This document shows positions 1-64,000 of a stretch of DNA of 64,000 nt, piece after piece. The translations under genes were made by a program, and so were the position numbers. The stretch comes from Phycisphaerales bacterium (GTDB lineage Bacteria; Planctomycetota; Phycisphaerae; Phycisphaerales; UBA1924). The stretch lies in the NCBI GenBank assembly GCA_027019265.1, contig JALUWX010000020.1, forward strand, positions 1 through 64,000, read 5' to 3'. Under the pieces are notes generated by a model. That model had not been told where the DNA came from. It did no database searches and saw only the letters and a program-made list of their open reading frames with translations. Numbering within the stretch: position 1 is the stretch's first letter; each line of letters begins with the position of its first letter.

Positions 1-681
1 CACGAAGTCCGAGGGCTCGCTCGAGAGCGCGATGAACATGTCCCGCGCGGGGGTCGCGACATAGAAGTCCGGCCCCAGGTGCCCGACGAGGCGCTCGTAC
101 AGATCGCTCATGAGCAGTCGGGCCGCGTCGTACCCGTCCTGTTCCGCGACGATGACGGCGCGTCCGCCCTCGGCGCTTTCGATCACCTTCATATCCAGCT
201 CGGGCGCGTACAGATCCAGGTTCTCACGCGCGAGATCATCGACGTCCTCGACCGTGACCCCCCACTGCACGAGCTGCTCGGTCGTGATGCTCACGGTCAT
301 GTGCGGCATGTCGAGCACGAACACGATCACCGTGTCGTTGACGAAAGGGATATGCGCCACCATGTCCTCGCTCAGGTGCTCGAAGATCGAGACGGGCTGG
401 ACCCTGGGCATAATCCGCGCCTTCGCGCTCTCGAAATCGAGCTCTCCCACTTCAGCGTGGTCACCCATGAAGAGCTGGTCGAGGAAATGCTCGACGATGT
501 CCGACCCACGCTCGGGCTCGTGCGCCACCATCCGGAGCAGATTCTCCAGATCGAGACGACGACCGTTCACGTGGAGTTCTTTGGTGTTGACCCGATCGAT
601 CGTGAACTGGGGCTGCATCCTCTGGATGAGCTTCACAACATGATCGACAAACTGGCTCGGCTCCATCGGCATAGATCCCAT
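1..681 (-). CDS. DUF1444 (UPF0354, YtpQ-like) family protein, 3' end off the window
   Basis: The 227 visible codons match the family of Bacillus YtpQ. The recognisable blocks are a R-I-M-P-R-V segment near residue 91, a WGV-x4-D-DLA segment, and DGYDAARLL near residue 185, equivalent to the DGYDASRIL block of YtpQ as I remember it. No signal peptide or membrane segment is visible, so it should be cytoplasmic. The biochemical role of the family is unknown. The start is the ATG at 681 because GGAGGAG lies six bases upstream; a second in-frame ATG at 672 lacks this. The gene runs off the left edge, so the C-terminus is not seen. It is divergent from acpP across a 320-base gap. Confidence 0.8.
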   Translation of the reverse strand, partial: MGSMPMEPSQFVDHVVKLIQRMQPQFTIDRVNTKELHVNGRRLDLENLLRMVAHEPERGSDIVEHFLDQLFMGDHAEVGELDFESAKARIMPRVQPVSIFEHLSEDMVAHIPFVNDTVIVFVLDMPHMTVSITTEQLVQWGVTVEDVDDLARENLDLYAPELDMKVIESAEGGRAVIVAEQDGYDAARLLMSDLYERLVGHLGPDFYVATPARDMFIALSSEPSDFV

Positions 682-1001
682 GGGTTTCTCCTCCGGCGGC
701 GGCTCCGAACGCCCGAACGAAGACGCCGCCGCCAGACCCAATCTCGACCGATGTCGAGCCCGGATCGACGTGAAGAACCTCGGGATCGGGCTCTGGGACC
801 TTCCCGGAACACGTCAGCACGGGGATACCGGCTACGACGGTCGATAATCGGAGCCCCAGAACAGGGTCCGATCAAACTGGGGCGCTCAGGATTTGTCAAA
901 GCCCCGATGAGGGGTGTACAATCGACGCCTATGTCGGGACAGGGCTCGTCCTCGTCAAAGCAGACGACGAGAGCCCCATACATGACGCGGAGAGCAACAC
1001 A
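682..1001. other. Divergent intergenic region between DUF1444 and acpP
   Basis: This 320-base stretch separates two divergent genes. It holds the DUF1444 ribosome binding site at its left end and a good acpP promoter at 893-922. Long open frames cross it on both strands, but they are continuations of shadow frames with arginine-rich, low-complexity translations. An inverted repeat (GCCCCAG near 852 and CTGGGGC near 876) may form a weak stem. I see no further gene. Confidence 0.5.
893..922 (+). promoter_or_regulatory. Sigma-70-type promoter for acpP-fabF
   Basis: TTGTCA at 893-898 and TACAAT at 917-922 are separated by 18 bases. Both hexamers are close to the housekeeping consensus. Transcription would start near 929 and leave a leader of about 70 bases before the GTG of acpP at 1002. 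Confidence 0.65.
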
Positions 1002-1250
1002 GTGAGCGAACAGGAAATTGAAGCGAAAGTGATCGAGATCGTCGCCGAGCAAATGGGTGCCGATAAAGACAAGATCTCTCGCGACACCAACTTCATGGAC
1101 GACCTCAACGCCGACTCGCTCGACACCGTCGAGCTGGTCATGGAGTTCGAGGATGAGTTCGAGACTTCGATCCCCGACGAAGAGGCCGAGAAGATCCTCA
1201 CCGTCGGACACGCGATCGACTACATCGTCAAGGCGAACGGCGCGGAGTAA
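1002..1250 (+). CDS. acpP: Acyl carrier protein
   Basis: This is the small acidic carrier that shuttles the growing acyl chain between enzymes of type II fatty-acid synthesis in the cytoplasm. The 82 residues have the standard length. The DSLD motif places the serine that takes the 4'-phosphopantetheine arm at residue 39, followed by the acidic helix with [11 protein letters not shown]. The start is a GTG with only a weak ribosome binding site; no better in-frame start exists upstream. It is followed by fabF after a hairpin (1279-1306), the common acpP-fabF order. The rest of the fab cluster lies 8 kb away on the other strand. Confidence 0.97.
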
Positions 1251-1278
1251 TCCGCTCGGGACCTCGACAGACACCACC

Positions 1279-1311
1279 AGCCCCGCCGGAACACACCGGA
1301 GGGGCTTTCTT
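1279..1311 (+). terminator. Hairpin with short T-rich tail between acpP and fabF
   Basis: AGCCCCGCCGG at 1279-1289 pairs with CCGGAGGGGCT at 1296-1306 with one mismatch and a six-base loop, followed by TTCTT. It looks like a leaky intrinsic terminator or an mRNA-stabilising stem that would let acpP be made in excess over fabF, as is usual for this pair. The T tract is short, so full termination is doubtful. Confidence 0.5.
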
Positions 1312-1327
1312 CGGAGTGGGACCCTCG

Positions 1328-2608
1328 ATGAGCACCAACAGCGAACGACGAATCGTCATCACAGGCATGGGCGCCCTGACCGATATCGGTCACAACGCCG
1401 CGGATACCTGGGACGCGATGCGCAACGGCCGCTCCGGGATCAAGAATGTCACCGACGAGGCCTTCGCGAAGCTCGACGGGTGGACCACCACCATCGCCGG
1501 GCAGGTCCGTGATTGGGACCCCGTCGAGACCGGGCTCATCGAAAAACGCGAGGTCAAACGCTACGACCGGGTCTCGCTCCTGGGACTCGAATCCGCGCGG
1601 GAAGCGATCGCGCACTCCGGGTGGGACCACACCCAGGGCGACCCCCAACGCCACGGGATCGTCCTCGGGTCCGGGATCGGAGGGATCTCCACGATCGAGG
1701 AATCCGTCCAGACGATGACCACCAAGGGTCCGTCCCGGATCTCTCCGTTCACCGTCCCCCGACTGATGGCCAACGCCGTCGCCGGGAACATCTCGATCCG
1801 CTTCAACCTCCAGGGCCCCGCCTCCACCCACGCGACGGCCTGCGCGTCCTCCGGGCACGCCATCTCCGACGCCATCAACTACATCCGCGCGGGGAAAGCC
1901 GACGTCATGGTCGCCGGCGGGTCCGAAGCGGCCGTCACCCCCCTGTGCATGGGCGCGTTCATGACCATGAAGGCGCTCTCCACCCGGAACCACGAGCCCG
2001 AACGCGCCTCGCGCCCCTTCGACATCGATCGGGACGGGTTCGTCCTCTCCGAGGGCGCCGCGATGTTCGTCCTCGAATCCGAAGAGCACGCAAAGGCCCG
2101 TGGCGCCACGATCTACGCCGAGCTCTCCGGAGCGGCCAACTCCTGCGACGCCTACCACATCACCGCGCCCGATGCTGAGGGACGGGGTGCCTGCGCCTCG
2201 ATGCGCTGGGCGCTCGAGGATGCGCAGCTCGACCCGAGCGAGATCGACTACATCAACGCGCACGGGACCTCGACCCCGCTCGGGGACAAAGCCGAGGTCC
2301 ACGCCGTCAAGACCATCTTCGGGGACCGAGCGACTCCCGGAGGCGGGCTCGTCATGTCCTCCACCAAGTCCATGCACGGGCACACCCTCGGCGCGTCCGG
2401 CGCTGTGGAGCTCATCGCCTGTATCCATGCGTGCCGGGACGGGGTCGTCGCACCGACGATCAACCTCGAGAACCTCGACCCCGACTGCGCGGGTCTGGAC
2501 ATCGTCGCGAACCAGGCGCGTGAGATGAAGGTCCGTCGGGTCATGAACAACACCTTCGGGTTCGGGGGTCACAACGTGACCCTCATCGTCTCGCGCTACG
2601 AGGGCTAA
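1328..2608 (+). CDS. fabF: 3-oxoacyl-[acyl-carrier-protein] synthase II
   Basis: FabF condenses malonyl-ACP with acyl-ACP in the elongation step of fatty-acid synthesis. The 426-residue protein has the normal length of the family. The nucleophile is Cys172 in TACASSGH; the active-site histidines are His312 in NAHGTSTPLGD and His350 in STKSMHGH, with Lys347 beside the latter. The glycine-rich FGFGGHN block is near the C-terminus. I chose the ATG at 1328 because it fits the family N-terminus; the GTG at 1316 is an alternative adding four residues. Its partner acpP is immediately upstream. Confidence 0.96.
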   Translation: MSTNSERRIVITGMGALTDIGHNAADTWDAMRNGRSGIKNVTDEAFAKLDGWTTTIAGQVRDWDPVETGLIEKREVKRYDRVSLLGLESAREAIAHSGWDHTQGDPQRHGIVLGSGIGGISTIEESVQTMTTKGPSRISPFTVPRLMANAVAGNISIRFNLQGPASTHATACASSGHAISDAINYIRAGKADVMVAGGSEAAVTPLCMGAFMTMKALSTRNHEPERASRPFDIDRDGFVLSEGAAMFVLESEEHAKARGATIYAELSGAANSCDAYHITAPDAEGRGACASMRWALEDAQLDPSEIDYINAHGTSTPLGDKAEVHAVKTIFGDRATPGGGLVMSSTKSMHGHTLGASGAVELIACIHACRDGVVAPTINLENLDPDCAGLDIVANQAREMKVRRVMNNTFGFGGHNVTLIVSRYEG

Positions 2609-2664
2609 CCCCCCCACCCCTCCCCCCCCACGCCTCATCCCGGATAACCGATCCGGACCCCCAC

Positions 2665-2680
2665 TGGCACACCCCTTGCT
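2665..2680 (+). promoter_or_regulatory. Sigma-54 (RpoN) -24/-12 promoter upstream of fliN
   Basis: TGGCAC at 2665-2670 and TTGCT at 2676-2680 fit the TGGCAC-N5-TTGC consensus, with the GG and GC doublets ten bases apart as required. Transcription would begin near 2692 and reach the fliN start at 2762. Flagellar genes are classic RpoN targets, which makes the match more credible. Confidence 0.7.
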
Positions 2681-2761
2681 CCTCCTGTCTCCCGGATGGG
2701 ATCCCGCGCCACATCGCGCGAGGATCTGCACGTGAGCGCAGTTTGTGCCGATGAGGAGCGC

Positions 2762-3112
2762 ATGAGCCAGACCCTGAACGCGATCATGAAGCTCGATGTC
2801 CCCTTCGTCGTCGTCCTCGGCGAGCGCCGTGTCAACGTCAAGACCGTCCGTCAATGGATCCCCGGGTCCATCCTCGAGCTCCCGATCAATGCCGAGGAAG
2901 AGCTCGATGTCCGGATCAACAACCGATCCATCGGGAAGGGCTCGGCCGTCAAGATCGGGGAGAACTTCGGGGTCCGGATCTCATCGATCGTCGGGAAGGA
3001 ATCGCGCATCAGCGCGATGGGCGAAGACAGCAGCACCCCGACGAGCGCGGACCCGAGCGGGGAGATGAGCCCCGAGGAGATCGCGGAAGCGCTTCTGTCG
3101 GGTCAGCTCTGA
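2762..3112 (+). CDS. fliN: Flagellar motor switch protein FliN (SpoA domain)
   Basis: FliN is part of the cytoplasmic C-ring that sets flagellar rotation and helps export. The 116 residues carry a single SpoA domain: the LDVPFVVVLGERR strand, the PGSILEL turn, the acidic D-V-R-I-N-N-R segment and GENFGVRISSIV. The tail is acidic and ends in a short helix. I chose the ATG at 2762 because GAGGAG precedes it; an in-frame ATG at 2696 would add 22 residues without family support. The gene stands alone here, with no other flagellar gene in the window, behind a sigma-54 site. It ends nine bases from the convergent pseudopilin gene. Confidence 0.85.
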   Translation: MSQTLNAIMKLDVPFVVVLGERRVNVKTVRQWIPGSILELPINAEEELDVRINNRSIGKGSAVKIGENFGVRISSIVGKESRISAMGEDSSTPTSADPSGEMSPEEIAEALLSGQL

Positions 3113-3121
3113 ACCGTCGGA

Positions 3122-4204
3122 TCAGCGAGAGAAATCTCGTCCCTTGATCCCGTCACGGGTCGCCCAGAAGTACGCGGGATACTTCCCCGGGCCGCAGACC
3201 CCCTGGTTTGATCCGATCTCAAGTCCGTCCATATGCATCGAGTACCCGTTGTTGTCGTCGAGCAACGAGTAGGGCGGATCGAACATGTCCGTTGGTGTGT
3301 ACTGACGCGCGACTCGGATATTCTCATCGCTCGACTGGGCTTGAATATCTGAGATCTTCACGTTCGTGACTGCACCATCGACGGTGAGCACTCCGGGCTC
3401 GGCGCCTGGATTGTTCCACATCGGGTGGAGAGGTTCTTTCCCGAACTCGATGACCTGAGGGTCTTGACCAGGCGCAGCGAACACCGTCGAAGCGGTCCGC
3501 GAGCTCTTCGACCAGTCGAATCGCTCCCAGATCATCGCCTTCGTTGATGGGTAGGTAGTATCTGAAATCTTGTTCCGCTTTGCGAGCGACTGCGGCCCAT
3601 TCGTCCGGTTGCATGTCGGACGACCGTCGTCTTTATATCTTGCGGGGCTGAACCACACCGTGGGAGACAGGACATAGGAACCGTCCCAGATGACTGTTGT
3701 CGGCGTGGCCCTGGGGTCATTGATCACCGTGTCCGCGAACCGATCGAGCAGGACCTTGTCGGACGGCGCGAACTGCACCTCAGAGATCCAGTCTCCTTCA
3801 TTGACATACCCACCCACAAGTGAATACCAGTGGAAGCCATACATCTCCGTGTACCACTCGTCCGGCCCAATGAACTCCCATGCATAGTTGCTCAGCCCGG
3901 GTTTTCGCGCGACACCCCAACGATTCCCCCCGAACCCGCCTCCACCGACTTTGTTCGTGTCGAAGGGGATCGTGAAACTGTCATCGAAATCGCCGGCGTA
4001 GAGAAACTGGACCTGCCCGAGGGATCGAAGATTCGCTTTGCTCTTCACGAGCTGCGCCGACAGCCGGGCCTTCCCCAGCGCGGGGATCAGGATCCCGATC
4101 AGGAGCGCGATGATCGCGACGACGACGAGGAGCTCGATGAGGGTAAAGCCCCTCGAGCGATCCCCCGACGAAAAACGAATACCACGACGGCCTGAACGAT
4201 ACAT
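3122..4204 (-). CDS. Pseudopilin-like protein with prepilin N-terminal leader
   Basis: The N-terminus is a type IV prepilin leader: a basic stretch, then [25 protein letters not shown], the site for prepilin peptidase and the membrane helix. The remaining 300 residues are the exported part and resemble planctomycete DUF1559-type pseudopilins, though I cannot place the exact family. The C-terminus reads [12 protein letters not shown], a tail shared in form with the second pseudopilin in this window. I chose ATG at 4204 because GGAG lies seven bases upstream; a GTG at 4210 overlaps that site. It is probably linked to a type II secretion or pilus-like machine, but no such genes are nearby. Confidence 0.8.
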
Positions 4205-4457
4205 AGACACACTCCGTTCTCAATCTGGTTCCGGCACGAGCGGCCCCGAGAACCGGGACCCCAGAACGGGCAAGCAGACGACACGTCGAAGATACCACAC
4301 CAGCACGGACGTGTCCCGAAACTGTTCGGTTCCGACCCACGATCTGATGCAATCCACGGGCGGATTGAGCCGATATCCTCATCCGTACGCGCAGGTTGTG
4401 AACGCGCGCAACGCGGACCCACCGCAATGGACCTGACACGACCCGAACGGAATCACC

Positions 4458-6461
4458 ATGCCCCGCGATATCCCCGTCGGCAACGGATCGATCCTCGTCA
4501 CCTTCGACAGCTTCTACCGGATGCGCGATGTCTACTCCCCGCGCGTCGGTCGGCACAACCACACGGAAGGGCACGTCCAGCGCTTCGGGGTCTGGGCCGA
4601 CGGCACCCTCTCCTGGGTCGAGGACAACGAGTGGCACCGTGAGCTCCGCTACAAGCCCGACACGATGACCACGGACGTCCGTCTCGTCCACAAGGGGCTC
4701 GGGCTCGAGCTGACCTGCCACGACCTCGTGGACTACCACAAGCCCGTGTACTTCAAGCAGGTCCACGTGCGCGACCTCAAGGGACAGTCGCGCGATGTCC
4801 GTCTCTTCTTCCACTTCGACCTCTCGATCAACGGTTTCCCTGTTGGGGACACAGCGAACTACGACCCCACGACCCGGGCCGTCGTGCTCTACAAGGACGA
4901 CTCCTACTTCCTGATCAACGCGTGTGACCAGACCAAGTGCGGGATCGAGCACTGGGCGATCGGCGCGAAGCGCGTCGGGGGCGCGGAAGGGACCTGGCGC
5001 GACGCCGAGGACGGGCAGCTCGGGCGCAACGCGATCTCCCAGGGCTCCGTCGATGCAACCGTCGGGGTCCACGTCCAGGTCCCGGCGAACGGGGAAGCGA
5101 GCACCACCCTCTGGATGGTCTGCGCCGAGGACTACGCCAGCGCGAAGTCCGTCAACCAGCGCGTCTGGGAGATCGGACCCGAACGGCTCATCGGGCGCAC
5201 GGAAGCGTACTGGAGACTCTGGTCGCGCAAAGAACCGTTCGAGACCAACGTGCTCCCCGAGCCCGTGCGTGATCTTTTCTTCCGTTCCCAGCTCATCCTG
5301 CGCACCCAGATCGACAACGGGGGCGCGATCATCGCCGCGAACGATTCGGACATCACCCACTTCGCCGGGGACCACTACTCGTACTGCTGGATGCGCGACG
5401 GCGCGCTCGTGGCGCATGGGCTGATCCTCGCCGGGCAGTCGGAGCTGAGCCGGAACTTCTTCCGATACGCGGCCGACTGTATCGGGGAGAACCCGTACTT
5501 CCTCCACAAGTACAACCCCGAGGGGGACCTCGCGAGTTCATGGCACCCCTGGGTCCTCGACGGCAAACCCGTCCTCCCGATCCAGCAGGACGAAACCGCG
5601 CTCACCCTCTGGGCGCTGCGCCAGCACTTCGAGACCTTCCGCGACGTCGAGTTCATCAAACCCCTCTACGGGAAGCTCATCCTCCGCCCGGCGGAATGGA
5701 TGCTCGAACACCGGGACCACAACGGGCTCCCCCTCCAGTCGTGGGACCTGTGGGAGGAACGGCGCGGGATCCACACGTTCACCGTCGCCGCGACGATCGG
5801 CGCGCTCTACGCCGCAGCCCAGTTCGCGGAGGACTTCGGGGAGCTCGACCGTTCCGCGGCCTTCCGCGAAGGCGCGGAACGGATGAAGGGCGCGCTCCGC
5901 CGCCACATGTACCACGAGGAGCGCGGGCACTTCGCACGGATGGCCGTCCCCCTGGAGGACGGCACATACCGGCTCGATCTGACGCGCGACTCCGCGAACT
6001 TCGCGCTCTTCGCCTTCGGGGTGTACGATGCAAACGAACCCGAGGTCGTCTCCGAGATGGACTCCATGCGCGATCGCTTGTGGGTCAAGACCGATGTCGG
6101 CGGATGCGCGCGGTACGAGCGTGACTACTACCACCAGGTCGAAGGCGAACGCACCGACGATGTCCCCGGGAACCCCTGGGTCATCTGCACCCTCTGGCAA
6201 GCCCAGTACCAGATCCAGCGCGCGAAGACTCTAGATGATCTCAAGCACGCGATGTTCCTGCTCGAGTGGACCACGAAGCGGACACTGCTCTCCGGGGTCC
6301 TCGCGGAGCAGTTCCACCCGTACTCGGGTGACCCGATCTCCGTCGCGCCCCTCACCTGGTCCCACGCGACCTTCGTCACGACCTGTATCCAGTACCTCCA
6401 GAAGCGTGACCAGATCATCGAAGCGCAGAAGAACGTGGACGCGCCCCCCAGCGCGATCTGA
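4458..6461 (+). CDS. GH15 family glucoamylase-like glycoside hydrolase
   Basis: The 667 residues have the two-domain layout of bacterial GH15 enzymes (glucoamylase, glucodextranase, trehalase-like): an N-terminal beta-sandwich, then an alpha/alpha barrel. The presumed general acid lies in DLWEERRG near residues 433-434, and the general base near residue 617 in AEQFHPYSG, followed by the family block PLTWSHA. There is no signal peptide, so it should act in the cytoplasm on storage or imported alpha-glucans; the exact substrate cannot be told from sequence. It is transcribed away from the pseudopilin gene across a 250-base gap and is followed by recQ after 36 bases. Confidence 0.88.
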   Translation: MPRDIPVGNGSILVTFDSFYRMRDVYSPRVGRHNHTEGHVQRFGVWADGTLSWVEDNEWHRELRYKPDTMTTDVRLVHKGLGLELTCHDLVDYHKPVYFKQVHVRDLKGQSRDVRLFFHFDLSINGFPVGDTANYDPTTRAVVLYKDDSYFLINACDQTKCGIEHWAIGAKRVGGAEGTWRDAEDGQLGRNAISQGSVDATVGVHVQVPANGEASTTLWMVCAEDYASAKSVNQRVWEIGPERLIGRTEAYWRLWSRKEPFETNVLPEPVRDLFFRSQLILRTQIDNGGAIIAANDSDITHFAGDHYSYCWMRDGALVAHGLILAGQSELSRNFFRYAADCIGENPYFLHKYNPEGDLASSWHPWVLDGKPVLPIQQDETALTLWALRQHFETFRDVEFIKPLYGKLILRPAEWMLEHRDHNGLPLQSWDLWEERRGIHTFTVAATIGALYAAAQFAEDFGELDRSAAFREGAERMKGALRRHMYHEERGHFARMAVPLEDGTYRLDLTRDSANFALFAFGVYDANEPEVVSEMDSMRDRLWVKTDVGGCARYERDYYHQVEGERTDDVPGNPWVICTLWQAQYQIQRAKTLDDLKHAMFLLEWTTKRTLLSGVLAEQFHPYSGDPISVAPLTWSHATFVTTCIQYLQKRDQIIEAQKNVDAPPSAI

Positions 6462-6497
6462 GTCCCCCACCATCGTCACAGCGGACTACCCTCCCCC

Positions 6498-7982
6498 GTG
6501 ACGACGAATACAGACACCCTGACCCAACAGATCCTGCGCGATCGATTCGCGCTCGAGTCCCTGCGCCCGATCCAGCGCGACATCATCCAACGCGTCCTCG
6601 ATGGAGGCGATGCGATGGTCGTCATGCCCACCGGATCGGGGAAATCCCTCTGCTTCCAGCTCCCCGCGCTCGTCAAACGCGCGATGCACGGGGACCAGGG
6701 GATCGGGCTCGTGTTCTCCCCCCTGATCGCGCTGATGGAGGACCAGGTCCACGCGCTCCAGCAGCGCGGAATCCGGGCGTCGTTCGTGAACTCCACGGTC
6801 CCCAAGCAGGAACGGCTCAAACGCTACACGAAACTCGCGCAGGGCGAATACGAGCTCTTCTACGCAACCCCCGAACGGATGACCAAGCCCGACTTCGCGC
6901 AGGCGCTCGCCGAAGTCCCCGGGGGTGTGAACCTGCTCGCCGTCGATGAGTGCCACTGTGTCACCAAATGGGGACACGATCTCCGACCGGCCTACCAGCG
7001 CGTCGGGGAGTTCCGCGAAGCGCTCGGGTCCCCCGTCACCCTCGCGCTCACCGCGACCGCGACGCGCCCCGTGCGTGAGGACGTCCGCACCGTCCTCGGG
7101 CTCGATGAATCGCGTATGCCCCTCTTCGCGGCCCCCGTCGATCGACCGAACCTCACCCTCCGCGCCCGAGACGTCTGGGACGACAAGGAAAAACTCGAAG
7201 CGATCGGGAAAGTCGCGAACGCGATGCCCGGGACCGGGATTGTCTACTTCACCCTCATCAAAGACCTCGAACGACTCGCCCCACGGATCTCCCGCGTAAC
7301 CGGACGTTCCGACATCGAGATCTACCACGGGCGACTCCCCCCCAAGGAACGCACGCGCGTCTACAAACGCTTCATCAGCGCCACCCCCGGCGAGAATCTG
7401 ATCCTCTGCGCCACCAACGCCTTCGGGATGGGGGTGGACAAACCCGACCTCCGCTTCGTCGTCCACGCGCAGCTCCCCTCGAGCGTCGAAGCGTACCACC
7501 AGGAAGTCGGACGCGCGGGGCGCGACGGCGACCCCTCGCGCTGCGAGCTCCTCTACGCGCAGGACGACCTCGCGATCCAGCAGGAGTTCGTCCGTTGGAT
7601 GAACCCCAGCGCCGACCTGCTCATGCAGGTCATGAGCGCCGTCGAAGCCCGCTTCGCGCACGATGATTTCGATTCCGACGACATCCGACTCCACATCGTG
7701 GGCAAAGGCCACGCGCACGGCCAAGGCGGAGGGGTCATGGACTACGCGCTCATCCGGCTCGCCGAGCTCGGCGCGATCGAGGTCGCGAGCGTCGTCGGGC
7801 ACGAGCGGGGGCGCTACCGGTTCGTCCGCGCCCTCGACGACTCGGAACTCGACGCGCCCCTCATCGAGGAGAAGCACCAACGCGACCTGATGCGCCTCCT
7901 CGACGTCGTGAAACTCGCGAAATCCCCCGACATTTCGGGGTATGTCGCCGACTACTTTGATCTCCCCGTGCACGACTCCTAG
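6498..7982 (+). CDS. RecQ-family ATP-dependent DNA helicase
   Basis: RecQ helicases unwind DNA 3' to 5' during recombination and repair. The 494-residue protein shows motif I ([15 protein letters not shown]), the DECHC box followed by W-G-H-D-L-R-P-A-Y, the [11 protein letters not shown] segment, and motif VI ([11 protein letters not shown]). After the helicase core it lacks the four-cysteine zinc subdomain and the HRDC domain of E. coli RecQ, so it is a short form. The start is a GTG with TACCCT five bases upstream and no ribosome binding site. FKBP follows after 35 bases. Confidence 0.9.
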
Positions 7983-8017
7983 CGTCCACTTCAGACACCC
8001 GAAACGAAAGGAACGCC

Positions 8018-8350
8018 ATGAGCGAACCCATCTCCGAACTCATCATCGAAGACGTCCAAGTCGGCGAAGGCACCGAGTGCCCCTCCGGCGCGACCGTCCA
8101 GGTCCACTACACCGGAACCCTCATGGACGGCACCAAGTTCGACTCGTCCAAGGACCGGGGCGAGCCCATCACCTTCCCCCTCAACAACCTCATCCAAGGC
8201 TGGCAAGAAGGGATCCCCGGCATGAAGGTCGGCGGGACCCGCAAGCTCACCATCCCCTACGCCAAGGCCTACGGCGAGCGCGGCGCGCCCCCGTCCATCC
8301 CCCCGCGCTCCGATCTCATCTTCGAGATCGAGCTCCTCGGGGTTCACTAA
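8018..8350 (+). CDS. FKBP-type peptidyl-prolyl cis-trans isomerase
   Basis: This 110-residue single-domain FKBP accelerates proline isomerisation in protein folding. It carries the family blocks [24 protein letters not shown], the hydrophobic [12 protein letters not shown] turn, [16 protein letters not shown] and [16 protein letters not shown]. No signal peptide is present, so it should be cytoplasmic. AAAGGA lies a few bases before the ATG. It is the last gene of the plus-strand run and ends four bases from the stop of the convergent glycosyltransferase. Confidence 0.93.
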
Positions 8351-8353
8351 GCC

Positions 8354-9214
8354 CTAGGGCTCAATCCTGATCACCACGGGCTCGTCCTGATCCATCGGAT
8401 TGTCGAGCCCGAGCGAGCATCGGCGGACCGTCTCTCTCGAGAGGCGGTCCGCGTTCGTTGCATCGTGCCACGATTCGGGCTGGTCCGTCGGGTGGTACTG
8501 ATGGAACACCACCGCGCGATCCATCACCGACCTGGGCTTCACGCCGCCCATGTAGAGCCGACGCGCGAGGTCGTCGTCCTCCATCCCCCACCCCGTGAAC
8601 GACTCGTCGAACCCGTTCACAGCCATGAACGAGCTCAAACGGATCCCGAAGTTCCCCGACAGGATCCCGGGCTTGTGGGGCTTGGTCAGCCCGAACTTCT
8701 TCATCACGATCCGCTTGTGCGTCTGGAAGTGCGCCTTCCCCGACGACGAGCGCTGCTTCGAGTCGAGCACCGAATCGGTTGTCCCGTCGAGAATCTGCGC
8801 ATCGCTGAGGGTCGCCGTCTGATCCTCGCTCAAGCGGATCGCCCACCCGAGCGACAGCGGGTTGGTGTCCAGCGCATTCGAATGCGCCTCGACCGCATCG
8901 ACACACGGGATGCAGTCGCCGTCGAAGAAGATCAGCCGCGCGTGCTCGTCGAGCCCGCGCTCCAGCAGCGCCCGCACCGCGTTGTTCCGGTTCTGCGCGC
9001 GTCGCGACTCCGCTTGTCGGGTCCGGAGCACCAGGGTGATGGGCTGACCGATCGCTGAAGCGGCGCGTCGGATCTCGGGCTCGATGCGCGGGTCGTCGCC
9101 ATCAATCGCGACCGTGATCGAGCGCGGCGACATCGTCTGCGCCTTGAGCCCCATCAGCGTGCGCGCGATGCGCTCGTGGGTGTGTGTGATGACAAGCGTG
9201 TGGACCGACGGCAT
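8354..9214 (-). CDS. Family 2-like glycosyltransferase
   Basis: The 286-residue protein has a GT-A fold pattern: an N-terminal VITHTHERIARTLMGLKAQT strand-loop, a DxD-type motif in FFDGDCIPC near residue 97, and the C-terminal block GWGMEDDDLARRLYMGG typical of galactosyltransferase-type (Glyco_transf_7C) tails. It should move a sugar from a nucleotide donor to an unknown acceptor. No membrane segment is visible. It faces the FKBP gene tail to tail, and the lipoprotein gene lies 11 bases upstream of its start, so the two could be cotranscribed. Confidence 0.8.
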   Translation of the reverse strand: MPSVHTLVITHTHERIARTLMGLKAQTMSPRSITVAIDGDDPRIEPEIRRAASAIGQPITLVLRTRQAESRRAQNRNNAVRALLERGLDEHARLIFFDGDCIPCVDAVEAHSNALDTNPLSLGWAIRLSEDQTATLSDAQILDGTTDSVLDSKQRSSSGKAHFQTHKRIVMKKFGLTKPHKPGILSGNFGIRLSSFMAVNGFDESFTGWGMEDDDLARRLYMGGVKPRSVMDRAVVFHQYHPTDQPESWHDATNADRLSRETVRRCSLGLDNPMDQDEPVVIRIEP

Positions 9215-9225
9215 CGAGCGTCAGT

Positions 9226-9993
9226 TTAGTCGTCGCTCGCGCCCCGGATCATCGACTCGAACTCGCGCGAAGCCCGATCGACCGTCGCTTCCGGCCCCCA
9301 CATCTTCACAAGCACCCGTTCGTCCCCGAGATCGAAGATCGCGGCACGCATCGCGTAGAAGATCCGCTCATTGGCGCTCCCCTTCGCGCCCGGATCGAGG
9401 TACGTCCCCGACAGCTCGACCATCGTCACGAGATGACCCAGGATCGTCTCGTTGCTCGTCCGCGCACGGGAACGTCCACCCATCGGATCGACGATCTCCG
9501 CTTCCATCTGGCGCGTCAGATCGCGCACGGTCTTCGTTTCCGTGGTGAACGAGACCGAAGCGTTCCCGAGCGGGTTCTGGATCAGCATCTCCGCGAAGCG
9601 CCCCTGCGCCGGGACGGCCATCCGCCAATCCTCGGGCATCGCCCAGCGGATCCCCGACGCGCTCGCGTACTCGTCCTCCTCGATCGTGACCGCGATCCCC
9701 TCCTCCGGGCTCGTCCCCCCCCGGATCTCGTTCGCGAGATCCCGCGCCTTGTCGCGCGACTTCCCGAAGAGCGACTGGGACCCCTCCTCCTCGACCCACT
9801 CACGCTCGTCTTCGCTCGACGACGAATCGTCCGACTCGTGCGTCCGTTCCTCCGTCAACTCGTCGGCGGCGCTGGTGTCCGCTTCCGGAGTGCTCGCCGC
9901 GGGTCGGGGCTTGGGGGTCGGGGTCTCATCGCACGCGCCGAGGAACAGCGCGAACGAAGACAACAGAACGATCGTCGTGGGTGTGCGGGTCAT
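9226..9993 (-). CDS. Predicted lipoprotein of unknown function
   Basis: The 255-residue protein starts with a lipoprotein signal: a basic MTRTP start, a hydrophobic stretch and the lipobox LFLGAC, predicting lipidation of a cysteine near residue 21. A long acidic Ser/Glu-rich linker follows, then a domain with the strands IRWAMPEDWRM, ASVSFTTET and MVELSGTYLDPG. I do not recognise the family, although the pattern recalls lipid-anchored proteins that bind small ligands. The start at 9993 is preceded by TACAAT five bases away and has no ribosome binding site, hinting at a leaderless message. The longer frame to 10011 lacks a lipoprotein-like start. Confidence 0.65.
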   Translation of the reverse strand: MTRTPTTIVLLSSFALFLGACDETPTPKPRPAASTPEADTSAADELTEERTHESDDSSSSEDEREWVEEEGSQSLFGKSRDKARDLANEIRGGTSPEEGIAVTIEEDEYASASGIRWAMPEDWRMAVPAQGRFAEMLIQNPLGNASVSFTTETKTVRDLTRQMEAEIVDPMGGRSRARTSNETILGHLVTMVELSGTYLDPGAKGSANERIFYAMRAAIFDLGDERVLVKMWGPEATVDRASREFESMIRGASDD

Positions 9994-10027
9994 ACCCGAT
10001 TGTACGAACACCGACCCCCAGGGTTTC

Positions 10028-10459
10028 TCACGTTTCGGGCGCGGCTTCGTCCGGCCAGATATCGCTCGTGATCAGCTCCACCGAGTTCCCGTACGGGTCC
10101 CGGACGTAGATCGAGCGGCCGGGCTGTCGCCATGAATCCCCGGACCACTCGATCTCCTGCTCGATCGGGACCCCGAACGAGCTGAACCGGGCTATCCATC
10201 CGTCGTATTCGGATTCCCCGATCCGGAGCGCCACATGACCCGGGCCCCGTGCTCCGTGGCTTGGCACATCCCGCCCGGGCTTGTCGCTCTCGCGCGGATC
10301 GAACACCAGGAGCAGGTGATCCGCATCCACCCGACATACAAACATCAGGTCCGAGCCCGCGCCGACCAGATCGAGACCCAGGACCGTGGAATAGAACCAC
10401 TGCCCGGTCTCGAGGTCCGCGTTGTAGAGCACCGTTTCAAGGATCGATCGGGGTTTCAT
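10028..10459 (-). CDS. VOC (glyoxalase/bleomycin resistance) superfamily protein
   Basis: This 143-residue protein has the paired beta-alpha-beta-beta-beta modules of the vicinal-oxygen-chelate fold: an N-terminal LYNADLETGQWFYSTVLGLDL module, an HVALRI strand in the middle and a C-terminal YVRDPYGNSVEL strand. His and Glu residues at the usual metal positions (HVALRI, NSVEL) are present. The substrate is unknown; the family spans isomerases, dioxygenases and resistance proteins. TATCGT lies five bases before the ATG, again without a ribosome binding site. It lies 21 bases downstream of fabG on the same strand. Confidence 0.8.
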   Translation of the reverse strand: MKPRSILETVLYNADLETGQWFYSTVLGLDLVGAGSDLMFVCRVDADHLLLVFDPRESDKPGRDVPSHGARGPGHVALRIGESEYDGWIARFSSFGVPIEQEIEWSGDSWRQPGRSIYVRDPYGNSVELITSDIWPDEAAPET

Positions 10460-10480
10460 ACCCGACGATAGCCGACCCGA

Positions 10481-11221
10481 TCAGCACATGGTCATGCCGC
10501 CGTCAACCGCGATTGTCTGACCCGTCAGGTACCCAGCATCATCGCTCGAGACATACGACACACACGCCGCGATGTCCTCGGGGTTCCCCAGATCCTTCGT
10601 CGAGATCGCGCCCCGGATCTGATCGAGCACGCTCGACGGGAGATCCTTGGTCATGTCCGTCTGGATGAACCCCGGCGCGATGCAGTTGGCCGTGATGTTC
10701 TTCTTCCCGACCTCGCGCGCGATCGTCTTGGTGAGCCCCGTGAGCCCCGCCTTCGCCGCGGCGTAGTTCGCTTGTCCGGAGTTCCCGACGAGTCCCGAGG
10801 TCGAAGCGATGTTTACCACGCGCCCGAACTTCCCGCGCATCATCGGACGACACGCCGCCCGACATGCAACGAACACCGCTTTCAGATTCGTGTCGATCAC
10901 CGAGTCCCACTCGTCGTCACTCATGCGCATCAGCAGGTTGTCGCGCGTGATCCCGGCGTTGTTCACGAGGATGTCCAGACGACCGAACTCCTCAGCAACC
11001 CCCTCGACGAGCTGCGCAACAGCATCGAAGTCCGACATATCGCACGTCTTCGCCGTCGCGGATCCCCCCGCCGCTTCGATATCGCTCACGAGCTCGCTGA
11101 GCGGTCCTTCCGAACGCGCCACCCCGACCACGTGACGACCGTCCTGCGCCAAACGCAGCGCGATCGCTCGTCCGATCCCACGAGATGCTCCAGTCACAAT
11201 CGCGACACGCCTTTCGCTCAT
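10481..11221 (-). CDS. fabG: 3-oxoacyl-[acyl-carrier-protein] reductase
   Basis: FabG reduces 3-oxoacyl-ACP with NADPH in fatty-acid elongation. The 246-residue short-chain dehydrogenase shows the nucleotide loop TGASRGIGRA, the NNAG block at residues 87-90, and the catalytic Ser140, Tyr153 and Lys157 (NIASTSG...NYAAAK). The C-terminus YLTGQTIAVDGGMTMC is typical. I chose the ATG at 11221, with AAGGA eight bases upstream, over a GTG three bases earlier. It is the last fab gene of the minus-strand operon, 36 bases behind fabD. Confidence 0.96.
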   Translation of the reverse strand: MSERRVAIVTGASRGIGRAIALRLAQDGRHVVGVARSEGPLSELVSDIEAAGGSATAKTCDMSDFDAVAQLVEGVAEEFGRLDILVNNAGITRDNLLMRMSDDEWDSVIDTNLKAVFVACRAACRPMMRGKFGRVVNIASTSGLVGNSGQANYAAAKAGLTGLTKTIAREVGKKNITANCIAPGFIQTDMTKDLPSSVLDQIRGAISTKDLGNPEDIAACVSYVSSDDAGYLTGQTIAVDGGMTMC

Positions 11222-11257
11222 CACGTCTTCCTTCTCTGATACCAGTGGTGTGTGTCG

Positions 11258-12187
11258 TTACGAAGCCGCAACGGGCTCGGGGTGGGTCTCGACCTTCGTC
11301 CCCCGACTGATCCGCTTCATCATCCCCGAGAGCGACTTCCCGGGCGCGAGCTCGTGGTACGACGCGCTCCCGTGCGCCCCGACCAGGTGCTCGCAGCACT
11401 GCGCCCAGCGCACCGGGCTCGTGAGCTGATCGACCAAACGATCACGGATGCTCGAAGCGTCGTTCTCGTGGGGTTTGGCCGTCACGTTGGACATGACCGT
11501 GCACACGGGCGCATCGATGTTCGTCGCGTCGAGCGCTTCGCGGAGCTTGTCGGCCGCGCTCTGCATGATCGGGGAGTGGAACGCGCCGGCGACGGGCAAA
11601 CGCACAAACCGGAATCCCTTCTCCCCAGCAACTTTCTCAGCCCGATCACACGCATCCGTATCACCGGACACGACGATCTGACCAGGCGCATTGAAGTTCG
11701 CCGTCACGAGGATCCCCCCCTCGCGCGCTTCATCGCATACCCCGTTCGCTTGATCCTCATCGACCCCGACGAGCGCGACCATCCCCGAGTCCGTCGCTTC
11801 AGCCGCCGCTTGCATCGCCGCGCCACGGATCGCAACGAGACGGAGCCCGTCCTCGAACGAGATCGCGCGAGCGAGATACAACGCCGTGTACTCCCCGAGC
11901 GAGAGCCCCGCCGTCGCGACGATGTTCAGATCGTCCTGCGATTTGTTCTCAGACTCAAGCCACCCCATGAACGACGCGATCGACGCCGTGAATATCGCTG
12001 GCTGGGACACATCGGTCCGGTTGAGCATGTCCTCGGGTCCATCGAAGCAGACCGCCGAGAGCGGGGTCCCGAGCACCTGATCGGCCAGCGCGAAGATGTT
12101 CCGTGCCGATTCGCTCGACTGCGCCCACGCTTTGCCCATCCCCACGACCTGTGCGCCCTGACCCGGACAGAGAATGACTGATGTCAT
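11258..12187 (-). CDS. fabD: Malonyl-CoA:ACP transacylase
   Basis: FabD loads malonyl groups onto ACP. The 309 residues match family length. The N-terminal oxyanion loop is CPGQGAQ, the nucleophile is Ser96 in GLSLGEY (Leu replaces the more usual His before the serine, a variant I recall in other FabD proteins), and the catalytic His is in GAFHSPIM near residue 205. A strong AAGGAGG lies six bases before the ATG. It sits between fabH and fabG in the minus-strand fatty-acid operon. Confidence 0.95.
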   Translation of the reverse strand: MTSVILCPGQGAQVVGMGKAWAQSSESARNIFALADQVLGTPLSAVCFDGPEDMLNRTDVSQPAIFTASIASFMGWLESENKSQDDLNIVATAGLSLGEYTALYLARAISFEDGLRLVAIRGAAMQAAAEATDSGMVALVGVDEDQANGVCDEAREGGILVTANFNAPGQIVVSGDTDACDRAEKVAGEKGFRFVRLPVAGAFHSPIMQSAADKLREALDATNIDAPVCTVMSNVTAKPHENDASSIRDRLVDQLTSPVRWAQCCEHLVGAHGSASYHELAPGKSLSGMMKRISRGTKVETHPEPVAAS

Positions 12188-12251
12188 GATCGCCTCCTTG
12201 TGTGTTCACACATGGTACACAACCCGCACCCCGGGCCGCAGAATCGGTGTT

Positions 12252-13256
12252 TCAGAGCTGCCAGAGCGACGAAGCCCACGTGAGCCCCGCGCCGAACGCA
12301 AGGAACATCACGCGCTGACCCCGCTCGACGCGCCCCGCTTGCACGAGCTCGTCGAACACGAGCGGCACACTCGCCGCGACCGTGTTCCCGTACTTGTCGA
12401 TGTTCACGAGCAGCTTCGACTCGGGGATCCCGAACCGATCACGCGCCGCATCGAGGATGCGCGAGTTCGCCTGGTGACACACGAAGTGATCCACATCGTC
12501 CGCGCTCAGACCCGCATCCTCCAGGGTGTCCGCGATGACCTCCTGGAACTTGGACACGGCGAACTTGAACACCGCTTGCCCGTTCATCTGCACATGATTG
12601 ATCTTGTGCTCCTCGTACTCGGACTCATCGGGGAAGTCCGCTTTGCACGAGGGGATGTACAGGTGCTTCGCGCCGTGCCCGTCCGAGTGCATCCGGTGCG
12701 CGAGCATCCCCACCCCGGGGTCCTCATCGCGTTTGAGCACGACGGCCGCCGCCCCGTCCCCGAACAGGATCGACGCGCCCCGCCCGCGCGTCGAGTAGTC
12801 CATATGACGGGTGATCGTGTCCGCACCGATCACCCCGACGTTCTTGTACGCGCCCGATCGGACCATCGTGTCAGCGATCGACATCGTGTACACGAACCCC
12901 GAGCACGCCGCGTTGAGATCGATCGCGCCGATCGTCCGGCACCCCACCTCACGCGCCACAAGACATGCCACGGACGGGGTCGGGGAATCCGAGGTCATCG
13001 TCGCAACGAGCAGCAGGTCCAACTCCTCCGCGCTCAGCTCCGCTTGATCCAGCGCTTTCCGGAGCGCGACAGCGCCGAGCACCGAGGTCGTTTCCCCGTG
13101 CTCCAGGTCCGCACGACGACGTTCGTGGATCCCCGTGCGCTTCACGATCCACTCGTCCGACGTCTCCATCATGGACTCGAGGTCCTTGTTCGTCAGGACC
13201 CGATCGGGGAGCTTCGCCCCCGAACCAGCGATACGGACACCGATCGTGTTGCTCAT
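12252..13256 (-). CDS. fabH: 3-oxoacyl-[acyl-carrier-protein] synthase III
   Basis: FabH starts fatty-acid synthesis by condensing an acyl-CoA primer with malonyl-ACP. The 334-residue thiolase-fold protein has the nucleophile Cys118 in NAACSGF, the catalytic His in VCHQAN near residue 253 and the Asn in YGNTVAAS near residue 283. The signature DEWIVKRTGIHERR is present near residue 34. Its ATG overlaps the stop codon of plsX by four bases, so translation is probably coupled. Confidence 0.96.
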   Translation of the reverse strand: MSNTIGVRIAGSGAKLPDRVLTNKDLESMMETSDEWIVKRTGIHERRRADLEHGETTSVLGAVALRKALDQAELSAEELDLLLVATMTSDSPTPSVACLVAREVGCRTIGAIDLNAACSGFVYTMSIADTMVRSGAYKNVGVIGADTITRHMDYSTRGRGASILFGDGAAAVVLKRDEDPGVGMLAHRMHSDGHGAKHLYIPSCKADFPDESEYEEHKINHVQMNGQAVFKFAVSKFQEVIADTLEDAGLSADDVDHFVCHQANSRILDAARDRFGIPESKLLVNIDKYGNTVAASVPLVFDELVQAGRVERGQRVMFLAFGAGLTWASSLWQL

Positions 13257-14287
13257 GCGGGCTCGCCCTGCGTCGCGCTCTCGAGCGTTTCGAGACGCGC
13301 GATGATCGCGTCGTTCACATGGGTGTTCACGTACTCGAGGGTGTTGCGGATCGCGTTGGTGATCGTCCGTGATTCGCTCGAACCGTGCGCGATCATCATC
13401 ACCCCGTTGAGCCCGAGGAGCGGAGCCCCGCCGTGCTCGTGGTAATCGTTCTTCTTGTAGATCTGTTTCACGATGGGCTCGAACTTGAGCGCGAGCTCCG
13501 GGTCGGTATCGAAGATCTCCTGCGCGATCGCTTGGAACAAGCTCTTCGCGAGACCCTCCGCCATCTTCAGCACCGTGTTCCCCACGAACCCATCCGTCAC
13601 CACCACATCCGTCGCGCCGGCGAAGAAATCCCGACCCTCGACGTACCCGATGAAGTTCAGGTTCGGGGTGTTCCTGAGCAGCTCCGCAGTCTCCCTCGCG
13701 AGACCAGAGCCCTTGGACTCCTCAGAACCGATGTTCATCACCCCCACTCGGGGAGACTCGATGTGCAGCACCTTCCGTGCGTACACCTCGGCCATCACCC
13801 CGTACTGCCACAAGTGCGAAGCCCGGGGTTCCGGGTTCGCGCCCGCATCACACAGCACCACAGGGCCGTGGAACGCGGGGATCGTCACCGCGATCCCCGG
13901 ACGATGCACCCCCGGGAGACGACGCATGTTCATCTGACCCGCGGCGACACACGCGCCCGTATTCCCGGCGCTGATCACCGCATCACAGCGAACGTCGGCC
14001 TTCTTGGAACCGAGCACGCTCATCTTCACGATGGTCGAGTCCGCAAGACCACGGACGGCCTCGATCGGAGAAGCCCCCATGTCGATGACCTGGGAGCAGT
14101 GCTCGATGACCAGACGAGGATCCTTGATCCCGTGCTCGTCGAGGTATTCGTTGATCAGGTCCTCAGGACCGAGCAGAACGAGCGTGTCGTCCTGTCCGAT
14201 CAGGGACAGAGCGTCCACACAGCCGCGCAGAATCGCGTCAGGCGCATGGTCCCCCCCCATGACGTCGATGCCGATTCGTACCGACAC
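13253..14287 (-). CDS. plsX: Phosphate acyltransferase PlsX
   Basis: PlsX makes acyl-phosphate from acyl-ACP for phospholipid synthesis by the PlsX/PlsY route. The 344-residue protein begins with RIGIDVMGGDHAP and carries the family blocks SMGASPIEAVR-like (DMGASPIEAVRG), SAGNTGA, RRLPGVHRPGIA and VVTDGFVGN. The open frame reaches further upstream to 14563, but that extension overlaps rpmF in another frame. I chose the GTG at 14287, preceded by GGGAG about six bases away, because it begins exactly at the conserved N-terminus. It lies 26 bases behind rpmF and overlaps fabH. Confidence 0.95.
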   Translation of the reverse strand: MSVRIGIDVMGGDHAPDAILRGCVDALSLIGQDDTLVLLGPEDLINEYLDEHGIKDPRLVIEHCSQVIDMGASPIEAVRGLADSTIVKMSVLGSKKADVRCDAVISAGNTGACVAAGQMNMRRLPGVHRPGIAVTIPAFHGPVVLCDAGANPEPRASHLWQYGVMAEVYARKVLHIESPRVGVMNIGSEESKGSGLARETAELLRNTPNLNFIGYVEGRDFFAGATDVVVTDGFVGNTVLKMAEGLAKSLFQAIAQEIFDTDPELALKFEPIVKQIYKKNDYHEHGGAPLLGLNGVMMIAHGSSESRTITNAIRNTLEYVNTHVNDAIIARLETLESATQGEPA

Positions 14288-14313
14288 GCGATCTCCCGAT
14301 TGAAAAGGAAGGA

Positions 14314-14508
14314 TCAGGTGGTGCCGATGCCGAGCTTGCGCACCTTGATGCGCAGACCGGGACGGACGTAGCCCGATTCCGAGCACGCTCGATGATGCAT
14401 CTTGGGCATCCCCGAGAGCGGGCACATCGTCGGCTTCACACCCGTGATCGAATCGTGCGAGCGACGGCGACGCGAACGCCCTTTGCTCTGTCGTTGTGCG
14501 GGAAGCAT
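14314..14508 (-). CDS. rpmF: 50S ribosomal protein L32
   Basis: This 64-residue basic protein is the L32 protein of the large ribosomal subunit. The N-terminal SKGRSRRRRSHDSI block and the C-terminal HHRACSESGY block are typical. Only two of the four zinc-ribbon cysteines remain (Cys29 and Cys42); the partner positions are serines, so zinc binding is probably lost. GGAG lies seven bases before the ATG. The rpmF-plsX-fabH-fabD-fabG order is the classic one seen in E. coli and many other bacteria. Confidence 0.93.
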   Translation of the reverse strand: MLPAQRQSKGRSRRRRSHDSITGVKPTMCPLSGMPKMHHRACSESGYVRPGLRIKVRKLGIGTT

Positions 14509-14660
14509 GCTGCTCTCCTGATACCCAAACGCGGCTCGACACGCTCAACAACGCGCCATCCAACCGCTCGTGTCATGACTCATCAACCCCGATCCGGCAC
14601 ACCCGCCGGTGGGACGGGAACGATATCCTCACAATCCACGATCGTCAATCACCCCCGCGC

Positions 14661-14689
14661 TGGACACCGTCCCGATTCATGGGTACGAT
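14661..14689 (+). promoter_or_regulatory. Promoter of tRNA-Lys
   Basis: TGGACA at 14661-14666 and TACGAT at 14684-14689 are 17 bases apart, a good housekeeping promoter. The transcript would begin a few bases before the tRNA 5' end at 14705 and could continue into the membrane-protein gene that follows. Confidence 0.6.
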
Positions 14690-14704
14690 TTTCGCTCACA
14701 ATAC

Positions 14705-14777
<73 letters not shown>

Positions 14778-14797
14778 TTCCAAGGCGACCGCCCGTC

Positions 14798-15865
14798 GTG
14801 TATCCTCGCGACCAGAGGCCAGCCATCCCACACCACCCCAAACAACGCTGGATCGGTGATTACCGAGCGGTTTCTCGCGCCCCCAGACCCGACGGGCTCG
14901 ATGAAGCGTGCTCCCGCGCCCTCCGCTCCTCCCGCAAATGGGTTCTGTTCGGGGTCCTCCCCCCCGTCCTGATCCTTGGTGCTCTATTCTGGATGACCGA
15001 CGCCGTCCGAGCCCAGAACGAGCCGACCACCCTCGAATACACGATTCTGTTCTCCACTATCCTGCTCAGCGCGATCTCCTTCCTGCTCTTCGCCGACTCG
15101 AGAAAGAAAGCCGCTCGGACCAGACTCCTCCAGAAAGCCACCGAGTTCGAGCGGTTCGAGCTGTCGGAGGCCGTCCTCGACGACATCGCCGCCGCGTCCG
15201 CCGTCGGCCGACACCATCAGTACACCAACCAACCCCGCACCCTCATCGTCGCCTCCGAACTCCGCGCTGTCGTTCAAGCCGACGAGCAACTCATCGTCCC
15301 TCCCCAGATCCGGACCATCGTCGAGATCGCCCCCCAGCCCGAAACCCTCCCCCCCACCGCTCCCGATCCCGGACAACCCGACCCCTCAGAACCCTCGACC
15401 CGAGCCCTTTCGGAATCAGAGCTCGACGAGCTGCGCACGATCATCCGGAACCTCTCCGCCTTCCCTCTCCCCGTCCGGGTCACGAGCTGGCTCTTCCTTG
15501 CGCTCTTCCTCTGGGTCCTCTCGATCATCATCGTGAACCGAGCGCTCCCCGAGCAGGACACCCTGTTCGCGATTCTGGTGCTCGTGATCTACCCCGTCAG
15601 CACGTTCTACCTCCACAAGATCAAGAAACGCAACCGCGCCCTCGCGCAGAAGCTCGCAAAAGATCTCAACGCGCGGACCATCGACATCCTCCCCTGGGAA
15701 CAGGTCCTCGAGGAATCCAAGGACGACCCCGACATGAACCTCGTCGATCCCATGTTCGCGCCTGGATCGATCGAGCGGCTCGCGCACTCCGAGCTCGTCT
15801 GGTCGGCGGACTCGACCCCCTCACCCTGGCGCCGCGTCGCATGGCGACGGAACAAGGACCACTGA
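14798..15865 (+). CDS. Membrane protein of unknown function
   Basis: The 355-residue protein has about four predicted membrane helices in two pairs: one pair near the N-terminus (KWVLFGVLPPVLILGALFW and the following ILFSTILLSAISFLLF) and one pair in the second half (SWLFLALFLWVLSIIIV and FAILVLVIYPVSTFYL). The middle is a soluble, proline-rich segment. I do not recognise a family. The GTG at 14798 is the first in-frame start after the tRNA; an ATG at 14993 would remove the first helix. Its stop lies one base before the next ATG, so the two genes are coupled. Confidence 0.55.
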   Translation: MYPRDQRPAIPHHPKQRWIGDYRAVSRAPRPDGLDEACSRALRSSRKWVLFGVLPPVLILGALFWMTDAVRAQNEPTTLEYTILFSTILLSAISFLLFADSRKKAARTRLLQKATEFERFELSEAVLDDIAAASAVGRHHQYTNQPRTLIVASELRAVVQADEQLIVPPQIRTIVEIAPQPETLPPTAPDPGQPDPSEPSTRALSESELDELRTIIRNLSAFPLPVRVTSWLFLALFLWVLSIIIVNRALPEQDTLFAILVLVIYPVSTFYLHKIKKRNRALAQKLAKDLNARTIDILPWEQVLEESKDDPDMNLVDPMFAPGSIERLAHSELVWSADSTPSPWRRVAWRRNKDH

Positions 15866-15866
15866 C

Positions 15867-16133
15867 ATGGCACAAGGCCGAGAGTACAGCGCCCACCAAC
15901 GCAAGATCATCAACCGCTACTACGACAACATCGACACCATCGTCGCGACCCGTCTCGGGGAGATCGTCACGGACATGGCGCTCGCGCAGGGGGACGACAA
16001 GAAACTCACCAAACTCTGGACCCGCGCCGAACAAGCCCTCCGGAAGACCCAGATCGACCCCAAACGCTACGAACCCGTCCTCGAGGGACGCAATCCCGAA
16101 GCCCTCGCGCGCCTCATCGCCAAACTCGCCTGA
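15867..16133 (+). CDS. Small conserved hypothetical protein
   Basis: The 88-residue protein is soluble, charged and mostly helical by eye (YDNIDTIVATRLGEIVTDMALA, then KLWTRAEQALRKT). I do not recognise the family. It starts one base after the stop of the upstream membrane-protein gene, so it is almost certainly translated with it and may work with it at the membrane. The promoter and riboswitch of the next unit follow directly. Confidence 0.65.
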   Translation: MAQGREYSAHQRKIINRYYDNIDTIVATRLGEIVTDMALAQGDDKKLTKLWTRAEQALRKTQIDPKRYEPVLEGRNPEALARLIAKLA

Positions 16134-16152
16134 TTCCGGACGGATCCACCCG

Positions 16153-16181
16153 TTGCGATCCATCCCCCGAGCGGGTACAGT
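16153..16181 (+). promoter_or_regulatory. Promoter of the cobalamin riboswitch transcript
   Basis: TTGCGA at 16153-16158 and TACAGT at 16176-16181 are 17 bases apart. The predicted transcript start near 16188 coincides with the first conserved bases of the riboswitch. Confidence 0.6.
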
Positions 16182-16189
16182 CAACCCGT

Positions 16190-16385
16190 CAAGGTGCCCG
16201 GGACCCCGTCCCGGGTGAAAAGGGAAGTGTGGTGAAACACCACCGCGGACGCGCCGCCGTGAAGGGCAACGACGGACGCTCAATGCACTCGGGATCAACC
16301 CCGGGAGCACGTCACTGAGCTGCTTTCAGCAGCCCGGGAAGACGCGAGCGACCCCGAGCCCCAAGCCGGAAGACCTGCCTCGACG
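16190..16385 (+). promoter_or_regulatory. Cobalamin (B12) riboswitch
   Basis: The element has the landmarks of the B12 aptamer in order: the 5' AGGTGCC arm near 16192, a GC stem, the core GGGAAGTGTGGTGAAAC near 16222, the CGCCGCCGTGAA segment near 16252, further stems, and the B12-box-like AGCCGGAAGACCTGCC near 16364 that closes the basal stem. Such switches repress B12 uptake, synthesis or B12-alternative genes when adenosylcobalamin is bound. It lies on the strand of, and about 180 bases before, a secreted-protein gene. Confidence 0.88.
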
Positions 16386-16529
16386 CTTGTGTGTCGCCCC
16401 TCGCGCAACAGGGACGGCGGACCCGCGCGAGCGTCCTCCCCTCGTCCCGCGCCCCGCCGACATCCCGCGAGAAGCGTCAATCCCGACCCATGGGGAGTGT
16501 CCCGCGCGACATCGGGACAACCACATCGT

Positions 16530-16547
16530 GGGCGCGACGACGCGCCC
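16530..16547 (+). promoter_or_regulatory. Hairpin next to the ribosome binding site, possible expression platform
   Basis: GGGCGCG at 16530-16536 and CGCGCCC at 16541-16547 form a perfect seven-pair stem with an ACGA loop. GAGGAG at 16548-16553 follows at once and is the ribosome binding site of the gene at 16562. This suits a translational switch or coaxial stacking onto an anti-Shine-Dalgarno stem. I infer the link to the riboswitch from position only. Confidence 0.4.
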
Positions 16548-16561
16548 GAGGAGTCTGTTCC

Positions 16562-17386
16562 ATGACATCCGTCATCACCATCAGCGCCATCGTTGCGAGC
16601 TCCGGGCTCGCGCTCGGTTCGCCCTTCGCAACGAGCGTTGAGTCCTACGACCCGGGATCCAACGCGACGTTCGGGTACACCGATCCGTCCACGGCCATCG
16701 GGTCCCCCGAACGCTTCACCGGCGAAGGAGTCTTCCCCTCCGGAGTCACCCCCTTCAACCCGGCCTTCGGCTCCGATGAAATCGTCTCCGTCGGCGCGGG
16801 GGGTCACCTCGCGCTCGGGTTCGACCGAGCGATCACCAACAGCGCCTCCAACGCCTTCGGGATCGACTTCATCGTCTTCTCCAATGCGGGATTCCTGGAT
16901 GCGAGCTACTCCGACTCCGACGACACCAACGACGGCTCCGGCTTGACTGGCGCGAACCCCTTCCTCTTCGGCGCTGGAGGCGCGGCCACCATCCAGGTCT
17001 CCGTCGACGGGTCCAACTGGATCAGCGTCACCACCACCACCCTCGACCTCTTCCCCACCCTCGGGTACCAGGACTACGACGTCTCCACCCCCTTCGCGCC
17101 CGGATCCATCGAGACCGACTTCACCCAAGCGATCGACCCCTCGATCACCCTGGGTGACCTCGCGAACCTCACCTACGACGAACTCCGCGCCATCTACGGC
17201 TCCTCCGGAGGCGGGATCGGGATCGACATCGACTCCACCGGGCTCGAATCCGTCAACTACGTCCGCTTCCTCAACGAATCGGACACGGCCTTCGAGATCG
17301 ATGCGGTCTCCATCGTCCCCGCGCCCAGCGCCCTCGCGCTCCTCAGCATGACCACCCTCGGCGCGACGCGCCGCCGACGAAACTAA
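16562..17386 (+). CDS. B12-regulated secreted protein with exosortase-type (VPAP) tail
   Basis: The 274-residue protein has a signal peptide (VITISAIVASSGLALGSPFA) and a C-terminal sorting tail: VPAPSALALL, a hydrophobic stretch and a terminal RRRRN, the planctomycete form of PEP-CTERM. The mature part is a beta-rich domain with SVGAGGHLALGFDRAI, GIDFIVFSN and VSVDGSNWISV. This recalls, from memory, surface proteins found at B12 loci of Bacteroidota; that similarity is unproven. The start at 16562 has GAGGAG eight bases upstream. Upstream frames to 16391 only read through the riboswitch leader. The likely role is surface capture of cobalamin or related corrinoids, inferred from the riboswitch. 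Confidence 0.8.
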   Translation: MTSVITISAIVASSGLALGSPFATSVESYDPGSNATFGYTDPSTAIGSPERFTGEGVFPSGVTPFNPAFGSDEIVSVGAGGHLALGFDRAITNSASNAFGIDFIVFSNAGFLDASYSDSDDTNDGSGLTGANPFLFGAGGAATIQVSVDGSNWISVTTTTLDLFPTLGYQDYDVSTPFAPGSIETDFTQAIDPSITLGDLANLTYDELRAIYGSSGGGIGIDIDSTGLESVNYVRFLNESDTAFEIDAVSIVPAPSALALLSMTTLGATRRRRN

Positions 17387-17442
17387 TCGCTCCGCTGGAG
17401 GAGAGCATCCCGTCGATCGCGCGAAAGCGTGCCCGACGGCTT

Positions 17443-17682
17443 ATGCCCGTTGATCGCTGTATCTGTCACGACACCACCTTCGCCGCGATGCGCCCGTTCA
17501 TCATCGAGCTGCGCGAGCGTGGTCACGACGACGACACCATCTTCGATTGGCTCCGGTCCCAGACCGGGTGCACCAGCGGGTGCGGGCTCTGCGAGCCCTA
17601 CGTGAAGCTGTGCATCAAAACAGGAAGGACGCGTTTCGCGCCCATCCCATCGGGAACGACCACTCAGAAATCGCGCCCATGA
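17443..17682 (+). CDS. BFD-like [2Fe-2S]-binding protein
   Basis: The 79-residue protein matches the BFD (bacterioferritin-associated ferredoxin-like) [2Fe-2S] domain: CICH at residues 6-9 and CTSGCGLCEPY at residues 43-53 supply the cysteines. Such proteins pass electrons or are subunits of larger redox enzymes. It follows the riboswitch-controlled gene by 56 bases; a small hairpin (CCGTCG near 17410 and CGACGG near 17433) lies between them, so it may be part of the B12 unit. It has no clear ribosome binding site. Its 3' end overlaps the convergent pseudopilin gene by 19 bases. Confidence 0.75.
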   Translation: MPVDRCICHDTTFAAMRPFIIELRERGHDDDTIFDWLRSQTGCTSGCGLCEPYVKLCIKTGRTRFAPIPSGTTTQKSRP

Positions 17683-18488
17683 ACGCCGTCCTTGGTCCCG
17701 TGGAGCTTCTGGGTCGGGACACTGTTCGTGTACATCACCGGTTCGCTCGCGTCGAGCGGGTTCATCGCCGCACCGTGCCCGTCACCGAAGAACATCGGGG
17801 TCGGCGCATCGAGCAGCCCATCGACCCGTTCGGGTGTATTCCGACCCACAAGGTACGAAAGGTCATCGTCCCACAGCATCACCTTGTCGGATGCGTACCG
17901 CACCTCGTGCGCCCGGACCCCGCGCAGGAGCTGGGGCTCGTCCCCGTGGTCCTCGCCGTCGAAGTGTCGCGGATCCGCAACAAAGCTGTTCGAGTACACG
18001 ATCGAGATCACGTCCTGGACACGATCCTCTTGGTCGAAACCGAAGTCATCGAGCTCCGGGAGCGCCTCGTCCTTCCTCGGAGAGATCCACGTCTCCCAGT
18101 GCTCCGGCCAATCATCGAGCGGGGTCACCATAGCCGGCCACATCCATCGGTGCTCGAAGTAATCCGTCGTCGCGATCACGATCCCCCTCGGGTACCACGG
18201 GATGATGACCTCGTCCCCCCTGGGCTCGTAGCTCGGACCCAGATCGAGCCCCGCCGGGATCTCCCCCAGATCCTGCTGCGGGTACTTCCCGTGATCCGCT
18301 TCGTACCCGACGAACTGGGTCCCCACACTCCGCACGTTGCTCAGCGCCACCGTCTGGTACGCGCTCGCCCGCGCCTTCCCCAGCGCCGGGAGGATGATCG
18401 CGATCAGGATCCCCACCACCCCGATCACCACCAACAGCTCGATCAGCGAGAACCCACCCCGGATCCGATTTCTTTCGACCACACTCAC
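17664..18488 (-). CDS. Pseudopilin-like protein with prepilin N-terminal leader
   Basis: The 274-residue protein has a prepilin leader ending in GG-FSLIELLVVIGVVGILIAIILPALGKAR, with Glu at position 5 of the mature protein as needed for assembly. The rest is exported and ends in TKDGVHGRDF, closely matching the tail of the other pseudopilin at 3122-4204. I chose the GTG at 18488, which overlaps the upstream stop as GTGA and has GGAGG seven bases before it. The longer frame to 18566 overlaps the upstream gene. It is cotranscribed with the gene at 18485-19309. Confidence 0.78.
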   Translation of the reverse strand: MSVVERNRIRGGFSLIELLVVIGVVGILIAIILPALGKARASAYQTVALSNVRSVGTQFVGYEADHGKYPQQDLGEIPAGLDLGPSYEPRGDEVIIPWYPRGIVIATTDYFEHRWMWPAMVTPLDDWPEHWETWISPRKDEALPELDDFGFDQEDRVQDVISIVYSNSFVADPRHFDGEDHGDEPQLLRGVRAHEVRYASDKVMLWDDDLSYLVGRNTPERVDGLLDAPTPMFFGDGHGAAMNPLDASEPVMYTNSVPTQKLHGTKDGVHGRDF

Positions 18489-19309
18489 GGCGACACCTCC
18501 TCCGTCACGATCGTCCGGATCATCCGATACGAAGCGGGCTGCCATTTCCTCACATCCCGGTTCCACGTCAGCACAATCGAGAACACCGATTCATGCTCCT
18601 CACCCTTGGGCTTCAACGGGACACGCACCTCGACGGCCGTCGGATCACTCGAGTCCGGAGCATCGGGGAAGAGCGACTTGGGCTGCATCTCCATCACGTT
18701 CTGATTCACGCTCCGCCCGTTCCCCTCGGCGCGTTCATCCTCGTCCTGGGTCACTTCCATCCGCGCCCCCCTCTGCTGCGCGACATACTTCCGCACGCTG
18801 ATCCGGGTCAGATCGATCGCCGCGTCCTTGAACATCCGGACGAGATTCGAGAACACCGGATCGTCCGTATCCAGCTCCCCCGGGAGCTTGCCGCCCATCG
18901 CTTCGATCGCTTCGAGGAACGCGCTCCGATCCCCCCCGACGATCGGGACAATGGTCGATGTGACGGCCGAAGCGATCTGCGCCGAGTTCACCCCCTCGAT
19001 CCCGATCGATCCGAGGTTCATCGATCCCAGCACACGCTGCGCCTGCGCCCCCACTTCCTCGCTCAGCACATCCCCCGCCGCTTCGAGCTTCGAAGCGGAC
19101 CCCGTCTTCGTGTAATCAGGCTCCACCAGATTACCGTCATCATCCACACTCGACCCCACGACACGATGCTCGACCACGCCCTTCTGCTCGGGTTTGGAGG
19201 TCCCCAGAATGGTGTACGCACCGAACCCCAACCCAGCGACGGCAAACACAACCGCGACCACAAGCTTGGGATCCACGCTCCCCGAACGCACTCGATGAAA
19301 GCTCAGCAT
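18485..19309 (-). CDS. Single-pass membrane-anchored protein of unknown function
   Basis: The 274-residue protein has one N-terminal membrane helix (LVVAVVFAVAGLGFGAYTIL) after a short basic start, then a soluble part that should face the periplasm. The C-terminal third (AVEVRVPLKPKG, SIVLTWNRDVRKWQPASYRM) looks like a beta domain. I do not recognise a family. GGAG lies seven bases before the ATG at 19309. Its overlap with the pseudopilin gene suggests a shared role in a secretion or pilus-like system. Confidence 0.6.
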   Translation of the reverse strand: MLSFHRVRSGSVDPKLVVAVVFAVAGLGFGAYTILGTSKPEQKGVVEHRVVGSSVDDDGNLVEPDYTKTGSASKLEAAGDVLSEEVGAQAQRVLGSMNLGSIGIEGVNSAQIASAVTSTIVPIVGGDRSAFLEAIEAMGGKLPGELDTDDPVFSNLVRMFKDAAIDLTRISVRKYVAQQRGARMEVTQDEDERAEGNGRSVNQNVMEMQPKSLFPDAPDSSDPTAVEVRVPLKPKGEEHESVFSIVLTWNRDVRKWQPASYRMIRTIVTEEVSP

Positions 19310-19408
19310 GATGTGACTCCTGTGCTGTTGATTCCCACACACCGATGCGCACCGACCCCCATCCAGTCAGACTTTCGAACTTTCCCGATCACGACTACCC
19401 TCATCGTG

Positions 19409-20140
19409 ATGAACGACACAATCACAACCATGCACGCGCACCGCTCGATCCGTCAGTACGGACCCGATCCGATCCCCCGGGAACACATCGAGATCGCTGT
19501 CCGCGCGGGACAATCGGCGGCGACATCGTCGGCCGTCCAGGCGTACACCGCCATCCATGTCACGGACCCAGACAAGCTGAGCGAACTCGCCGAACTCGCC
19601 GGACCCCAGGAGAAAGTCGAGAAATGCGGCGCGTTCTTCGTCGTCTGCGCCGACACCCGACGCCACCGACTCATGTGCGAACGCGCGAACCTCCCCTACG
19701 AATCCACCCTCGAGCGGTTCCTCGTCGGGGTCATCGACGCAACCCTCTTCGCCCAGAACATGACCCTCGCGCTCGAATCCATGGGCTACGGGACCTGCTA
19801 CATCGGAGGACTCCGCAACGACCTCGAACGGGTTGACCGGATCCTCGACCTCCCCGAGGGGATCTACCCCCTCTACGGGCTCTGCGCCGGGACCAAAGCC
19901 CAGCACCCGATCGCGCGCCCAAGGCTCCCGATCGAATCGATCCTCCACACGAACGGGTACCCCAGCGACGAGGACACGATGAACGCCGTCGGTTCCTACG
20001 ACGAAACCTACGCGCAGTATCTCGAAGACCGGGGCGCCCCACGCGCGAGCTGGTCCGAAGCGATGGTCTCCAAACTCTCGCGCCGATCGCGCGAAGAACT
20101 CGCCGACTACTTCACACGCAAGGGCGCTTCGCTGACCTGA
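19409..20140 (+). CDS. NfsA-like nitroreductase
   Basis: The 243-residue protein is an FMN-dependent NAD(P)H oxidoreductase of the NfsA type. It shows HRSIRQYGPDPIP at the N-terminus (the phosphate-binding RSIR block), QSAATSSAVQAY, and GYGTCYIGGLRND, followed by LYGLCAGTKAQ. Family members reduce quinones, nitro compounds or flavins; the substrate here is unknown. The ATG at 19409 has TACCCT seven bases upstream and no ribosome binding site. Its stop abuts the stop of the convergent LuxR gene with no base between them. Confidence 0.87.
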   Translation: MNDTITTMHAHRSIRQYGPDPIPREHIEIAVRAGQSAATSSAVQAYTAIHVTDPDKLSELAELAGPQEKVEKCGAFFVVCADTRRHRLMCERANLPYESTLERFLVGVIDATLFAQNMTLALESMGYGTCYIGGLRNDLERVDRILDLPEGIYPLYGLCAGTKAQHPIARPRLPIESILHTNGYPSDEDTMNAVGSYDETYAQYLEDRGAPRASWSEAMVSKLSRRSREELADYFTRKGASLT

Positions 20141-20899
20141 TCACTTCCCTTTGACACGGGACTCGATCAGATCCATCCACTGCTCGCTCGTGAACTCCAC
20201 CAGCCCGCGCTTCACCGCATCAGCGACAAGCTCCGCGCGGGATCCGAAGTTCAGCTTCTTGTAGATGTTCTCGATGTGTCTCCCGATCGTCTTGTCCGAA
20301 CGGAACAGCAGACTCGCGATATCCCCCATCGTCATCCCCACCGCGAGGTAGTAGTAGACCTCGAGCTCACGATCCGAGAGCGTATCCAAATCACCCATGT
20401 CCCCCGACTCCACAAACCGAACGGGCGCCGTCAGCAACCCGTGCTCATCGATGGGATCCGTGAGTTTGTTGATGACGACGAAATACCCATCGCATCCAAA
20501 CGCCTCGTGATCGAGCGCCCACACCCGAGTCAGCTGACGGACCCCGAGCCACAACTGCTCATAGGCCACCACCTTGTGCTCCTCGAGCGCCGGACGCATC
20601 AACTCCATCCGTTCCTTCGCCATCTCGATCGGCATGAAATCTTCCATGACCGAACCGACCATCTGTGCCGGGCTCTCCCGACCACACTGACGCGCATAGA
20701 GCGCGTTGCACCACAACAGCTTGAAGCTCTCATCCCGCGCAAGCGCCGACACCCCGGGGGTCCCGTCGAGCGGCGCGAACCGCGCTGGAGACATCGTTTC
20801 TCGGAGCCGAACCCGGGCCGTGCTGTCTCCGGACCCACCCCGCCCATCATCCTCGGTGAATGTCAGTCCCACATAGTCCACATGGGGAAGATACCCCAT
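20141..20899 (-). CDS. LuxR-type regulator with PAS-like sensor domain (paralogue A)
   Basis: The 252-residue protein joins an N-terminal PAS-like region (VSALARDESFKLLWCNALYAR, QLWLGVRQLTRVW) to a C-terminal LuxR/FixJ DNA-binding domain (LSDRELEVYYYLAVGMTMGDIASLLFRSDKTIGRHIENIYKKL). It closely resembles the gene at 21695-22408 in domain order and motifs, so the two arose by duplication. No receiver aspartate or autoinducer pocket is evident. I chose the ATG at 20899, which aligns with its paralogue; the GTG at 20926 lies inside the inverted repeat upstream. The ligand and targets are unknown. Confidence 0.8.
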   Translation of the reverse strand: MGYLPHVDYVGLTFTEDDGRGGSGDSTARVRLRETMSPARFAPLDGTPGVSALARDESFKLLWCNALYARQCGRESPAQMVGSVMEDFMPIEMAKERMELMRPALEEHKVVAYEQLWLGVRQLTRVWALDHEAFGCDGYFVVINKLTDPIDEHGLLTAPVRFVESGDMGDLDTLSDRELEVYYYLAVGMTMGDIASLLFRSDKTIGRHIENIYKKLNFGSRAELVADAVKRGLVEFTSEQWMDLIESRVKGK

Positions 20900-20919
20900 C
20901 CCGAGCGTGTCCGATACCA

Positions 20920-20973
20920 AAACCACAAAAATTGAGTTGGCCTACGCAACATACCCCCCAATTTTAGTGGTTT
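20920..20973. promoter_or_regulatory. Long A+T-rich inverted repeat upstream of LuxR paralogue A
   Basis: AAACCACAAAAATTG at 20920-20934 and CAATTTTAGTGGTTT at 20959-20973 are 15-base inverted arms with one mismatch, separated by 24 bases that contain a second small repeat (GTTG and CAAC). It lies between the stop of the sulfotransferase gene and the start of the regulator. It could be an operator, a 5' leader stem or a terminator; the tail on the minus strand is not a clean T tract. Confidence 0.55.
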
Positions 20974-20988
20974 GAAGCCCGGAGCTAC

Positions 20989-21663
20989 TCAAACCGCTGG
21001 CACAAAGCCCGGCGCAAAGTACCCCGAAAGCGCCTCCGGGATCGCTTCCCGAGCGATCCGATCCCCGAAGTCAGCACGGAACCCGTCCCGATCCTTCTCG
21101 TACTTCGAGCTCAGCATTTTCCGGTTCATGTACTGGTCTTCGCGCTTCCGACCCTCGTTCGCACGCTCCACGATCGAGTCGCGCGTCACCCGCGCCGACA
21201 CCTCATCCAGACGCGCCCGATCCAGGGACTCCCCGAAGAAATCACAGATGATCTCGAACTGCGAACCCAGATCCGATCGGCACGACTCGTACCGGATCAC
21301 CGACCTCGCAACCCCGTTCGGGCCCAGGTACTTCGTGTAGTGCGCCCGGAGCTCCCGCGCGATCTCATCGACCGTGCGCTCGTTGAACTTTGAACGCTCC
21401 GCTTTCAGGTACGAATAGATCACGTCCTCCGGATCCCTGTACAGGTACAGCACGTTGTCGTGTGAAACGCTCAGATCCGAATCGTGATCGTGGAACCACA
21501 TCCAATCGTCGCGGGATGAATCCAGAAACGTCACCCGCCCCTCGCGCAGGCGTGGTCGATCGAAATACAGCTCCATGACACAGTTGAGCCAGTGCGCTCC
21601 CGATCTCGGGTAGCTCACGAATAAGGGGTACTGCGCCATCCGTGGATCATGGTCGTTGCTCAT
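20989..21663 (-). CDS. Sulfotransferase-like protein
   Basis: The 224-residue protein has the PAPS-dependent sulfotransferase pattern: FVSYPRSGAHWLN near the N-terminus (5' phosphosulfate loop, normally YPKSGTTW), a VLYLYRDPEDVIYSYLK block (3' phosphate-binding region), and a basic YMNRKMLSSKYEKDRDGFRADFG segment. It should sulfate an unknown acceptor, perhaps a glycan. The ATG at 21663 places the loop close to the N-terminus. The frame extends into the upstream regulator gene, but that part is not needed. It sits between two paralogous LuxR-type regulators. Confidence 0.8.
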   Translation of the reverse strand: MSNDHDPRMAQYPLFVSYPRSGAHWLNCVMELYFDRPRLREGRVTFLDSSRDDWMWFHDHDSDLSVSHDNVLYLYRDPEDVIYSYLKAERSKFNERTVDEIARELRAHYTKYLGPNGVARSVIRYESCRSDLGSQFEIICDFFGESLDRARLDEVSARVTRDSIVERANEGRKREDQYMNRKMLSSKYEKDRDGFRADFGDRIAREAIPEALSGYFAPGFVPAV

Positions 21664-21694
21664 CGCCACATCGTAGCGACACCCCCCGCCCCGC

Positions 21695-22408
21695 TCAGTC
21701 CTGCTTCCCATCGTTCGGGTCCACGACCTTCGACCATTCCCCGCTCGAGAAGGTCACGAGCCCGGACTCCACCGCGTCGTGGACCAACGCCGCCCGGTTC
21801 GTGTACCCCATCTTCTTGTAGATGCTCTCCACGTGGTGCCCCACCGTCTTCTCCGATCGGTAGATCGCGCTCGCAACATCCGACACCGACAACCCCCCGG
21901 CCAGGTAGTACATCACCTCAAGCTCACGAGGCGACAGCACCCCGAACTTCCCCAGATCGTGAGATTGGACAAACACCACTTCCCCCAGATCCTCCCTCGG
22001 GGTCCCCGTCATCCTCATGATCAGAATGAAATACCCCTCGTGACCGAAGTACTCCGGATCCAGAGGCCACACCCTCGTCAACCATCGCGCCCCGAGCCAG
22101 ATCTGCTGGTGCGCATGCATCGAGCCGTCCTCGAGCACATGACGCATCAGCGACATGCGCTCCTTCGCTTGCTCTTCCGTCATCGTCGCGCTCAGCAACG
22201 TCCCCTGGAGCGCCTCCGGGGTCGATCCCATGTTCCGCGCATACGCCTCGTTGCACCACACCTGACGCAACTCCCGATCCCGAGCGACAGCACACACATC
22301 AGGGTCGTCCACGATCGGCGCGATCGAAGCCGGCGACATCGTCGTCCGGAGCGTCATCGGGGTTTCAGCAGCGCTGCACATCAGTGCGATCCTCACGTAG
22401 CGCCCCAT
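21695..22408 (-). CDS. LuxR-type regulator with PAS-like sensor domain (paralogue B)
   Basis: The 237-residue protein has the same plan as the gene at 20141-20899: TTMSPASIAPI, then VCAVARDRELRQVWCNEAYAR and QIWLGARWLTRVWPLD in the PAS-like part, and a C-terminal LuxR domain (LSPRELEVMYYLAGGLSVSDVASAIYRSEKTVGHHVESIYKKMG). The ATG at 22408 is preferred to a TTG two codons earlier. The sulfotransferase gene follows 31 bases after its stop, so they may be cotranscribed. Ligand and target genes cannot be told from sequence. Confidence 0.8.
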   Translation of the reverse strand: MGRYVRIALMCSAAETPMTLRTTMSPASIAPIVDDPDVCAVARDRELRQVWCNEAYARNMGSTPEALQGTLLSATMTEEQAKERMSLMRHVLEDGSMHAHQQIWLGARWLTRVWPLDPEYFGHEGYFILIMRMTGTPREDLGEVVFVQSHDLGKFGVLSPRELEVMYYLAGGLSVSDVASAIYRSEKTVGHHVESIYKKMGYTNRAALVHDAVESGLVTFSSGEWSKVVDPNDGKQD

Positions 22409-22564
22409 GATCAAGGCACTGAATCTTCAGCCCCACATCGACCCAATGGGGCAAACTCCCCCCCCCCACAGAACCCAGTTTCCACGAAATCCGGAATGAT
22501 CCCACACCTGTTTAGGGGGCTATTTTCATGCAAACGCCCCGATTTCACGCCCGTATCGTCCACG

Positions 22565-23173
22565 ATGACGATCATCGGGTTCTCCGACATCCACCGTGAC
22601 CTCGCCGCCGTCGATCACATCGCGCGGGTAGCGCATGAGCGATCCGCCACCCTCCTCGTGGGGGCCGGCGACTTCGGAACCTGCCGACAAGGGCTCCAAC
22701 CCGTCATCGACGCCCTCGTACAGATCAACCTCCCCACCGTCCTCGTCCACGGCAACGCCGAGTCCCCAGACGAACTCAAATCGGCGGCCGCCCCCTACCC
22801 CCACCTCCACTGCCTCCACGGCGAATCCATCGAACTGAACGGGCTCACCATCGTCGGCGTCGGCGGCGCGATCCCCGAAACCCCCTTCGGCGACTGGAGC
22901 GTGGACCACGCCGAGCACGACGCGCAGCAATGGCTCGACCCCTTCGAGAGCGCGGACATCCTCGTCACCCACTCCCCTCCCCATGGTCATTGCGATATCG
23001 ACTCAAGCGGCAACCGCTTCGGATCCAGCGCCATCCTCGACTGGATCCAGCGCCGACAACCCAAAGTTGCGCTGTGCGGACACATCCATGCGTCATGGGG
23101 CGCGACCAGCACGATCGGCGCCACCAAAGTCATGAACCTCGGACCCACCCCGAACCCGATCCCGATCGACTGA
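22565..23173 (+). CDS. Calcineurin-like metallophosphoesterase (YfcE/Icc-like)
   Basis: The 202-residue protein carries the metal-binding motifs of the family: GFSDIHRDL near residue 5, GAGDFG near residue 34, VHGNAES near residue 60, VTHSPPHGHCD in the second half and CGHIHASWG near residue 175. The second motif has GAGD where GDxxD is more common. It probably hydrolyses phosphodiester or phosphomonoester bonds; the substrate is unknown. TATCGT lies five bases before the ATG without a ribosome binding site. The long frame upstream overlaps the LuxR gene and is a shadow. Confidence 0.85.
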   Translation: MTIIGFSDIHRDLAAVDHIARVAHERSATLLVGAGDFGTCRQGLQPVIDALVQINLPTVLVHGNAESPDELKSAAAPYPHLHCLHGESIELNGLTIVGVGGAIPETPFGDWSVDHAEHDAQQWLDPFESADILVTHSPPHGHCDIDSSGNRFGSSAILDWIQRRQPKVALCGHIHASWGATSTIGATKVMNLGPTPNPIPID

Positions 23174-23174
23174 C

Positions 23175-24119
23175 TCAGTCGCGCACAACCCAGATCAACC
23201 GCCGACCCTCGTAGTCGAGCGTGATCCGATCCCCATCGAACAACCCGGAACCGACGGCCCCCCTCAGATCCTCGATCGGAGGCCCACCCCCCGGGCTCGT
23301 CGAAAACACAATCTCCGCCTCGTCCAGGTCCAAGCCACCCATCGACGATGCGCTGATCGGCGCGCTCCGGATCTCGAACGGCACCCCGTCGATCCCCTGC
23401 GCCATCCCCACCATGCGCTGCGCGGGATCATCGAGCCCCACAAGCCCGATCTCCTGCGCGGCCTCGAACTCCAGCTGAAGCGCCGGGGTCGCGCCAAGGT
23501 CGAGCAGGTAGTTCCCTTCGACCGGGTCGAGGTCCTCCCCCATCCCCATCGCGGTAATCGAGCCCGAGAAGTACGGGAACCCGGACTCCATCTCCATCTC
23601 AAGCACCCGCGCCCCCTCGGGGATCTCGTACCCCTCGCGCTCCTCAAGAACCAGCTCCGATTCGCCGTAGTCGATCGTCGTCATGAAACGCTGAATCAAC
23701 GAAGCCCCGAGGAACCCCGCGATCTCCTTCCCGTTGAAATCGGGGAGCTGCGCTTCGTCCGGGAGCACCGTGACCATCGGATCGACGAACTCCAGCTCCT
23801 CCCCATCCACCCCGATCCCGACGCGCACATCCGACGCGCTGTGGACCTGGAGCGTCCCCGACCCCGCGCCCCCCATCTCCCCCATGGGTTCCGTCTCGAG
23901 CGAACAGGTCCGCGCGACATGCGCGAACACCGTCGTCTGCTGATTCCCCGTATCGAGCACAAACCAGTACGGCCCCTCCCCCTCGATCCACGCTTCCATC
24001 AGCAGATGCCCCGTGCTCGTATCGAGCCCGATCACCACCGGCGAAGCCCCCCCGACCCGCGCCAGCACCCCCACCACCACGAACGCGCACACCAACCACA
24101 TGGACCGAATCCGAGTCAT
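23175..24119 (-). CDS. Secreted retropepsin-like aspartyl protease domain protein
   Basis: The 314-residue protein has a signal peptide (MWLVCAFVVVGVLARVGGASP) and two aspartyl-protease-like halves. The first has FVLDTGNQQTTV with an Asp in the DTG motif near residue 57; the second has LLDLGATPALQL, where DLG replaces DTG. This matches bacterial pepsin/retropepsin-like proteins in which one half is altered, so activity is uncertain. AAGGAGG lies a few bases before the ATG at 24119. It meets the metallophosphoesterase gene tail to tail. Confidence 0.72.
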   Translation of the reverse strand: MTRIRSMWLVCAFVVVGVLARVGGASPVVIGLDTSTGHLLMEAWIEGEGPYWFVLDTGNQQTTVFAHVARTCSLETEPMGEMGGAGSGTLQVHSASDVRVGIGVDGEELEFVDPMVTVLPDEAQLPDFNGKEIAGFLGASLIQRFMTTIDYGESELVLEEREGYEIPEGARVLEMEMESGFPYFSGSITAMGMGEDLDPVEGNYLLDLGATPALQLEFEAAQEIGLVGLDDPAQRMVGMAQGIDGVPFEIRSAPISASSMGGLDLDEAEIVFSTSPGGGPPIEDLRGAVGSGLFDGDRITLDYEGRRLIWVVRD

Positions 24120-24223
24120 CGAGACCTCCTTCGAGCGACGATGATGCGCCGGAAGGGGTGCCCAGTCACCCATTGCGTGAGAAATCGATCATCCGCCCAG
24201 AAACGAGTGCCCTGCCGGGTGCT

Positions 24224-24296
24224 GGGTGCCCTGCTTCATCCCGAAGGGTAAAGCAGGCCTCCCCTCTCTCCCCCTACCACACTCTCCTCAACCGAT
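24224..24296. repeat. REP copy A with a vestige of a second RAYT 3' end
   Basis: Bases 24224-24257 match REP copy B at 33 of 34 positions and form the same hairpin (CCTGCTTTACCC and GGGATGAAGCAGG). Similarity continues for some 35 bases into a minus-strand segment encoding RLRRVW and a stop, against RLRRGW at the end of the RAYT gene. This suggests the decayed end of another transposase copy. A partial head of the repeat (GTGCCCTGC) is also seen at 24208. Confidence 0.75.
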
Positions 24297-24460
24297 CGAC
24301 CAACTGAATTTCGGAGACCATCAGAAATCTGAATCCCCCGGAGACCAGCGTCATCGGCCTTGGCAGATCCAACGGTTCTTGAAAATATCTTGAAAACGAA
24401 CGCGAAAGCATGAGAGAATCGAGCATCCGTTGCCGTGCACAATCAGAGGAGTCCGGATCT

Positions 24461-24679
24461 TTGAGCATCGTAGTTGGAACAATCTGCTCGCTACTCGTGC
24501 TCACCCTCCTCTGGCACCCAGACTTTGCGAGAGATACCTAGAAGATCAACAAAGACCAAAGCAGACTGATTCGAACGAAGACCTGGTTCCAACAAATCAA
24601 ACATGAACCTGATCGCCTCTCGATCATCGTACTGGCAGCCACAACTTTCCTCGGCGGAATCGCAGTCACAATCTTGTAG
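24461..24679 (+). pseudogene. Small two-helix membrane ORF interrupted by an in-frame TAG
   Basis: From the TTG at 24461, with GAGGAG eight bases upstream, 26 codons encode a first membrane helix (IVVGTICSLLVLTLLW) and end in TAG at 24539. The same frame continues for 45 codons, giving a charged loop and a second helix (LSIIVLAATTFLGGIAVTIL), and stops at 24677. Two helices in one frame on either side of a single stop suggest a small membrane protein broken by a nonsense mutation. An ATG at 24410 is another possible start. The region is less G+C-rich than its neighbours and lies between REP copies A and B. Confidence 0.4.
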
Positions 24680-24681
24680 AC

Positions 24682-24715
24682 GGGTGCCCTGCTTTATCCC
24701 GAAGGGTAAAGCAGG
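24682..24715 (+). repeat. REP copy B (3' side of the RAYT gene)
   Basis: The 34-base element starts GGGTGCCCTGCTTTATCC and folds into a stem with CCTGCTTTA and TAAAGCAGG arms around CCCGAAGGG. It lies 15 bases after the stop of the RAYT gene and is inverted relative to copy C. GTAG, the tetranucleotide typical of RAYT-linked REPs, is just upstream at 24676-24679. Confidence 0.85.
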
Positions 24716-24730
24716 TCTCCCCGCCTTCCT

Positions 24731-25240
24731 CTACCACCCCCTCCTCAACCGAACAACCCCTCGTCCACCCGAGTAATCCCGAGCCGACGACCACTCCCAA
24801 TCCTCGGGCCTCCCCACCAACCCCCGCTTCACCGGGTTGGCATGGATGTACCCGATCTTCTCGCGCAGATCATCCTCGCTCCGGATCGTCCGTTCATACC
24901 CACCCCCGCGCTGCCAGAACACCGCTTTCCCCGTCGTCCCGATCAGTTCATAGAGCATCGGATCATCCCGCTCCGTCATCCGCGCGAGCATCCGCCGAGC
25001 GAATCCCTGCTTGAGCCCGCGCATCACACGATTGATTCTGCCGTCGTCTGGGACGACGACAAGGTGCACATGCTCGGGCATCACGACATACGCGATCACA
25101 TCGAACCCAAGCCGCTCGGACTGTGCCGCGATTTCGGAGACGTAGAGATCACGCACCAAGGGATCCGCGAAGAGCGGGAGCCGATTGAAACACGAGTAGG
25201 TCAGAAAGCGGGCGTGGTTCGGTCCTTCAAAGCGTGCCAT
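24731..25240 (-). CDS. REP-associated tyrosine transposase (RAYT)
   Basis: The 169-residue protein is a Y1/HUH-type transposase. The metal-binding pair is His57 and His59 in MPEHVHLVV, and the nucleophile is probably Tyr131 in GYIHANPVKRGLV, all in the standard order. The C-terminus is basic and ends RLRRGW, as in REP-linked transposases. These enzymes nick and rejoin single-stranded REP hairpins and are thought to have spread REPs in genomes. The ORF is intact, so it may be active. The ATG at 25240 fits the family N-terminus. Confidence 0.9.
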   Translation of the reverse strand: MARFEGPNHARFLTYSCFNRLPLFADPLVRDLYVSEIAAQSERLGFDVIAYVVMPEHVHLVVVPDDGRINRVMRGLKQGFARRMLARMTERDDPMLYELIGTTGKAVFWQRGGGYERTIRSEDDLREKIGYIHANPVKRGLVGRPEDWEWSSARDYSGGRGVVRLRRGW

Positions 25241-25261
25241 CCCATCGCCCCCAACCGTCTA

Positions 25262-25295
25262 CCTGCTTTGCCCTTCGGGTCAAAGCAGGGCACCC
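25262..25295 (-). repeat. REP copy C (5' side of the RAYT gene)
   Basis: This 34-base copy is inverted relative to copies A and B and differs from B at two or three paired positions (GACC and GGGC in place of ATCC and GGGT), which keeps the stem intact. Compensating changes in the stem imply selection or enzyme recognition of the structure. It overlaps the TAG stop codon of the adjacent membrane-protein gene. Confidence 0.85.
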
Positions 25296-25666
25296 TAGAC
25301 AAATCGAATCCCCACCAACGACAACAGCCAAACGAGCACGTACGAAGAGATCACCAACAAAATCGAGATCTTGATGCTCCGCACAAAGTCATGCTTGAGC
25401 AGGCCACGGATCAGCCCAACCCAGATCGCAGTCGTGCATAGACCAAACACAATGTCGTAGACAACCCACGGCGTTCCCGCGAGCAGGAACAAAAGCAGTT
25501 TCCCGATCGCTGTCGTTCCTATCAGCGAGAGAAAGCTGACGAGAAACGCATCCCAAAAGTCCGACTTGATCTTGATGATCCATTTTTCGTAGAGGCGCAG
25601 CAACCAGCAGAACGGGAACGCGAAGAGCGTCACCTGCGCGATGAATCCGAAAAGCGGAAAGCTCAT
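25295..25666 (-). CDS. Small integral membrane protein downstream of lepA
   Basis: The 123-residue protein has three to four predicted membrane helices (PLFGFIAQVTLFAFPFCWLL, FLVSFLSLIGTTAIGKLLLFLL, IVFGLCTTAIWVGLI, ISILLVISSYVLVWLL). I do not recognise a family. The ATG at 25666 starts three bases after the lepA stop, with GGGAG upstream inside the lepA end, so the pair is translationally coupled. Base composition is clearly more A+T-rich than in lepA. The stop codon touches REP copy C. Confidence 0.6.
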   Translation of the reverse strand: MSFPLFGFIAQVTLFAFPFCWLLRLYEKWIIKIKSDFWDAFLVSFLSLIGTTAIGKLLLFLLAGTPWVVYDIVFGLCTTAIWVGLIRGLLKHDFVRSIKISILLVISSYVLVWLLSLVGIRFV

Positions 25667-25669
25667 CAC

Positions 25670-27481
25670 TCACTCCCCCGTATCAAGCACCGCCATAAAC
25701 GCCTTCTGCGGGATGTTCACCGATCCGATCGACTTCATCTTCTGCTTGCCCTTCTTCTGGGCTTCGAGCAGCTTCCGCTTTCGGGACACGTCGCCGCCGT
25801 AGCACTTGGCCGTCACGTCCTTGCGGAAGCCCTTGATCGTCTCGCGCGCGATGATCTTCCCCCCGATCGCCGCTTGGAGCGGGATCTCGAACTGGTGACG
25901 ATCGATCTGCTTCTTGAGCTTGAGCAGGAGCGTTTTCCCGCGCGCGATCGCGCGGTCCCTATGACAGATCAGCGACAGCGCCTCGACGGGGTCGCCGTTG
26001 ATGAGGATCGCGACCTTGACGAGATCGTCCTGCTCGAAGCGCGTCACCTCGTAGTCCATCGTCGCATAGCCCTGGGAGATCCCCTTGAGCTTGTCGTAGA
26101 AGTCGAAGATGATCTCCGCGAGGGGGACCTCGAACGTCAGCATGTCGCGCCCGTGGGACACGAACGTCTGGTTCTTGAAGATCCCGCGACGTTCCAGACA
26201 CAGCTTCATGATCTCCCCGATGTACTTCTCGGGGGTCATGATCTCGACCTTGCAGATCGGTTCGGAGAACTCGGTGATGAGCCCCGCATCGGGGAGGTCG
26301 GCCGGGTTGTGGATCTCCTTGTCGAAGATCTCGCCGCCCTTCCCGCGCATCTTGATCTTGTACGACACCGTCGGCGCGGTCTGCACCACCTCGACCCCGC
26401 CCTCGCGCTCCAAGCGCTCCTGGATGATGTCCATGTGGAGGAGCCCGAGGAACCCGCAGCGGAACCCGAACCCGAGCGCCTCGGAGTGCACGGGCTGGAA
26501 CGTGAACGACGAGTCGTTGAGCTGGAGCTTCTCCATCGCTTCGCGGAGCTCTTCGAAGTCGTTGCCCTTCGCGTCGGTGGTGGCCGGGTAGAAGTCGCAG
26601 AACACCATCTGGATCGGGGGCGCGTACCCCTCCAGCGCTTCCTCCGCCGGGTCGTGGTCGATCGTGATGGTATCGCCGACGCGCACATCCCCGAGGGTCT
26701 TGATCGCGGCGACCAGATAGCACGTCTCGCCGGGACCCACCTCTTTCACCTTCGTCGCTTTGGGTGTGTACTTCCCCAGTTCCGTGACGGCGTACGTCCG
26801 ACCCAGACCCATCATCCGGATCTTGTCCCCGACCTTGAGCTTCCCGTCGAACACACGCGCGTACACGATGACCCCCCGGTAATCGTCGTACACCGCATCG
26901 AAGATCAGCGCCCTCGTCTTCGTCGTCAAAGGCTCCCGAGGCCCGGGGAACCGATCGCAGATCGCGTCGAGCAGCTCCGGGATCCCCTGACCCGTCTTCG
27001 CGCTCACGGGGATGCAGTCCATCGCATCGAGCCCGAGCACCTGCTCCACTTCCTCAGCGATCTCGTCCGGGCGCGCGCCCGGGAGGTCGATCTTGTTGAG
27101 GACCGGGACGATCTCAAGGTCCTGTTCGACGGCTAGATAGGTGTTCACCACCGTCTGCGCCTCCACCCCCTGGGAAGCATCGACGATCAGCAGCGCCCCC
27201 TCACACGCTTTGAGCGCGCGGGAGACCTCGTACCCGAAATCCACGTGACCCGGGGTATCGATGAAGTTGAGCATGTAGTCTTCGCCGTTGTGATGATGCA
27301 TGACCGTCACGGCCGAAGCCTTGATCGTGATCCCGCGCTCGCGCTCCAGGTCCATGGAATCGAGGAGCTGTTCCTTCGCTTCCCGGTCCGTGACGGCGTG
27401 TGTTGCTTGGAGGAGCCGATCCGCGAGCGTGGACTTGCCGTGGTCGATGTGCGCGATGATGGAGAAGTTGCGGATATGCAC
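25670..27481 (-). CDS. lepA: Elongation factor 4 (LepA)
   Basis: LepA is a ribosome-associated GTPase that can back-translocate or rescue stalled ribosomes. The 603-residue protein has standard length. It carries G1 (AHIDHGKST near residue 10), the RGITI switch near residue 49, G3 (DTPGHVDF), G4 (NKID), and the LepA-specific C-terminal domain with GGDVSRKRKLLEAQKKGKQKMK. The start is a GTG at 27481. A terminator separates it from the lipoprotein gene upstream, so it should have its own promoter, which I cannot place confidently. Confidence 0.97.
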   Translation of the reverse strand: MHIRNFSIIAHIDHGKSTLADRLLQATHAVTDREAKEQLLDSMDLERERGITIKASAVTVMHHHNGEDYMLNFIDTPGHVDFGYEVSRALKACEGALLIVDASQGVEAQTVVNTYLAVEQDLEIVPVLNKIDLPGARPDEIAEEVEQVLGLDAMDCIPVSAKTGQGIPELLDAICDRFPGPREPLTTKTRALIFDAVYDDYRGVIVYARVFDGKLKVGDKIRMMGLGRTYAVTELGKYTPKATKVKEVGPGETCYLVAAIKTLGDVRVGDTITIDHDPAEEALEGYAPPIQMVFCDFYPATTDAKGNDFEELREAMEKLQLNDSSFTFQPVHSEALGFGFRCGFLGLLHMDIIQERLEREGGVEVVQTAPTVSYKIKMRGKGGEIFDKEIHNPADLPDAGLITEFSEPICKVEIMTPEKYIGEIMKLCLERRGIFKNQTFVSHGRDMLTFEVPLAEIIFDFYDKLKGISQGYATMDYEVTRFEQDDLVKVAILINGDPVEALSLICHRDRAIARGKTLLLKLKKQIDRHQFEIPLQAAIGGKIIARETIKGFRKDVTAKCYGGDVSRKRKLLEAQKKGKQKMKSIGSVNIPQKAFMAVLDTGE

Positions 27482-27504
27482 GGCGGAGCGTCCTCGGAGC
27501 GACC

Positions 27505-27535
27505 AAAAAATCCCTGAACAACGGGTGTTCAGGGA
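27505..27535 (-). terminator. Intrinsic terminator after the glycine-zipper lipoprotein gene
   Basis: On the minus strand TCCCTGAACA and TGTTCAGGGA form a perfect ten-pair stem around a five-base loop, followed by six T residues (27510-27505). It lies between the lipoprotein gene at 27588-27950 and lepA and should end the upstream message. Confidence 0.85.
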
Positions 27536-27587
27536 TCATACGCAGATCATGTTGCGACACACGGACTTCCGAGCCCCGACGGGCGCT

Positions 27588-27950
27588 TTACCAGTCGTCG
27601 CAGTCGTCGTCCCACCACGGATCCTGAGGCCCGGAGTGGTGCCCGTGGGACGAATGATTGTGCCCGTAGTGCCCGGTCCTGTGCTGACGCCGGGTGTAAC
27701 CCCCGTTCGCGTTCCGCTCGTTCTGGTCACCCAGGATCGCGCCACCGAGCCCGCCGATGATCGCGCCATACAACGCGCCTTCGCCGGCGTTCCCGTCGAT
27801 GGACCCCAACGCCGTCCCGGCGGCCGCCCCAACGAGCGCCCCGCTGAAAAGCCCCTCACCCGCGCTGTTGCACCCCCCAAGGGTGAGCGCCGAGAGCGCG
27901 AGCGCGCCCATGAGTGCCGTCTTCCGATTGGTCGAGTGTGCCTTGCGCAT
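27588..27950 (-). CDS. Glycine-zipper lipoprotein
   Basis: The 120-residue protein has a lipoprotein signal ending in LTLGGC, then two glycine-zipper segments (GALVGAAAGTALGSIDG and GALYGAIIGGLGGAILGD) that can pack as membrane-associated helices. The C-terminal third is rich in His and Gly and ends in an acidic DDDCDDW. Similar short proteins are outer-membrane or envelope components of unknown function. The ATG at 27950 has AAGGAGG six bases upstream. A terminator follows the stop. Confidence 0.75.
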   Translation of the reverse strand: MRKAHSTNRKTALMGALALSALTLGGCNSAGEGLFSGALVGAAAGTALGSIDGNAGEGALYGAIIGGLGGAILGDQNERNANGGYTRRQHRTGHYGHNHSSHGHHSGPQDPWWDDDCDDW

Positions 27951-28115
27951 CGTGACCTCCTTCATCGCGGGGTATCTCTCCGGATACACCGCGTTCGTGT
28001 CTCACAACTGACACCAACCCCGAGATATTCCTCAAAAGTTGGCGACTACTAATATACTCCCCAATCCGGAGCCCGGTTGCAACTCTTTTCCGACCCGATC
28101 GCGTACCTTTTCTCC

Positions 28116-29867
28116 ATGCCCACCCCCCTCCGAGCGATGATCGGACCCACGATCCTGACCCTGTGTGTCTTCTGTTCGTTGGTCCGAGCCCAGAACGTCA
28201 CCCCCACCCTCGACCGGATCGATGCCATCGTGGACCGATCCCTCGTCCTCCCCGTGGATGTCGAGGACACAGGGACCCTGGATTCCGAGCTGGATGTGCG
28301 CCTCGACGACGGCCGATCGATCGACGCGCGCCTCGTCCGGGTCATCGCCGTCCCCACCCTGGACCCGGGCGCATGGACCCCCCCCAGCGCGATCTGGAGC
28401 GCGATCTCCCCGCGCCGCGCGGATCTCTCGATCCCCGGGCGCTGGATCGCGATCATCGATCTCCCCATCGACGCCGTCGGCCAAGGGATCTGGATCGAGT
28501 CGGAGCGCTACGAACCCAACTGGCTCCCCGCGCCCCAGCGTGTGATCCTCGAGACCCGGGGACGCGCCGACGACAGGTTCTGGAATCCCGCGCTCTCCGA
28601 GACCGAGCAATCGAGCCCGCTCGTGGAGCACGCGCTGAGCGCGATGCGCGCCGACCCGTTCGCGCGATGGCGCGTCGAGCTGATGACGACGGGGTTCTCC
28701 CCGGAACGTGACGGGAGCTCACGCGCCGACTCCCAGCGCGAACTCGACGCGATCTTCGCCTCGATCGAATCCGCCGACGCGCACACCGTGCTCGATGAAA
28801 TCGCGGACCACACCAAAGCCCGCTGGCAGATCATCCTCGGCCGCCTCTGGCTCATCGACCCCGGGGTCGCGCGCGCGATGAAGCATCAGCTGACCCGGAC
28901 CGCGCACATCGGATCCGCCCGGGTCCCCATGTGGGACGACGACAGCGCCGAACTCAGCGCGCTCGCGCACGATCTCCTCTCCCCCTTCGTCAACGACGAC
29001 CTACGCGTCGAACGCGCACGGGGGTGGCTCGAATCCCGAAGACACGCCGTCTGCTGGGTCGTCGATGACGCCGGGTTCGCGCAGCGTGACCCCGCGCTCC
29101 TCGCGCCGACGATCGCGTTTGTCGCGCTCGACGAGTCCCGGGGCGCCTCGCTCGCGCGGTTCGACTCCGATTCGATCCGGGAATCCGTCCAGAGCGCTCA
29201 GGAAGGAACCCTCTCCACCCACACCCTCCTCGCGCCGTCCACCCGGGAGTACGAGTACGAATCCATCACATCCCCTCGGAGGATCGATGTCCGGGTCGCT
29301 TCGGAATCGTTCACCCTCCTCACCCAGGGCACGATCCCCATCGCTTCCCCCCCGGGGATCATCGTCGGCCCGCTCCTCCGGGACTGGACCCTCAGCGCCC
29401 TCCGAGACGGCCGATCCGCGCAGGGCGCGCTCCCCATCGCCGGGCACCGGACCACCGGGCTCCTCACAAGAGAAGGCTCCCCAACCGAGCCCGGGACCTG
29501 GCGCCTCGCGATAGAGACGGACCGCCCCACCCCCGACTCCGACATCTCCATCAGAGTCTGGGTCGGCCCATTCTCCGCGCCACGCGCAGTCTGGACCTTC
29601 ACCAGCAATCTCGGGCTCACCGAATCGCGCATGGACCCGGACATCGAGGACGAACCCAGCGTTCGTGACGCGCTCACCCCCTCGCGCTGGAACATCGAGA
29701 TCGAACTTCCCGAAGGGATCGTCCGGGACAACGAGCTCCTCCTCATCGGGATCGAGCGTGAGTCCGACGGGATCCGCAGCGCCTGGCCCAGGCGCATGAT
29801 GCCCTGGGATACCGAGCCCGGACGCTTCGCGATCGATGTGAACGGCTGGCTCGGACGCGCCGACTAA
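28116..29867 (+). CDS. Large secreted protein of unknown function
   Basis: The 583-residue protein has a signal peptide (MIGPTILTLCVFCSLVRA) and no other membrane helix, so it should be exported. The rest is a mix of helices and beta strands; I recognise no domain. A TATACT hexamer at 28053-28058 may belong to its promoter. I chose the ATG at 28116; one at 28137 would also leave a signal peptide. It ends one base before the convergent VWA gene, and its size and position next to the BatA-type gene suggest an envelope role, which is inference only. Confidence 0.55.
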   Translation: MPTPLRAMIGPTILTLCVFCSLVRAQNVTPTLDRIDAIVDRSLVLPVDVEDTGTLDSELDVRLDDGRSIDARLVRVIAVPTLDPGAWTPPSAIWSAISPRRADLSIPGRWIAIIDLPIDAVGQGIWIESERYEPNWLPAPQRVILETRGRADDRFWNPALSETEQSSPLVEHALSAMRADPFARWRVELMTTGFSPERDGSSRADSQRELDAIFASIESADAHTVLDEIADHTKARWQIILGRLWLIDPGVARAMKHQLTRTAHIGSARVPMWDDDSAELSALAHDLLSPFVNDDLRVERARGWLESRRHAVCWVVDDAGFAQRDPALLAPTIAFVALDESRGASLARFDSDSIRESVQSAQEGTLSTHTLLAPSTREYEYESITSPRRIDVRVASESFTLLTQGTIPIASPPGIIVGPLLRDWTLSALRDGRSAQGALPIAGHRTTGLLTREGSPTEPGTWRLAIETDRPTPDSDISIRVWVGPFSAPRAVWTFTSNLGLTESRMDPDIEDEPSVRDALTPSRWNIEIELPEGIVRDNELLLIGIERESDGIRSAWPRRMMPWDTEPGRFAIDVNGWLGRAD

Positions 29868-29868
29868 G

Positions 29869-31701
29869 TCACACCCGCCGTCGGAGCACGTCCAGGGTCC
29901 ACTCCAGCGCGAGCAGCACCAACGCCGCCAGCACAAACCATCGCCACAACTCCACGCGCCCTTCGCCGATCGACGATCCGATCACCACGCCCGTGTCCCC
30001 GGAATCCACCGGATCCATCCCCGCACGGCGCGTGTCCTCGGGACTCAGCACCGACACCCCGATCCCATCCACATCCGCGCCCTCGAGCGTGTATACCCCC
30101 GCGCGATCAAGCACCCCGAGCTCCGCGACACCGTCCAACGGATCAACCTCGCGCGACGCGCCCTCGGGATCCGTGATCGTCACCCGACCCGACAACGCCC
30201 GGACCCGTTGCACTTCGCCGGCCGACCGCACCACCCCCGTCCCGCTCGCGCCCGGGAGCAACCGCTCGATCGCGTTCATCATCATCGCGGGGAGCGCGAT
30301 CTGCACCCCGAGGTTCGAATCCGCGAGCGCGAACCCGATCCGGAGATGACGCACCCCGTTCGCCGCGCGTTCCACGATCAACGCCCCCCCGCGCCATCGC
30401 GCCAAGACCCGATCCGCGCCCCGAGCTTCGACGGAGTCCCCGTGCGCGAATACCACGCGCCCGAGATCCACGTCGCGCATCACCGGATCGTCCCGCTCCC
30501 ATGTCAGCACCCGCTCGACCGTGTCGCTCCCGTCCTCATCCCCCACAAACGCGATTGTCGGGATCGAGAGCCCCCCGATGGGCTCGATCCGATCGAACAC
30601 GATCAGGTCCGCGTCCCCCACCGCGTCCCCTTCGCCGACCACCCGCGCCTCGCGCGACGTCGCCGCCCGGAGCGCGTCGAGCAGCAGCGGGTTCGCTTGT
30701 CCCTCCGGAGCGATCACCACCACCCGCGCCGGGTCCGCGCTGGGGACCTCGACATACGCGACATCATCCGACCCCAGCGCATCGCCCCCGGACACGGAGA
30801 CCCGGACCAAAGCCGACGAAGCAAGCACCATCTCCATCGAGACGGGCGCATCGACCTCCCCCGACTCCAGCTCAATCGCGCGCGATGCGAGCACCTCCCC
30901 ATCCACCTCCGCGCGCACGATCACGGCGCGTGATTCAGGGATCACCCCCCCGATCGACACGAACACCCGAACCAGCGCCGGCCTCGACCGATCCCGCTGC
31001 GCCCCCAATCGCACGATCCCCAGATTCCCCATTCCCGCTTCCCCCCCGACCCCGACGGGCACCACCCCCTGAGCCACCATCGCCCCCGGGTCCCGATCCG
31101 TGAACACGAACACGCCCGACGTCCGGACCGAATCCTCGTCCTCCCCAGCTTCAACCCCCACACGCCGCGCGAGCTCGATCGCACCATCAAGATCGCTCGC
31201 CCCGTCCTTCTGCTCAATCCCCCGGATCACGCGCCGCGCTTCCCTCCACGACCCGGACCCCGACAGCACCAGCTCCGCCGATGTCGATGCACCGATCACC
31301 GTGAACCGCGCCGAGCCCGACCCGCGCTGCGCCAGCGCCGACGCACGCTCGATCGCGCGATCCAGTCTCGACTCACCATCCTCCCCCACCGCGCCCATCG
31401 ATGCGCCCGAATCGATCACCATCACCACCGAACCGGACACCCCGGGCAGATCATCCGCAACGGGACGCGCCAGCGCCATCGACAGCAACAGCACGATCAA
31501 CAGGTGCAGAACCAGCAGCACACTCGGGCGCGCCATCTGCCAGGGCACGTTCCCCTCCATGTCCCGGACGGCGTTTTCCCAGAACATCGTCGTCGAAACC
31601 CGGACCGGCCTCCGACGGAGCTTGAGCATCCACACCAAAAGGACGGCCGCCCCACCGATCACCCCCGCGACCACCCCCGCGATCGGCGCGAGGAACGTCA
31701 C
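29869..31701 (-). CDS. BatA/VWA-type membrane protein
   Basis: The 610-residue protein has the BatA layout: an N-terminal membrane helix followed by KLRRRPVRVSTTMFWENAV, a second helix (VLLVLHLLIVLLLSMALARP), then a von Willebrand A-like domain with VMVIDSGASMGAV, and a C-terminal helix (WFVLAALVLLALEWTLDVL). The metal-site motif reads DSGAS where DxSxS is canonical, so metal binding may be weakened. BatA proteins work with MoxR ATPases in envelope quality control. A MoxR gene lies 8 kb away. The GTG start overlaps the rlmE stop by four bases. Confidence 0.8.
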   Translation of the reverse strand: MTFLAPIAGVVAGVIGGAAVLLVWMLKLRRRPVRVSTTMFWENAVRDMEGNVPWQMARPSVLLVLHLLIVLLLSMALARPVADDLPGVSGSVVMVIDSGASMGAVGEDGESRLDRAIERASALAQRGSGSARFTVIGASTSAELVLSGSGSWREARRVIRGIEQKDGASDLDGAIELARRVGVEAGEDEDSVRTSGVFVFTDRDPGAMVAQGVVPVGVGGEAGMGNLGIVRLGAQRDRSRPALVRVFVSIGGVIPESRAVIVRAEVDGEVLASRAIELESGEVDAPVSMEMVLASSALVRVSVSGGDALGSDDVAYVEVPSADPARVVVIAPEGQANPLLLDALRAATSREARVVGEGDAVGDADLIVFDRIEPIGGLSIPTIAFVGDEDGSDTVERVLTWERDDPVMRDVDLGRVVFAHGDSVEARGADRVLARWRGGALIVERAANGVRHLRIGFALADSNLGVQIALPAMMMNAIERLLPGASGTGVVRSAGEVQRVRALSGRVTITDPEGASREVDPLDGVAELGVLDRAGVYTLEGADVDGIGVSVLSPEDTRRAGMDPVDSGDTGVVIGSSIGEGRVELWRWFVLAALVLLALEWTLDVLRRRV

Positions 31702-32378
31702 GACCCCCAGCCCCGTTTCGGTTCGGGCATCGCCGGCGCGGTATCGCTCCGCACCTCCTGCTCACGCACGCGCGAGGGACGGAACCCGATCCCGTAGATA
31801 TACGTCTCTCGGGACACGTCCCGGCACGCATCGGGCTTGATCGCGCCCGCCGTCCGGAACACGTGCTTCACACGTTTGAGCAGATCCGGGAACGTCTCCC
31901 CCTCGAGCACCTTCATCGTGCAGTTCCCCCCGGACTTCAGAAGCTCCGGGAGCGCGTCCACGATCTTCTGGCACAGCTGCTCCGACATGAAATGGTCCCC
32001 GTGCCCTGTCGTTGACGGCGCCATATCCGAGATCACCACATCGAACTTTGTGCTCGTGTCTTCGCCGACGATGGGCTCGAGCAGCGCATGGGAATCCGTT
32101 GTCGTGAAGTCCCCCTTGGTCACGAACACGTTGTCCCCGAACCCGTGGTCCACGCGCTGAAGATCGATCCCCACGACGATCCCCTCATCCCCGACGAGCT
32201 TCTGCGCGACCTGGAGCCACGACCCCGGGGCGCACCCCAGATCCAGCACCCGATCCCCCTTGGTGATCAGCTTGCGCCGCTTCTGGATCTCCAGGAGCTT
32301 GTACGCGCTCCGCGCGAGATAGCCCTCGCGCTTCGCGAGCCGGAAGTACTTGTCGTGGAGTTTGCGCTGCTGCGCCAT
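31698..32378 (-). CDS. rlmE: 23S rRNA (uridine-2'-O)-methyltransferase RlmE
   Basis: RlmE (FtsJ/RrmJ) methylates a uridine of 23S rRNA late in ribosome assembly. The 226-residue protein has the SAM-binding loop DLGCAPGSWLQVA and the catalytic tetrad Lys27, Asp118, Lys156 and Glu191 at the family positions. The C-terminus extends about 20 residues beyond the core. TAGGAT lies six bases before the ATG and there is no ribosome binding site. The next gene, the VWA protein, overlaps it by four bases. Confidence 0.94.
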   Translation of the reverse strand: MAQQRKLHDKYFRLAKREGYLARSAYKLLEIQKRRKLITKGDRVLDLGCAPGSWLQVAQKLVGDEGIVVGIDLQRVDHGFGDNVFVTKGDFTTTDSHALLEPIVGEDTSTKFDVVISDMAPSTTGHGDHFMSEQLCQKIVDALPELLKSGGNCTMKVLEGETFPDLLKRVKHVFRTAGAIKPDACRDVSRETYIYGIGFRPSRVREQEVRSDTAPAMPEPKRGWGS

Positions 32379-32588
32379 GGAGAGATCCTATCCGTCTCCA
32401 CACGCCCATAACCGATCACTCACCCCCTTCTCGGACGCCCCAACCCCAACATCCCGCGCAGAGCGATCCCCCATCGCCCAGCATCCCCGATCCCCTCGCA
32501 CACAAGCCCATCCCGGGGCACCTTCTTCCTTCACACACCCGTCGCACGGACGCGACACCCAACAACCCAAAAGAAGAGAACACACCCC

Positions 32589-33335
32589 ATGAAACCCTCC
32601 CTCCCCGTGATCGCCGGCCTCGCGCTCTCCGCCACCCTCGCCTCGGCCGACCTCACCTTCCAATCCGGCCAGCACGAACAGCTCGTCAACACCACCGTCG
32701 ATGGATCCGTGCTTGTCCACAACAGCGGACCCGACCAGACCACCGTCTCCATCAACAACACGGTCATCGCGCACAACCTCGATCTCGATGGCCGGAGCGT
32801 CGTCAACGCGAGCAACGCGAGCATCCACCGGAACGTGTTCCTCGACGACAACGCCCGCGCAACGCTCGACAACAGCTGGGTGGATTCGTGGATCGAAGCG
32901 TCGGGAGACTCCGACTTCCGACTCCGGGGGACCGATGTCACGGGGGGGATGAAACTCTTCGGGGACTCGTCGGGCCTTGTCCGTGAGACTTCCGTCACGG
33001 GTCAGATCCACACCTTCGATACCTCGACCCTCGCGCTCGTGGTCGATATCGATGATGTCCGCGCGCTCTCCGCGAACGACGAATCCCTCATCATCATCGA
33101 AGGGCTCGAGTTCAACCACGGGTTCGGGGATATCGAAGCCACCTCCGGGACGCTCTCCGGAACCTGGGTCAGCGGGAAGACGTTCTCCTTCGACTTCTCC
33201 CGAGACTCCAGCGCGACGATCCGTCTCGTCGGAGTGGGACAGGTCCCCGCGCCCTCCGCGAGCGCCCTCCTCGGGCTCGGCGCGCTCGGCGCCCTCCGCC
33301 GTCGTCGCCGCGAAGCACAAAACTCTCAGCGGTAG
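32589..33335 (+). CDS. Secreted protein with exosortase-type (VPAP) tail
   Basis: The 248-residue protein has a signal peptide (IAGLALSATLASA) and a C-terminal tail VPAPSASALLGLGALGALRRRRR, the planctomycete PEP-CTERM variant. The mature part is Asn/Ser/Asp-rich with repeated short strands (SVLVHNSG, TVSINNTVIAHNL, NASIHRNVFLD), suggesting a small right-handed beta-helix. Its function is unknown; surface attachment by an exosortase is inferred. AAGAAGAG lies before the ATG. Its last ten bases overlap the stop end of the convergent gene. Confidence 0.75.
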   Translation: MKPSLPVIAGLALSATLASADLTFQSGQHEQLVNTTVDGSVLVHNSGPDQTTVSINNTVIAHNLDLDGRSVVNASNASIHRNVFLDDNARATLDNSWVDSWIEASGDSDFRLRGTDVTGGMKLFGDSSGLVRETSVTGQIHTFDTSTLALVVDIDDVRALSANDESLIIIEGLEFNHGFGDIEATSGTLSGTWVSGKTFSFDFSRDSSATIRLVGVGQVPAPSASALLGLGALGALRRRRREAQNSQR

Positions 33336-34894
33336 AACACGAGCACCGTGTCCGTCCAGTGATGGGGCGCCCACGTCTCACCACGACCCTCGTTGAGGTA
33401 CGGATCCAGCTCGTACTCCACCCGGAGCACATCCGTCATCGTGAACTCGCGCTGGGTGTCAACGATCCAGGGCTCCACCTTGTCCCCCGGAGCCCACCCG
33501 GAGCGATCGAACTTCCATGTCCCCCCCTGGGGTCGGCACGGGTTCAGATAACAGTCCGTCTTCCACAGATGATCCCGCGCGGACATCGACATGAAGTCCC
33601 CCTCGATCACATCCCCCATCTCGTCGTCCTCCGACAGCACGGGTGAGATCGTCATCGTCCTCCAGATGGGCATGAACTCCCCGGCGTTCATCGAGTTCGG
33701 GAACATCCCGTGCCCCGTCACCGTCGCGCGGACACGCGCCCCCGTCGCGCCCTCGGGGACCCCGACCTCGCGCGGGACGTAGAACCCCTCGACCGGGCTC
33801 TCCGGGTTCCCGATCTCCGCTTCCCCGTTCCACAGGTTCACCACCTTGATGGGCTCACGCTCCAGCGAACCCTCGTAGAAGTCCAACCGGAACGACACCA
33901 ACCACCCCTTCATGTACGTCCCGATGTGGGTCTCCAGGGTCCGCGCGTCCTTGAACAGCGGGAGCAGGTCCGTCACATCCATCGACCACGTCCACCCGCG
34001 CCGGTACGGCGTGATGAACCGGAACACCTCGAACCGCTCGTACGTTTCGTTCCCCTCGTCATCCACACCCGTCGGAACCCGGATCCCCACCGTCCCCTTC
34101 TTGTCCCAGTGGTCGTACCCCATCTCGGGCTCGCTGAGTGTCAAGGTTGCAACAACCCGCCCCACGGACTCGGGGATCCCCGAGAAGTCCACATCGCTCG
34201 TCAGCGTCGCGCCGTTCTCGAGCAGCGCCGCATCGAACACCCCGATCGACACGGGCTCCGGGATCGGATCCCCCATCGCCGTCTCGCGCACGATCGCGAG
34301 GTCCGCGATCTCGATCCCCTCCCCCACCACCCCGGCCTGCGCCTTGAACTCCGCCGGACGGGTGTTCCACACCATCCCATCGATCACGGACACCCCATCG
34401 ATCGATACCGACACCCGAGCCCCACCCAGCTCGTACCGAACCCGCACATCCACATCCACCCACGACCCCGTCCGGAACTCCACATCGGAGCACACATTGA
34501 TCCGCTCGCGACCATCAACATGGACCGACACCTCCCGCTGCGGCCGGTCGTACCAGTTCCCATCCCCATCGAACCACCCCATCACCCGACCGTCCTCGTC
34601 CGCGCTCTTGTCGGGAACGGGGTTGTGGACATCGAGCCCCACCCCGATCACCCCCGGCGCGTTGGGCTCGTCCCACGAGAAGTCATCCTGAACCTTCAAC
34701 CCCTCCGGGATCAGGATCACCCCAGCGCCCCGCGCGTCCTCCCCGAGTTCCTCGGGGGTCGGGACTTTCACGCGCACCGAGACCTGCACCGCGCGGACAA
34801 CCCCAGCCGTCGCGTCCGTCTCCAGACGCGCCGACTGCGCGCAGCACAACCCGGACACAACACCAAGAACGATCAGGATCAATCGGTTTCGCAT
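33326..34894 (-). CDS. Secreted PNGase F-like protein
   Basis: The 522-residue protein has a signal peptide (LILIVLGVVSGLCCA). The second half resembles peptide-N-glycosidase F: RFEVFRFITPYRRGWTWSMDVTDLLPLF, then IGTYMKGWLVSFRLDFYEG and a following VVNLWNGE, matching the two jelly-roll domains of that enzyme. The first half is a beta-rich region resembling a concanavalin-like fold. I cannot confirm the catalytic acid residues. It may remove N-glycans or bind sugars. The ATG at 34894 precedes the signal peptide; the longer frame to 34936 adds no support. Confidence 0.6.
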   Translation of the reverse strand: MRNRLILIVLGVVSGLCCAQSARLETDATAGVVRAVQVSVRVKVPTPEELGEDARGAGVILIPEGLKVQDDFSWDEPNAPGVIGVGLDVHNPVPDKSADEDGRVMGWFDGDGNWYDRPQREVSVHVDGRERINVCSDVEFRTGSWVDVDVRVRYELGGARVSVSIDGVSVIDGMVWNTRPAEFKAQAGVVGEGIEIADLAIVRETAMGDPIPEPVSIGVFDAALLENGATLTSDVDFSGIPESVGRVVATLTLSEPEMGYDHWDKKGTVGIRVPTGVDDEGNETYERFEVFRFITPYRRGWTWSMDVTDLLPLFKDARTLETHIGTYMKGWLVSFRLDFYEGSLEREPIKVVNLWNGEAEIGNPESPVEGFYVPREVGVPEGATGARVRATVTGHGMFPNSMNAGEFMPIWRTMTISPVLSEDDEMGDVIEGDFMSMSARDHLWKTDCYLNPCRPQGGTWKFDRSGWAPGDKVEPWIVDTQREFTMTDVLRVEYELDPYLNEGRGETWAPHHWTDTVLVFYR

Positions 34895-34952
34895 GGACCA
34901 AGCGTACCCGAAGCACGCGCGATCCACCCGACTCAAGAGCTCAAGCCAAGCC

Positions 34953-35354
34953 CTAGTGAGGGACTTCCTTCACCGCGTTCCGGTTCCACGCCGGGACCCG
35001 CATCACGATCGGCCCTTCGCCCTCGACCTCGCACTGACACGCGAGCCTCGAGTTGATCTGCAGACCCGGCGCTTCCTCCACCCGGTCCTCTTCCTCCTCC
35101 TCGGCCTCGCTCAGCGAGTCCATCCCCTCCTCGATGTACACATGGCACGTCGAGCACGCGCAGACCGCACCGCACGCATGCTCGATGTTGATGTGATGAC
35201 GGAGCGCCAGGTTGAGCAAATGCTCCCCCTTCGCGGCCATCAGTTCGTGCTCCGCTTTGTCCGACCCGTCCTCGTTCAGATCCTTCGGATTCTCAAGAAT
35301 GATCCGCACAGGGACTGTCTGAGGCCCAAGATTCTCGTCTTCGTGATAGTGCAT
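34953..35354 (-). CDS. fdx: ISC-type [2Fe-2S] ferredoxin
   Basis: The 133-residue protein is an adrenodoxin-type ferredoxin like Fdx of the ISC system. The cluster ligands are Cys61, Cys67, Cys70 and Cys106 (C-x5-C-x2-C...C), embedded in HACGAVCACSTCHVYI and SRLACQCEV; Cys65 is extra. The acidic DSLSEAEEEEEDRVEEAPGL segment is typical of the partner-binding helix. It probably gives electrons for Fe-S assembly, although no isc genes are near. GGAG lies before the ATG at 35354. It is divergent from the glycosyltransferase gene. Confidence 0.88.
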   Translation of the reverse strand: MHYHEDENLGPQTVPVRIILENPKDLNEDGSDKAEHELMAAKGEHLLNLALRHHINIEHACGAVCACSTCHVYIEEGMDSLSEAEEEEEDRVEEAPGLQINSRLACQCEVEGEGPIVMRVPAWNRNAVKEVPH

Positions 35355-35474
35355 TCAAGAACTCCGTCAAAGCGCCCTGCTCGTGGACAACGCTCTACCA
35401 TAGTCACGGACAACACCCAATTTCGAGCGATTCCAAACAGGACACCCCGCTCCGGAACACCCCGGATCCACACC

Positions 35475-36296
35475 ATGACCCACCCGAGCGAACGCGCCGA
35501 GCTCGACCTCACACTCGTTGCCCCCGCGCACAACGAAGAAGAGAACATCGACAAGCTCGTCGATGAGGTCTTCGATGCGCTCGATCCGCTCGGGATCCGC
35601 TACGAGTTCATCATCGTGGACGACGGCTCCACGGACACCACCCGATCCAAAGTCCTCGCGCGAGCCGACCAACACCCCTGGCTCCGCTGTGTCGTGATGA
35701 CCAACACCCCCCAGGGGAAGGGGAACGGGCAATCCGCGGCCTTCGCCGCCGGGTTCGCCGCCGCGCGCGGCGCCCTCATCGCCACGATGGATGCCGACCT
35801 CCAGAACGACCCCAAAGACCTCGGAGCCATGCTCGAACTCCTCCGGGAAGCCGACGCCGACTTCGTCCAGGGGGACCGATCCAAGGCCCGCGCCCAAGGG
35901 GATGCCTGGATCCGTCAGTTCGGATCCAGGATCGGGCGCGCCTTCCGGCGCATGATCCTCGCGGACACCATCACGGACACGGGATGCTCCCTGAGGGTCA
36001 TGAAGCGCGAGATCGCGCTCCGTCTCCCCCTCGAGTTCAAAGGGGTCCACCGCTTCATCCCCGTCAGCGCGAGACACATGGGCTACAGCGTCGTCGAGAT
36101 CGACGTCACCCATCGCCCAAGACACGCCGGGGAACCCAAATACGGGATGGGGATCACCAAACGCGCCCTCCCCGGGCTCGTGGACTGTTTCGCCGTGCGC
36201 TGGATGAGCAGCCGGAGACGACCCGTCACGAGCGAAGAGCACGCGCCGTCCCGCGCACAGACCCCCGAATCCGTCGAGGAACGTGTCGGCGCATGA
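35475..36296 (+). CDS. Polyprenyl-phosphate sugar transferase (GT2, DPM-like)
   Basis: The 273-residue protein is a family 2 glycosyltransferase of the dolichol-phosphate-mannose synthase type. It shows LTLVAPAHNEEENI, IIVDDGSTDTT, the DxD motif in ATMDADLQNDP, QGDRSKA, and the acceptor-side block GYSVVEIDVTHRPRHAGEPKYG. It should load a sugar onto a lipid phosphate at the cytoplasmic membrane. It lacks the C-terminal membrane helices of some relatives. Its stop overlaps the ATG of the next gene by four bases, and the partner encodes a LAB_N membrane protein, a pairing that suggests lipid-linked sugar or lipid A-like modification. Confidence 0.85.
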   Translation: MTHPSERAELDLTLVAPAHNEEENIDKLVDEVFDALDPLGIRYEFIIVDDGSTDTTRSKVLARADQHPWLRCVVMTNTPQGKGNGQSAAFAAGFAAARGALIATMDADLQNDPKDLGAMLELLREADADFVQGDRSKARAQGDAWIRQFGSRIGRAFRRMILADTITDTGCSLRVMKREIALRLPLEFKGVHRFIPVSARHMGYSVVEIDVTHRPRHAGEPKYGMGITKRALPGLVDCFAVRWMSSRRRPVTSEEHAPSRAQTPESVEERVGA

Positions 36297-36907
36297 AAGC
36301 CTCCCCCGTCATCGCGATGGTCCTCCTCGTCTTCCTCGGGATCTGGCTCGTCCTCCAACCCACCCTCATGCGCGGGCACTCGGACCTCACACTCAAGGTC
36401 GGCTCCACCGAGGTCATGCTCGAACGCCTCGGAGAGAACCCCGACACCCCCGAGGGCGCGAACTACATCGTCCTCTCCCCCTCCTCCATGCGCGGCGAGA
36501 TGATCAACGCACAGGACATCGACGAGTTCGTCTCCACCCGGATCGACGACTGGAACGCACGCCCCGCATTCGAACGACAGCTCCTCGGGTTTTTCAACAT
36601 CACCAGCTGGGCGACCTTCGGGTTCGTCGTCGTCGGGCTCGTCGGACAAACGGCCTTCTTCGGGCGCATGCTCGTCCAGTGGATCGTCTCCGAACGATCA
36701 CGCATCTCCACCGTCCCCGTCGCCTTCTGGTGGATGAGCTTCATCGGAGGGGTCTGCCTGTTCATCTACTTCGTCTGGCGCACCGACATCGTCGGGGTCA
36801 TGGGACAATCCACCGGGATCGTCATCTACGCGCGGAATCTCCGGCTCATCAGCAAACAACGACGCGCGACCCAAGCCAACTTCGAACCAGAAGGCGCCCC
36901 GGCCTGA
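36293..36907 (+). CDS. LAB_N (lipid A biosynthesis N-terminal domain) membrane protein
   Basis: The 204-residue protein has an N-terminal helix (VIAMVLLVFLGIWLVL), an exported segment, and a C-terminal LAB_N domain with the characteristic GLVGQTAFFGRMLVQWIVSERSRISTVPVAFWWMSFIGG. This small multi-helix domain is found alone next to DPM-like glycosyltransferases and fused to lipid-A-disaccharide synthase; it probably handles a lipid-linked sugar. The ATG overlaps the stop of the glycosyltransferase gene (ATGA). The hypothetical gene at 36930 follows after 22 bases. Confidence 0.8.
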   Translation: MKASPVIAMVLLVFLGIWLVLQPTLMRGHSDLTLKVGSTEVMLERLGENPDTPEGANYIVLSPSSMRGEMINAQDIDEFVSTRIDDWNARPAFERQLLGFFNITSWATFGFVVVGLVGQTAFFGRMLVQWIVSERSRISTVPVAFWWMSFIGGVCLFIYFVWRTDIVGVMGQSTGIVIYARNLRLISKQRRATQANFEPEGAPA

Positions 36908-36929
36908 CCCAACCACGAAAGGACCGCGC

Positions 36930-37523
36930 ATGCGCGTCTACATCGACGACACACAACTCGACAACGCCGACAACGTCGAACACGCCATCGACCTCGCGCG
37001 AGCCCACATCGAGGACCAACCCCGACTCATCATCGATATCCTCGCCGACGGCGAGCCCGCGACCCAGGAGCACCTCGAGAACCCGGGCGCGGTCATCGGA
37101 GAGATCCGATTCACCACGACCGAAACCGGCGCGTTCCTCACGGAGACCGTCCACACCGCGAAGGACTCCCTCAAGCTCCTCCACGACGACCAATCCACCT
37201 GCGCGGACCAGCTCCGCAAAGGTGAACTCGAGAGCGCCATGCAAACCCTCGGCGCGATCATGGACACCTGGCAAGCCGTCCGGGACGTCATCGCCCAGGT
37301 CGCCCACCTCGCCGAGATCGAGATCGGGACCCTCCAAATCGACGACCAAACCGGCGCGGAGTTGACCAAAGGGCTCTCCGACGCGCTCACCGAGGTCCGA
37401 GAATCACTGCAAACCCAAGACTGGGCTACACTTGGGGACGTCGTCGAGTATGATCTACAGACACACGCGACGCGCTGGTCCAAGCTCCTCGACACCATGA
37501 TCGAGCACACCCAGAACGTCTGA
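36930..37523 (+). CDS. Conserved hypothetical protein, mostly helical
   Basis: The 197-residue acidic protein is soluble, with no signal peptide or membrane helix. The first 70 residues mix strands and turns (MRVYIDDTQL, LIIDILADG), and the rest looks like long helices (KDSLKLLHDDQSTCADQLRKGELESAMQTLGAIMDTWQAVRDVIAQVAHL), possibly a coiled coil or helical bundle. I do not recognise the family. AAAGGA lies before the ATG. It is in one plus-strand run with the glycosyltransferase and LAB_N genes and with the next gene. Confidence 0.65.
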   Translation: MRVYIDDTQLDNADNVEHAIDLARAHIEDQPRLIIDILADGEPATQEHLENPGAVIGEIRFTTTETGAFLTETVHTAKDSLKLLHDDQSTCADQLRKGELESAMQTLGAIMDTWQAVRDVIAQVAHLAEIEIGTLQIDDQTGAELTKGLSDALTEVRESLQTQDWATLGDVVEYDLQTHATRWSKLLDTMIEHTQNV

Positions 37524-37567
37524 TCCGCGCCGCCAGGGGGCCGCGCCACCACGAACCCGAGGCCGTT

Positions 37568-38275
37568 ATGCCGTCGCTCGAGCGCACCAACCAGATCGAT
37601 GCGCAGATGGAGCACGCATCCCGCGCGCTGAGCGAGCGCCGATATCTGGAATGCGCGAATCTCTCCAGGGACGCGCTCCGGAAAGCCCGAACCGTCGGGG
37701 ACTTCGAACGGATGGCCCGGATCGTCATGCCCCTCCTCGAATCCCAGCGCTACCTGAGACAGGAAGCGCTCGCGCGGGGGGACGCGTGGGTCATCGCGAG
37801 CGCGTCGGACGCGCCCAGCGTCCCCGAGAACCGCTGCTACCTGTTCGCGCCCATGCTCGTCGGCGCGGACGCGCTCCAGTTCCGGATCGCCGCTCAGCAG
37901 ATGGGGGTCGCGCCCTTCGTCCTCACGCGCGAACCCCAAACCTCACAAGGGCTCTGGCCCATCGTCGGGGTCGCGCAGCGCGTCGTGCGCATCCGGATCG
38001 ATCCACCGACCGACCCGGAGCGCATCGACCCCGCATGGTTCGCGCTCGCGCACGAGAAGCTCGGGGACCAAGCGATCATCGATGCCGAAAACGCTTGCGA
38101 ACCAGCAGACCCGCGCGCCTGGTTCGTGGACGACCTCCTCGACCGACTCGATGCCTGCCCCGAGCACGAGAAGTTCCTGATGCGCCTCGCCGACGCGTGC
38201 AAAGAAGCGATGACCCAGCCCGCGCCGACCATCATCCGGCGCAGGCCGCTCGTCAACGATCCCTTCTCGTTCTGA
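37568..38275 (+). CDS. Conserved hypothetical protein
   Basis: The 235-residue soluble protein begins with a helical segment that looks like a TPR-type repeat (ASRALSERRYLECANLSRDALRKARTVGDFERMARI) and continues with a mixed alpha/beta part (NRCYLFAPMLVGADALQFRI, VAQRVVRIRI). I do not recognise a known family. It starts 44 bases after the previous gene and is likely in the same operon. Its end is followed within six bases by the stop of the convergent VPAP-tail gene. Confidence 0.62.
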   Translation: MPSLERTNQIDAQMEHASRALSERRYLECANLSRDALRKARTVGDFERMARIVMPLLESQRYLRQEALARGDAWVIASASDAPSVPENRCYLFAPMLVGADALQFRIAAQQMGVAPFVLTREPQTSQGLWPIVGVAQRVVRIRIDPPTDPERIDPAWFALAHEKLGDQAIIDAENACEPADPRAWFVDDLLDRLDACPEHEKFLMRLADACKEAMTQPAPTIIRRRPLVNDPFSF

Positions 38276-38280
38276 TCAGC

Positions 38281-39090
38281 TCACCGCCGACGACGTGCCC
38301 CGAGCGCACCCGCACCCAGCAGCACCATCACCGACCCGGGCGCGGGGACGTACCCGATGTTGTCGATCGTCGCGATATTCCCGATCGTCCCCGGATTCGT
38401 CCCGTACTCCCCGTCGTTCACGGAGATGAAGTCGTACCGACCCCACTCGCTGTTCCACCCGTTGTAGGTGCGCGAGATCTCCACGATCGTCTCGCCCGAC
38501 TCGATGTCCACGATCGTCGTATCGAACACCCCAGACTCCGTATCGACCTCGAGCACGATCCGGTACCACGTGTCGAACGACCACGAGTGCGCCCCGAGAC
38601 CGAAGTCCCTCGAGGCGCCGTTCTGACCGTCCGCGTTCCGCACGTAGAGACGGAACCGGTTCGACCCGCGCGTCGCGTACACAAACGCCTGAGGCATCCA
38701 GTTGAAATCCGACTGATCCGTCTCCTGGAAGAACCCCGAAGCGGCGATCCAGTTCGGATTGCTCCCGTTCCCTCCACGATCCAATCGCAGATCCGTCTCG
38801 AATCGCTGGTAGCGAGAATGCTCCACCTGCCCCGCGATCCCACCCGATGACCCGATCCCGTCCCCGTTGATCTGCATCGCGCGGGTCATCGAACCGAACG
38901 CGTCCTGGGTCTCGATCACCGAAACCGTCGGCCCGGGGTTGCTCGGGCTGTCGATGAACGACGACACGTCCCGCCAGATCCCGGCCGGCGAATCCCCGAT
39001 GTCGTACCCCTCGAAACCTTCCGAAACAACACCCGCGCCCGCCGCCGACACCGTCAGCGTGAGCGCACCGATCGCGCACTGTGCTCGCAT
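38281..39090 (-). CDS. Secreted protein with exosortase-type (VPAP) tail
   Basis: The 269-residue protein has a signal peptide (CAIGALTLTVSAAGA) and a C-terminal VPAPGSVMVLLGAGALGARRRR sorting tail. The mature part looks like a concanavalin-type beta-sandwich (EGFEGYDIGDSPAGIW, SRYQRFETDLRL, WYRIVLEVDTESG). It is probably surface-bound; the ligand is unknown. Three ATG codons follow one another; I chose the last (39090) because GGAG lies six bases before it. It is downstream of moxR on the same strand across a 170-base gap with a hairpin. Confidence 0.75.
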   Translation of the reverse strand: MRAQCAIGALTLTVSAAGAGVVSEGFEGYDIGDSPAGIWRDVSSFIDSPSNPGPTVSVIETQDAFGSMTRAMQINGDGIGSSGGIAGQVEHSRYQRFETDLRLDRGGNGSNPNWIAASGFFQETDQSDFNWMPQAFVYATRGSNRFRLYVRNADGQNGASRDFGLGAHSWSFDTWYRIVLEVDTESGVFDTTIVDIESGETIVEISRTYNGWNSEWGRYDFISVNDGEYGTNPGTIGNIATIDNIGYVPAPGSVMVLLGAGALGARRRR

Positions 39091-39245
39091 CATCATCTCC
39101 AGTTGTGCGGCGGGTCCCTCATCGGCGCATGTCCCCATCCGCCGATCTCGGTGTGTCGTGACACCAAAACAATGTCGCTCCGAGCCGCATCGATCGCAAC
39201 GACCGAAGCAATCCGCAGCGGATCCCCCACTGTTCCATTTATCTA

Positions 39246-39266
39246 GCTGATTTGAACCAAATCAGC
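39246..39266 (-). terminator. Perfect hairpin covering the moxR stop codon
   Basis: GCTGATTT (39246-39253) and AAATCAGC (39259-39266) pair perfectly around a five-base loop; the moxR stop codon TGA lies in one arm. There is no T tract downstream on either strand, so a terminator is uncertain. It may instead protect the message end. Confidence 0.35.
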
Positions 39267-40314
39267 CCCCGCGAATCGCCGGATCTCGGGGGAGCGTCTC
39301 GACGATGTTCCGGACCACCCCGTCCGTGTCGATCTGCTCCGCGCTCGCTTCAAAGTTCAGCATCACCCGATGACGCAGCGCCGGGAGCGCCACACGCTGC
39401 ACGTCCTCGATCGACGCGCTCGGACGACCGTCCAAAAGCGCCCGGACTTTCGCGCCCAGCATCAACGCCTGCGCCGCGCGCGGCGACGCGCCGAGCGCCA
39501 CATACCGATTCACCATCGGGGTCGCGAACGCGCCGTCCGAGAGCTCCGACTTCGGATGGGTCGCGAGCACACAACGGATCGCATAATCCGACACGTGCTC
39601 CGGGACCGGGACCCTCCGCACCAGCGCCTGGTGCGCAAGCAAGCCCCGCGCATCGAGCACCTTCTCGATCGTCGGGACCTCCGCGCCCGTCGTCCGATCC
39701 AGGATCTCCTTCATCTCCTCGCGCGACGAGTACCCCACGCGCAGCTTGAAGAAGAACCGATCGAGCTGCGCCTCGGGGAGCGGATACGTCCCCTCCTGCT
39801 CCACCGGATTCTGGGTCGCAAGCACGAAGAACGGCGCCGGGAGCTCGTGCGTCACCCCCCCCACCGTCACCGAACGCTCCTGCATCGCTTCGAGCAGCGC
39901 GCTCTGGGTCTTCGGAGTCGCGCGGTTGATCTCGTCAGCCAAGACGATGTTCGCGAACACCGGCCCACGCTGGAACCGGAACGAACGACGAGCCCGACCC
40001 GACTCATCGACCTCCTCGTCCACCACCGTCGTCCCCGTGATATCCGCCGGCATCAGGTCCGGGGTGAACTGCACACGACCGAACTCCAGATCGACGGCCT
40101 GCGCGATCGAACGGACCAGCAACGTCTTCCCGATCCCAGGGACCCCCTCGAGCAAGGTGTGACCCCCAGCAAACAGACACGTCAGCGCGTCCTCCACCGA
40201 CTCGCGCTGTCCCACCACCACGCGCCCCACCTGGTCACGCACACGCTCGAAATCTGCGCGGAACGTGTCCGCCGCTCGTTGGGTCGCTTCCACATCGGGG
40301 GTTTGATCGCTCAT
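39262..40314 (-). CDS. MoxR-family AAA+ ATPase
   Basis: MoxR ATPases are chaperones that activate or assemble VWA-domain partner proteins. The 350-residue protein has Walker A in GVPGIGKTLLVRSIAQ, the sensor region DLMPADITGT, Walker B in IVLADEINRATPKTQSALLEAMQE, and ATQNPVEQEGTYPLPEAQLDRFFF. A BatA/VWA gene lies 8 kb away at 29869, but no VWA gene is adjacent here. TAGGAT lies six bases before the ATG, without a ribosome binding site. The tRNA-Cys gene and its terminator lie upstream on the same strand. Confidence 0.92.
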   Translation of the reverse strand: MSDQTPDVEATQRAADTFRADFERVRDQVGRVVVGQRESVEDALTCLFAGGHTLLEGVPGIGKTLLVRSIAQAVDLEFGRVQFTPDLMPADITGTTVVDEEVDESGRARRSFRFQRGPVFANIVLADEINRATPKTQSALLEAMQERSVTVGGVTHELPAPFFVLATQNPVEQEGTYPLPEAQLDRFFFKLRVGYSSREEMKEILDRTTGAEVPTIEKVLDARGLLAHQALVRRVPVPEHVSDYAIRCVLATHPKSELSDGAFATPMVNRYVALGASPRAAQALMLGAKVRALLDGRPSASIEDVQRVALPALRHRVMLNFEASAEQIDTDGVVRNIVETLPRDPAIRGG

Positions 40315-40332
40315 GGAGCGATCCTATCGCAC

Positions 40333-40367
40333 AAAAAACGAACAAGCCGACCCGGATCGGATCGGCT
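40333..40367 (-). terminator. Intrinsic terminator of the tRNA-Cys gene
   Basis: On the minus strand AGCCGA and TCGGCT pair around a loop that can itself pair (CCGATCCGG), followed by TTCG and six T residues (40338-40333). It lies just after the tRNA and before moxR. Confidence 0.75.
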
Positions 40368-40380
40368 CGTCCCATGAAAG

Positions 40381-40465
40381 AGGCCGCGGTGGGATTCGAA
40401 CCCACGATGGGCTTGCGCTCAACGGATTTGCAATCCGTTCCCTTCGTCCACTCGGGCACACGGCC
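40381..40465 (-). tRNA. tRNA-Cys (anticodon GCA) with an unusually long variable arm
   Basis: The 85-base cloverleaf has a seven-pair acceptor stem (GGCCGTG and CGCGGCC), a D arm of class-II style (CCC...GGG), an anticodon stem ACGGA/TCCGT with loop TTGCAAA (anticodon GCA), a 16-base variable region (TGAGCGCAAGCCCATC) that can form its own small stem, and a T arm GTGGG-TTCGAAT-CCCAC. The discriminator is T, the identity base for cysteinyl-tRNA synthetase; tRNA-Ser would have G. CCA is not encoded. A normal tRNA-Cys has a four- or five-base variable loop, so this one has class II shape. Confidence 0.9.
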
Positions 40466-40594
40466 GTCATTCCTCGCTCTCGAGGGCAGGGACGCTACAA
40501 GGGCTCAACCCAAAGGTCAACCCGGCGCGTCCAAATGCACGATACGATACGCACACACACCCCCCGGAATCGCGATTCCAAGCCCGAGATCCGC

Positions 40595-41662
40595 ATGACC
40601 TCACGACCCACCACCCTCGCCGCACCGATCCTCATCGCGATCCTCGCCGGGCAATCGCTCGCGCAGGACACCCAGCGTGTGATCCCCGTCGCGCCCGAGG
40701 AAGAAGGCAGCGCCTCCAGCGAGCCCTCGGACGATCTCCCGCGCATGGGGACCAACGAAACACCCATCCCCCCCTCCAAGTCCGAACGCTCCGAGCCCCA
40801 CCATCCCGGCCTCACCGGGGGGGACGACTGGATGCGCGCCCTGAGCGATTCGCTGGCCGACGACATCGAACCCGCAACACTCCCCGAGGGGACCTTCATC
40901 ATCTCGCGCCCCGGCCGACTCGTCCCGGCCCCCAACGAACGGGTGATCTTCGTCCCCGACCACGCGCACCGACTCCCCGGCGAAGGCCCCATGCTCATCC
41001 TCCCCAGCGCCTCACTCGCGCGGCTCGAACAAGTCTGGGCAAACCAACCCGTCATCCTCTCCGGCGAAGTCTTCCGCTATCGAGAACACACCTACCTCCT
41101 CGTCTCCGACTCCACAATCGGCGCGTTCGAGGTTCCCGAACCGATCCAAAGCCCGGACACCACGACCGAGGACCAGCCCGACGAGAACACAGCGCCCGCT
41201 GAGAACGCTCAGCCCAGCGCGACCCTCGAGGACGATCCCGAAGTCCGCGCCCTCCTCGATGAGCTCCAAGCGGACATCGCCCCCACGGAAGACCCCCGCG
41301 CGATCGAGGAACTCAACGACCCGAGACAGCGCCAGGGGGACCTCGAGTCCGCGCCCCCCGCGCTCGCGCCCGGGATCCGCGAGGGCGCGATCCTGGTCCG
41401 ACGCGCCGCGCGTCTCGTCCGCGCCAACGACGGCGCGTGGAGCGCCGTCTTCGACAACGACGACATGACCAGCGCCGACGGGATCGAGCTCACCCTCCTC
41501 CCCTGCCTCCTCTCGGAACGGATGGAGAACGCCGCCATCGCCTTCGGCCCGGAAACCCGGTTCACCATCTCCGGGCGCATCACCATCCACCACGGGCGCG
41601 CGTACATCCTCCCCACCTTCTACCAACGCACGCGCCCGGGAGAAATCGAGCCCTGGCAGTAA
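40595..41662 (+). CDS. Secreted protein of unknown function
   Basis: The 355-residue protein has a signal peptide (LAAPILIAILAGQSLA). The mature part is Pro/Glu/Asp-rich with a low-complexity acidic middle, flanked by two similar beta regions, TFIISRPGRLVPAPNERVIFVPD and AILVRRAARLVRANDGAWSAVFDND. This suggests two copies of a small domain. I do not recognise the family. The ATG at 40595 precedes the signal peptide; the longer frame reads through the tRNA-Cys gene and is not real. It ends 42 bases from the convergent nuoH. Confidence 0.65.
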   Translation: MTSRPTTLAAPILIAILAGQSLAQDTQRVIPVAPEEEGSASSEPSDDLPRMGTNETPIPPSKSERSEPHHPGLTGGDDWMRALSDSLADDIEPATLPEGTFIISRPGRLVPAPNERVIFVPDHAHRLPGEGPMLILPSASLARLEQVWANQPVILSGEVFRYREHTYLLVSDSTIGAFEVPEPIQSPDTTTEDQPDENTAPAENAQPSATLEDDPEVRALLDELQADIAPTEDPRAIEELNDPRQRQGDLESAPPALAPGIREGAILVRRAARLVRANDGAWSAVFDNDDMTSADGIELTLLPCLLSERMENAAIAFGPETRFTISGRITIHHGRAYILPTFYQRTRPGEIEPWQ

Positions 41663-41704
41663 CCAGGGCTCGGACGAGTTTCAGATTGTCTCAGGCACCC
41701 CAGC

Positions 41705-43063
41705 TCACACGGGCTGGGTCTGGGGATCCGTGCCCTGGACAGGACGGTCCTCCAGCGCCATCGGGTGGGTCGGCGCGGCGCTGACGGCGAACCCCTCGAC
41801 CGGGGAGAACCGGGACCCGTAGAGCGGGATCTTGTGATTCACGACCGAACGCCCGAACATCGAAGCGAGCACCGTGCGCCCCACGAAGATGATCGCGAAC
41901 ATCACAAGGTTCGCGAGCAGCAACTCGACCGTCGAGGTCCACCCCATGTACACCATGACCGAGGTGACCACGATCATCAGCAGCGCGGCCGGGATCATCG
42001 CGCCCCACCCGAGCATCATCACCTGGTCGTACCGAACACGGGGGATCGTCCAACGCACGAGCATGGACAGGAACACCACGAGCAGCGTCTTGATCAGGAA
42101 CACGTGGACCTTCAGGACCACCGCGAGCACACCCGTCGCTTCAACGCTCGTCAAGCCAACGAACGGAAGGTCGTACCCACCCAGGAACAACAGCACGAAG
42201 AACGCGCTCCCCACGAAGAAGTGTGAGTACTCCGCAAGGGGGTAGAGCGCGAAGCGCATCGACGAGTATTCCGTGTGGAACCCACCCACGAGTTCCTGTT
42301 CCGCTTCCGCGTTGTCGAACGGCGCACGGTTCGCTTCCGCCAGCGTGCAGATGTAGAACAGGATCGCCGGCGCGGGCATGGACAGCACCATCCACCCGTG
42401 CTCACGCTGATGCGCGATGATGTCGTTCGGGACGAACGACCCCGCGATGAGCAGCACACACAGCAGCGCGATCCCCATCGGGATCTCGTAGCTGATCATC
42501 TGAGCCGTGCAGCGCAGACCACCCAGCATCGAGTACTTGTTGTTCGAAGCCCAACCCCCGAGCGTCACCCCGTACACCCCGACCGAAGCGACGGCCAGCA
42601 GGTACACGATCCCGATCGAGACCTCAGCACCAGCGACGGACACGTTCTCCCCACCGATCGTCCACCCCACGAGCGGGAGCGTCATCTCCGGCATGGACCA
42701 GTACCCGCCCCACGGAAGAATCACAAACCCGAGCAGCGCCGGGACCACCGCGAACACGGGCGCAAGGGTGAAGAGCACCCTGTCCACATTCGCCGGGGTG
42801 TAGTCCTCCTTGAGGAAGAACTTGAGCCCGTCAGCAGCGCCCTGACCGAGCCCGGCCATCCCCTTGAGGAACTTCAGGAACGGGAGCCCAAGGTCCAGAC
42901 CCGTCCGGTTCGGACCCAACCGGTCCTGGATATACGCCGACACCTTGCGCTCGAAATACACGCAAAGACCGGCCATCACCAGCACCACGTGCGCGCCGAT
43001 ACCGAGCACCAATGCCGAGACCAAAAACTGCCCTGTGATCAGATCCGCAAGGAAATCGCTCAT
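41705..43063 (-). CDS. nuoH: NADH-quinone oxidoreductase subunit H
   Basis: NuoH is the membrane subunit of complex I that contributes to the quinone site. The 452-residue protein has the conserved cytoplasmic loop CVYFERKVSAYIQDRLGPNRTG, multiple membrane helices, and RCTAQMISYEIPMG and ANRAPFDNAEAEQELVGGFHTEYSSM, both diagnostic. The C-terminus is about 60 residues longer than E. coli NuoH. Unusually, no other nuo gene is near; it follows the NRDE gene by five bases in an operon with a DinB-like gene. The ATG at 43063 begins the family region. Confidence 0.93.
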   Translation of the reverse strand: MSDFLADLITGQFLVSALVLGIGAHVVLVMAGLCVYFERKVSAYIQDRLGPNRTGLDLGLPFLKFLKGMAGLGQGAADGLKFFLKEDYTPANVDRVLFTLAPVFAVVPALLGFVILPWGGYWSMPEMTLPLVGWTIGGENVSVAGAEVSIGIVYLLAVASVGVYGVTLGGWASNNKYSMLGGLRCTAQMISYEIPMGIALLCVLLIAGSFVPNDIIAHQREHGWMVLSMPAPAILFYICTLAEANRAPFDNAEAEQELVGGFHTEYSSMRFALYPLAEYSHFFVGSAFFVLLFLGGYDLPFVGLTSVEATGVLAVVLKVHVFLIKTLLVVFLSMLVRWTIPRVRYDQVMMLGWGAMIPAALLMIVVTSVMVYMGWTSTVELLLANLVMFAIIFVGRTVLASMFGRSVVNHKIPLYGSRFSPVEGFAVSAAPTHPMALEDRPVQGTDPQTQPV

Positions 43064-43068
43064 GACGG

Positions 43069-43815
43069 CTACTGTAGCAGCCCAGCGCCGACAGGGTCTA
43101 CGCTCGGGTCCCCCTCCTCGAGCGCTTCGTACCGCATCCTCGGTCTCTCCCACCCCTGCTCAAACTCCACCGTCGTGATCGAGACCGTCCGCGCATCCTC
43201 GCGCGACATGAGCACGCTCTCCTCGGGCCGATCCTCCCAGCGATGGCGGTGATAGTCGTCTTGATGCGCCGGGGTCGGATCGTGACGAACCATCTCCTCG
43301 AACAAGGGGAGCCGATCCTGAACGATCTCGTCCCCGAGCCCGGACGAAGCCACCACCACGGGGGTGAAGAACTCGCTCGGATCACGGAGCAGCCGGAGCT
43401 CGAGCCCGTCCCATCGGGTGATGAGCACACGCAGCCCATCATCCGTCATCTCGACAGCGAACGCCGTGTGGGGCGCATACGCCGTTAAGTCCATGCCCTC
43501 CAACACCTTGAGCCGAGATTCCAGATCCGGCGCATCGATGATCGCGAGCGGGATCTCCCCCCGGGACTTCGTCGCCGGAGCCCGCCCGTTGTCCGGGATA
43601 TTCACATTCAACACCCCCGTGCACACACCGTCCTTGGTCGTCGCCACCCACGTCCCCCCCGCATCGGGGTCCGTCGGACACTCGACGACCAACCCGCTCC
43701 GGAGGGTCCTCGCCGTCGGCCCGATCGCCTCGGACCGATCCCGCTGCTCATCGCGCGCATGAACAACCCGGTACCCCGTACCCCCGGGGGTCTCGATAAT
43801 GGTCAGTGTGCACAT
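43069..43815 (-). CDS. NRDE (TANGO2-like) family protein
   Basis: The 248-residue protein begins MCTLTII and carries VVHARDEQRDRSEA, the position of the family's NRDE signature (here ARDE), then GGTWVATTKDG and TGVLNVN. Members are found from bacteria to animals; the animal protein TANGO2 is linked to heme and lipid handling, but the bacterial role is unknown. Its ATG overlaps the stop codon of the DinB-like gene by one base (TGATG). nuoH follows after five bases. Confidence 0.82.
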   Translation of the reverse strand: MCTLTIIETPGGTGYRVVHARDEQRDRSEAIGPTARTLRSGLVVECPTDPDAGGTWVATTKDGVCTGVLNVNIPDNGRAPATKSRGEIPLAIIDAPDLESRLKVLEGMDLTAYAPHTAFAVEMTDDGLRVLITRWDGLELRLLRDPSEFFTPVVVASSGLGDEIVQDRLPLFEEMVRHDPTPAHQDDYHRHRWEDRPEESVLMSREDARTVSITTVEFEQGWERPRMRYEALEEGDPSVDPVGAGLLQ

Positions 43816-44333
43816 CAGGAAGCGCTTATTGTCGAAGTCTCGAAGTTCACCGTGCTCGGGGCTTTCCCGAACCCGTCGGGGAGGTCGATCCCCAGCTCCA
43901 ACGCGATCGCGTTGATGATCGCGTTGTGATGGATCGCGTGGTGCATCGCGAAGAAGATCTCGCGCCCCCGGGTCGAGCCCAGGTCCTCACACACTCCATC
44001 GCACGAACACATCACGTGAGCCGTCACGGATTCCGAGAGCAACTCCGCGTCCATATCCCCCAACGCCGAGCGGATCATCGTGATCTCGCGCCGCGCTTCC
44101 TCCCGGTCGCTCTCAACACCCGTCCCACGCGCCCGATGGTCGTAGTCGATCTTCTCGCTCGAAGGGGTCAGGATCGCGCCCTTGAAGTGGTCGAGCGTGT
44201 GACGCAGGTGCTTCCCGATCGTCCCCCCTTTGACGACCTTGGATTCGAAGGTGTAGGACTCATCCCCGATCGAACCAACCAGGTCGTCGAGCTGAGCGAG
44301 GATCGCGTCGGATGCGCAAACAACGGCGGACAT
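43815..44333 (-). CDS. DinB-like four-helix protein
   Basis: The 172-residue protein has the DinB/YfiT metal-site pattern: a His in KHLRHTLDHFKG near residue 42 and two in AMHHAIHHNAIIN near residue 131, which would bind one metal ion in a four-helix bundle. Some relatives are thiol-dependent transferases; function here is unknown. The ATG at 44333 has GGAGGCC before it. It is the first gene of an operon with the NRDE protein and nuoH. Confidence 0.78.
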   Translation of the reverse strand: MSAVVCASDAILAQLDDLVGSIGDESYTFESKVVKGGTIGKHLRHTLDHFKGAILTPSSEKIDYDHRARGTGVESDREEARREITMIRSALGDMDAELLSESVTAHVMCSCDGVCEDLGSTRGREIFFAMHHAIHHNAIINAIALELGIDLPDGFGKAPSTVNFETSTISAS

Positions 44334-44420
44334 AGGGCCTCCAAGCCGGGTCGTTGCGCACACAAACCCGTGTGCATCATCCATCAATGATCGAAGACAA
44401 GTCCCGGCGACTTTGGAATT

Positions 44421-44449
44421 ACTATAGAGAAGCGCCCCGCGCCGATCAA
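44421..44449 (-). promoter_or_regulatory. Promoter of the DinB-NRDE-nuoH operon
   Basis: On the minus strand TTGATC (44449-44444) and TATAGT (44426-44421) are 17 bases apart. Both hexamers are near consensus. The -35 box overlaps the stop codon of the upstream GH3 gene, so the two units are packed together. Confidence 0.65.
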
Positions 44450-46110
44450 ACCGCTTCCAATGTCCCGAATCCCTTGATCGCTTCGATAATCTCCCGATGG
44501 TTCGCGCAGCGCGGACACTTGCTCTGCCCCCCGAGCTTCCCGCGCGACTCGAGCCACCGATGGAATGTCCCCATCGGGAGCGCCGTCACCACAGGTGGCG
44601 CCATCCCCAAAGAGTCCGTCCGTTTCGTGTTGTAGTCCACGTTCACGGCGCGCACCGCGCGGTCGAACCCGTCCGACACCCGCGCCAGCTCCTCCGCACT
44701 CGGTTCGTGCGCGAACTCGATCGCGAGTTCCAGACCAGACCTCGTCGTTTCGCTCGGGTAGATCGGTGAAGCCGTGAACTCCCCGATCTCGAGCCCCGTC
44801 TCGCGGGCGGCCGCGCTGACCCCCAGCTCGATGTGCTCCCCGATCAGGTTCTCCCCGAACGCATTGATGAAGTGCGTGTGCCGACCCACGATCCGGAGTC
44901 TGCAAGCGCCATCCCCCCCACGACCATCGAACCCGTCCGGGATCGAATCGAACTCGACCACGTCCCCGATGATGTATCGCCACAGCCCCGCATTCGTGGA
45001 CATCACGACCACGTACTGCTGACCCTTCTCGACCTCCCAGCACGACAGCGCCCTCGGGTTCTCGTCCTCGATCTCCTCGCGCGGGACGAACTCGAAGAAA
45101 ATCCCCGTGTCGCTCATTAGGCGCATCCCCGGATCCCCAGCGAGATCCTGCTGCGCGATGAACCCCTCCGACGCCGGGTACAGCTCGTGCCGACACGGGA
45201 AGTCGATCGACGGATCCCCCGAGAACGCGCTGTTCATCCTCGGAATAAACGGGGTGTACTTCACACCCCCGTGCACGAACACCTCAAGGTTCGGCCACAC
45301 ATCCCGCGCACAGCGTGCATCGGCCCCGCGCTCCCGCGCGAGCTCCACCACCCGATCGATCAGCACCATCGCCCACGAGGGCATCCCCGAGATGAACCGG
45401 ATGTCTTGACCGATCGTCAGCTGCGCCATCGATTCGATTTTCTCCGTCCACTCGCTCAGCAGCGCGATCTCCGGACCCGGCGAATAGATCTCCGACAACG
45501 GCCACTTGATCAGCGGCGTCACCAACCCCGACAGATCACCCGTCGCGATCCCGTGCTCGTTGTACGACAGGTCCGTGGACCCCCCGAGGAACAAGCACCG
45601 CCCCCCCATGATCCGCTCCGGGTGCACACCTCGGTTGATCAGGTGCGCGAAGATATCGAGCGAAGCAAGATAGTTCGACCGCATCATCTCATCGCTCACG
45701 GGGATGTACTTGTCCCCGGCCGTCGTCCCCGATGTCTGCGCGAAACGATCCACCCGACCCGACCACAGCACATCGGGCTCCCCGCCCTCGCGCATATCAG
45801 CGATGTCGTCCTTGAACGCGTACCAGTCCCGGACGGGCATCACCGATCGGTACGCGCGGATCATCTCCGCGTCATCGTTGATCGCCGCGATCTTCAGGAA
45901 GTCCGAGCGCAATCCGATCCGGGTCCGCGCGGATCGGATCAGGTTGCTGCGGAGCTGACGCGCCTGGATCGCGCACGTGTCGCGCTTCCACATCGCGATG
46001 TCAGAGAGCTTCCGACGACGCGCTTCCACGCGCGCCCGGAGACCCAGACCCACAAGACTCGTGAGCGAATACCCCGCGTTCGGGGTCGGCGCCGGTTTCG
46101 ATTCGATCAT
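44446..46110 (-). CDS. GH3-family acyl-adenylate-type enzyme
   Basis: The 554-residue protein matches the GH3 auxin-responsive family, adenylate-forming enzymes that in plants join amino acids to hormones. Visible blocks are RFAQTSGTTAGDKYIPVS (nucleotide loop), YPASEGFIAQQ, RYIIGDVVEFD and VGRHTHFINAFGENL. Bacterial GH3-type proteins are poorly studied. The ATG at 46110 starts the family region; the frame extends to 46197 over the upstream gene. It begins 31 bases after an alpha/beta hydrolase gene, and the two probably form an operon from the promoter near 47044. Confidence 0.85.
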   Translation of the reverse strand: MIESKPAPTPNAGYSLTSLVGLGLRARVEARRRKLSDIAMWKRDTCAIQARQLRSNLIRSARTRIGLRSDFLKIAAINDDAEMIRAYRSVMPVRDWYAFKDDIADMREGGEPDVLWSGRVDRFAQTSGTTAGDKYIPVSDEMMRSNYLASLDIFAHLINRGVHPERIMGGRCLFLGGSTDLSYNEHGIATGDLSGLVTPLIKWPLSEIYSPGPEIALLSEWTEKIESMAQLTIGQDIRFISGMPSWAMVLIDRVVELARERGADARCARDVWPNLEVFVHGGVKYTPFIPRMNSAFSGDPSIDFPCRHELYPASEGFIAQQDLAGDPGMRLMSDTGIFFEFVPREEIEDENPRALSCWEVEKGQQYVVVMSTNAGLWRYIIGDVVEFDSIPDGFDGRGGDGACRLRIVGRHTHFINAFGENLIGEHIELGVSAAARETGLEIGEFTASPIYPSETTRSGLELAIEFAHEPSAEELARVSDGFDRAVRAVNVDYNTKRTDSLGMAPPVVTALPMGTFHRWLESRGKLGGQSKCPRCANHREIIEAIKGFGTLEAV

Positions 46111-46141
46111 CGTGTTCACAGTGTCCGTCCGGGATCGCCGC

Positions 46142-46939
46142 TCAGCTCCGACGAGCCCCGATCCCGTGCTTGTCAAAGAACGCGTGCATCGACTCACCGA
46201 AGGGCACGGGCGCTTCGATCATCGGCGCGTGCCCGCAGTTGTCGATCCAGAAAAGCTCCGCGTTGGGCATCAGTTCCATGAACCCCTGACCCGCGCTCGG
46301 GGGGGTCACTACGTCTTCGCGTCCCCAGATCAGGAGCGTGGGCTGCTCGATCTCCCCGAGATCGTCCGTCATGTTGTCCCGACGCGCGCTCTTGGACAGC
46401 TTCACCATCGCGCGCGCTCCCCCGCGCTCGTTGAGCAGCTTGTGCGCCCGATCCACGTCTTCCGGGTTCATGAACGACTTGTCGTAGAACAGCTCCCCGA
46501 TCTTCTCGACGAGCCATTCCCGGCTCGGCCGGACCGGAGCCCCCTTCACCACCGTCCGCTCGATCAACCCGCTCGCGCCAGCAAGCACCAGCGCCCTCAC
46601 CAGCTCGGGACGTTCATGGGTCACGCGCAGCGCCGTGTGCCCCCCGAACGAGTTGCCCACAAGCACCGCGGGTTCGTCGAGGTACTTGTCCAGGAACTGC
46701 ATCGTCATCGCAACAACAGAGCGGAGCGAGCAGTCCGTCATCCGGAGACTCAGAAGAGGAAGCTCGAGGGTGATACAGCGTGCCCGGGGGGAGATGGACT
46801 TCACCACCGTCTCCCAGTGCTCGTTGAGCCCGACGAGCCCATGAAGAAAGACGACGGGATCACCTTCGCCGCACTCGACGACATCGCCGACGATCGTTCG
46901 TCCACTGAGTCCCGTGAGCTCGATCGTGTTACGTGTCAT
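46142..46939 (-). CDS. Alpha/beta-fold hydrolase
   Basis: The 265-residue protein has the nucleophile elbow GNSFGG near residue 98, the oxyanion HG in VVFLHGLVG, an acid residue in GREDVVTP, and the catalytic His in NCGHAPMIEAP. There is no signal peptide, so it is cytoplasmic. The substrate is unknown. The ATG at 46939 begins at the core; a strong promoter (47030-47058) lies about 90 bases upstream. The GH3 gene follows after 31 bases, so the two may act on the same acyl compound. Confidence 0.85.
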   Translation of the reverse strand: MTRNTIELTGLSGRTIVGDVVECGEGDPVVFLHGLVGLNEHWETVVKSISPRARCITLELPLLSLRMTDCSLRSVVAMTMQFLDKYLDEPAVLVGNSFGGHTALRVTHERPELVRALVLAGASGLIERTVVKGAPVRPSREWLVEKIGELFYDKSFMNPEDVDRAHKLLNERGGARAMVKLSKSARRDNMTDDLGEIEQPTLLIWGREDVVTPPSAGQGFMELMPNAELFWIDNCGHAPMIEAPVPFGESMHAFFDKHGIGARRS

Positions 46940-47029
46940 CGGGATCGTCTGCTCCGACGCGCTCGCTTGTGCGTGTGTCGTGCCCACGGGCGTGCTCCAT
47001 CTGAAGGCGCGGCCGCGCCCCTCGCGCGA

Positions 47030-47058
47030 ATCGTAGAGCACAAATAAGCGTGTGCCAA
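47030..47058 (-). promoter_or_regulatory. Promoter of the hydrolase-GH3 operon
   Basis: On the minus strand TTGGCA (47058-47053) and TACGAT (47035-47030) are separated by 17 bases. This is one of the best housekeeping-type promoters in the window. The leader to the hydrolase ATG is about 85 bases. Confidence 0.68.
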
Positions 47059-47098
47059 CTTGTGACCAATCAAACCCCGATCGCCCCGTTCAAACCGC

Positions 47099-47827
47099 TC
47101 AGAGCCCCGGATCCTCCTGGACCCGACCGTCCACGAGCCGGATCACCCGATCCGCACGAGCCGCGATCCGCTCGTCGTGGGTCACCATCACCATCGTCAG
47201 CCCGGCCGACGCACGATGCTCCGAGATCGTGTCCAGGATCGAGTCCCCCGTCTTCTGATCCAGGTTCCCCGTAGGCTCGTCCGCAAGCAGCACCCGTGGT
47301 TCATTGATCAGCGCCCGCGCGATCGCGACGCGCTGGCGCTCCCCACCCGAAAGCTCCGCCGGCCGATGGCCCAACCGATCCCCGAGCCCGAACCGACCCA
47401 GCAACTCCGATGCACGCCCCTGGATCGACTTCCGATTCGTTCGGTACCCCAACCGACCATGACGGATCATCCCACCCACGCACACGTTCGACATCACATC
47501 GAGCTCGGGGAGCAGGTGGTAGAACTGGAACACGAACCCCACGTCCCGCGCGCGGTACTTGTCCAGCGCATGAGACCCGAGCGATGTGATCTCCCGATCC
47601 ATGAATGAGATCGACGCGCGTTCCCCCTTCACCCGATCCGGACGATCGAGCCCACCCATCAGGTGGAGCAAGGTGCTCTTCCCCGAGCCCGACGCGCCCA
47701 GCACCGCGATCCATTCCCCCGCGCGGACATCCAGATCCACCCCGTGGAGCACGGGCACCTTCACCCGCCCCAGGGTGTAGGTCTTGCGCACGTTCGTCAC
47801 GTTCAGGATGGTGCCCGTCTCGCTCAT
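47099..47827 (-). CDS. lolD: Lipoprotein-export ABC transporter ATPase (LolD-like)
   Basis: The 242-residue protein is the ATPase of a MacB/LolD-type ABC system. It has Walker A GASGSGKSTLLHLMGGLD, the Q-loop FQFYHLLPEL, the signature LSGGERQRVAIARAL and Walker B VLLADEPTGNLD, as expected for LolD. The ATG at 47827 overlaps the stop of the permease gene by four bases (ATGA); the longer frame to 47899 lies inside the permease gene. Together they should move lipoproteins out of the inner membrane; MacB-type export cannot be excluded. Confidence 0.88.
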   Translation of the reverse strand: MSETGTILNVTNVRKTYTLGRVKVPVLHGVDLDVRAGEWIAVLGASGSGKSTLLHLMGGLDRPDRVKGERASISFMDREITSLGSHALDKYRARDVGFVFQFYHLLPELDVMSNVCVGGMIRHGRLGYRTNRKSIQGRASELLGRFGLGDRLGHRPAELSGGERQRVAIARALINEPRVLLADEPTGNLDQKTGDSILDTISEHRASAGLTMVMVTHDERIAARADRVIRLVDGRVQEDPGL

Positions 47828-49395
47828 TCGAACCTCAGCGCCTTCACGGGGTCCATCTTCGCGCTGCGCCACGCCGGGAGCAGCGAACCGAGCACACACG
47901 TCAGCACCCCCACGATGAACACGATGATCGCTTTGCTCAGATCAACCTCGCTCGGGATCTCGATGAAGTAGTACTGGCGCGGGTCCCAGATCGTCAGCCC
48001 AAACGTCCGACCCAACCAATCGTGGATCGCATTGATATTCGACACGATCACGTACCCCAGCGCCGTCCCGAACACCGCGCCGATCAACCCGATCACCGTC
48101 CCGTAGCGGATCCACAGCCAAGCGATCCCCCCCGTCGAAGCGCCCAGCGCCCTCAGGATCCCGATGTCCTTCGTCTTCTCGCTGGCCATCGACCAGAAAA
48201 TCGCGAGCACCAGGAACACCGTCGTGAAGCTCACGATCCCGAACACGAACAGCACCAACCCCGTCTCCTTCTTGACGGCGTTGATCATCGTCGCGTTCAG
48301 ATCCTCCCACGTCCGGATCTGGTTCTCCATCTGCATCGGACCAGGCACATCCCCCCGATGGGCGGCCGCGAACTCCGCGTAGATCTCCTTGCACCGCGCC
48401 TGCGCATCATCGACCTGGACCCCCTTCGCCGCTTTCACGAGCACGTTCGTCGCCCGCGCGGGATCGACACCGACGATCTCGCGCCGTTTCGGGCGCATCT
48501 CACCCGTGTCCGGGTCGCGCTCCATCTCGAACGGGTTCTCCGACTCGACGATCTCCACCCGACGCGCCTCGTCCATACGGAGCATCCGCTGCATGACACC
48601 CAAAGGCACGATCAGCGTGGACGTATCCACCTCATAGATCCCGCTCTGGAACTCGTTCGCGATCGGGATCGTCCGGGTCACCGGATCCACAGGACGACCC
48701 TTCGAGTCCAGCGCCAGCACCGTCAGCCCCACACTCCCCCCCGAGGGCATAAACCCCGGGACCCGTTCGATCCCCCCGTCCGGGAGCGCCCGGAATGCCG
48801 TGGTCCTCGGGTCGTAGATCCCGTCCTCCGTCCGGATATTGAGCCCCGTCACCTCGACCCCGAGCACCCCCGCGTCCTGGGTCTCCCCGGAAGCGGGATC
48901 GAACCGGGTCAGGGTGTTCGCGTTTGACTCGAACACCGACATGATCTCGCGCAGCTCCGGATCGAGGCGCACGTCCGAACGATCCCGGTCCTTCGGGGTC
49001 GGTTCCTCGATGGGCTTCCACCAGATCGTGTCGTTGTAGTTCGTCACCGTCCCGTAGCTCGACGGATCGATCCCCTTGATCGTGATGAGCTCGATCCGAT
49101 CGTCCGGGAGCTGGACCAACCCGAACGTCTCGATGATCGGGGTCGCGCCCTCGATCATCGGATCCGCTTCCAATCGCTCGATCAGGTCCTCGTAGTGCGC
49201 GAACCCCACGTTGGGCCACGTGATCACCACATCCCCGACGAGCGATCGTCCCGAGTTCACCAGCGTTTTCAGAAAGCCCCCCATCACGGACCACGTGATG
49301 AGGATCGTCGCGACGGACAGCATCACCGCAAGCATCGCCAGGATCGGCATGAGCTTGCTCGTCAGGTACTTTCTGGTCAGCAATGACTGGTACAC
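47824..49395 (-). CDS. LolC/LolE-type ABC transporter permease
   Basis: The 523-residue protein has the FtsX/LolCE topology: an N-terminal helix (LMPILAMLAVMLSVATILITWSVMGGFLKTL), a large periplasmic domain, and three C-terminal helices (VLFVFGIVSFTTVFLVLAIFWSMA, YGTVIGLIGAVFGTALGYVIV, AIIVFIVGVLTCVLGSLLPAWRSAKMDPVKALRFE). The final PVKALR motif is typical. The periplasmic domain is about 100 residues larger than in E. coli LolC. The start is a GTG at 49395. It is upstream of and overlaps lolD. Confidence 0.87.
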   Translation of the reverse strand: MYQSLLTRKYLTSKLMPILAMLAVMLSVATILITWSVMGGFLKTLVNSGRSLVGDVVITWPNVGFAHYEDLIERLEADPMIEGATPIIETFGLVQLPDDRIELITIKGIDPSSYGTVTNYNDTIWWKPIEEPTPKDRDRSDVRLDPELREIMSVFESNANTLTRFDPASGETQDAGVLGVEVTGLNIRTEDGIYDPRTTAFRALPDGGIERVPGFMPSGGSVGLTVLALDSKGRPVDPVTRTIPIANEFQSGIYEVDTSTLIVPLGVMQRMLRMDEARRVEIVESENPFEMERDPDTGEMRPKRREIVGVDPARATNVLVKAAKGVQVDDAQARCKEIYAEFAAAHRGDVPGPMQMENQIRTWEDLNATMINAVKKETGLVLFVFGIVSFTTVFLVLAIFWSMASEKTKDIGILRALGASTGGIAWLWIRYGTVIGLIGAVFGTALGYVIVSNINAIHDWLGRTFGLTIWDPRQYYFIEIPSEVDLSKAIIVFIVGVLTCVLGSLLPAWRSAKMDPVKALRFE

Positions 49396-49448
49396 GCCGT
49401 CGAGTGTAGCGTCGAGCGGCGCTCAGGTTTCACCTCATCGCAACGCGC

Positions 49449-51488
49449 TCAACGTCTCCAACGGTTATTCGACCGATCCACATCGGGGAGAAGCTCGTCC
49501 TCGTCGATCACGACGGACTTGATCACCCGACCCTTGGTCGCCCACCCCGCGTTCCAGCGCGACGTCGTGTGGAACACTTCGACCGGGAGCACCGTCGTTT
49601 CCTCGGACCCATCCAGGTACCGGATTGTCAGGGGGACGGGCATCACCATGTCCCCGACCGAGTCCACGACGATGATCGCGCTCTCCGACCCCGACTGTTT
49701 GACACCGGCGATCCCGAGATCCAGCGCCGCGGGCTCGAGGAACCACCCGCGCCAGAACCACGCAAGGTCCACCCCCCCAGCGTCCTCCATCGAACGGAAG
49801 AAGTCCTCGGGCTGGGGGTGCTTGAACTTCCACCACCCGATGTACTGCGCGAACGCGCGATCGAACCGCGCCTCCCCGAGGATGAACTCACGGAGCAGGT
49901 ACAGCCCGTACCCCGTCTTCCGGTACATCAATCGACCCACCCAGCGCGGCCAGGTCCGATCCGGAGCCGTCACGATGGGCTGCGGCTCATGCGCCGAGCA
50001 CACCTCCACCGTCTGGGACATATGCCGCGAGATGTCCGGGTCCTCCCCGTACCAATCCGCTTTCGAGTAGATGTTGATGAACGTGTTGAACCCCTCGTCC
50101 TGCCACATGTACCGCCGTTCGTCCGAGTTCACGATCATCGGGAACCAGGTGTGCCCCACCTCGTGGTCCGTCACCCCGAACAACCCCTCCGGGTTTGTCC
50201 GAGCCCCACAGAAAATGATCCCGGGGTACTCCATCCCACCCTCGGGACCATTGATATTCGACATCACGGGGTACGGGTAGGGCTCGAGCCAATCGCTGTA
50301 GAACTCGATCGAGTGCTTCACATAGCGCGTCGATCCCCCACCCTCGCCCTCGGGTCCCCAGACCTCCGCTTCGCGCGGGTAGAAGGACTGACAGAGCACC
50401 GTGCGCTCCGACCCGTCCCGATCCGTGATCGTCGCCGCGCACGCATCCCACATGAACGCGTCACTCGCCGCCCATGCGAACGTCCGCGCGTTCTCGATCT
50501 CGTAACTCCACGTCACCATCCCGTCGTCGCTGATGACCCCGCGCTCCGCGCCGATCCCGTCCTCACCCACGATCACCACGGGCTCTTCGCTCGAAAGCGC
50601 TTCCTCGAGCAGATCGAGCTGCTCGGACGACAGCACATCCGACCCGTTCATCAGCGCCCCCGACGCGGACACCAGGTACGTCTCGGGAACCGTGATCGAG
50701 ACCTCGTAGTCCCCGAAGTCCGTGTAGAACTCACCCGACCCGAGGTACGGGAGCGTGTTCCACCCGCGCACATCGTCGTACTTACACACATGGGGGAACC
50801 ACTGCGCCAGCTCGTAGATCGTGCCGTCCTCCACATCCTCCATCCCCATCCGGCGCAGCGCCGGCGGCACCTTGAACGAGAAGTCCATCTCGAACTCGAA
50901 CGTCTCCCCGCTCCCGATCGGCGCATCGAGCTCCACGCGCATCAGGGTGTCGTACACCTCCGACTCCAGCGCCTCCCCACCCGACTCGAGGCGCGAGATC
51001 CCGTACCCCCCGTCGAAGTCGTACTCGAGCATCTTCATGATCGTCCCGGGGGTGCGCGTGCGCGATCCGATCGAGTCGATCCTGAACAGGTTCTGCTCGA
51101 GCTGGATCCACACGTACTCCAGTTCGTGGGGGGAGTTGTTGTGGTAGCTCACCACCATCGACGCGCTGACCGAATCCGTCTCCTCATCGAGCGTCGCATC
51201 GATCGCGTAGTCGCACCGCTGCTGCCAATACCCCGCACCGGGCTTCCCAGAGCCCAACCGCCGATCCGTCGGGGTGTTCCAATCCATCGCGCGGAAGATG
51301 TTGTCCCCCTCCGACCCCCCACCACGACGGAACCGTTCATCAGTCGCGCCCACACCCTCAGCGTTCACGTACGAACGGTTCGTGGACGATCCGCTCACCG
51401 TCGAGCACCCGATGGGGAGCATGGTCAAACCCGACACAACAAGCAAAGCGGACGTGCGGGCCGCACCTCGGAGACTCTTTTTGTTCAT
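49449..51488 (-). CDS. M1-like metallopeptidase lipoprotein
   Basis: The 679-residue protein has a lipobox (LPIGC) after a signal peptide and a gluzincin catalytic domain: HEVGH at residues 442-446 and a zinc-binding Glu465 in WQDEGFN, 18 residues after the second His, exactly the M1 spacing. The N-terminal half is the beta-rich M1 saddle (YAIDATLDEETDSVSASMVV). GGMEYPGI near residue 420 corresponds to the exopeptidase GxMEN motif with Tyr instead of Asn, so aminopeptidase activity is doubtful. It should act in the periplasm or on the outer membrane. Confidence 0.85.
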   Translation of the reverse strand: MNKKSLRGAARTSALLVVSGLTMLPIGCSTVSGSSTNRSYVNAEGVGATDERFRRGGGSEGDNIFRAMDWNTPTDRRLGSGKPGAGYWQQRCDYAIDATLDEETDSVSASMVVSYHNNSPHELEYVWIQLEQNLFRIDSIGSRTRTPGTIMKMLEYDFDGGYGISRLESGGEALESEVYDTLMRVELDAPIGSGETFEFEMDFSFKVPPALRRMGMEDVEDGTIYELAQWFPHVCKYDDVRGWNTLPYLGSGEFYTDFGDYEVSITVPETYLVSASGALMNGSDVLSSEQLDLLEEALSSEEPVVIVGEDGIGAERGVISDDGMVTWSYEIENARTFAWAASDAFMWDACAATITDRDGSERTVLCQSFYPREAEVWGPEGEGGGSTRYVKHSIEFYSDWLEPYPYPVMSNINGPEGGMEYPGIIFCGARTNPEGLFGVTDHEVGHTWFPMIVNSDERRYMWQDEGFNTFINIYSKADWYGEDPDISRHMSQTVEVCSAHEPQPIVTAPDRTWPRWVGRLMYRKTGYGLYLLREFILGEARFDRAFAQYIGWWKFKHPQPEDFFRSMEDAGGVDLAWFWRGWFLEPAALDLGIAGVKQSGSESAIIVVDSVGDMVMPVPLTIRYLDGSEETTVLPVEVFHTTSRWNAGWATKGRVIKSVVIDEDELLPDVDRSNNRWRR

Positions 51489-51585
51489 ATTTTCATCTTT
51501 CTGAGAACAATACTGGAATCAAGACCGATCCTCCGCGAATATAGCGGCCACAACCCCGCCGCGCTCCGCAACACAGGAGAACACC

Positions 51586-51645
51586 ATGAGCACCATCAAG
51601 CCCACACCCCCCAGCACCCCCACATTCATCACGTTCAAACGCTGA
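51586..51645 (+). CDS. Candidate 19-residue Pro/Thr-rich peptide
   Basis: The ORF encodes MSTIKPTPPSTPTFITFKR. GGAG lies six bases before the ATG, an ideal ribosome binding site in an otherwise non-coding gap. Its TGA stop directly abuts the stop of the convergent HTH gene, forming TGATCA, the same junction seen between the nitroreductase and LuxR genes. No promoter is clear. It could be a small functional peptide or a chance ORF. Confidence 0.35.
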   Translation: MSTIKPTPPSTPTFITFKR

Positions 51646-52836
51646 TCAATCCTTCACCGGCGCCTCGAACGCGATCACATGCTGGAACGACGTCACCGGA
51701 TACGCGATCGTCATCCGGTACACCCGGAAGTCATCCGGATCGCACCAGTGCGTCTCAAACACCCGGCGCATCATCTCCCCATAGTTCGGGATCTCCTGGA
51801 CATCGAACATCGTCGGCCCCGGACCGACCTCCTCGATCGTGCTCTCGAAATCCACGAGATCCGCGTGCCGATTCAGATCGTTCGGATTCGCCGGCCCCCG
51901 CGCGCCCGGGTTGAACACCATCAGCTCGGGATCGCTCCCAGGGAAGATGTCCTTGTGCACGATCGCGTCGCACACAAGCATGCGCACGGGGAAGTCCACG
52001 AAGATCGAAGCGCCGCGCAGACACGCCGTCGCATCGTCCGCATACCTCCTCGACCCGCGCTTGTCCATGCTCACACTCAGCATGTCCCCCATCGCGTCTT
52101 TCCCGAGCCGATCGTTCGCAAAGCGATGCACCAACCGCGCTCCGACCATCTCGGATTCCACGACCACGGGCTCGTTCAGATACAGATCCTCGAGCGGAAC
52201 CCGGACCCCCGAGAGATCCCGAGCATGCCCGCTCCGGTCCGGCGGAGGACCAAACGTGAAGTACACCGTCGTATCAGGCCGGAGCCGGCGCACCCCCAAC
52301 GCACCGTGGAGCGTCATCACCGCCGCCATGTCCTCATCGTCCGGGCTCGGCGCGAAAATCATCGATGTCAGCCACGTCTGCGCTTCAATCCCCAGGATCT
52401 GACTCATCCCACGGAACACATCCGATCGACCAGCATGATCCACCCGCTCACGCAACGTCCCCGTCAGAGGCCGGATCGCCGCATTGAGCGCCGCGCGGGT
52501 CCCGAACTGCTCTCGGATCACCCACCCGAACGCATCGATGGAAACCCCCGCGTCCTCAAGCACATCCGGAGCAACCGACATCTGGTGCGCCCCGTTTACC
52601 ACACCGCGGAGCGACTCGGGACCCGGGAGCGCCTCGATCAACTCAAACGCGCTCTCGTGCTCGATCGCACGCAGAATCCGGCTCACCGTCACCCGGCTCA
52701 TCCCCAGCTTCGCGGCCAGCGGCGTCGGTTTATGCGGAGCACCAGGAATCCCAGCGATCACCGAACGCAACGACGCCCGGAGCCGCTCCCCGAGCTGCTC
52801 CAGCTCCTCCATCGACATGACCATCCCAGCGCGCAT
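51646..52836 (-). CDS. Large HTH-containing protein of unknown function
   Basis: The 396-residue protein has an N-terminal helix-turn-helix (TPLAAKLGMSRVTVSRILRAIE near residue 38), of the type seen in LacI and Cro-like regulators. The rest (about 330 residues) is a mixed domain with no recognised motif; blocks include TVYFTFGPPPDRSG and IPNYGEMMRRVFET. It is probably a ligand-controlled transcription factor. The ATG at 52836 is chosen over a GTG one codon earlier. A perfect palindrome lies some 265 bases upstream and may be its operator. Confidence 0.65.
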   Translation of the reverse strand: MRAGMVMSMEELEQLGERLRASLRSVIAGIPGAPHKPTPLAAKLGMSRVTVSRILRAIEHESAFELIEALPGPESLRGVVNGAHQMSVAPDVLEDAGVSIDAFGWVIREQFGTRAALNAAIRPLTGTLRERVDHAGRSDVFRGMSQILGIEAQTWLTSMIFAPSPDDEDMAAVMTLHGALGVRRLRPDTTVYFTFGPPPDRSGHARDLSGVRVPLEDLYLNEPVVVESEMVGARLVHRFANDRLGKDAMGDMLSVSMDKRGSRRYADDATACLRGASIFVDFPVRMLVCDAIVHKDIFPGSDPELMVFNPGARGPANPNDLNRHADLVDFESTIEEVGPGPTMFDVQEIPNYGEMMRRVFETHWCDPDDFRVYRMTIAYPVTSFQHVIAFEAPVKD

Positions 52837-53207
52837 CACCCGAATTGTGTACCAGAACGATGATTCCGATGCGAGAGGAGTCCTTGCTTTCGTAAATAAT
52901 TACATTTCATCAATCGATCCCATCGTCCATCGTCATCGGTCCGCTTCGATCACGCACCACCGCCGTTGACCCCTGAAAACAAGGGAATGACGACGATCGC
53001 GCGACATCAAGACATGCGGTTTTCGTGTCCTCCGCGCGCGGCCATTCTTCACAAAGCCCGAACAAAAATATCCCGATCCACCCGCCCGATGCCCCCCCGA
53101 AACACCTTGTCATACAAGGTGTTCACGGACACAACAACATGTGTCAATCCCGATCCGAGGAGTGCCGGAGCTTCTCGAGATCCGAACCCACGGCGCGAGA
53201 CACGGAG
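52837..53207. other. 371-base intergenic region with A+T-rich patch and palindrome
   Basis: The stretch between the HTH gene and comM holds an A+T-rich patch near 52888-52912 (TTTCGTAAATAATTACATT), likely promoter territory for the HTH gene, and a palindrome at 53101-53123. Long frames cross it on the plus strand but they are arginine- and proline-rich and have no ribosome binding sites; I see no gene. Confidence 0.5.
53101..53123. promoter_or_regulatory. Perfect 9-5-9 palindrome, possible operator
   Basis: AACACCTTG (53101-53109) and CAAGGTGTT (53115-53123) are perfect inverted arms around TCATA. The size and centre suit a dimeric HTH repressor such as the adjacent gene at 51646-52836. There is no T tract, so a terminator for comM is less likely. 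Confidence 0.45.
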
Positions 53208-54791
53208 TCACAAGCGCCGATCGAGCAGCCGATATTGCACCGCTTCCCCCACGTGTTCCGGACGCACATCCTCCGCGCCGTCCACATCCGCGATCGTCCT
53301 CGACACCCGGCGCACCTTGTCGTACGCGCGGGCGCTCAGACCGAGCTGCGTCATCGCCTGTTCGAGCAGCCCCCGAGCCGCATCGCTCAGGTTCATGATC
53401 TCGTCCAGGTCCTTCCCGCGCAGCTGCGCGTTGATCACCCCACCCTGACGCGCCCGCATCGCCTCCCGCGCGGACAGCACCCGCTCGCGCATCATCGCCG
53501 TCGTCGATCCCGTCGCTTTCTCGCTCAGCTCCTTCCAAGGGACGGCCGGCGCTTCCACGTGAAGATCAATCCGATCCAACAACGGACCCGAGATCCGCGA
53601 CAGATACCGCTCCATCTCCCGCTTCCCCACCTCACCCGGAGCGACATCCCCCCGCGGCGTCGGGTTCATCGCCGCCACCAACATGAACGACGCCGGGAAC
53701 TTCGTAGAACCATGAGACCGCGCGATCGTCACCACCCGGTCCTCTAAGGGCTGGCGCATCGTCTCGAGCACCCCCCTCGGAAACTCCGGGAGCTCATCCA
53801 AAAACAACACCCCGTGGTGCGCCAGCGAGATCTCCCCCGGCCTCGGCACCACCCCGCCCCCCACGATCGCCGCGCTGCTCGCCGTGTGGTGCGGCGTGCG
53901 CACCGGACGCTTCGTCACGAGTCCAGCACCGTTCTCGAGTCTCCCCGCGCACGAATAGATCCGGGTCACCTCCAGCGCCTCGTCCGGCGTCAACGGCGGC
54001 AGAATCCCCGGGAGCGCCTTCGCCATCATCGTCTTCCCCGTCCCCGCCGGACCCAGCATCACGATGTTGTGCGCCCCGGCCGCCGCGATCACCAGCGCCC
54101 GCTTCACCGACTCCTGTCCCTTGATCTCCCCGAAGTCGAGCGAAGCTTCCGCCGTCTCCAGCATCCCCTCCACATCCGCTTGAGGGGTCGGCTCAAGATC
54201 CAAGCCCCCGTTGAACAACCCCACCACCTGCGCCAAAGACGACACCCCGAACACCCGCACCCCATCGACGACGGCCGCCTCCGGCGCATTCACGTCCGGA
54301 ACCACCACCGCGTCCATCCCCAGCGCCCGCGCCAGCGACGCAATCGCGATCACCCCACGGATCGGGCGCACCCGACCATCCAGCGCCAACTCCCCAGCGA
54401 TCAACACCCGACGAGGATCGAGCCCACCCAACTCCTCATCCAAATCCCCTGCCGACCCTGAACCCGAACCAGCCCCCGCCCCGGCCATCACCCGTCGCTC
54501 CACAATCACCCCCTGCGCCACCAACAACCCCACAGCAATCGGAAGGTCATACGTCGGCCCCTCCTTCCGAACATCCGCAGGAGCCAGATTGATCAGGGTC
54601 CGACCCCTGGGCATCGGATACCCCGAGTTCCCCATCGCGCTCCGGACCCGTTCGAGCGACTCACGGACGGCCGTATCCGGGAGCCCCACCACCGTCTCCT
54701 TCTGGAGCTGCGTGTCATCCAGATCGACCTCGATCTCACACACCGAGGCATCGATCCCGCTCAATATCGCGCTTCGAATCTTGGGTACCAT
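53208..54791 (-). CDS. comM: YifB/ComM-family Mg-chelatase-like AAA+ ATPase
   Basis: The 527-residue protein has an N-terminal S5-like domain (IRSAILSGIDASVCEIEVDL, VGLPDTAVRESLERVRSAMGNSGYP), then an AAA+ domain with Walker A GPAGTGKTMMAKALPGIL, Walker B GVLFLDELPEFPRGVLE, and a C-terminal Mg-chelatase-type part. ComM is a branch-migration helicase for natural transformation in gammaproteobacteria; in other phyla the role is assumed similar. A Gly/Ala/Ser-rich insert lies near residue 103. The ATG at 54791 is seven bases after a -10 box, suggesting a leaderless message. Confidence 0.92.
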   Translation of the reverse strand: MVPKIRSAILSGIDASVCEIEVDLDDTQLQKETVVGLPDTAVRESLERVRSAMGNSGYPMPRGRTLINLAPADVRKEGPTYDLPIAVGLLVAQGVIVERRVMAGAGAGSGSGSAGDLDEELGGLDPRRVLIAGELALDGRVRPIRGVIAIASLARALGMDAVVVPDVNAPEAAVVDGVRVFGVSSLAQVVGLFNGGLDLEPTPQADVEGMLETAEASLDFGEIKGQESVKRALVIAAAGAHNIVMLGPAGTGKTMMAKALPGILPPLTPDEALEVTRIYSCAGRLENGAGLVTKRPVRTPHHTASSAAIVGGGVVPRPGEISLAHHGVLFLDELPEFPRGVLETMRQPLEDRVVTIARSHGSTKFPASFMLVAAMNPTPRGDVAPGEVGKREMERYLSRISGPLLDRIDLHVEAPAVPWKELSEKATGSTTAMMRERVLSAREAMRARQGGVINAQLRGKDLDEIMNLSDAARGLLEQAMTQLGLSARAYDKVRRVSRTIADVDGAEDVRPEHVGEAVQYRLLDRRL

Positions 54792-54798
54792 GCCGAAC

Positions 54799-54826
54799 AG
54801 AATACCAAAACCCGAACGAACATCAA
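54799..54826 (-). promoter_or_regulatory. Promoter of comM, likely leaderless
   Basis: On the minus strand TTGATG (54826-54821) and TATTCT (54804-54799) are 16 bases apart. The start codon at 54791 lies where transcription should begin. The promoter overlaps the terminator of the upstream unit. Confidence 0.6.
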
Positions 54827-54840
54827 GTGGTCCGTTCGGG
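54807..54840 (-). terminator. Intrinsic terminator after the GNAT gene
   Basis: On the minus strand CCCGAACG and CGTTCGGG form an eight-pair stem around a 14-base loop, followed by TTTT. It closes the capD-type/GNAT operon just before comM. Confidence 0.65.
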
Positions 54841-54898
54841 AATTAGAAGGAATATCGATCGTTCAACCTATCCCATTCGCCATCAAGTATTTGCGCTA

Positions 54899-55369
54899 TC
54901 AATCGAGCCGGTACACAACCTCAACACACGCCATAAACCGCTCCGTCTCCGCCGACTCCCGCTCCCCGACCTTCACAAACCCACACTTCTCCAAAACCCG
55001 GCGCGACCCCACATTGCTCTGCGCCACGATCGCCGTCATCGGTCGGATCGTGACCTCACGGAGGAACAGCCCCAACGCCGCGCTCATGATCCCCTTCCCC
55101 CAGTGCCCCCGATCCACCCAGTACCCGATGTTGTGCTCACCCTCGACCACGAAACTGCTGATCGATCCGACAAGCTCCCCATCACACTCGATGACCCGAG
55201 CGATCACATCCGGATCTACGCGCACCCGATCCCAGTGCGCATCGAACGACGCGCGCGACCTCGGGAACACCTTCGCCATCTCGTTCGACTCGGGATCTTG
55301 CGCGATCCGGTACAGGGCTTCCCGATCCCCCTCCGCCACCAGACGCAGCCGAATCCCCCGAGCGTTCAC
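54899..55369 (-). CDS. GNAT-family N-acetyltransferase (RimJ/RimL-like)
   Basis: The 156-residue protein has the GNAT pattern of the RimJ/RimL group: LRLVAEGDREALYRIAQ at the N-terminus, the strand NIGYWVDRGHWGKGIMSAAL with the acetyl-CoA loop, and AIVAQSNVGSRRVLEKCGFVKVGE. It should acetylate a small molecule or protein N-terminus. The GTG at 55369 overlaps the stop of the epimerase gene (GTGA); the much longer frame to 55693 lies antisense-like in another frame of that gene. Coupling to a sugar epimerase suggests that it may acetylate a nucleotide sugar. Confidence 0.82.
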   Translation of the reverse strand: MNARGIRLRLVAEGDREALYRIAQDPESNEMAKVFPRSRASFDAHWDRVRVDPDVIARVIECDGELVGSISSFVVEGEHNIGYWVDRGHWGKGIMSAALGLFLREVTIRPMTAIVAQSNVGSRRVLEKCGFVKVGERESAETERFMACVEVVYRLD

Positions 55370-56874
55370 GCCGCCCCCGCCGCCGCCCGGGTTTCCATGC
55401 TCGGGATCACGCTCGCGATCGTGTTCACCACCTCGTGCCTCGACGACGACCGACGCGCCGTATCGAGCTTCTCGATCAGCGCATCCATCGCATCCACCAC
55501 CACCGAATCCCGATCGATCAATCGCGCGATCCCCGGGTGCACCGTCTTCGACAGATCCTCGTCGGCGTAGCTCAGCTCCTCGTACAGCTTCTCCCCCGGG
55601 CGCGACCCCGTGATGATGATCGGGACCCGGTCCGGACCGTGCGCCTCGCCCGCCCCCCCCGCGCCCGCGCCGAGCATGGGCTCGCACCCGCACGCGCGCA
55701 CGAACCGCTGCGCGAGCTGGAAGATGTTGATCGGATCCCCCATATCGAGCACGAACACCTCACCTGAGCGACCATCCCGATCCCCCGACATCGCGCCGGC
55801 TTGGATCACCAACGTCGCCGCTTCCGGGATCGTCATGAAATACCGGGTCATCCGCTCGTCCGTCACCGTGATCGGGCGCCCCGCGCCGACCTGATCGCTC
55901 CAGATCTCGAACACACTGCACGCAGAACCCAAGACATTCCCGAAGCGCACCATGCTCAGCTTCGTCGATCCAGGGATCCCCGCCGCGAGCGACTGGACGT
56001 ACATCTCCGCAAGGCGCTTCGTCGCGCCCATCACGTTCACCGGATTGACGGCCTTGTCCGACGAGATCAGCACGAACCGCTCCACCCCCGTGGAGACACA
56101 CGCATCAGCGATCGCTTTCGTCCCGAACACGTTGTTCGTCACCGCGTGCGCCGGATGGTCCTCCATCAGCGGCACATGCTTGTGCGCCGCCGCATGAAAC
56201 ACCACGTCCGGGCTCCACCGCTCCACGAGCGACAACGTCCTCGGCGCATCCACCACATCGTGCAGGATCGCCGCCCGTTCGATCTCCGGGTACGTCTCAT
56301 TCAAAAACCGATCCACCCCGAACAGCGCGTTCTCCGCGCGCTCCATCAGCACAATCCGCTTCGGACGGAGCGACGCGCACTGGCGCACCAGCTCCGACCC
56401 GATCGATCCCCCAGCGCCCGTCACGAGCACGGTCTTCCCCGAGATCGTCGCCGACACGAGCTCCCGATCGATCCCGTGCGCCTCGCGCCCCACCAAACGC
56501 GCCAGATCGATCCGCGCCCCCGGGCGCTCCACCCCGATCGAAGCCGGGGCGGCCGGCGCGCTGTTGAGCACCTCGTCCATCGGGGTCACGAACCGCTCCA
56601 CGATCCCCGCGCGGCGTAGATCCGCGCTGATCCCCCGCCACCGACCCCGCTCGTGCGCCGGGAGCGTCACGATCGCTTGGACCACCTTCTCGCTCGCGCA
56701 CACCCCGACGAGCGAATCCAGATCCCCCAGGATCTCGACGTCATCGCTCGGCGCATCAGCGCCATCGAGCACCACCGCGCCCACAAGCTCGGGGGACTGG
56801 GGAAGAACCCGGAGCTGACGCGCCAGGAGCTGCGCCGTCTCGCGCGTGCCGACGATAATGGTCCGTGTACTCAT
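55366..56874 (-). CDS. CapD/FlaA1-type nucleoside-diphosphate-sugar epimerase/dehydratase
   Basis: The 502-residue protein has an N-terminal nucleotide-binding-like domain (TIIVGTRETAQLLARQLR) and a C-terminal SDR domain with GAGGSIGSELVRQ, FHAAAHKHVPLMEDHP, SSDKAVNPVNVMGATKR and PGEKLYEE, the blocks of UDP-GlcNAc 4,6-dehydratases/epimerases. Usual family members start with four membrane helices, which are absent here, so this form is soluble. The ATG at 56874 begins the first domain. It supplies a modified sugar for surface glycans, and the GNAT gene overlaps its end. Confidence 0.88.
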   Translation of the reverse strand: MSTRTIIVGTRETAQLLARQLRVLPQSPELVGAVVLDGADAPSDDVEILGDLDSLVGVCASEKVVQAIVTLPAHERGRWRGISADLRRAGIVERFVTPMDEVLNSAPAAPASIGVERPGARIDLARLVGREAHGIDRELVSATISGKTVLVTGAGGSIGSELVRQCASLRPKRIVLMERAENALFGVDRFLNETYPEIERAAILHDVVDAPRTLSLVERWSPDVVFHAAAHKHVPLMEDHPAHAVTNNVFGTKAIADACVSTGVERFVLISSDKAVNPVNVMGATKRLAEMYVQSLAAGIPGSTKLSMVRFGNVLGSACSVFEIWSDQVGAGRPITVTDERMTRYFMTIPEAATLVIQAGAMSGDRDGRSGEVFVLDMGDPINIFQLAQRFVRACGCEPMLGAGAGGAGEAHGPDRVPIIITGSRPGEKLYEELSYADEDLSKTVHPGIARLIDRDSVVVDAMDALIEKLDTARRSSSRHEVVNTIASVIPSMETRAAAGAA

Positions 56875-56984
56875 GCCCCATCTATCGGCCACCACCCCCG
56901 ATCCAAGCCAAACTCCCCACCACCCGAACCACCAATCCCCCACCCCGACGGGCACAATCACGATCCCCCGGGTATCCTCGAACC

Positions 56985-57644
56985 ATGATCACGCGCCTCA
57001 CCGCTTCCCTCGAATCCATCGAACACAGCGCCATCCCCGTGGCCGCCCTCATCCCGGAAGCGTCTCCCTTCGTCATCGAAGCCATGCTCCCCGCCTACCT
57101 CGCGCAGCGCCTCGAGCCCAAGGTCGGGACCCCCATCACCCTCCACACCCGGACCATCCTCGAAGCCCAGGGACAGGGCACGAGCTTCATCCCCCGTCTG
57201 ATCGGGTTCGGATCCTCCGACGAACGCGCCTTCTTCGAGACCTTCACCAGTGTCAAAGGGCTCGGGAACAAGAAAGCGCTCCGCGCACTCGCTGAGGAAC
57301 CCGGGACCATCGCCGGGTTCATCGTCTCCAAGGACGCCAAAGCCCTCACCAAGCTGCCTGAAATTGGAAAGCGCCTCGCCGAGACCATCATCGCGGAGCT
57401 CTCGGGGAAGATCGACAAGTTCGCAACAGATCTCGTTTCGGACCCGGACCAGCCGCGCCCCGTCCCGAGCTCCACGATCGAGCCCCTCCTCACGGAAGGC
57501 CCCATCGCCGAAGCCGTCGCCGCGCTCGTCGCGCTCGGGGAGACCCGCACCGACGCCATCCGCAAAGTCGAACGCGCCTCCGCCAAGCTCGGCCAAGACC
57601 CCAGCGCCGACACCCTCATCAGCGCCGTCTTCGCCGGGGTCTGA
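56985..57644 (+). CDS. ruvA: Holliday junction branch migration protein RuvA
   Basis: RuvA binds Holliday junctions and recruits RuvB. The 219-residue protein has a divergent N-terminal OB domain (MITRLTASLESIE), the helix-hairpin-helix pair SVKGLGNKKALRAL and KLPEIGKRLAETIIAEL, and a C-terminal RuvB-binding domain (AVAALVALGETRTDAIRKVERA). TATCCT lies six bases before the ATG with no ribosome binding site. ruvB and ruvC are not in the window. It meets the FG-GAP gene tail to tail 11 bases away. Confidence 0.88.
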   Translation: MITRLTASLESIEHSAIPVAALIPEASPFVIEAMLPAYLAQRLEPKVGTPITLHTRTILEAQGQGTSFIPRLIGFGSSDERAFFETFTSVKGLGNKKALRALAEEPGTIAGFIVSKDAKALTKLPEIGKRLAETIIAELSGKIDKFATDLVSDPDQPRPVPSSTIEPLLTEGPIAEAVAALVALGETRTDAIRKVERASAKLGQDPSADTLISAVFAGV

Positions 57645-57655
57645 TCAATCCCCGA

Positions 57656-59995
57656 TCACGGACATCCCTCCCCGAAGTCCGTCAGGAACGCGCTCAGATC
57701 GAAGAAGTCAAAGCTCGTGTCCCCGTTGTAATCCAACTGCGATGTCAGCAGCTCGCTCAGGTCAAAGAAGTCCAGCGCCCCGTCCCCCGTCAGATCCGGA
57801 TCGCACCCTTCAACTTCCACACAGCGTTGGATGAAGGTCATCAACTCCGCATTTGTCGCCGTGTTGGTCGATCCGATGAGCACATCCAGCATCGAGTCCG
57901 AGTTCACGTCACCCAACGCGAGCGAGGCCGCCTCGAGCCCGTGGTCGTACCGCCCCGCGCGCACGAACCCACCGAGCCCGTCCCCCGTCATCACAAAGAA
58001 GCTCGAAGTCTGGAAGTCGAGCGACACCAGATCCAGCACCCCATCGTTATCCAGATCCCCGAGCTCGAACCGGTTCGTTTCGAACCCGACATCCTGGGTC
58101 TGGAGCACGAACGCGCCGCTCCCGTCGTTGACAAGCACCCTCAGAATCGTGTCCGTCCCGGTTGCATGCAGCACATCGAGGTCCCCGTCGTTGTCCACGT
58201 CCCCCACACGCACCGTCGTGTTGGAGCCGTCCGTCTCGAACGACTGAGCCGTCGAGAACGAGCCGTCCGGGTTCCCGAGCACCACGACCAGCTCGTCGGG
58301 ATCCGCGCCCGACCCCAACCGCCGTGTCGTGATGATCGCATCGACGATCCCATCACCGTTCAGATCCCCCACCCACAACGACCACGGCGCATCGATCCCG
58401 AGATCGTGCGTCATCGGCGCCCCGAAGCGCCCCTCGTTGAACCCCGTCTGTCTCAGGTTCCTCCGAGTATCGATCCCGTCGTTCGTGTGATTCAGGTTGA
58501 TGATGTCGTCGTACCCGTCGCTGTCGAAATCCACGATCTTCGGGGTGCTGATCGAGTCGCTCCCCGTGGACATCGTGCGCCAGATCGCGAGCCCCCCCGT
58601 CCCCGTGTTCTTCAGCGTGTAGATCTGATCCCCCGACATCGTCACGAAATCCTTCCGCACACTGTTCCGGATCTGCGCCGGTTCGTACGGCCCGAACGAC
58701 CCCGTGCTCAGCTCCAGCGCGTGCGTGAACCCGCTCCCGTCGTAGTACCGCGTGTGCGCGAACTCGAACCCGAAATCACTGAACCCAAGCAGCACATCCC
58801 GATACCCGTTGTTGTCCACATCGAACACAAGGATCGAACCGACATAGTCCCACCCCTCGTCCACCACCTCGGGCTGGTCGTACGCGCCCCCACCGATCGA
58901 TTCGAGCACCCCCATCGTGTCATCCGACACAAACGCGATATCGACGCGCCCGGGCTCGACAAACACCCCGTGTCGCACGAGCGATCCGGCGCGCGCCACC
59001 ATCTCCGGACCGAACATCCCCGACCCCAGGTTCTCGTACCACGAGACCCGGGGCTCGAGCACATGCACCAGATCCACATCCCCGTCACCATCGACATCGC
59101 GCCAATCCAGCTCATCGCTCCCCGCACTCATCGGGAACGAGAAGATCTCCGTGTACACCCCGCCCCCGTCGTTGCGATGGACGCGCCCCCCGCTCCCCCC
59201 CTTGATCGCAATGTCCATATCCCCGTCCCCGTCGATATCCGAGACAGCAACCAACCCCGAGTTCTGCGACGACGACACATCCGTCTCGACGCGCGTCAGC
59301 CCCCCGCGCCCGTCGTTCTCAAGCACCACCATGTCGAACGAGTTGATCTCCCCCGCGATCAGCACATCCAGATCACCATCATCATCAAAGTCCCCCAGCT
59401 CCGAATCCCCCGCGTACAAGCCCGAACCCGTCGCGACCGCCGTCCCGAACAACCCCGATCCATCGTTCAAACACACCGCGGCCCCGTACGGCGACGAGAA
59501 CAACCGGAGCACCACATCCATCGCCCCGTCCCCGTCCATGTCCCCGAGCAACAACTCCTGAACATTCCACCCGAGCAACCCCACCTGCGACCCGACCGGC
59601 GCCGCGAACGTCCCGTCCCCGTTGTTCAGATACGTGTAGATCCCGTCCTCGACATACGAGTACACGACGATGTCCAGATCCCCGTCCCCGTCCGCATCCC
59701 CGATGTCCCCATCGATCGACACAAACGATCCGTACCCCACCGGCGACCCGAGCCCGTCCTTCCCGAGCCGAACCTCCAGCCCCACCCCGGCGTTCGGATC
59801 GATCAGCGACACCAGATCATCGAGCCCGTCCCCATCGAGATCCGCGACAAGCACATCGCGCGCCCGATCCACCTCGACCACCGGCCGCGCGAACATCCGC
59901 GCCGGATCGCAGTCCTGGACCATCCCCATCGCCAACCCCGACATCACGGACCCAGCGAGAACCGACACCACCACACACGACCCGATGTAACCCAT
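57656..59995 (-). CDS. Large secreted FG-GAP-repeat protein with dockerin-like tail (paralogue 1)
   Basis: The 779-residue protein has a signal peptide (VVVSVLAGSVMSGLAMG), then many FG-GAP-type repeats marked by D-x-D-G-D-G-D-x-D calcium loops (for example DLDGDGLDDL, DADGDGDLDI), which fold as beta-propeller blades. The last 50 residues carry two EF-hand-like motifs (DGALDFFDLSELL and DTSFDFFDLSAFL) and end in GCP, a dockerin-like tail seen in planctomycete surface proteins. The ATG at 59995 has GAGGAGG six bases upstream. Function is unknown; calcium-dependent surface attachment or adhesion is likely. Confidence 0.82.
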   Translation of the reverse strand: MGYIGSCVVVSVLAGSVMSGLAMGMVQDCDPARMFARPVVEVDRARDVLVADLDGDGLDDLVSLIDPNAGVGLEVRLGKDGLGSPVGYGSFVSIDGDIGDADGDGDLDIVVYSYVEDGIYTYLNNGDGTFAAPVGSQVGLLGWNVQELLLGDMDGDGAMDVVLRLFSSPYGAAVCLNDGSGLFGTAVATGSGLYAGDSELGDFDDDGDLDVLIAGEINSFDMVVLENDGRGGLTRVETDVSSSQNSGLVAVSDIDGDGDMDIAIKGGSGGRVHRNDGGGVYTEIFSFPMSAGSDELDWRDVDGDGDVDLVHVLEPRVSWYENLGSGMFGPEMVARAGSLVRHGVFVEPGRVDIAFVSDDTMGVLESIGGGAYDQPEVVDEGWDYVGSILVFDVDNNGYRDVLLGFSDFGFEFAHTRYYDGSGFTHALELSTGSFGPYEPAQIRNSVRKDFVTMSGDQIYTLKNTGTGGLAIWRTMSTGSDSISTPKIVDFDSDGYDDIINLNHTNDGIDTRRNLRQTGFNEGRFGAPMTHDLGIDAPWSLWVGDLNGDGIVDAIITTRRLGSGADPDELVVVLGNPDGSFSTAQSFETDGSNTTVRVGDVDNDGDLDVLHATGTDTILRVLVNDGSGAFVLQTQDVGFETNRFELGDLDNDGVLDLVSLDFQTSSFFVMTGDGLGGFVRAGRYDHGLEAASLALGDVNSDSMLDVLIGSTNTATNAELMTFIQRCVEVEGCDPDLTGDGALDFFDLSELLTSQLDYNGDTSFDFFDLSAFLTDFGEGCP

Positions 59996-60023
59996 CCAGA
60001 CCCTCCTCACAAACAGGATCCCC

Positions 60024-60052
60024 ATCCTACAGGATGGTTCACCCCCCACCAA
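60024..60052 (-). promoter_or_regulatory. Promoter of FG-GAP paralogue 1
   Basis: On the minus strand TTGGTG (60052-60047) and TAGGAT (60029-60024) are 17 bases apart. The same -10 context, CTGTAGGATGGG, occurs before paralogue 2, and in both genes GAGGAGG lies before the ATG. Here the -10 box also sits in a CCATCC/GGATGG hairpin. Confidence 0.55.
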
Positions 60053-60090
60053 CCATTCTCAACGATTCCGACCCGAACCGGACCGTCCGA

Positions 60091-62448
60091 TCACGGACAC
60101 CCCTGAGCAAAGTCCCCCAGGAACGCGCTCAGATCAAAGAAATCGAACGACGTATCCCCGTTGTAATCGAGCTGCCCCGTCAGCAGCTCGCTCAGGTCGA
60201 AGAAATCGACCCCCCCGTCCGAGTTCAGATCCACGGGACAATCCATCGCCGAGTTGAGGTACACATCCACCTGGTCGTTGGTGTTGTCCTGGACGTAGTC
60301 CAGATCCCCGTCCCCGTCCACGTCCACCCAGTCTCCGAACCCTGGATACGCCGGCGCAAACCGCACCACCCGGTCGTACGTCCCGATCGAATCCGCGAGC
60401 CCGAACACGAACCCGGGCTCGTCCGTGAAAATCCCGAAGTCCAGCACCCCGTCCCCATCGAGATCGATCTGTGTCCCGTCGAGCCCCTCGTCGAAGTAGA
60501 AGTACTCGCGCTGGTTGAACTGACCCGTCCCGCTGATGTTCTTCATGATCCCGACCGCGCGGCGCCCCTGCCCCGGAACGAGCCCAACCAGCTTCACATC
60601 GATGTCCCCGTCCCCCTCGTAATCCAGGAGCTCGATCGAGTCCGCGTCCATGAACGAGTTGTACAGCAGCTGCGCCCCGAACCCACCAAGCCCGTCGCCC
60701 TCCATCACCACCGTCCGCTCGTCCGGCGAGTTCACGAACCCGACCAGATCGATAAACGTGTCCCCGTTCACATCCGCGAACTCGAACTCCTGAACGAAGC
60801 CCCCGAGGAACACGGGCTCCTGAAGTTCAAAATCGAACCCGCCCTCGTTCCGCAAAACCCAGAGCGAATAGTCCGGGCTGGAGAACGTCCTGAACATCAG
60901 ATCAAGATCCCCGTCCTGATCGAAGTCACGAGCCATCAACAGATCCTTGAAAAACCCCGACTGAGAACCCCGGAGCTCGAACAACCCACCCTCGACATTC
61001 TCGTAGAACGTCAATCGCCCGGCCAATGTGTCGTGCACATACAGGTCCTCGTCCCCGTCCGCGTCGAGATCCACAACCTGTGTCTCGATATCAAAGTGGA
61101 ACCCGACGTTCTCGATCACACCGAGCGACGTGAACCCCGACTGCGCATCGAACCCGTAGATCCGGAGCCGGGTCGGCTCGATCTCGTGCAGCACGAACTC
61201 CTCCCCATCCTCCCCGTCACAGTCCACCCAGAACGACCGTGCAAACTCCGTCATCGTCGGAGCCAGCCCATCACCACGGACATACCGTCGCCCCGCGCCG
61301 TACATCCCGCCCTCGCGCCCGAAGAACACCCGGGTCGATCCGGAAATATCAGAAGCCGACACCAGATCCATGCGCCCATCGCCGTTCAGATCCCCCAGCG
61401 CGATCCCGACATCCTCCCGACCGCTCGGCCCGTACACCGGCGCCCCCAGCACACCCGAGCCGTCGTTGAACAGCACCACGCTGAACTGCGCCCGGAAATC
61501 CTCGAATCGGCACACCACATCGAGATCCCCGTCCCCGTCCACATCAGCGATCTTCGTGTCCTGAAAATCATCGCCGAGCGTGTAGAACGACTCGGGCGCA
61601 AACGTCCCGTCCCCGTGGTTCATCAGCACACTCACGTCCTCGCTATCCAGGTTCGAGCACACGATATCCAGATCCCCGTCCCCGTCCATATCCGCGAGGT
61701 TCGCCCCCCAGGGCAACGCCCCAACGCTGTACCGATCGTCGAACGCAAGCATCGACGACCCGAGCCCCGGGTCACCCGTGTTCAGATACACCTCGACCGT
61801 GTACTCGTGCGCGATCGTGATCACCAGATCCACGAGCCCGTCCCCGTTCACATCCCCCATCGCGCCCCCGCTCGGACGATCCCCGCACGGGACATCCGCG
61901 AACACCTCCATCCCCTTCGCGCCGTGGTTGAGCACCACCGTGTACGCATCAAGGAACCGATCGATCACCACGAGATCCCGATCCCCGTCGTTGTCCAGAT
62001 CCCCCGACACAAGATGGTTCGTGATCGAGCCGTTCCACGTCACCAGGGTCCGCTCGAACACCCCACCACCCATGTTCACCATGACAACAAAGATCCCCCC
62101 GGCCTCGGACACGACCACCAGATCATTCAGCGCGTCCCCGTTCGCATCGAGGATCTCGAACTCCAGATACGTACCGAATATATCGATCTCACCCAGCACC
62201 GGACCCGAGAACCCACCCGCGCCATCGCCGTGCCGGATCTCGAACTCACCCGTGTCGTGCATGGTCACGATGTCATCGATCCCGTCCCCGTTCATGTCCC
62301 CGATCCGCACCGCCGACGGATCACCAGCAACCGAAGGATCCGAATCGAAGACGAGATCATCCCCGAACAGCGACACCCCGACGGGCTCCCCCCCCATCGC
62401 CACCCCACAACCACACACAACAACCCCGAGCATCGCCTTCAAACGCAT
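60091..62448 (-). CDS. Large secreted FG-GAP-repeat protein with dockerin-like tail (paralogue 2)
   Basis: The 785-residue protein has a signal peptide (AMLGVVVCGCGVAMG), about a dozen FG-GAP-type repeats with D-x-D-G-D-G loops, and a C-terminal tail (GGVDFFDLSELL, DTSFDFFDLSAFL, QGCP) nearly identical to that of paralogue 1. The body is more diverged than the tail, so either the tails are under stronger selection or gene conversion acts on them. The ATG at 62448 has GAGGAGG before it. It lies directly upstream of paralogue 1 on the same strand but has its own promoter. Confidence 0.82.
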   Translation of the reverse strand: MRLKAMLGVVVCGCGVAMGGEPVGVSLFGDDLVFDSDPSVAGDPSAVRIGDMNGDGIDDIVTMHDTGEFEIRHGDGAGGFSGPVLGEIDIFGTYLEFEILDANGDALNDLVVVSEAGGIFVVMVNMGGGVFERTLVTWNGSITNHLVSGDLDNDGDRDLVVIDRFLDAYTVVLNHGAKGMEVFADVPCGDRPSGGAMGDVNGDGLVDLVITIAHEYTVEVYLNTGDPGLGSSMLAFDDRYSVGALPWGANLADMDGDGDLDIVCSNLDSEDVSVLMNHGDGTFAPESFYTLGDDFQDTKIADVDGDGDLDVVCRFEDFRAQFSVVLFNDGSGVLGAPVYGPSGREDVGIALGDLNGDGRMDLVSASDISGSTRVFFGREGGMYGAGRRYVRGDGLAPTMTEFARSFWVDCDGEDGEEFVLHEIEPTRLRIYGFDAQSGFTSLGVIENVGFHFDIETQVVDLDADGDEDLYVHDTLAGRLTFYENVEGGLFELRGSQSGFFKDLLMARDFDQDGDLDLMFRTFSSPDYSLWVLRNEGGFDFELQEPVFLGGFVQEFEFADVNGDTFIDLVGFVNSPDERTVVMEGDGLGGFGAQLLYNSFMDADSIELLDYEGDGDIDVKLVGLVPGQGRRAVGIMKNISGTGQFNQREYFYFDEGLDGTQIDLDGDGVLDFGIFTDEPGFVFGLADSIGTYDRVVRFAPAYPGFGDWVDVDGDGDLDYVQDNTNDQVDVYLNSAMDCPVDLNSDGGVDFFDLSELLTGQLDYNGDTSFDFFDLSAFLGDFAQGCP

Positions 62449-62476
62449 CACATCCCTCCTCAGATTGAGCCCGCCC

Positions 62477-62504
62477 ATCCTACAGCACCCCGCTCCCCCC
62501 ACAA
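62477..62504 (-). promoter_or_regulatory. Promoter of FG-GAP paralogue 2
   Basis: On the minus strand TTGTGG (62504-62499) and TAGGAT (62482-62477) are 16 bases apart, with the CTGTAGGATGGG context shared with paralogue 1. The leader to the ATG at 62448 is about 20 to 25 bases. Confidence 0.55.
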
Positions 62505-62604
62505 CCCAATGTTCACAAAAGATCCGCCGAACATCGTCCGACAACACCCCTGAGTACACTCCCGCACCCTTCCCACCTCCTCACCAAGGACCAAGGACAC
62601 ACCC

Positions 62605-63711
62605 ATGCGCTACGCGATGATCATGGCCGGCGGCTCAGGCACACGACTCTGGCCCATGTCCCGTGACGGACAACCCAAACAACTCATCGAGTTCATCCAC
62701 CAACCCGACGGCTCCCGCGCCTCACTCCTCTCCCTCGCCGCGGAGCGTATGAACTACATCGCCGACCCCTCGCGCCAGTTCATCTGCACCGGGGAACGCT
62801 ACCGCGCGCACATCAACGCCTCCCTCCCCTCCTTCCCCAACGACAACATCCTCGGAGAGCCCGAGCCGCGCGACACCGTCAACGCCGTCGCCTTCGGCGC
62901 CGCTGTCTTCGCCAAGCAAGACCCCGACGCAATCTTCTCCGTCCTCACCGCCGACCAGCTCATCGAACCCGCGGACATCTTCAACGCCGCGATGGAACTC
63001 GGGTACGAGCTCGTCGAAGCCGACAACTCCCGACTCGTCACCTTCGGGATCACCCCCACCCACCCCGCAACCGGCTACGGCTACATCGAGCAGGGCCGAC
63101 CCATCGAGAACACCGACAACAACGCCTACATCGTCGAACGCTTCGTCGAAAAGCCCCAGCTCGAAACCGCGGAGGCCTACATCGAGTCCGGGCGCTTCGA
63201 ATGGAACGCAGGGATGTTCGTCTTCCACGCGCAGACCTTCCTCGAGCTCTACAAACGCTACCTCCCCAACAACGCGGACCTCATCGACCAACTCGCCGAA
63301 GCGTGGGGCACCGACAAACAACAACAGGTCCTCGACGACGTCTACCCCCAGCTCGACAAAACCTCCGTGGACTACGGGGTCATGGAGCCCGCGTCCAACG
63401 CCCCCGACGTCACCATCGTCGGCGTCAAGATGCCCATCACCTGGCTCGACGTCGGATCATGGCCGGCCTACGCCGAAACCCTCCCCCCCGACAATCACGA
63501 CAACCGAATCGCCGGGGTCAACCTCACCGCCCTCGACGCGCACAACAACGTCGTCATCGGGGAGGGGATGGAAGACAACCACACCATCGCCATGGTCGGG
63601 GTCGACGACCTCATCGTCGTCCGGACCGCGCGCGCGACCCTCATCATCCCCAAGGACCGCGCCCAGGACATCAAGAAGCTCCACGAGCGTCTCACCGACG
63701 ACCTGCGCTGA
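62605..63711 (+). CDS. manC: Mannose-1-phosphate guanylyltransferase
   Basis: The 368-residue protein makes GDP-mannose from GTP and mannose-1-phosphate. It has the pyrophosphorylase loop MAGGSGTRLWPMSR at the N-terminus, the acidic DTVNAVAFGA segment, FVEKP near residue 193, NAGMFVF and DVGSWPAY, all conserved in GMP enzymes. It lacks the C-terminal isomerase domain of two-domain ManC. GDP-mannose would feed glycan synthesis, in keeping with the other sugar enzymes in the window. The ATG at 62605 is the natural start. Confidence 0.92.
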   Translation: MRYAMIMAGGSGTRLWPMSRDGQPKQLIEFIHQPDGSRASLLSLAAERMNYIADPSRQFICTGERYRAHINASLPSFPNDNILGEPEPRDTVNAVAFGAAVFAKQDPDAIFSVLTADQLIEPADIFNAAMELGYELVEADNSRLVTFGITPTHPATGYGYIEQGRPIENTDNNAYIVERFVEKPQLETAEAYIESGRFEWNAGMFVFHAQTFLELYKRYLPNNADLIDQLAEAWGTDKQQQVLDDVYPQLDKTSVDYGVMEPASNAPDVTIVGVKMPITWLDVGSWPAYAETLPPDNHDNRIAGVNLTALDAHNNVVIGEGMEDNHTIAMVGVDDLIVVRTARATLIIPKDRAQDIKKLHERLTDDLR

Positions 63712-63717
63712 TCCTCA

Positions 63718-64000
63718 TCAGTCCTCCAGCATCGACTTGATCCGCTCGAGCACCCCGTGCCCTTCGAGCCGCGCGTTCCGCTGCGCGTGCTCCAGCGCCC
63801 CCCGGCCATCGACACTCACCGCGCGCACATCCGCGCCGTGATCCAGCAGCATCCCCACCATCCCGGGTGAACCCTGCGCGAGCGCCATCAGCAAAGGCGT
63901 CATCGCGAACGGCTCATACCCGTCGTTCACGTCGCACCCCGCTTCGATCATCGCTTCGATGAACCCCACATCCGCGCCGCGCTCCATCGCGACCATCACC
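63718..64000 (-). CDS. Ankyrin-repeat protein, 5' end off the window
   Basis: The visible 94 codons contain at least two ankyrin repeats: FIEAMIEAGCDVNDGYEPFAMTPLLMAL and MVGMLLDHGADVRAVSVDGRGALEHA. The frame stays open to the right edge, so the N-terminus is missing; the in-frame GTG and ATG at 63999 and 63996 need not be the start. Ankyrin proteins mediate protein contacts. It faces the manC gene tail to tail six bases away. Confidence 0.75.
   Translation of the reverse strand, partial: VMVAMERGADVGFIEAMIEAGCDVNDGYEPFAMTPLLMALAQGSPGMVGMLLDHGADVRAVSVDGRGALEHAQRNARLEGHGVLERIKSMLED

Follow-up and report, generated by a model that had tools for sequence, protein, structure and literature searches.

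The locus described here raises two questions: whether a small transposase gene in a planctomycete genome and the tagged hairpins around it form a genuine REP/RAYT system (RAYT, REP-associated tyrosine transposase), and whether the foot of those hairpins, GTGC, is a tag that the enzyme reads. Within the window (the whole stretch of DNA that was analysed, 64,000 nt), the island comprises the following features:

24224-24257, + strand: REP copy A, with the tag GTGC at 24226-24229 and a hairpin at 24230-24257 that has one C/A mismatch
24274-24301, - strand: RAYT 3'-end remnant adjoining copy A, about nine last codons and the stop
24682-24715, + strand: REP copy B, inverted, on the downstream side of the RAYT gene, with the tag GTGC at 24684-24687 and a hairpin at 24688-24715
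24731-25240, - strand: RAYT gene, an open and complete reading frame of 169 aa
25262-25295, - strand: REP copy C, ahead of the RAYT start and in the gene's orientation, with the tag GTGC at 25290-25293
25262-25289: hairpin of REP copy C (9 bp, 1-nt bulge, 3 bp, GAA loop)
25295-25669, - strand: 124-aa ORF on the strand of the RAYT gene and upstream of it

All three copies share one form (GGGTGC, a 9-bp stem, one bulged base, a 3-bp stem and a GAA loop), a pattern that matched three times in the window vs none in 100 shuffles. A preliminary description of this DNA had proposed an intact RAYT gene bracketed by the inverted REPs B and C, an arrangement confirmed by the complete reading frame and by both copies being found in place. 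Also recovered were its third copy about 460 bases away (A lies 458 nt from B) and a compensatory difference between B and C, in which the pair beside the bulge is A-T in B and G-C in C. Folded as single-stranded DNA, B reached -10.2 kcal/mol (z -4.2) and C -12.1 kcal/mol (z -4.0), and copy A, which carries the C/A mismatch in its stem, was weaker at -7.3 kcal/mol (z -2.4). The fossil RAYT 3' end that had been described beside A held up in part: positions 24268-24301 form a direct repeat of 24725-24758 (82% over 34 nt), and the remnant reads ...RLRRVW-stop where the intact RAYT ends in RLRRGW-stop, but it is short, and no convincing RAYT similarity beyond it was seen in the 424 nt separating A from B. 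At the far side of the island, the 124-aa ORF and REP C overlap by one base, at once the last of the ORF's stop codon and the repeat's first G; this ORF found no match in Pfam, NCBIfam or PHROGs at the thresholds applied, and nothing in Rfam matched within 23900-25700.

The protein is a RAYT, a Y1 HUH enzyme, as judged by family model and nearest structure, in agreement with its original designation. It passed the NCBIfam model for REP-associated tyrosine transposases (NF047646; 103.2 bits, cutoff 80) and failed that for IS200/IS605 (NF033573; 23.4 bits, cutoff 55), and the nearest solved structure both by sequence (E 2.9e-8) and to the modelled fold (Foldseek E 3.7e-10; 24% identity in the fold alignment) was 4er8 (the RAYT of E. 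coli together with a REP hairpin). The structure model had a pLDDT of 76 and a pTM of 0.75, from an input alignment of four sequences only. Conserved residues in the alignment comprise H57-V-H59, W109-Q...E116-R117 and Y131-I-H-A-N-P, the last of which gives a tyrosine motif, YIHANP, of the Y...NP rather than the Y...Q type. In the parts of PMC6006769 consulted, Y...NP is the signature of RAYT class 2 and Y...Q that of class 1, and the motifs fit exactly none of the rows of Table 1 there. An ordinary IS200/IS605-type insertion sequence, with the repeats as its terminal hairpins, would share the fold superfamily; indeed the ISDra2 and IS608 transposases rank behind 4er8 among the fold matches, and the protein also matched PF01797 (28.5 bits, cutoff 23). 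Given the failed IS200 model beside the passed RAYT model, the class 2 rather than class 1 tyrosine motif (so far as the consulted sections of PMC6006769 define it), and a single copy of the protein in the draft genome (91.5% complete) against at least 23 strong copies of the hairpin, we regard such an insertion sequence as extremely improbable.

REP copies across the genome and genus

Extending the search from the window to the draft genome (122 contigs totalling 3.04 Mb, 91.5% complete), we identified 19 REP copies by pattern (up to three mismatches) vs none in a reversed control, and at least 23 strong copies (E no worse than 1e-9), followed by weaker ones, by a covariance model built from 20 of the strong copies and one other hairpin. 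Because 150 of 1137 candidates were scored by this model, the figure of 23 is a floor. The further copies anticipated by the preliminary description therefore exist, in numbers that do not sustain its picture of few copies and early spread; REP-like copies also occur in 16 of the 21 genomes of the genus, and RAYTs are common in this planctomycete family, with matches, some partial, in 89 of 150 genomes.

The REP stems carry compensatory changes. Among the 23 copies, which reduce to 11 distinct rows, standard pairs make up 93.9% of paired cells, and both-side changes number seven cells vs a shuffled mean of 1.4, with none of 500 shuffles as high. Coarser measures were weaker than this cell count: three pairs changed on both sides (shuffled 1.2; 22 of 500 as high) and five further pair types were present (shuffled 3.6; 78 of 500 as high). 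Among sister genomes, stems likewise change on both sides after GGTGCC, e.g. from CCTGC/GCAGG to CCTCC/GGAGG. The 73 genus copies include 11 close pairs, every one of them inverted, with tags facing outward and members 52-70 nt apart, as in the REPIN layout, and the genome under study holds a strong copy on contig C10 with a degenerate inverted partner. We also compared RAYT presence with copy number in eight genus genomes. Those with a strong RAYT match hold 19 (the genome under study), 7 (G059), 7 (G119) and 5 (G148) copies, one with a weak match (G132) holds 2, and those with no match hold 3 (G097), 1 (G144) and 0 (G140); small as these numbers are, they fit a dependence of REPs on a RAYT. 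A stem found beside the RAYTs L094, L096, L099 and L129 occurs in 6, 15, 11 and 8 copies, respectively, in their genomes and in none in the window's genome.

All 23 strong copies lie outside ORFs (gene calls by codon scoring), and 18 of them lie no more than 149 nt past the stop of an own-strand gene, tag first (simple gene calls, by eye; two-sided binomial 0.011, or 0.003 for 17 of 20 when A, B and C are excluded). This bias would be expected if the hairpins were 3' UTR elements, forming RNA ends or stabilising mRNAs, with the adjacent RAYT incidental or a thing of the past. A 3' UTR role is, however, compatible with mobilisation, so that only the incidental RAYT is a true rival, and the bias itself may follow replication direction. 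Moreover, no terminator-like call was made at A, B or C in the stretch scanned, REPs form inverted pairs, and tagged hairpins of differing stem bracket RAYTs in many genera. We therefore consider an incidental RAYT very unlikely.

Many copies extend beyond the common form. By eye, 18 of the 23 have an extra 3' tail around CGCCCAATGTCTTC, in some cases degenerate, which is absent from A, B, C and the copies on contigs C10 and C119; after dispersed REPs (e.g. L009, L015) this tail reads near AACnnnTTGCGCCCAATGTCTTC, and it is absent at the RAYT. One idea is that GCGCCC of the tail could pair with GGGTGC as a "double foot", which is possible in many tailed copies. Since GGGTGC is invariant in 23 of 23, covariation is silent on this outer pairing.

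Other repeats accompany the main REP. A second GTGC-tagged hairpin family, GTGC-CACTGACC...GGTCAGTG, was found on contigs C42, C84, C91 (two copies) and C111, with five exact-pattern copies here vs none in 20 other genus genomes. Similar stems flank the RAYTs of another genus (L119, L159), and the family is possibly the remnant of a lost RAYT. A third, GGTGCCATGGTCCTGCGCAGCAGGGCCATG, has six copies in the genome with up to three mismatches (C37:11346, C48:8077, C64:4553, C80:8772, C103:1769 and C4:1558), of which the copy on C37 has the 3' tail of the main REP and a different stem. A GTGC hairpin at C103:1823 with the stem CCTCCTTCG/CGAAGGAGG resembles REPs beside the sister RAYTs of G148 and G059 (L071, L072). 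Also identified were a composite repeat, CTCCTCCCCCGGG...GGGGGAGGTGTCACGCGCAGCGTGACGGAGGGGG, and variants of it directly downstream of REPs (L022, L029, L031, L032), as well as a palindrome core, TTCCACGTGGAA, seen seven times on small contigs (14 over both strands), which we take to resemble a ParB site. Contamination was rejected as the origin of the REP-rich contig C80, where the one full-length leucyl-tRNA synthetase identified in the genome lies; it is 71-80% identical to the synthetases of 19 of 20 other genus genomes (the remaining one gave a weak fragment). RNase Y, YchF and PPDK genes are aboard other REP contigs.

The GTGC foot among planctomycete RAYTs

GGGTGC precedes the stem, and hence GTGC forms the foot, in 23 of 23 aligned copies of the genome, and GTGC also led in 330 kb of it, chosen largely for its REPs, where it formed 26 of the 456 feet counted on 228 hairpins (next 13). 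This foot, the island's most unusual feature, goes unremarked in the preliminary description. We then surveyed 90 family RAYT loci, comprising the window, 29 loci from a search and 60 further matches (E to about 4.5e-32), with two dropped (one fragment and one with an internal stop). In an untagged census of perfect stems of at least eight pairs, no more than 400 bp from these RAYTs, counting foot 4-mers toward the gene, GTGC accounted for 56 of 135 inward feet upstream (next GAGG, 7) and 56 of 141 downstream (next 4); it was also first among outward feet (24 and 29). A tolerant search placed a GTGC hairpin within about 400 bp at 82 of the 90 loci, with inward GTGC hairpins on both sides of the RAYT at 57. 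Among the eight loci where this search found no GTGC hairpin, three have GTGG on both sides and one has it on one side. C opens the stem in 250 of 262 GTGC hairpins.

GTGC is thus conserved as the foot tag of REPs in this planctomycete family while stems diverge, and the island belongs to a genuine REP/RAYT system of a kind common in the family. The tag might nevertheless be inherited rather than read, related RAYTs simply keeping their ancestral flanks. The RAYTs are homologous and the tag is clustered on their tree (below), and common descent could account for part of the excess of hairpins near them. If flanks mutate freely, though, descent alone sits poorly with the retention of four bases while stems and loops diverge strongly between genera, and with the much weaker signal further out: in the 70 of 90 loci with full flanks, we counted 194 GTGC hairpins within 400 bp vs 21 at 700-1100 bp, in 61 vs 11 loci, and two in one letter shuffle of the near flanks. 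Inheritance without reading is accordingly an unlikely account of the tag.

Across the phylum, a RAYT match was found in 159 of 294 sampled genomes, and 68 loci were added to the family's 90. These comprise 28 new loci and 40 stretches picked non-exhaustively, leaving out fragments and many paralogues of one genome; where a stretch contained two matches, as two did, the best one was taken. Among the resulting 158 loci, GTGC hairpins occur at 106, GTGG at 35 and GTAG at 12, with no tag assigned at 24, and GTGC and GTGG are found together at 10, so that a strict reading of the fourth base may be doubtful. Requiring the tag on both sides gave confident calls for GTGC at 82 loci, GTGG at 13 and GTAG at 4, and none at 59 of 158.

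All 158 rows were kept in a protein tree, a quick reconstruction with many poorly supported branches. One clade of 134 rows (SH-aLRT 80) holds 81 of the 82 GTGC and 10 of the 13 GTGG rows. The remaining three GTGG rows and L227, the sole confident GTGC call outside the main clade, whose tag varies with the chosen stem start, fall in two further clades. The four GTAG rows, with one unlabelled row among them, are separate and carry an E. coli-like WQ..R[FY]xEHT motif. The GTGC rows share the consensus RFWQxGGG[YF]DRN, where the window protein reads FWQRGGGYERT. The GTGC label changes 10 times on the tree vs a shuffled mean of 15.9 (0 of 500 as low), and the starred branches require at least five such changes. 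L135, with GTGG on both sides, lies very close to L119, with both tags; together with the label changes, this closeness suggests that the fourth base shifts readily between C and G and that the first three are more fixed. A further GTGG example is L101, a Phycisphaerales MAG. The window's own phylum is taken from the preliminary description and from named relatives. No column was seen that cleanly separates GTGC from GTGG enzymes (kinship uncorrected). Whether the planctomycete RAYTs of the FWQxGGG[YF]DRN clade constitute a separate, undescribed REP superfamily, with GTGC as the guide foot and repeated C/G switches at the fourth base, is in our judgement an evenly balanced proposition.

Proposed mechanism and comparison with known systems

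We consider it highly probable that this is a REPtron, in which a domesticated, single-copy Y1 HUH RAYT spreads GTGC-footed REPs as non-autonomous elements. By analogy with other RAYTs (PMC8266576), the enzyme would bind single-stranded REP DNA through the hairpin and its four-base 5' foot, Tyr131 would nick beside the hairpin, and REPs would spread through intergenic DNA, alone or as inverted pairs, without autonomy. In this lineage the foot would be GTGC, and the stem behind it nearly always opens with a C-G pair. Conservation alone makes it likely that the enzyme reads this tag, or GTG with either C or G as the fourth base.

The cleavage site offers a further view of this reading. In the portion of PMC8266576 consulted, other RAYTs bind single-stranded REPs and nick at CT near the hairpin, and the Marinomonas RAYT nicks at CT or CA, an altered foot giving an altered site. 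Applied to a GTGC foot, the guide-base rule in that portion predicts GC or GA as the cleavage dinucleotide. Both proved to be depleted over the 14 nt beyond the 3' side of the hairpins (GC at 0.72 and GA at 0.69 of background), where TT (1.8x) and CT (1.63x) exceed background; on the 5' side, GC, GA and CT stand at 0.71, 0.99 and 1.27 of background. Either the guide rule is not transferable here or cleavage occurs elsewhere, and since GC and GA are not enriched whereas TT and CT are, our claim is that the tag is conserved and that the enzyme likely reads it. Directly behind the stem, a G that could pair with the C of the tag is uncommon (14 of 190), and a matching depletion of C after GTGG stems was not seen (17 of 51).

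The foot tetranucleotide helps to recruit RAYTs and to choose the cleavage site. The planctomycete enzymes provide a large natural set with GTGC or GTGG feet, suited to studying how the guide of such an enzyme shifts and whether the site of cleavage shifts with it. Should the guide rule hold, the enzyme and its choice of cleavage site would have evolved together with the foot, and the set would form a natural series of guide change in a single-strand transposase.

Relative to published systems, the REP/RAYT kind is known and the GTGC foot is new, "not in print" holding for the texts searched. The main texts of PMC3733652 and PMC6006769 do not contain the string GTGC, no word starts with GTGC in the part of PMC8266576 consulted, and full-text literature searches for GTGC with RAYT and for "repetitive extragenic palindrom" with Planctomycetota found nothing. 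In the sections consulted of PMC2817692 and PMC3686654, GTGC occurs inside GTAG- or GTGG-headed REPs, as in GGTGGGTGCC. REPs are defined by GT[A/G]G in the consulted part of PMC3686654, so that the present hairpins, footed with GTGC, are REPs by architecture and stand outside the class as defined there. In the consulted part of PMC6006769, the 66 families behind the REP search are all described as GTAG or GTGG (four of the 66 break its rule set), and subclasses 2.1 and 2.3 are without REPs. Published searches built on GTAG/GTGG would thus miss GTGC systems.

Individual groups resemble the present system to differing degrees. The GTAG and CGTC superfamilies (PMC3733652) also consist of tagged short palindromes with Planctomycetes among their hosts, and the tag GTGC is in neither. 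As described in the consulted sections of PMC6006769, class 3 TnpA_Y1 shares a non-canonical foot and Planctomycetes among its main hosts but has Y....Q and the foot CnGA, compared with Y...NP and GTGC here; subclass 2.6, with atypical structures, is alike in its non-canonical foot or structure; and the GTGG-enriched margin of subclass 2.2 (arcs a, b and c) has the foot GTG in common and a different fourth base. GTGG REPs also flank relatives within the window RAYT's own protein clade. TnpA_REP/REP of E. coli (group 2, subclass 2.2, 4er8) similarly combines a Y1 HUH RAYT and inverted flanking REPs with a 5' foot tetranucleotide, a long bulged hairpin, intergenic copies and REP pairs. It differs in its foot, GTAG rather than GTGC, and in having WQPRFWEHAIR where GTGC-labelled proteins have FWQxGGG[YF]DRN and the window protein FWQRGGGYERT.

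Follow-up and report, generated by a model that had tools for sequence, protein, structure and literature searches.

A tRNA-Cys with a class II-like long variable arm in the Phycisphaerales

In the 64,000-nucleotide stretch of Phycisphaerales DNA that we analysed (hereafter the window), we observed a tRNA-Cys gene with a long, structured variable arm of the class II type. Judging from its sequence, this gene is very probably the ordinary and essential tRNA-Cys of the organism, in a class II-like form specific to its lineage, and as a structural variant of tRNA-Cys it is new. As a rule, long variable arms are regarded as reserved for the tRNAs of Ser, Leu, Sec and, in bacteria, Tyr, and as a main cue for SerRS; a variable region of 4-5 nt is usual for tRNA-Cys but is no identity element. 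We propose that a standard bacterial tRNA-Cys, whose variable loop normally has 5 nt, would have received a hairpin in this loop, which in the home gene adds 11 nt, and that such an arm would have been gained and lost repeatedly in the order, often alongside G9 and G13, two core bases of the class II type.

The gene lies on the minus strand of the window at positions 40381-40465 and reads GGCCGUGUGCCCGAGUGGACGAAGGGAACGGAUUGCAAAUCCGUUGAGCGCAAGCCCAUCGUGGGUUCGAAUCCCACCGCGGCCU. ARAGORN reported a tRNA-Cys(gca) at 40380-40465 (-), and the Rfam family RF00005 matched 40381-40465 (-) with 56.9 bits (E 1.3e-9; threshold 29 bits). An earlier note on this DNA had given it 85 bases with a 16-base variable region, and direct reading of the sequence returned the same lengths. 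The anticodon GCA (40429-40431, minus strand) and the discriminator base U73 (40381, minus strand), also claimed there, were both read in the sequence, the former being given by ARAGORN as well and the latter by the Rfam alignment. The acceptor, D, anticodon and T stems are of 7, 3, 5 and 5 bp, respectively, which gives a 7/5 acceptor/T arrangement, and CCA is not encoded. The variable region UGAGCGCAAGCCCAUC (40406-40421, minus strand) is of 16 nt instead of the 4-5 nt of class I; it can form a short hairpin with a GCAA loop, and the homologous arms of relatives covary. Its stem contains four pairs and one A·C mismatch, 2-3 nt are left unpaired before the T stem, and its first base could alternatively pair with A26. 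Contrary to what had been stated, the stems are therefore not all perfect, since besides this mismatch the acceptor stem holds one U·G pair. The gene does have its own terminator-like structure, as the same note had proposed: a hairpin of 15 pairs followed by the U-rich tail GTTTTTTG lies immediately downstream at 40372-40340 (-), where the consensus scan found two nested sites for 0.3 expected. Elsewhere in the window, at 16175-16396 (+), we observed a cobalamin riboswitch (78.9 bits).

We then consider whether the organism relies on this gene. In the home assembly (3.04 Mb, 122 contigs, 91.5% complete), ARAGORN was run on every one of the 43 matches to RF00005, 41 of which are above the cut-off, and among the 43 typed the anticodon GCA occurs in one tRNA only, the long-arm gene. 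The question of whether it is the only GCA tRNA of the genome, raised in the earlier note, is thus answered positively within a 91.5%-complete assembly. A second, normal tRNA-Cys was not found in this assembly by RF00005 and ARAGORN, and at this completeness it cannot be fully excluded. A relative of the same family (G095), assembled as a single contig and 99% complete, has one tRNA-Cys among 46 distinct tRNA genes typed, and this tRNA-Cys is of the long form, with a 16-nt arm. Since the long form is the sole GCA tRNA of the home assembly and the sole tRNA-Cys of this relative, it is a working tRNA-Cys and not a spare one.

Two further tRNA genes of the home assembly deserve mention. On a 7.7-kb contig (C93:168-236, L039) there is a second tRNA-Ser(GCU), which lacks a long arm and whose acceptor stem is mismatched; a mobile element or a degenerated tRNA is the probable explanation. 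A 4.3-kb contig (C8:276-349, L041) carries a tRNA-Ile(UAU)-like gene slightly below the Rfam cut-off; the G+C content of this stretch is 32.6%, against around 54-63% in the other stretches examined, and a foreign origin or contamination may explain the gene.

Cys identity depends mainly on U73 and GCA, and Ser identity relies on the variable arm and G73 (PMC9976931). The GCA anticodon and U73 are common to all the relatives used. As both are kept in the long form, CysRS, which would read them unchanged, is expected to charge it with cysteine for the reading of UGU and UGC. Rejection by SerRS would be expected too, because G73 is replaced by U73 and the arm projects differently from the tRNA body, with 2-3 unpaired nt on its 3' side compared with 1 in the home genome's four class II tRNA-Ser. 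By analogy with E. coli SerRS, for which the tertiary shape of the tRNA matters as much as G73 (PMC9976931), a low-level serylation of the long tRNA-Cys is nevertheless possible.

Of 101 genomes of the order, 99 have CysRS, nearly always as one match; the home enzyme carries the conserved cysteine motifs and KMSKS, and a SerRS gene is present as well. At three cysteine columns of CysRS, the residue is Cys, coded by TGC or TGT, in all of the long-arm genomes (37/37), and no row of the alignment has a Cys at any of the six strongly conserved Ser columns. Because of these two observations, UGY is, as read from the alignment, Cys in the long-arm genomes as it is in the short-arm ones; the check uses one gene (CysRS) per genome and covers the standard meaning of the codons, not low-level error. 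The Ser/Cys ambiguity envisaged in the earlier note is therefore not supported.

We then examined the origin of the gene. With its variable region set aside, it is identical at 66 of 69 positions (96%) to the short-arm tRNA-Cys of a genome of the same family (G323), and at 64 of 69 to that of another short-arm genome (G278). Identities with the organism's own tRNA-Ser genes reach 44-52 of 69-71 (64-74%), those with its tRNA-Tyr 49/69 and those with its tRNA-Leu(CAA) 47/70. Since the body matches a short-arm tRNA-Cys so much better than any of its own tRNA-Ser, the home gene is, by these comparisons, a tRNA-Cys in which an arm would have been inserted, and not a class II tRNA whose anticodon has changed. 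The earlier note had left a choice between these two readings. The former, a structurally divergent tRNA-Cys of the lineage, agrees with this 96% identity to a class I tRNA-Cys and with the recurrence of the long form in 37 of 68 genomes of the order. The latter, in which a tRNA of class II, for Ser, Leu or Tyr, took a Cys anticodon and reads UGY with Ser/Cys ambiguity, appears very improbable to us: the length, the long arm, the G9/G13 core and the 3-bp D stem do resemble tRNA-Ser, and SerRS ignores the anticodon (PMC9976931), but none of the own Ser, Leu and Tyr tRNAs tested exceeds 74% identity, base 73 is U, neither G73 nor A73, the arm is offset unlike that of the four class II tRNA-Ser, and the invariant cysteines of CysRS are coded by UGY. 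The likeness of the D arm to that of tRNA-Ser, pointed out in the note, is present; it is not special, as nearly the same D arm already exists in short-arm tRNA-Cys of the family. Differences from tRNA-Ser include G73, another acceptor stem and, in the home genome, a variable region that measures 18-21 nt and leaves 1 nt unpaired on each side.

The inserted arm is a genuine structure. We examined 49 distinct arms of 14-18 nt at five stem pairs and observed standard pairs in 192 of 223 cells, compared with a mean of 139.7 and a maximum of 155 in 2000 shuffles and with 45-85 when the partner was slid, related rows counting more than once so that these values do not amount to a probability. GC, CG, AU and UA all occur at the same stem positions across the arms, and the stem is maintained with compensatory changes. 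The home arm is among the weaker ones, with one mismatch, and that of a congener (G371) has two. The core also differs, A9/A13 of class I tRNA-Cys being often G9/G13 in the long form: G9 and G13 occur together in 70 of 79 distinct long tRNAs and in 8 of 30 short ones (Fisher p 8e-10, on raw counts). In phylogenetically independent pairs, the association of G9/G13 with arm length is not significant (median p 0.22). These two bases may adapt the core to the long arm.

In the literature that we searched, the only long-arm tRNA-Cys is selC* (8/4; PMC7609411), a tRNA-Sec-like form with an A51a bulge described by Mukai et al. in 2017, which is known from anaerobic Firmicutes, Proteobacteria and others, accompanied in some cases by selB* and cysS* (reviewed in PMC7609411). 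It is an additional tRNA-Cys that goes with the Sec machinery. Both tRNAs place Cys identity elements on a long-arm body, selC* sharing GCA or UCA, U73 and the long arm (PMC7609411). A Sec-like or SepRS-type route, with a selC*-type tRNA-Cys or a tRNA-Cys charged with phosphoserine, nonetheless appears extremely improbable for the home gene, whose stems are 7/5 and not 8/4, which lacks the A51a bulge and which is the sole tRNA-Cys found. No SelA match was obtained in the 91.5%-complete home genome, and CysRS is present. For SepRS, the home match of 22 bits, against a cut-off of 380.65, is background, as 13 of 14 control genomes match too and only 2 of them lie above the cut-off. The assignment of the home tRNA to selC* was consequently rejected. 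No published description of a class II tRNA-Cys with 7/5 stems was found, Phycisphaerae and Planctomycetes included, in a search carried out mostly outside subscription journals and tRNA databases. With the canonical class I tRNA-Cys of bacteria, the home gene shares GCA, U73, 7/5 stems and the 66/69 identity outside the variable region; it differs by its 16 nt and hairpin in place of 4-5 nt.

We searched for relatives of this form with a gap pattern running from the anticodon loop to the T loop, which misses tRNA-Cys with other loop letters, on genomes sampled from the order, from its class and from the phylum. Variable-region lengths are bimodal within the order: among the 68 order genomes, which are those with both tRNA-Cys and CysRS used, 37 have a long region (12-18 nt) and 31 a short one (5-6 nt). 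The home family (f1) comprises 15 long and 14 short cases, a second family (f3) is mostly long, two others (f4 and f93) have a single long case each, and the typed genomes of two more (f2 and f94) are short. Outside the order, among the matches listed, tRNA-Cys-like spans of 29-33 correspond to class I or to an unstructured region of at most 8 nt, and no stem-bearing arm was present in the tRNA-Cys of other orders of the phylum. Among 84,980 public genomes, the scan matched at least 118 stretches, at least 82 of which are intact long tRNA-Cys genes, overlapping in part with the genomes of the order sample. The records of these genes are labelled Phycisphaerales, Phycisphaerae, other Planctomycetota or bacteria without a name, and one of them is a complete chromosome, CP087563.1. 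Matches of the pattern outside Planctomycetota are not tRNA-Cys according to ARAGORN. The long form is a trait of one lineage, the order Phycisphaerales of the Planctomycetota. The comparison with related Phycisphaerae suggested in the earlier note thus yields a lineage trait which is not universal, the short form being that of 31 of the 68 genomes. In another family of the class, three loci (L105, L106 and L109) hold a tRNA-Cys with a variable region of 8 nt, e.g. CATATTTC, enlarged and stemless.

The distribution of the two forms was then placed on a tree of CysRS from the 68 genomes, built from frames chosen by homology. On its best version the long/short label changes 13 times, at least 9 of them on strongly supported branches, this tree being a proxy for the species tree on which the transfer of either gene could inflate the counts. 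Parsimony with equal costs and short outgroups gave 6 gains and 7 losses; when gains were made twice as costly, it gave 1 gain and 15 losses. Since the cost scheme has such an effect, the tree does not, overall, distinguish gains from losses. The closest comparison is found within one genus, where the tRNA-Cys of G353 (5 nt) and G172 (16 nt) are identical at 68 of 68 compared positions outside the arm; the other sampled members of the genus all have 16 nt.

Repeated gain and loss suggests that the arm is nearly neutral for decoding and is a tolerated structural variant. An adaptive arm, which would for example protect against nucleases or effectors cutting class I tRNA-Cys or tune the binding of SerRS, CysRS or EF-Tu, the switching then reflecting selection, seems unlikely to us. 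A minimum of 9 switches within the order, the lack of stem-bearing arms in other orders of the phylum among the matches listed, and a stem kept by compensatory changes would fit such a role. However, no column of CysRS was found that cleanly separates long-arm from short-arm genomes, no such nuclease was encountered, and near-neutrality accounts equally well for repeated loss. We give a slightly better, still small, chance to a broader proposal, that switching of tRNA-Cys between class I and class II in one order is under selection, for example by escape from nucleases or integrative elements, with SerRS/CysRS discrimination retuned each time; if this were true, tRNA class would be an evolvable trait, not one fixed by the amino acid.

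In four genomes the long-arm tRNA-Cys is accompanied by a second copy of its 3' half (L159, L178, L193, L198, L200, L207, L212 and L225), identical over 51-56 nt from the anticodon loop to just beyond the end of the gene, of the kind that integrative elements using tRNA-Cys as attachment site leave behind; in CALMPG010000151, the full and 3'-half copies lie about 16.5 kb apart. That such elements swapped the arm, an attP carrying the 3' half of another lineage converting short to long or the reverse, is quite improbable in our opinion, and we regard as equally doubtful the mechanism that this implies, an integration exchanging the gene from the anticodon loop through its 3' end. These four genomes speak for it, since the identity starts at the anticodon loop and includes the arm. 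On the other hand, the rest of the 3' half is identical between G353 and G172, genus-specific acceptor bases included, so that only the arm changed, and no switch could be traced to an element.

A comparable known case is bacterial tRNA-Tyr, a class II tRNA for which long and short arms likewise both exist for one amino acid; in the home genome its arm is of 14 nt and leaves about 3 nt unpaired on the 3' side, and it differs from the tRNA-Cys by GUA and A73. The tRNA-Tyr switch is ancient, separating bacteria from archaea and eukarya (PMC9976931), whereas that of tRNA-Cys is repeated inside one order. Here a structured long arm is carried by a tRNA-Cys that is both sole and essential, and the trait switched at least 9 times in one order; this provides natural minimal pairs, with which the cost of the arm could be directly measured for the interactions with CysRS, SerRS, EF-Tu and the ribosome. 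Annotation rules by which a long arm denotes Ser, Leu or Tyr can be misleading for such genes. Finally, at another locus (L077, genome G343) we observed an odd cluster of tRNA genes, with Met, Ala, a divergent Cys-like tRNA, Ile with the anticodon AAU and a short-arm Leu, resembling a phage tRNA array.
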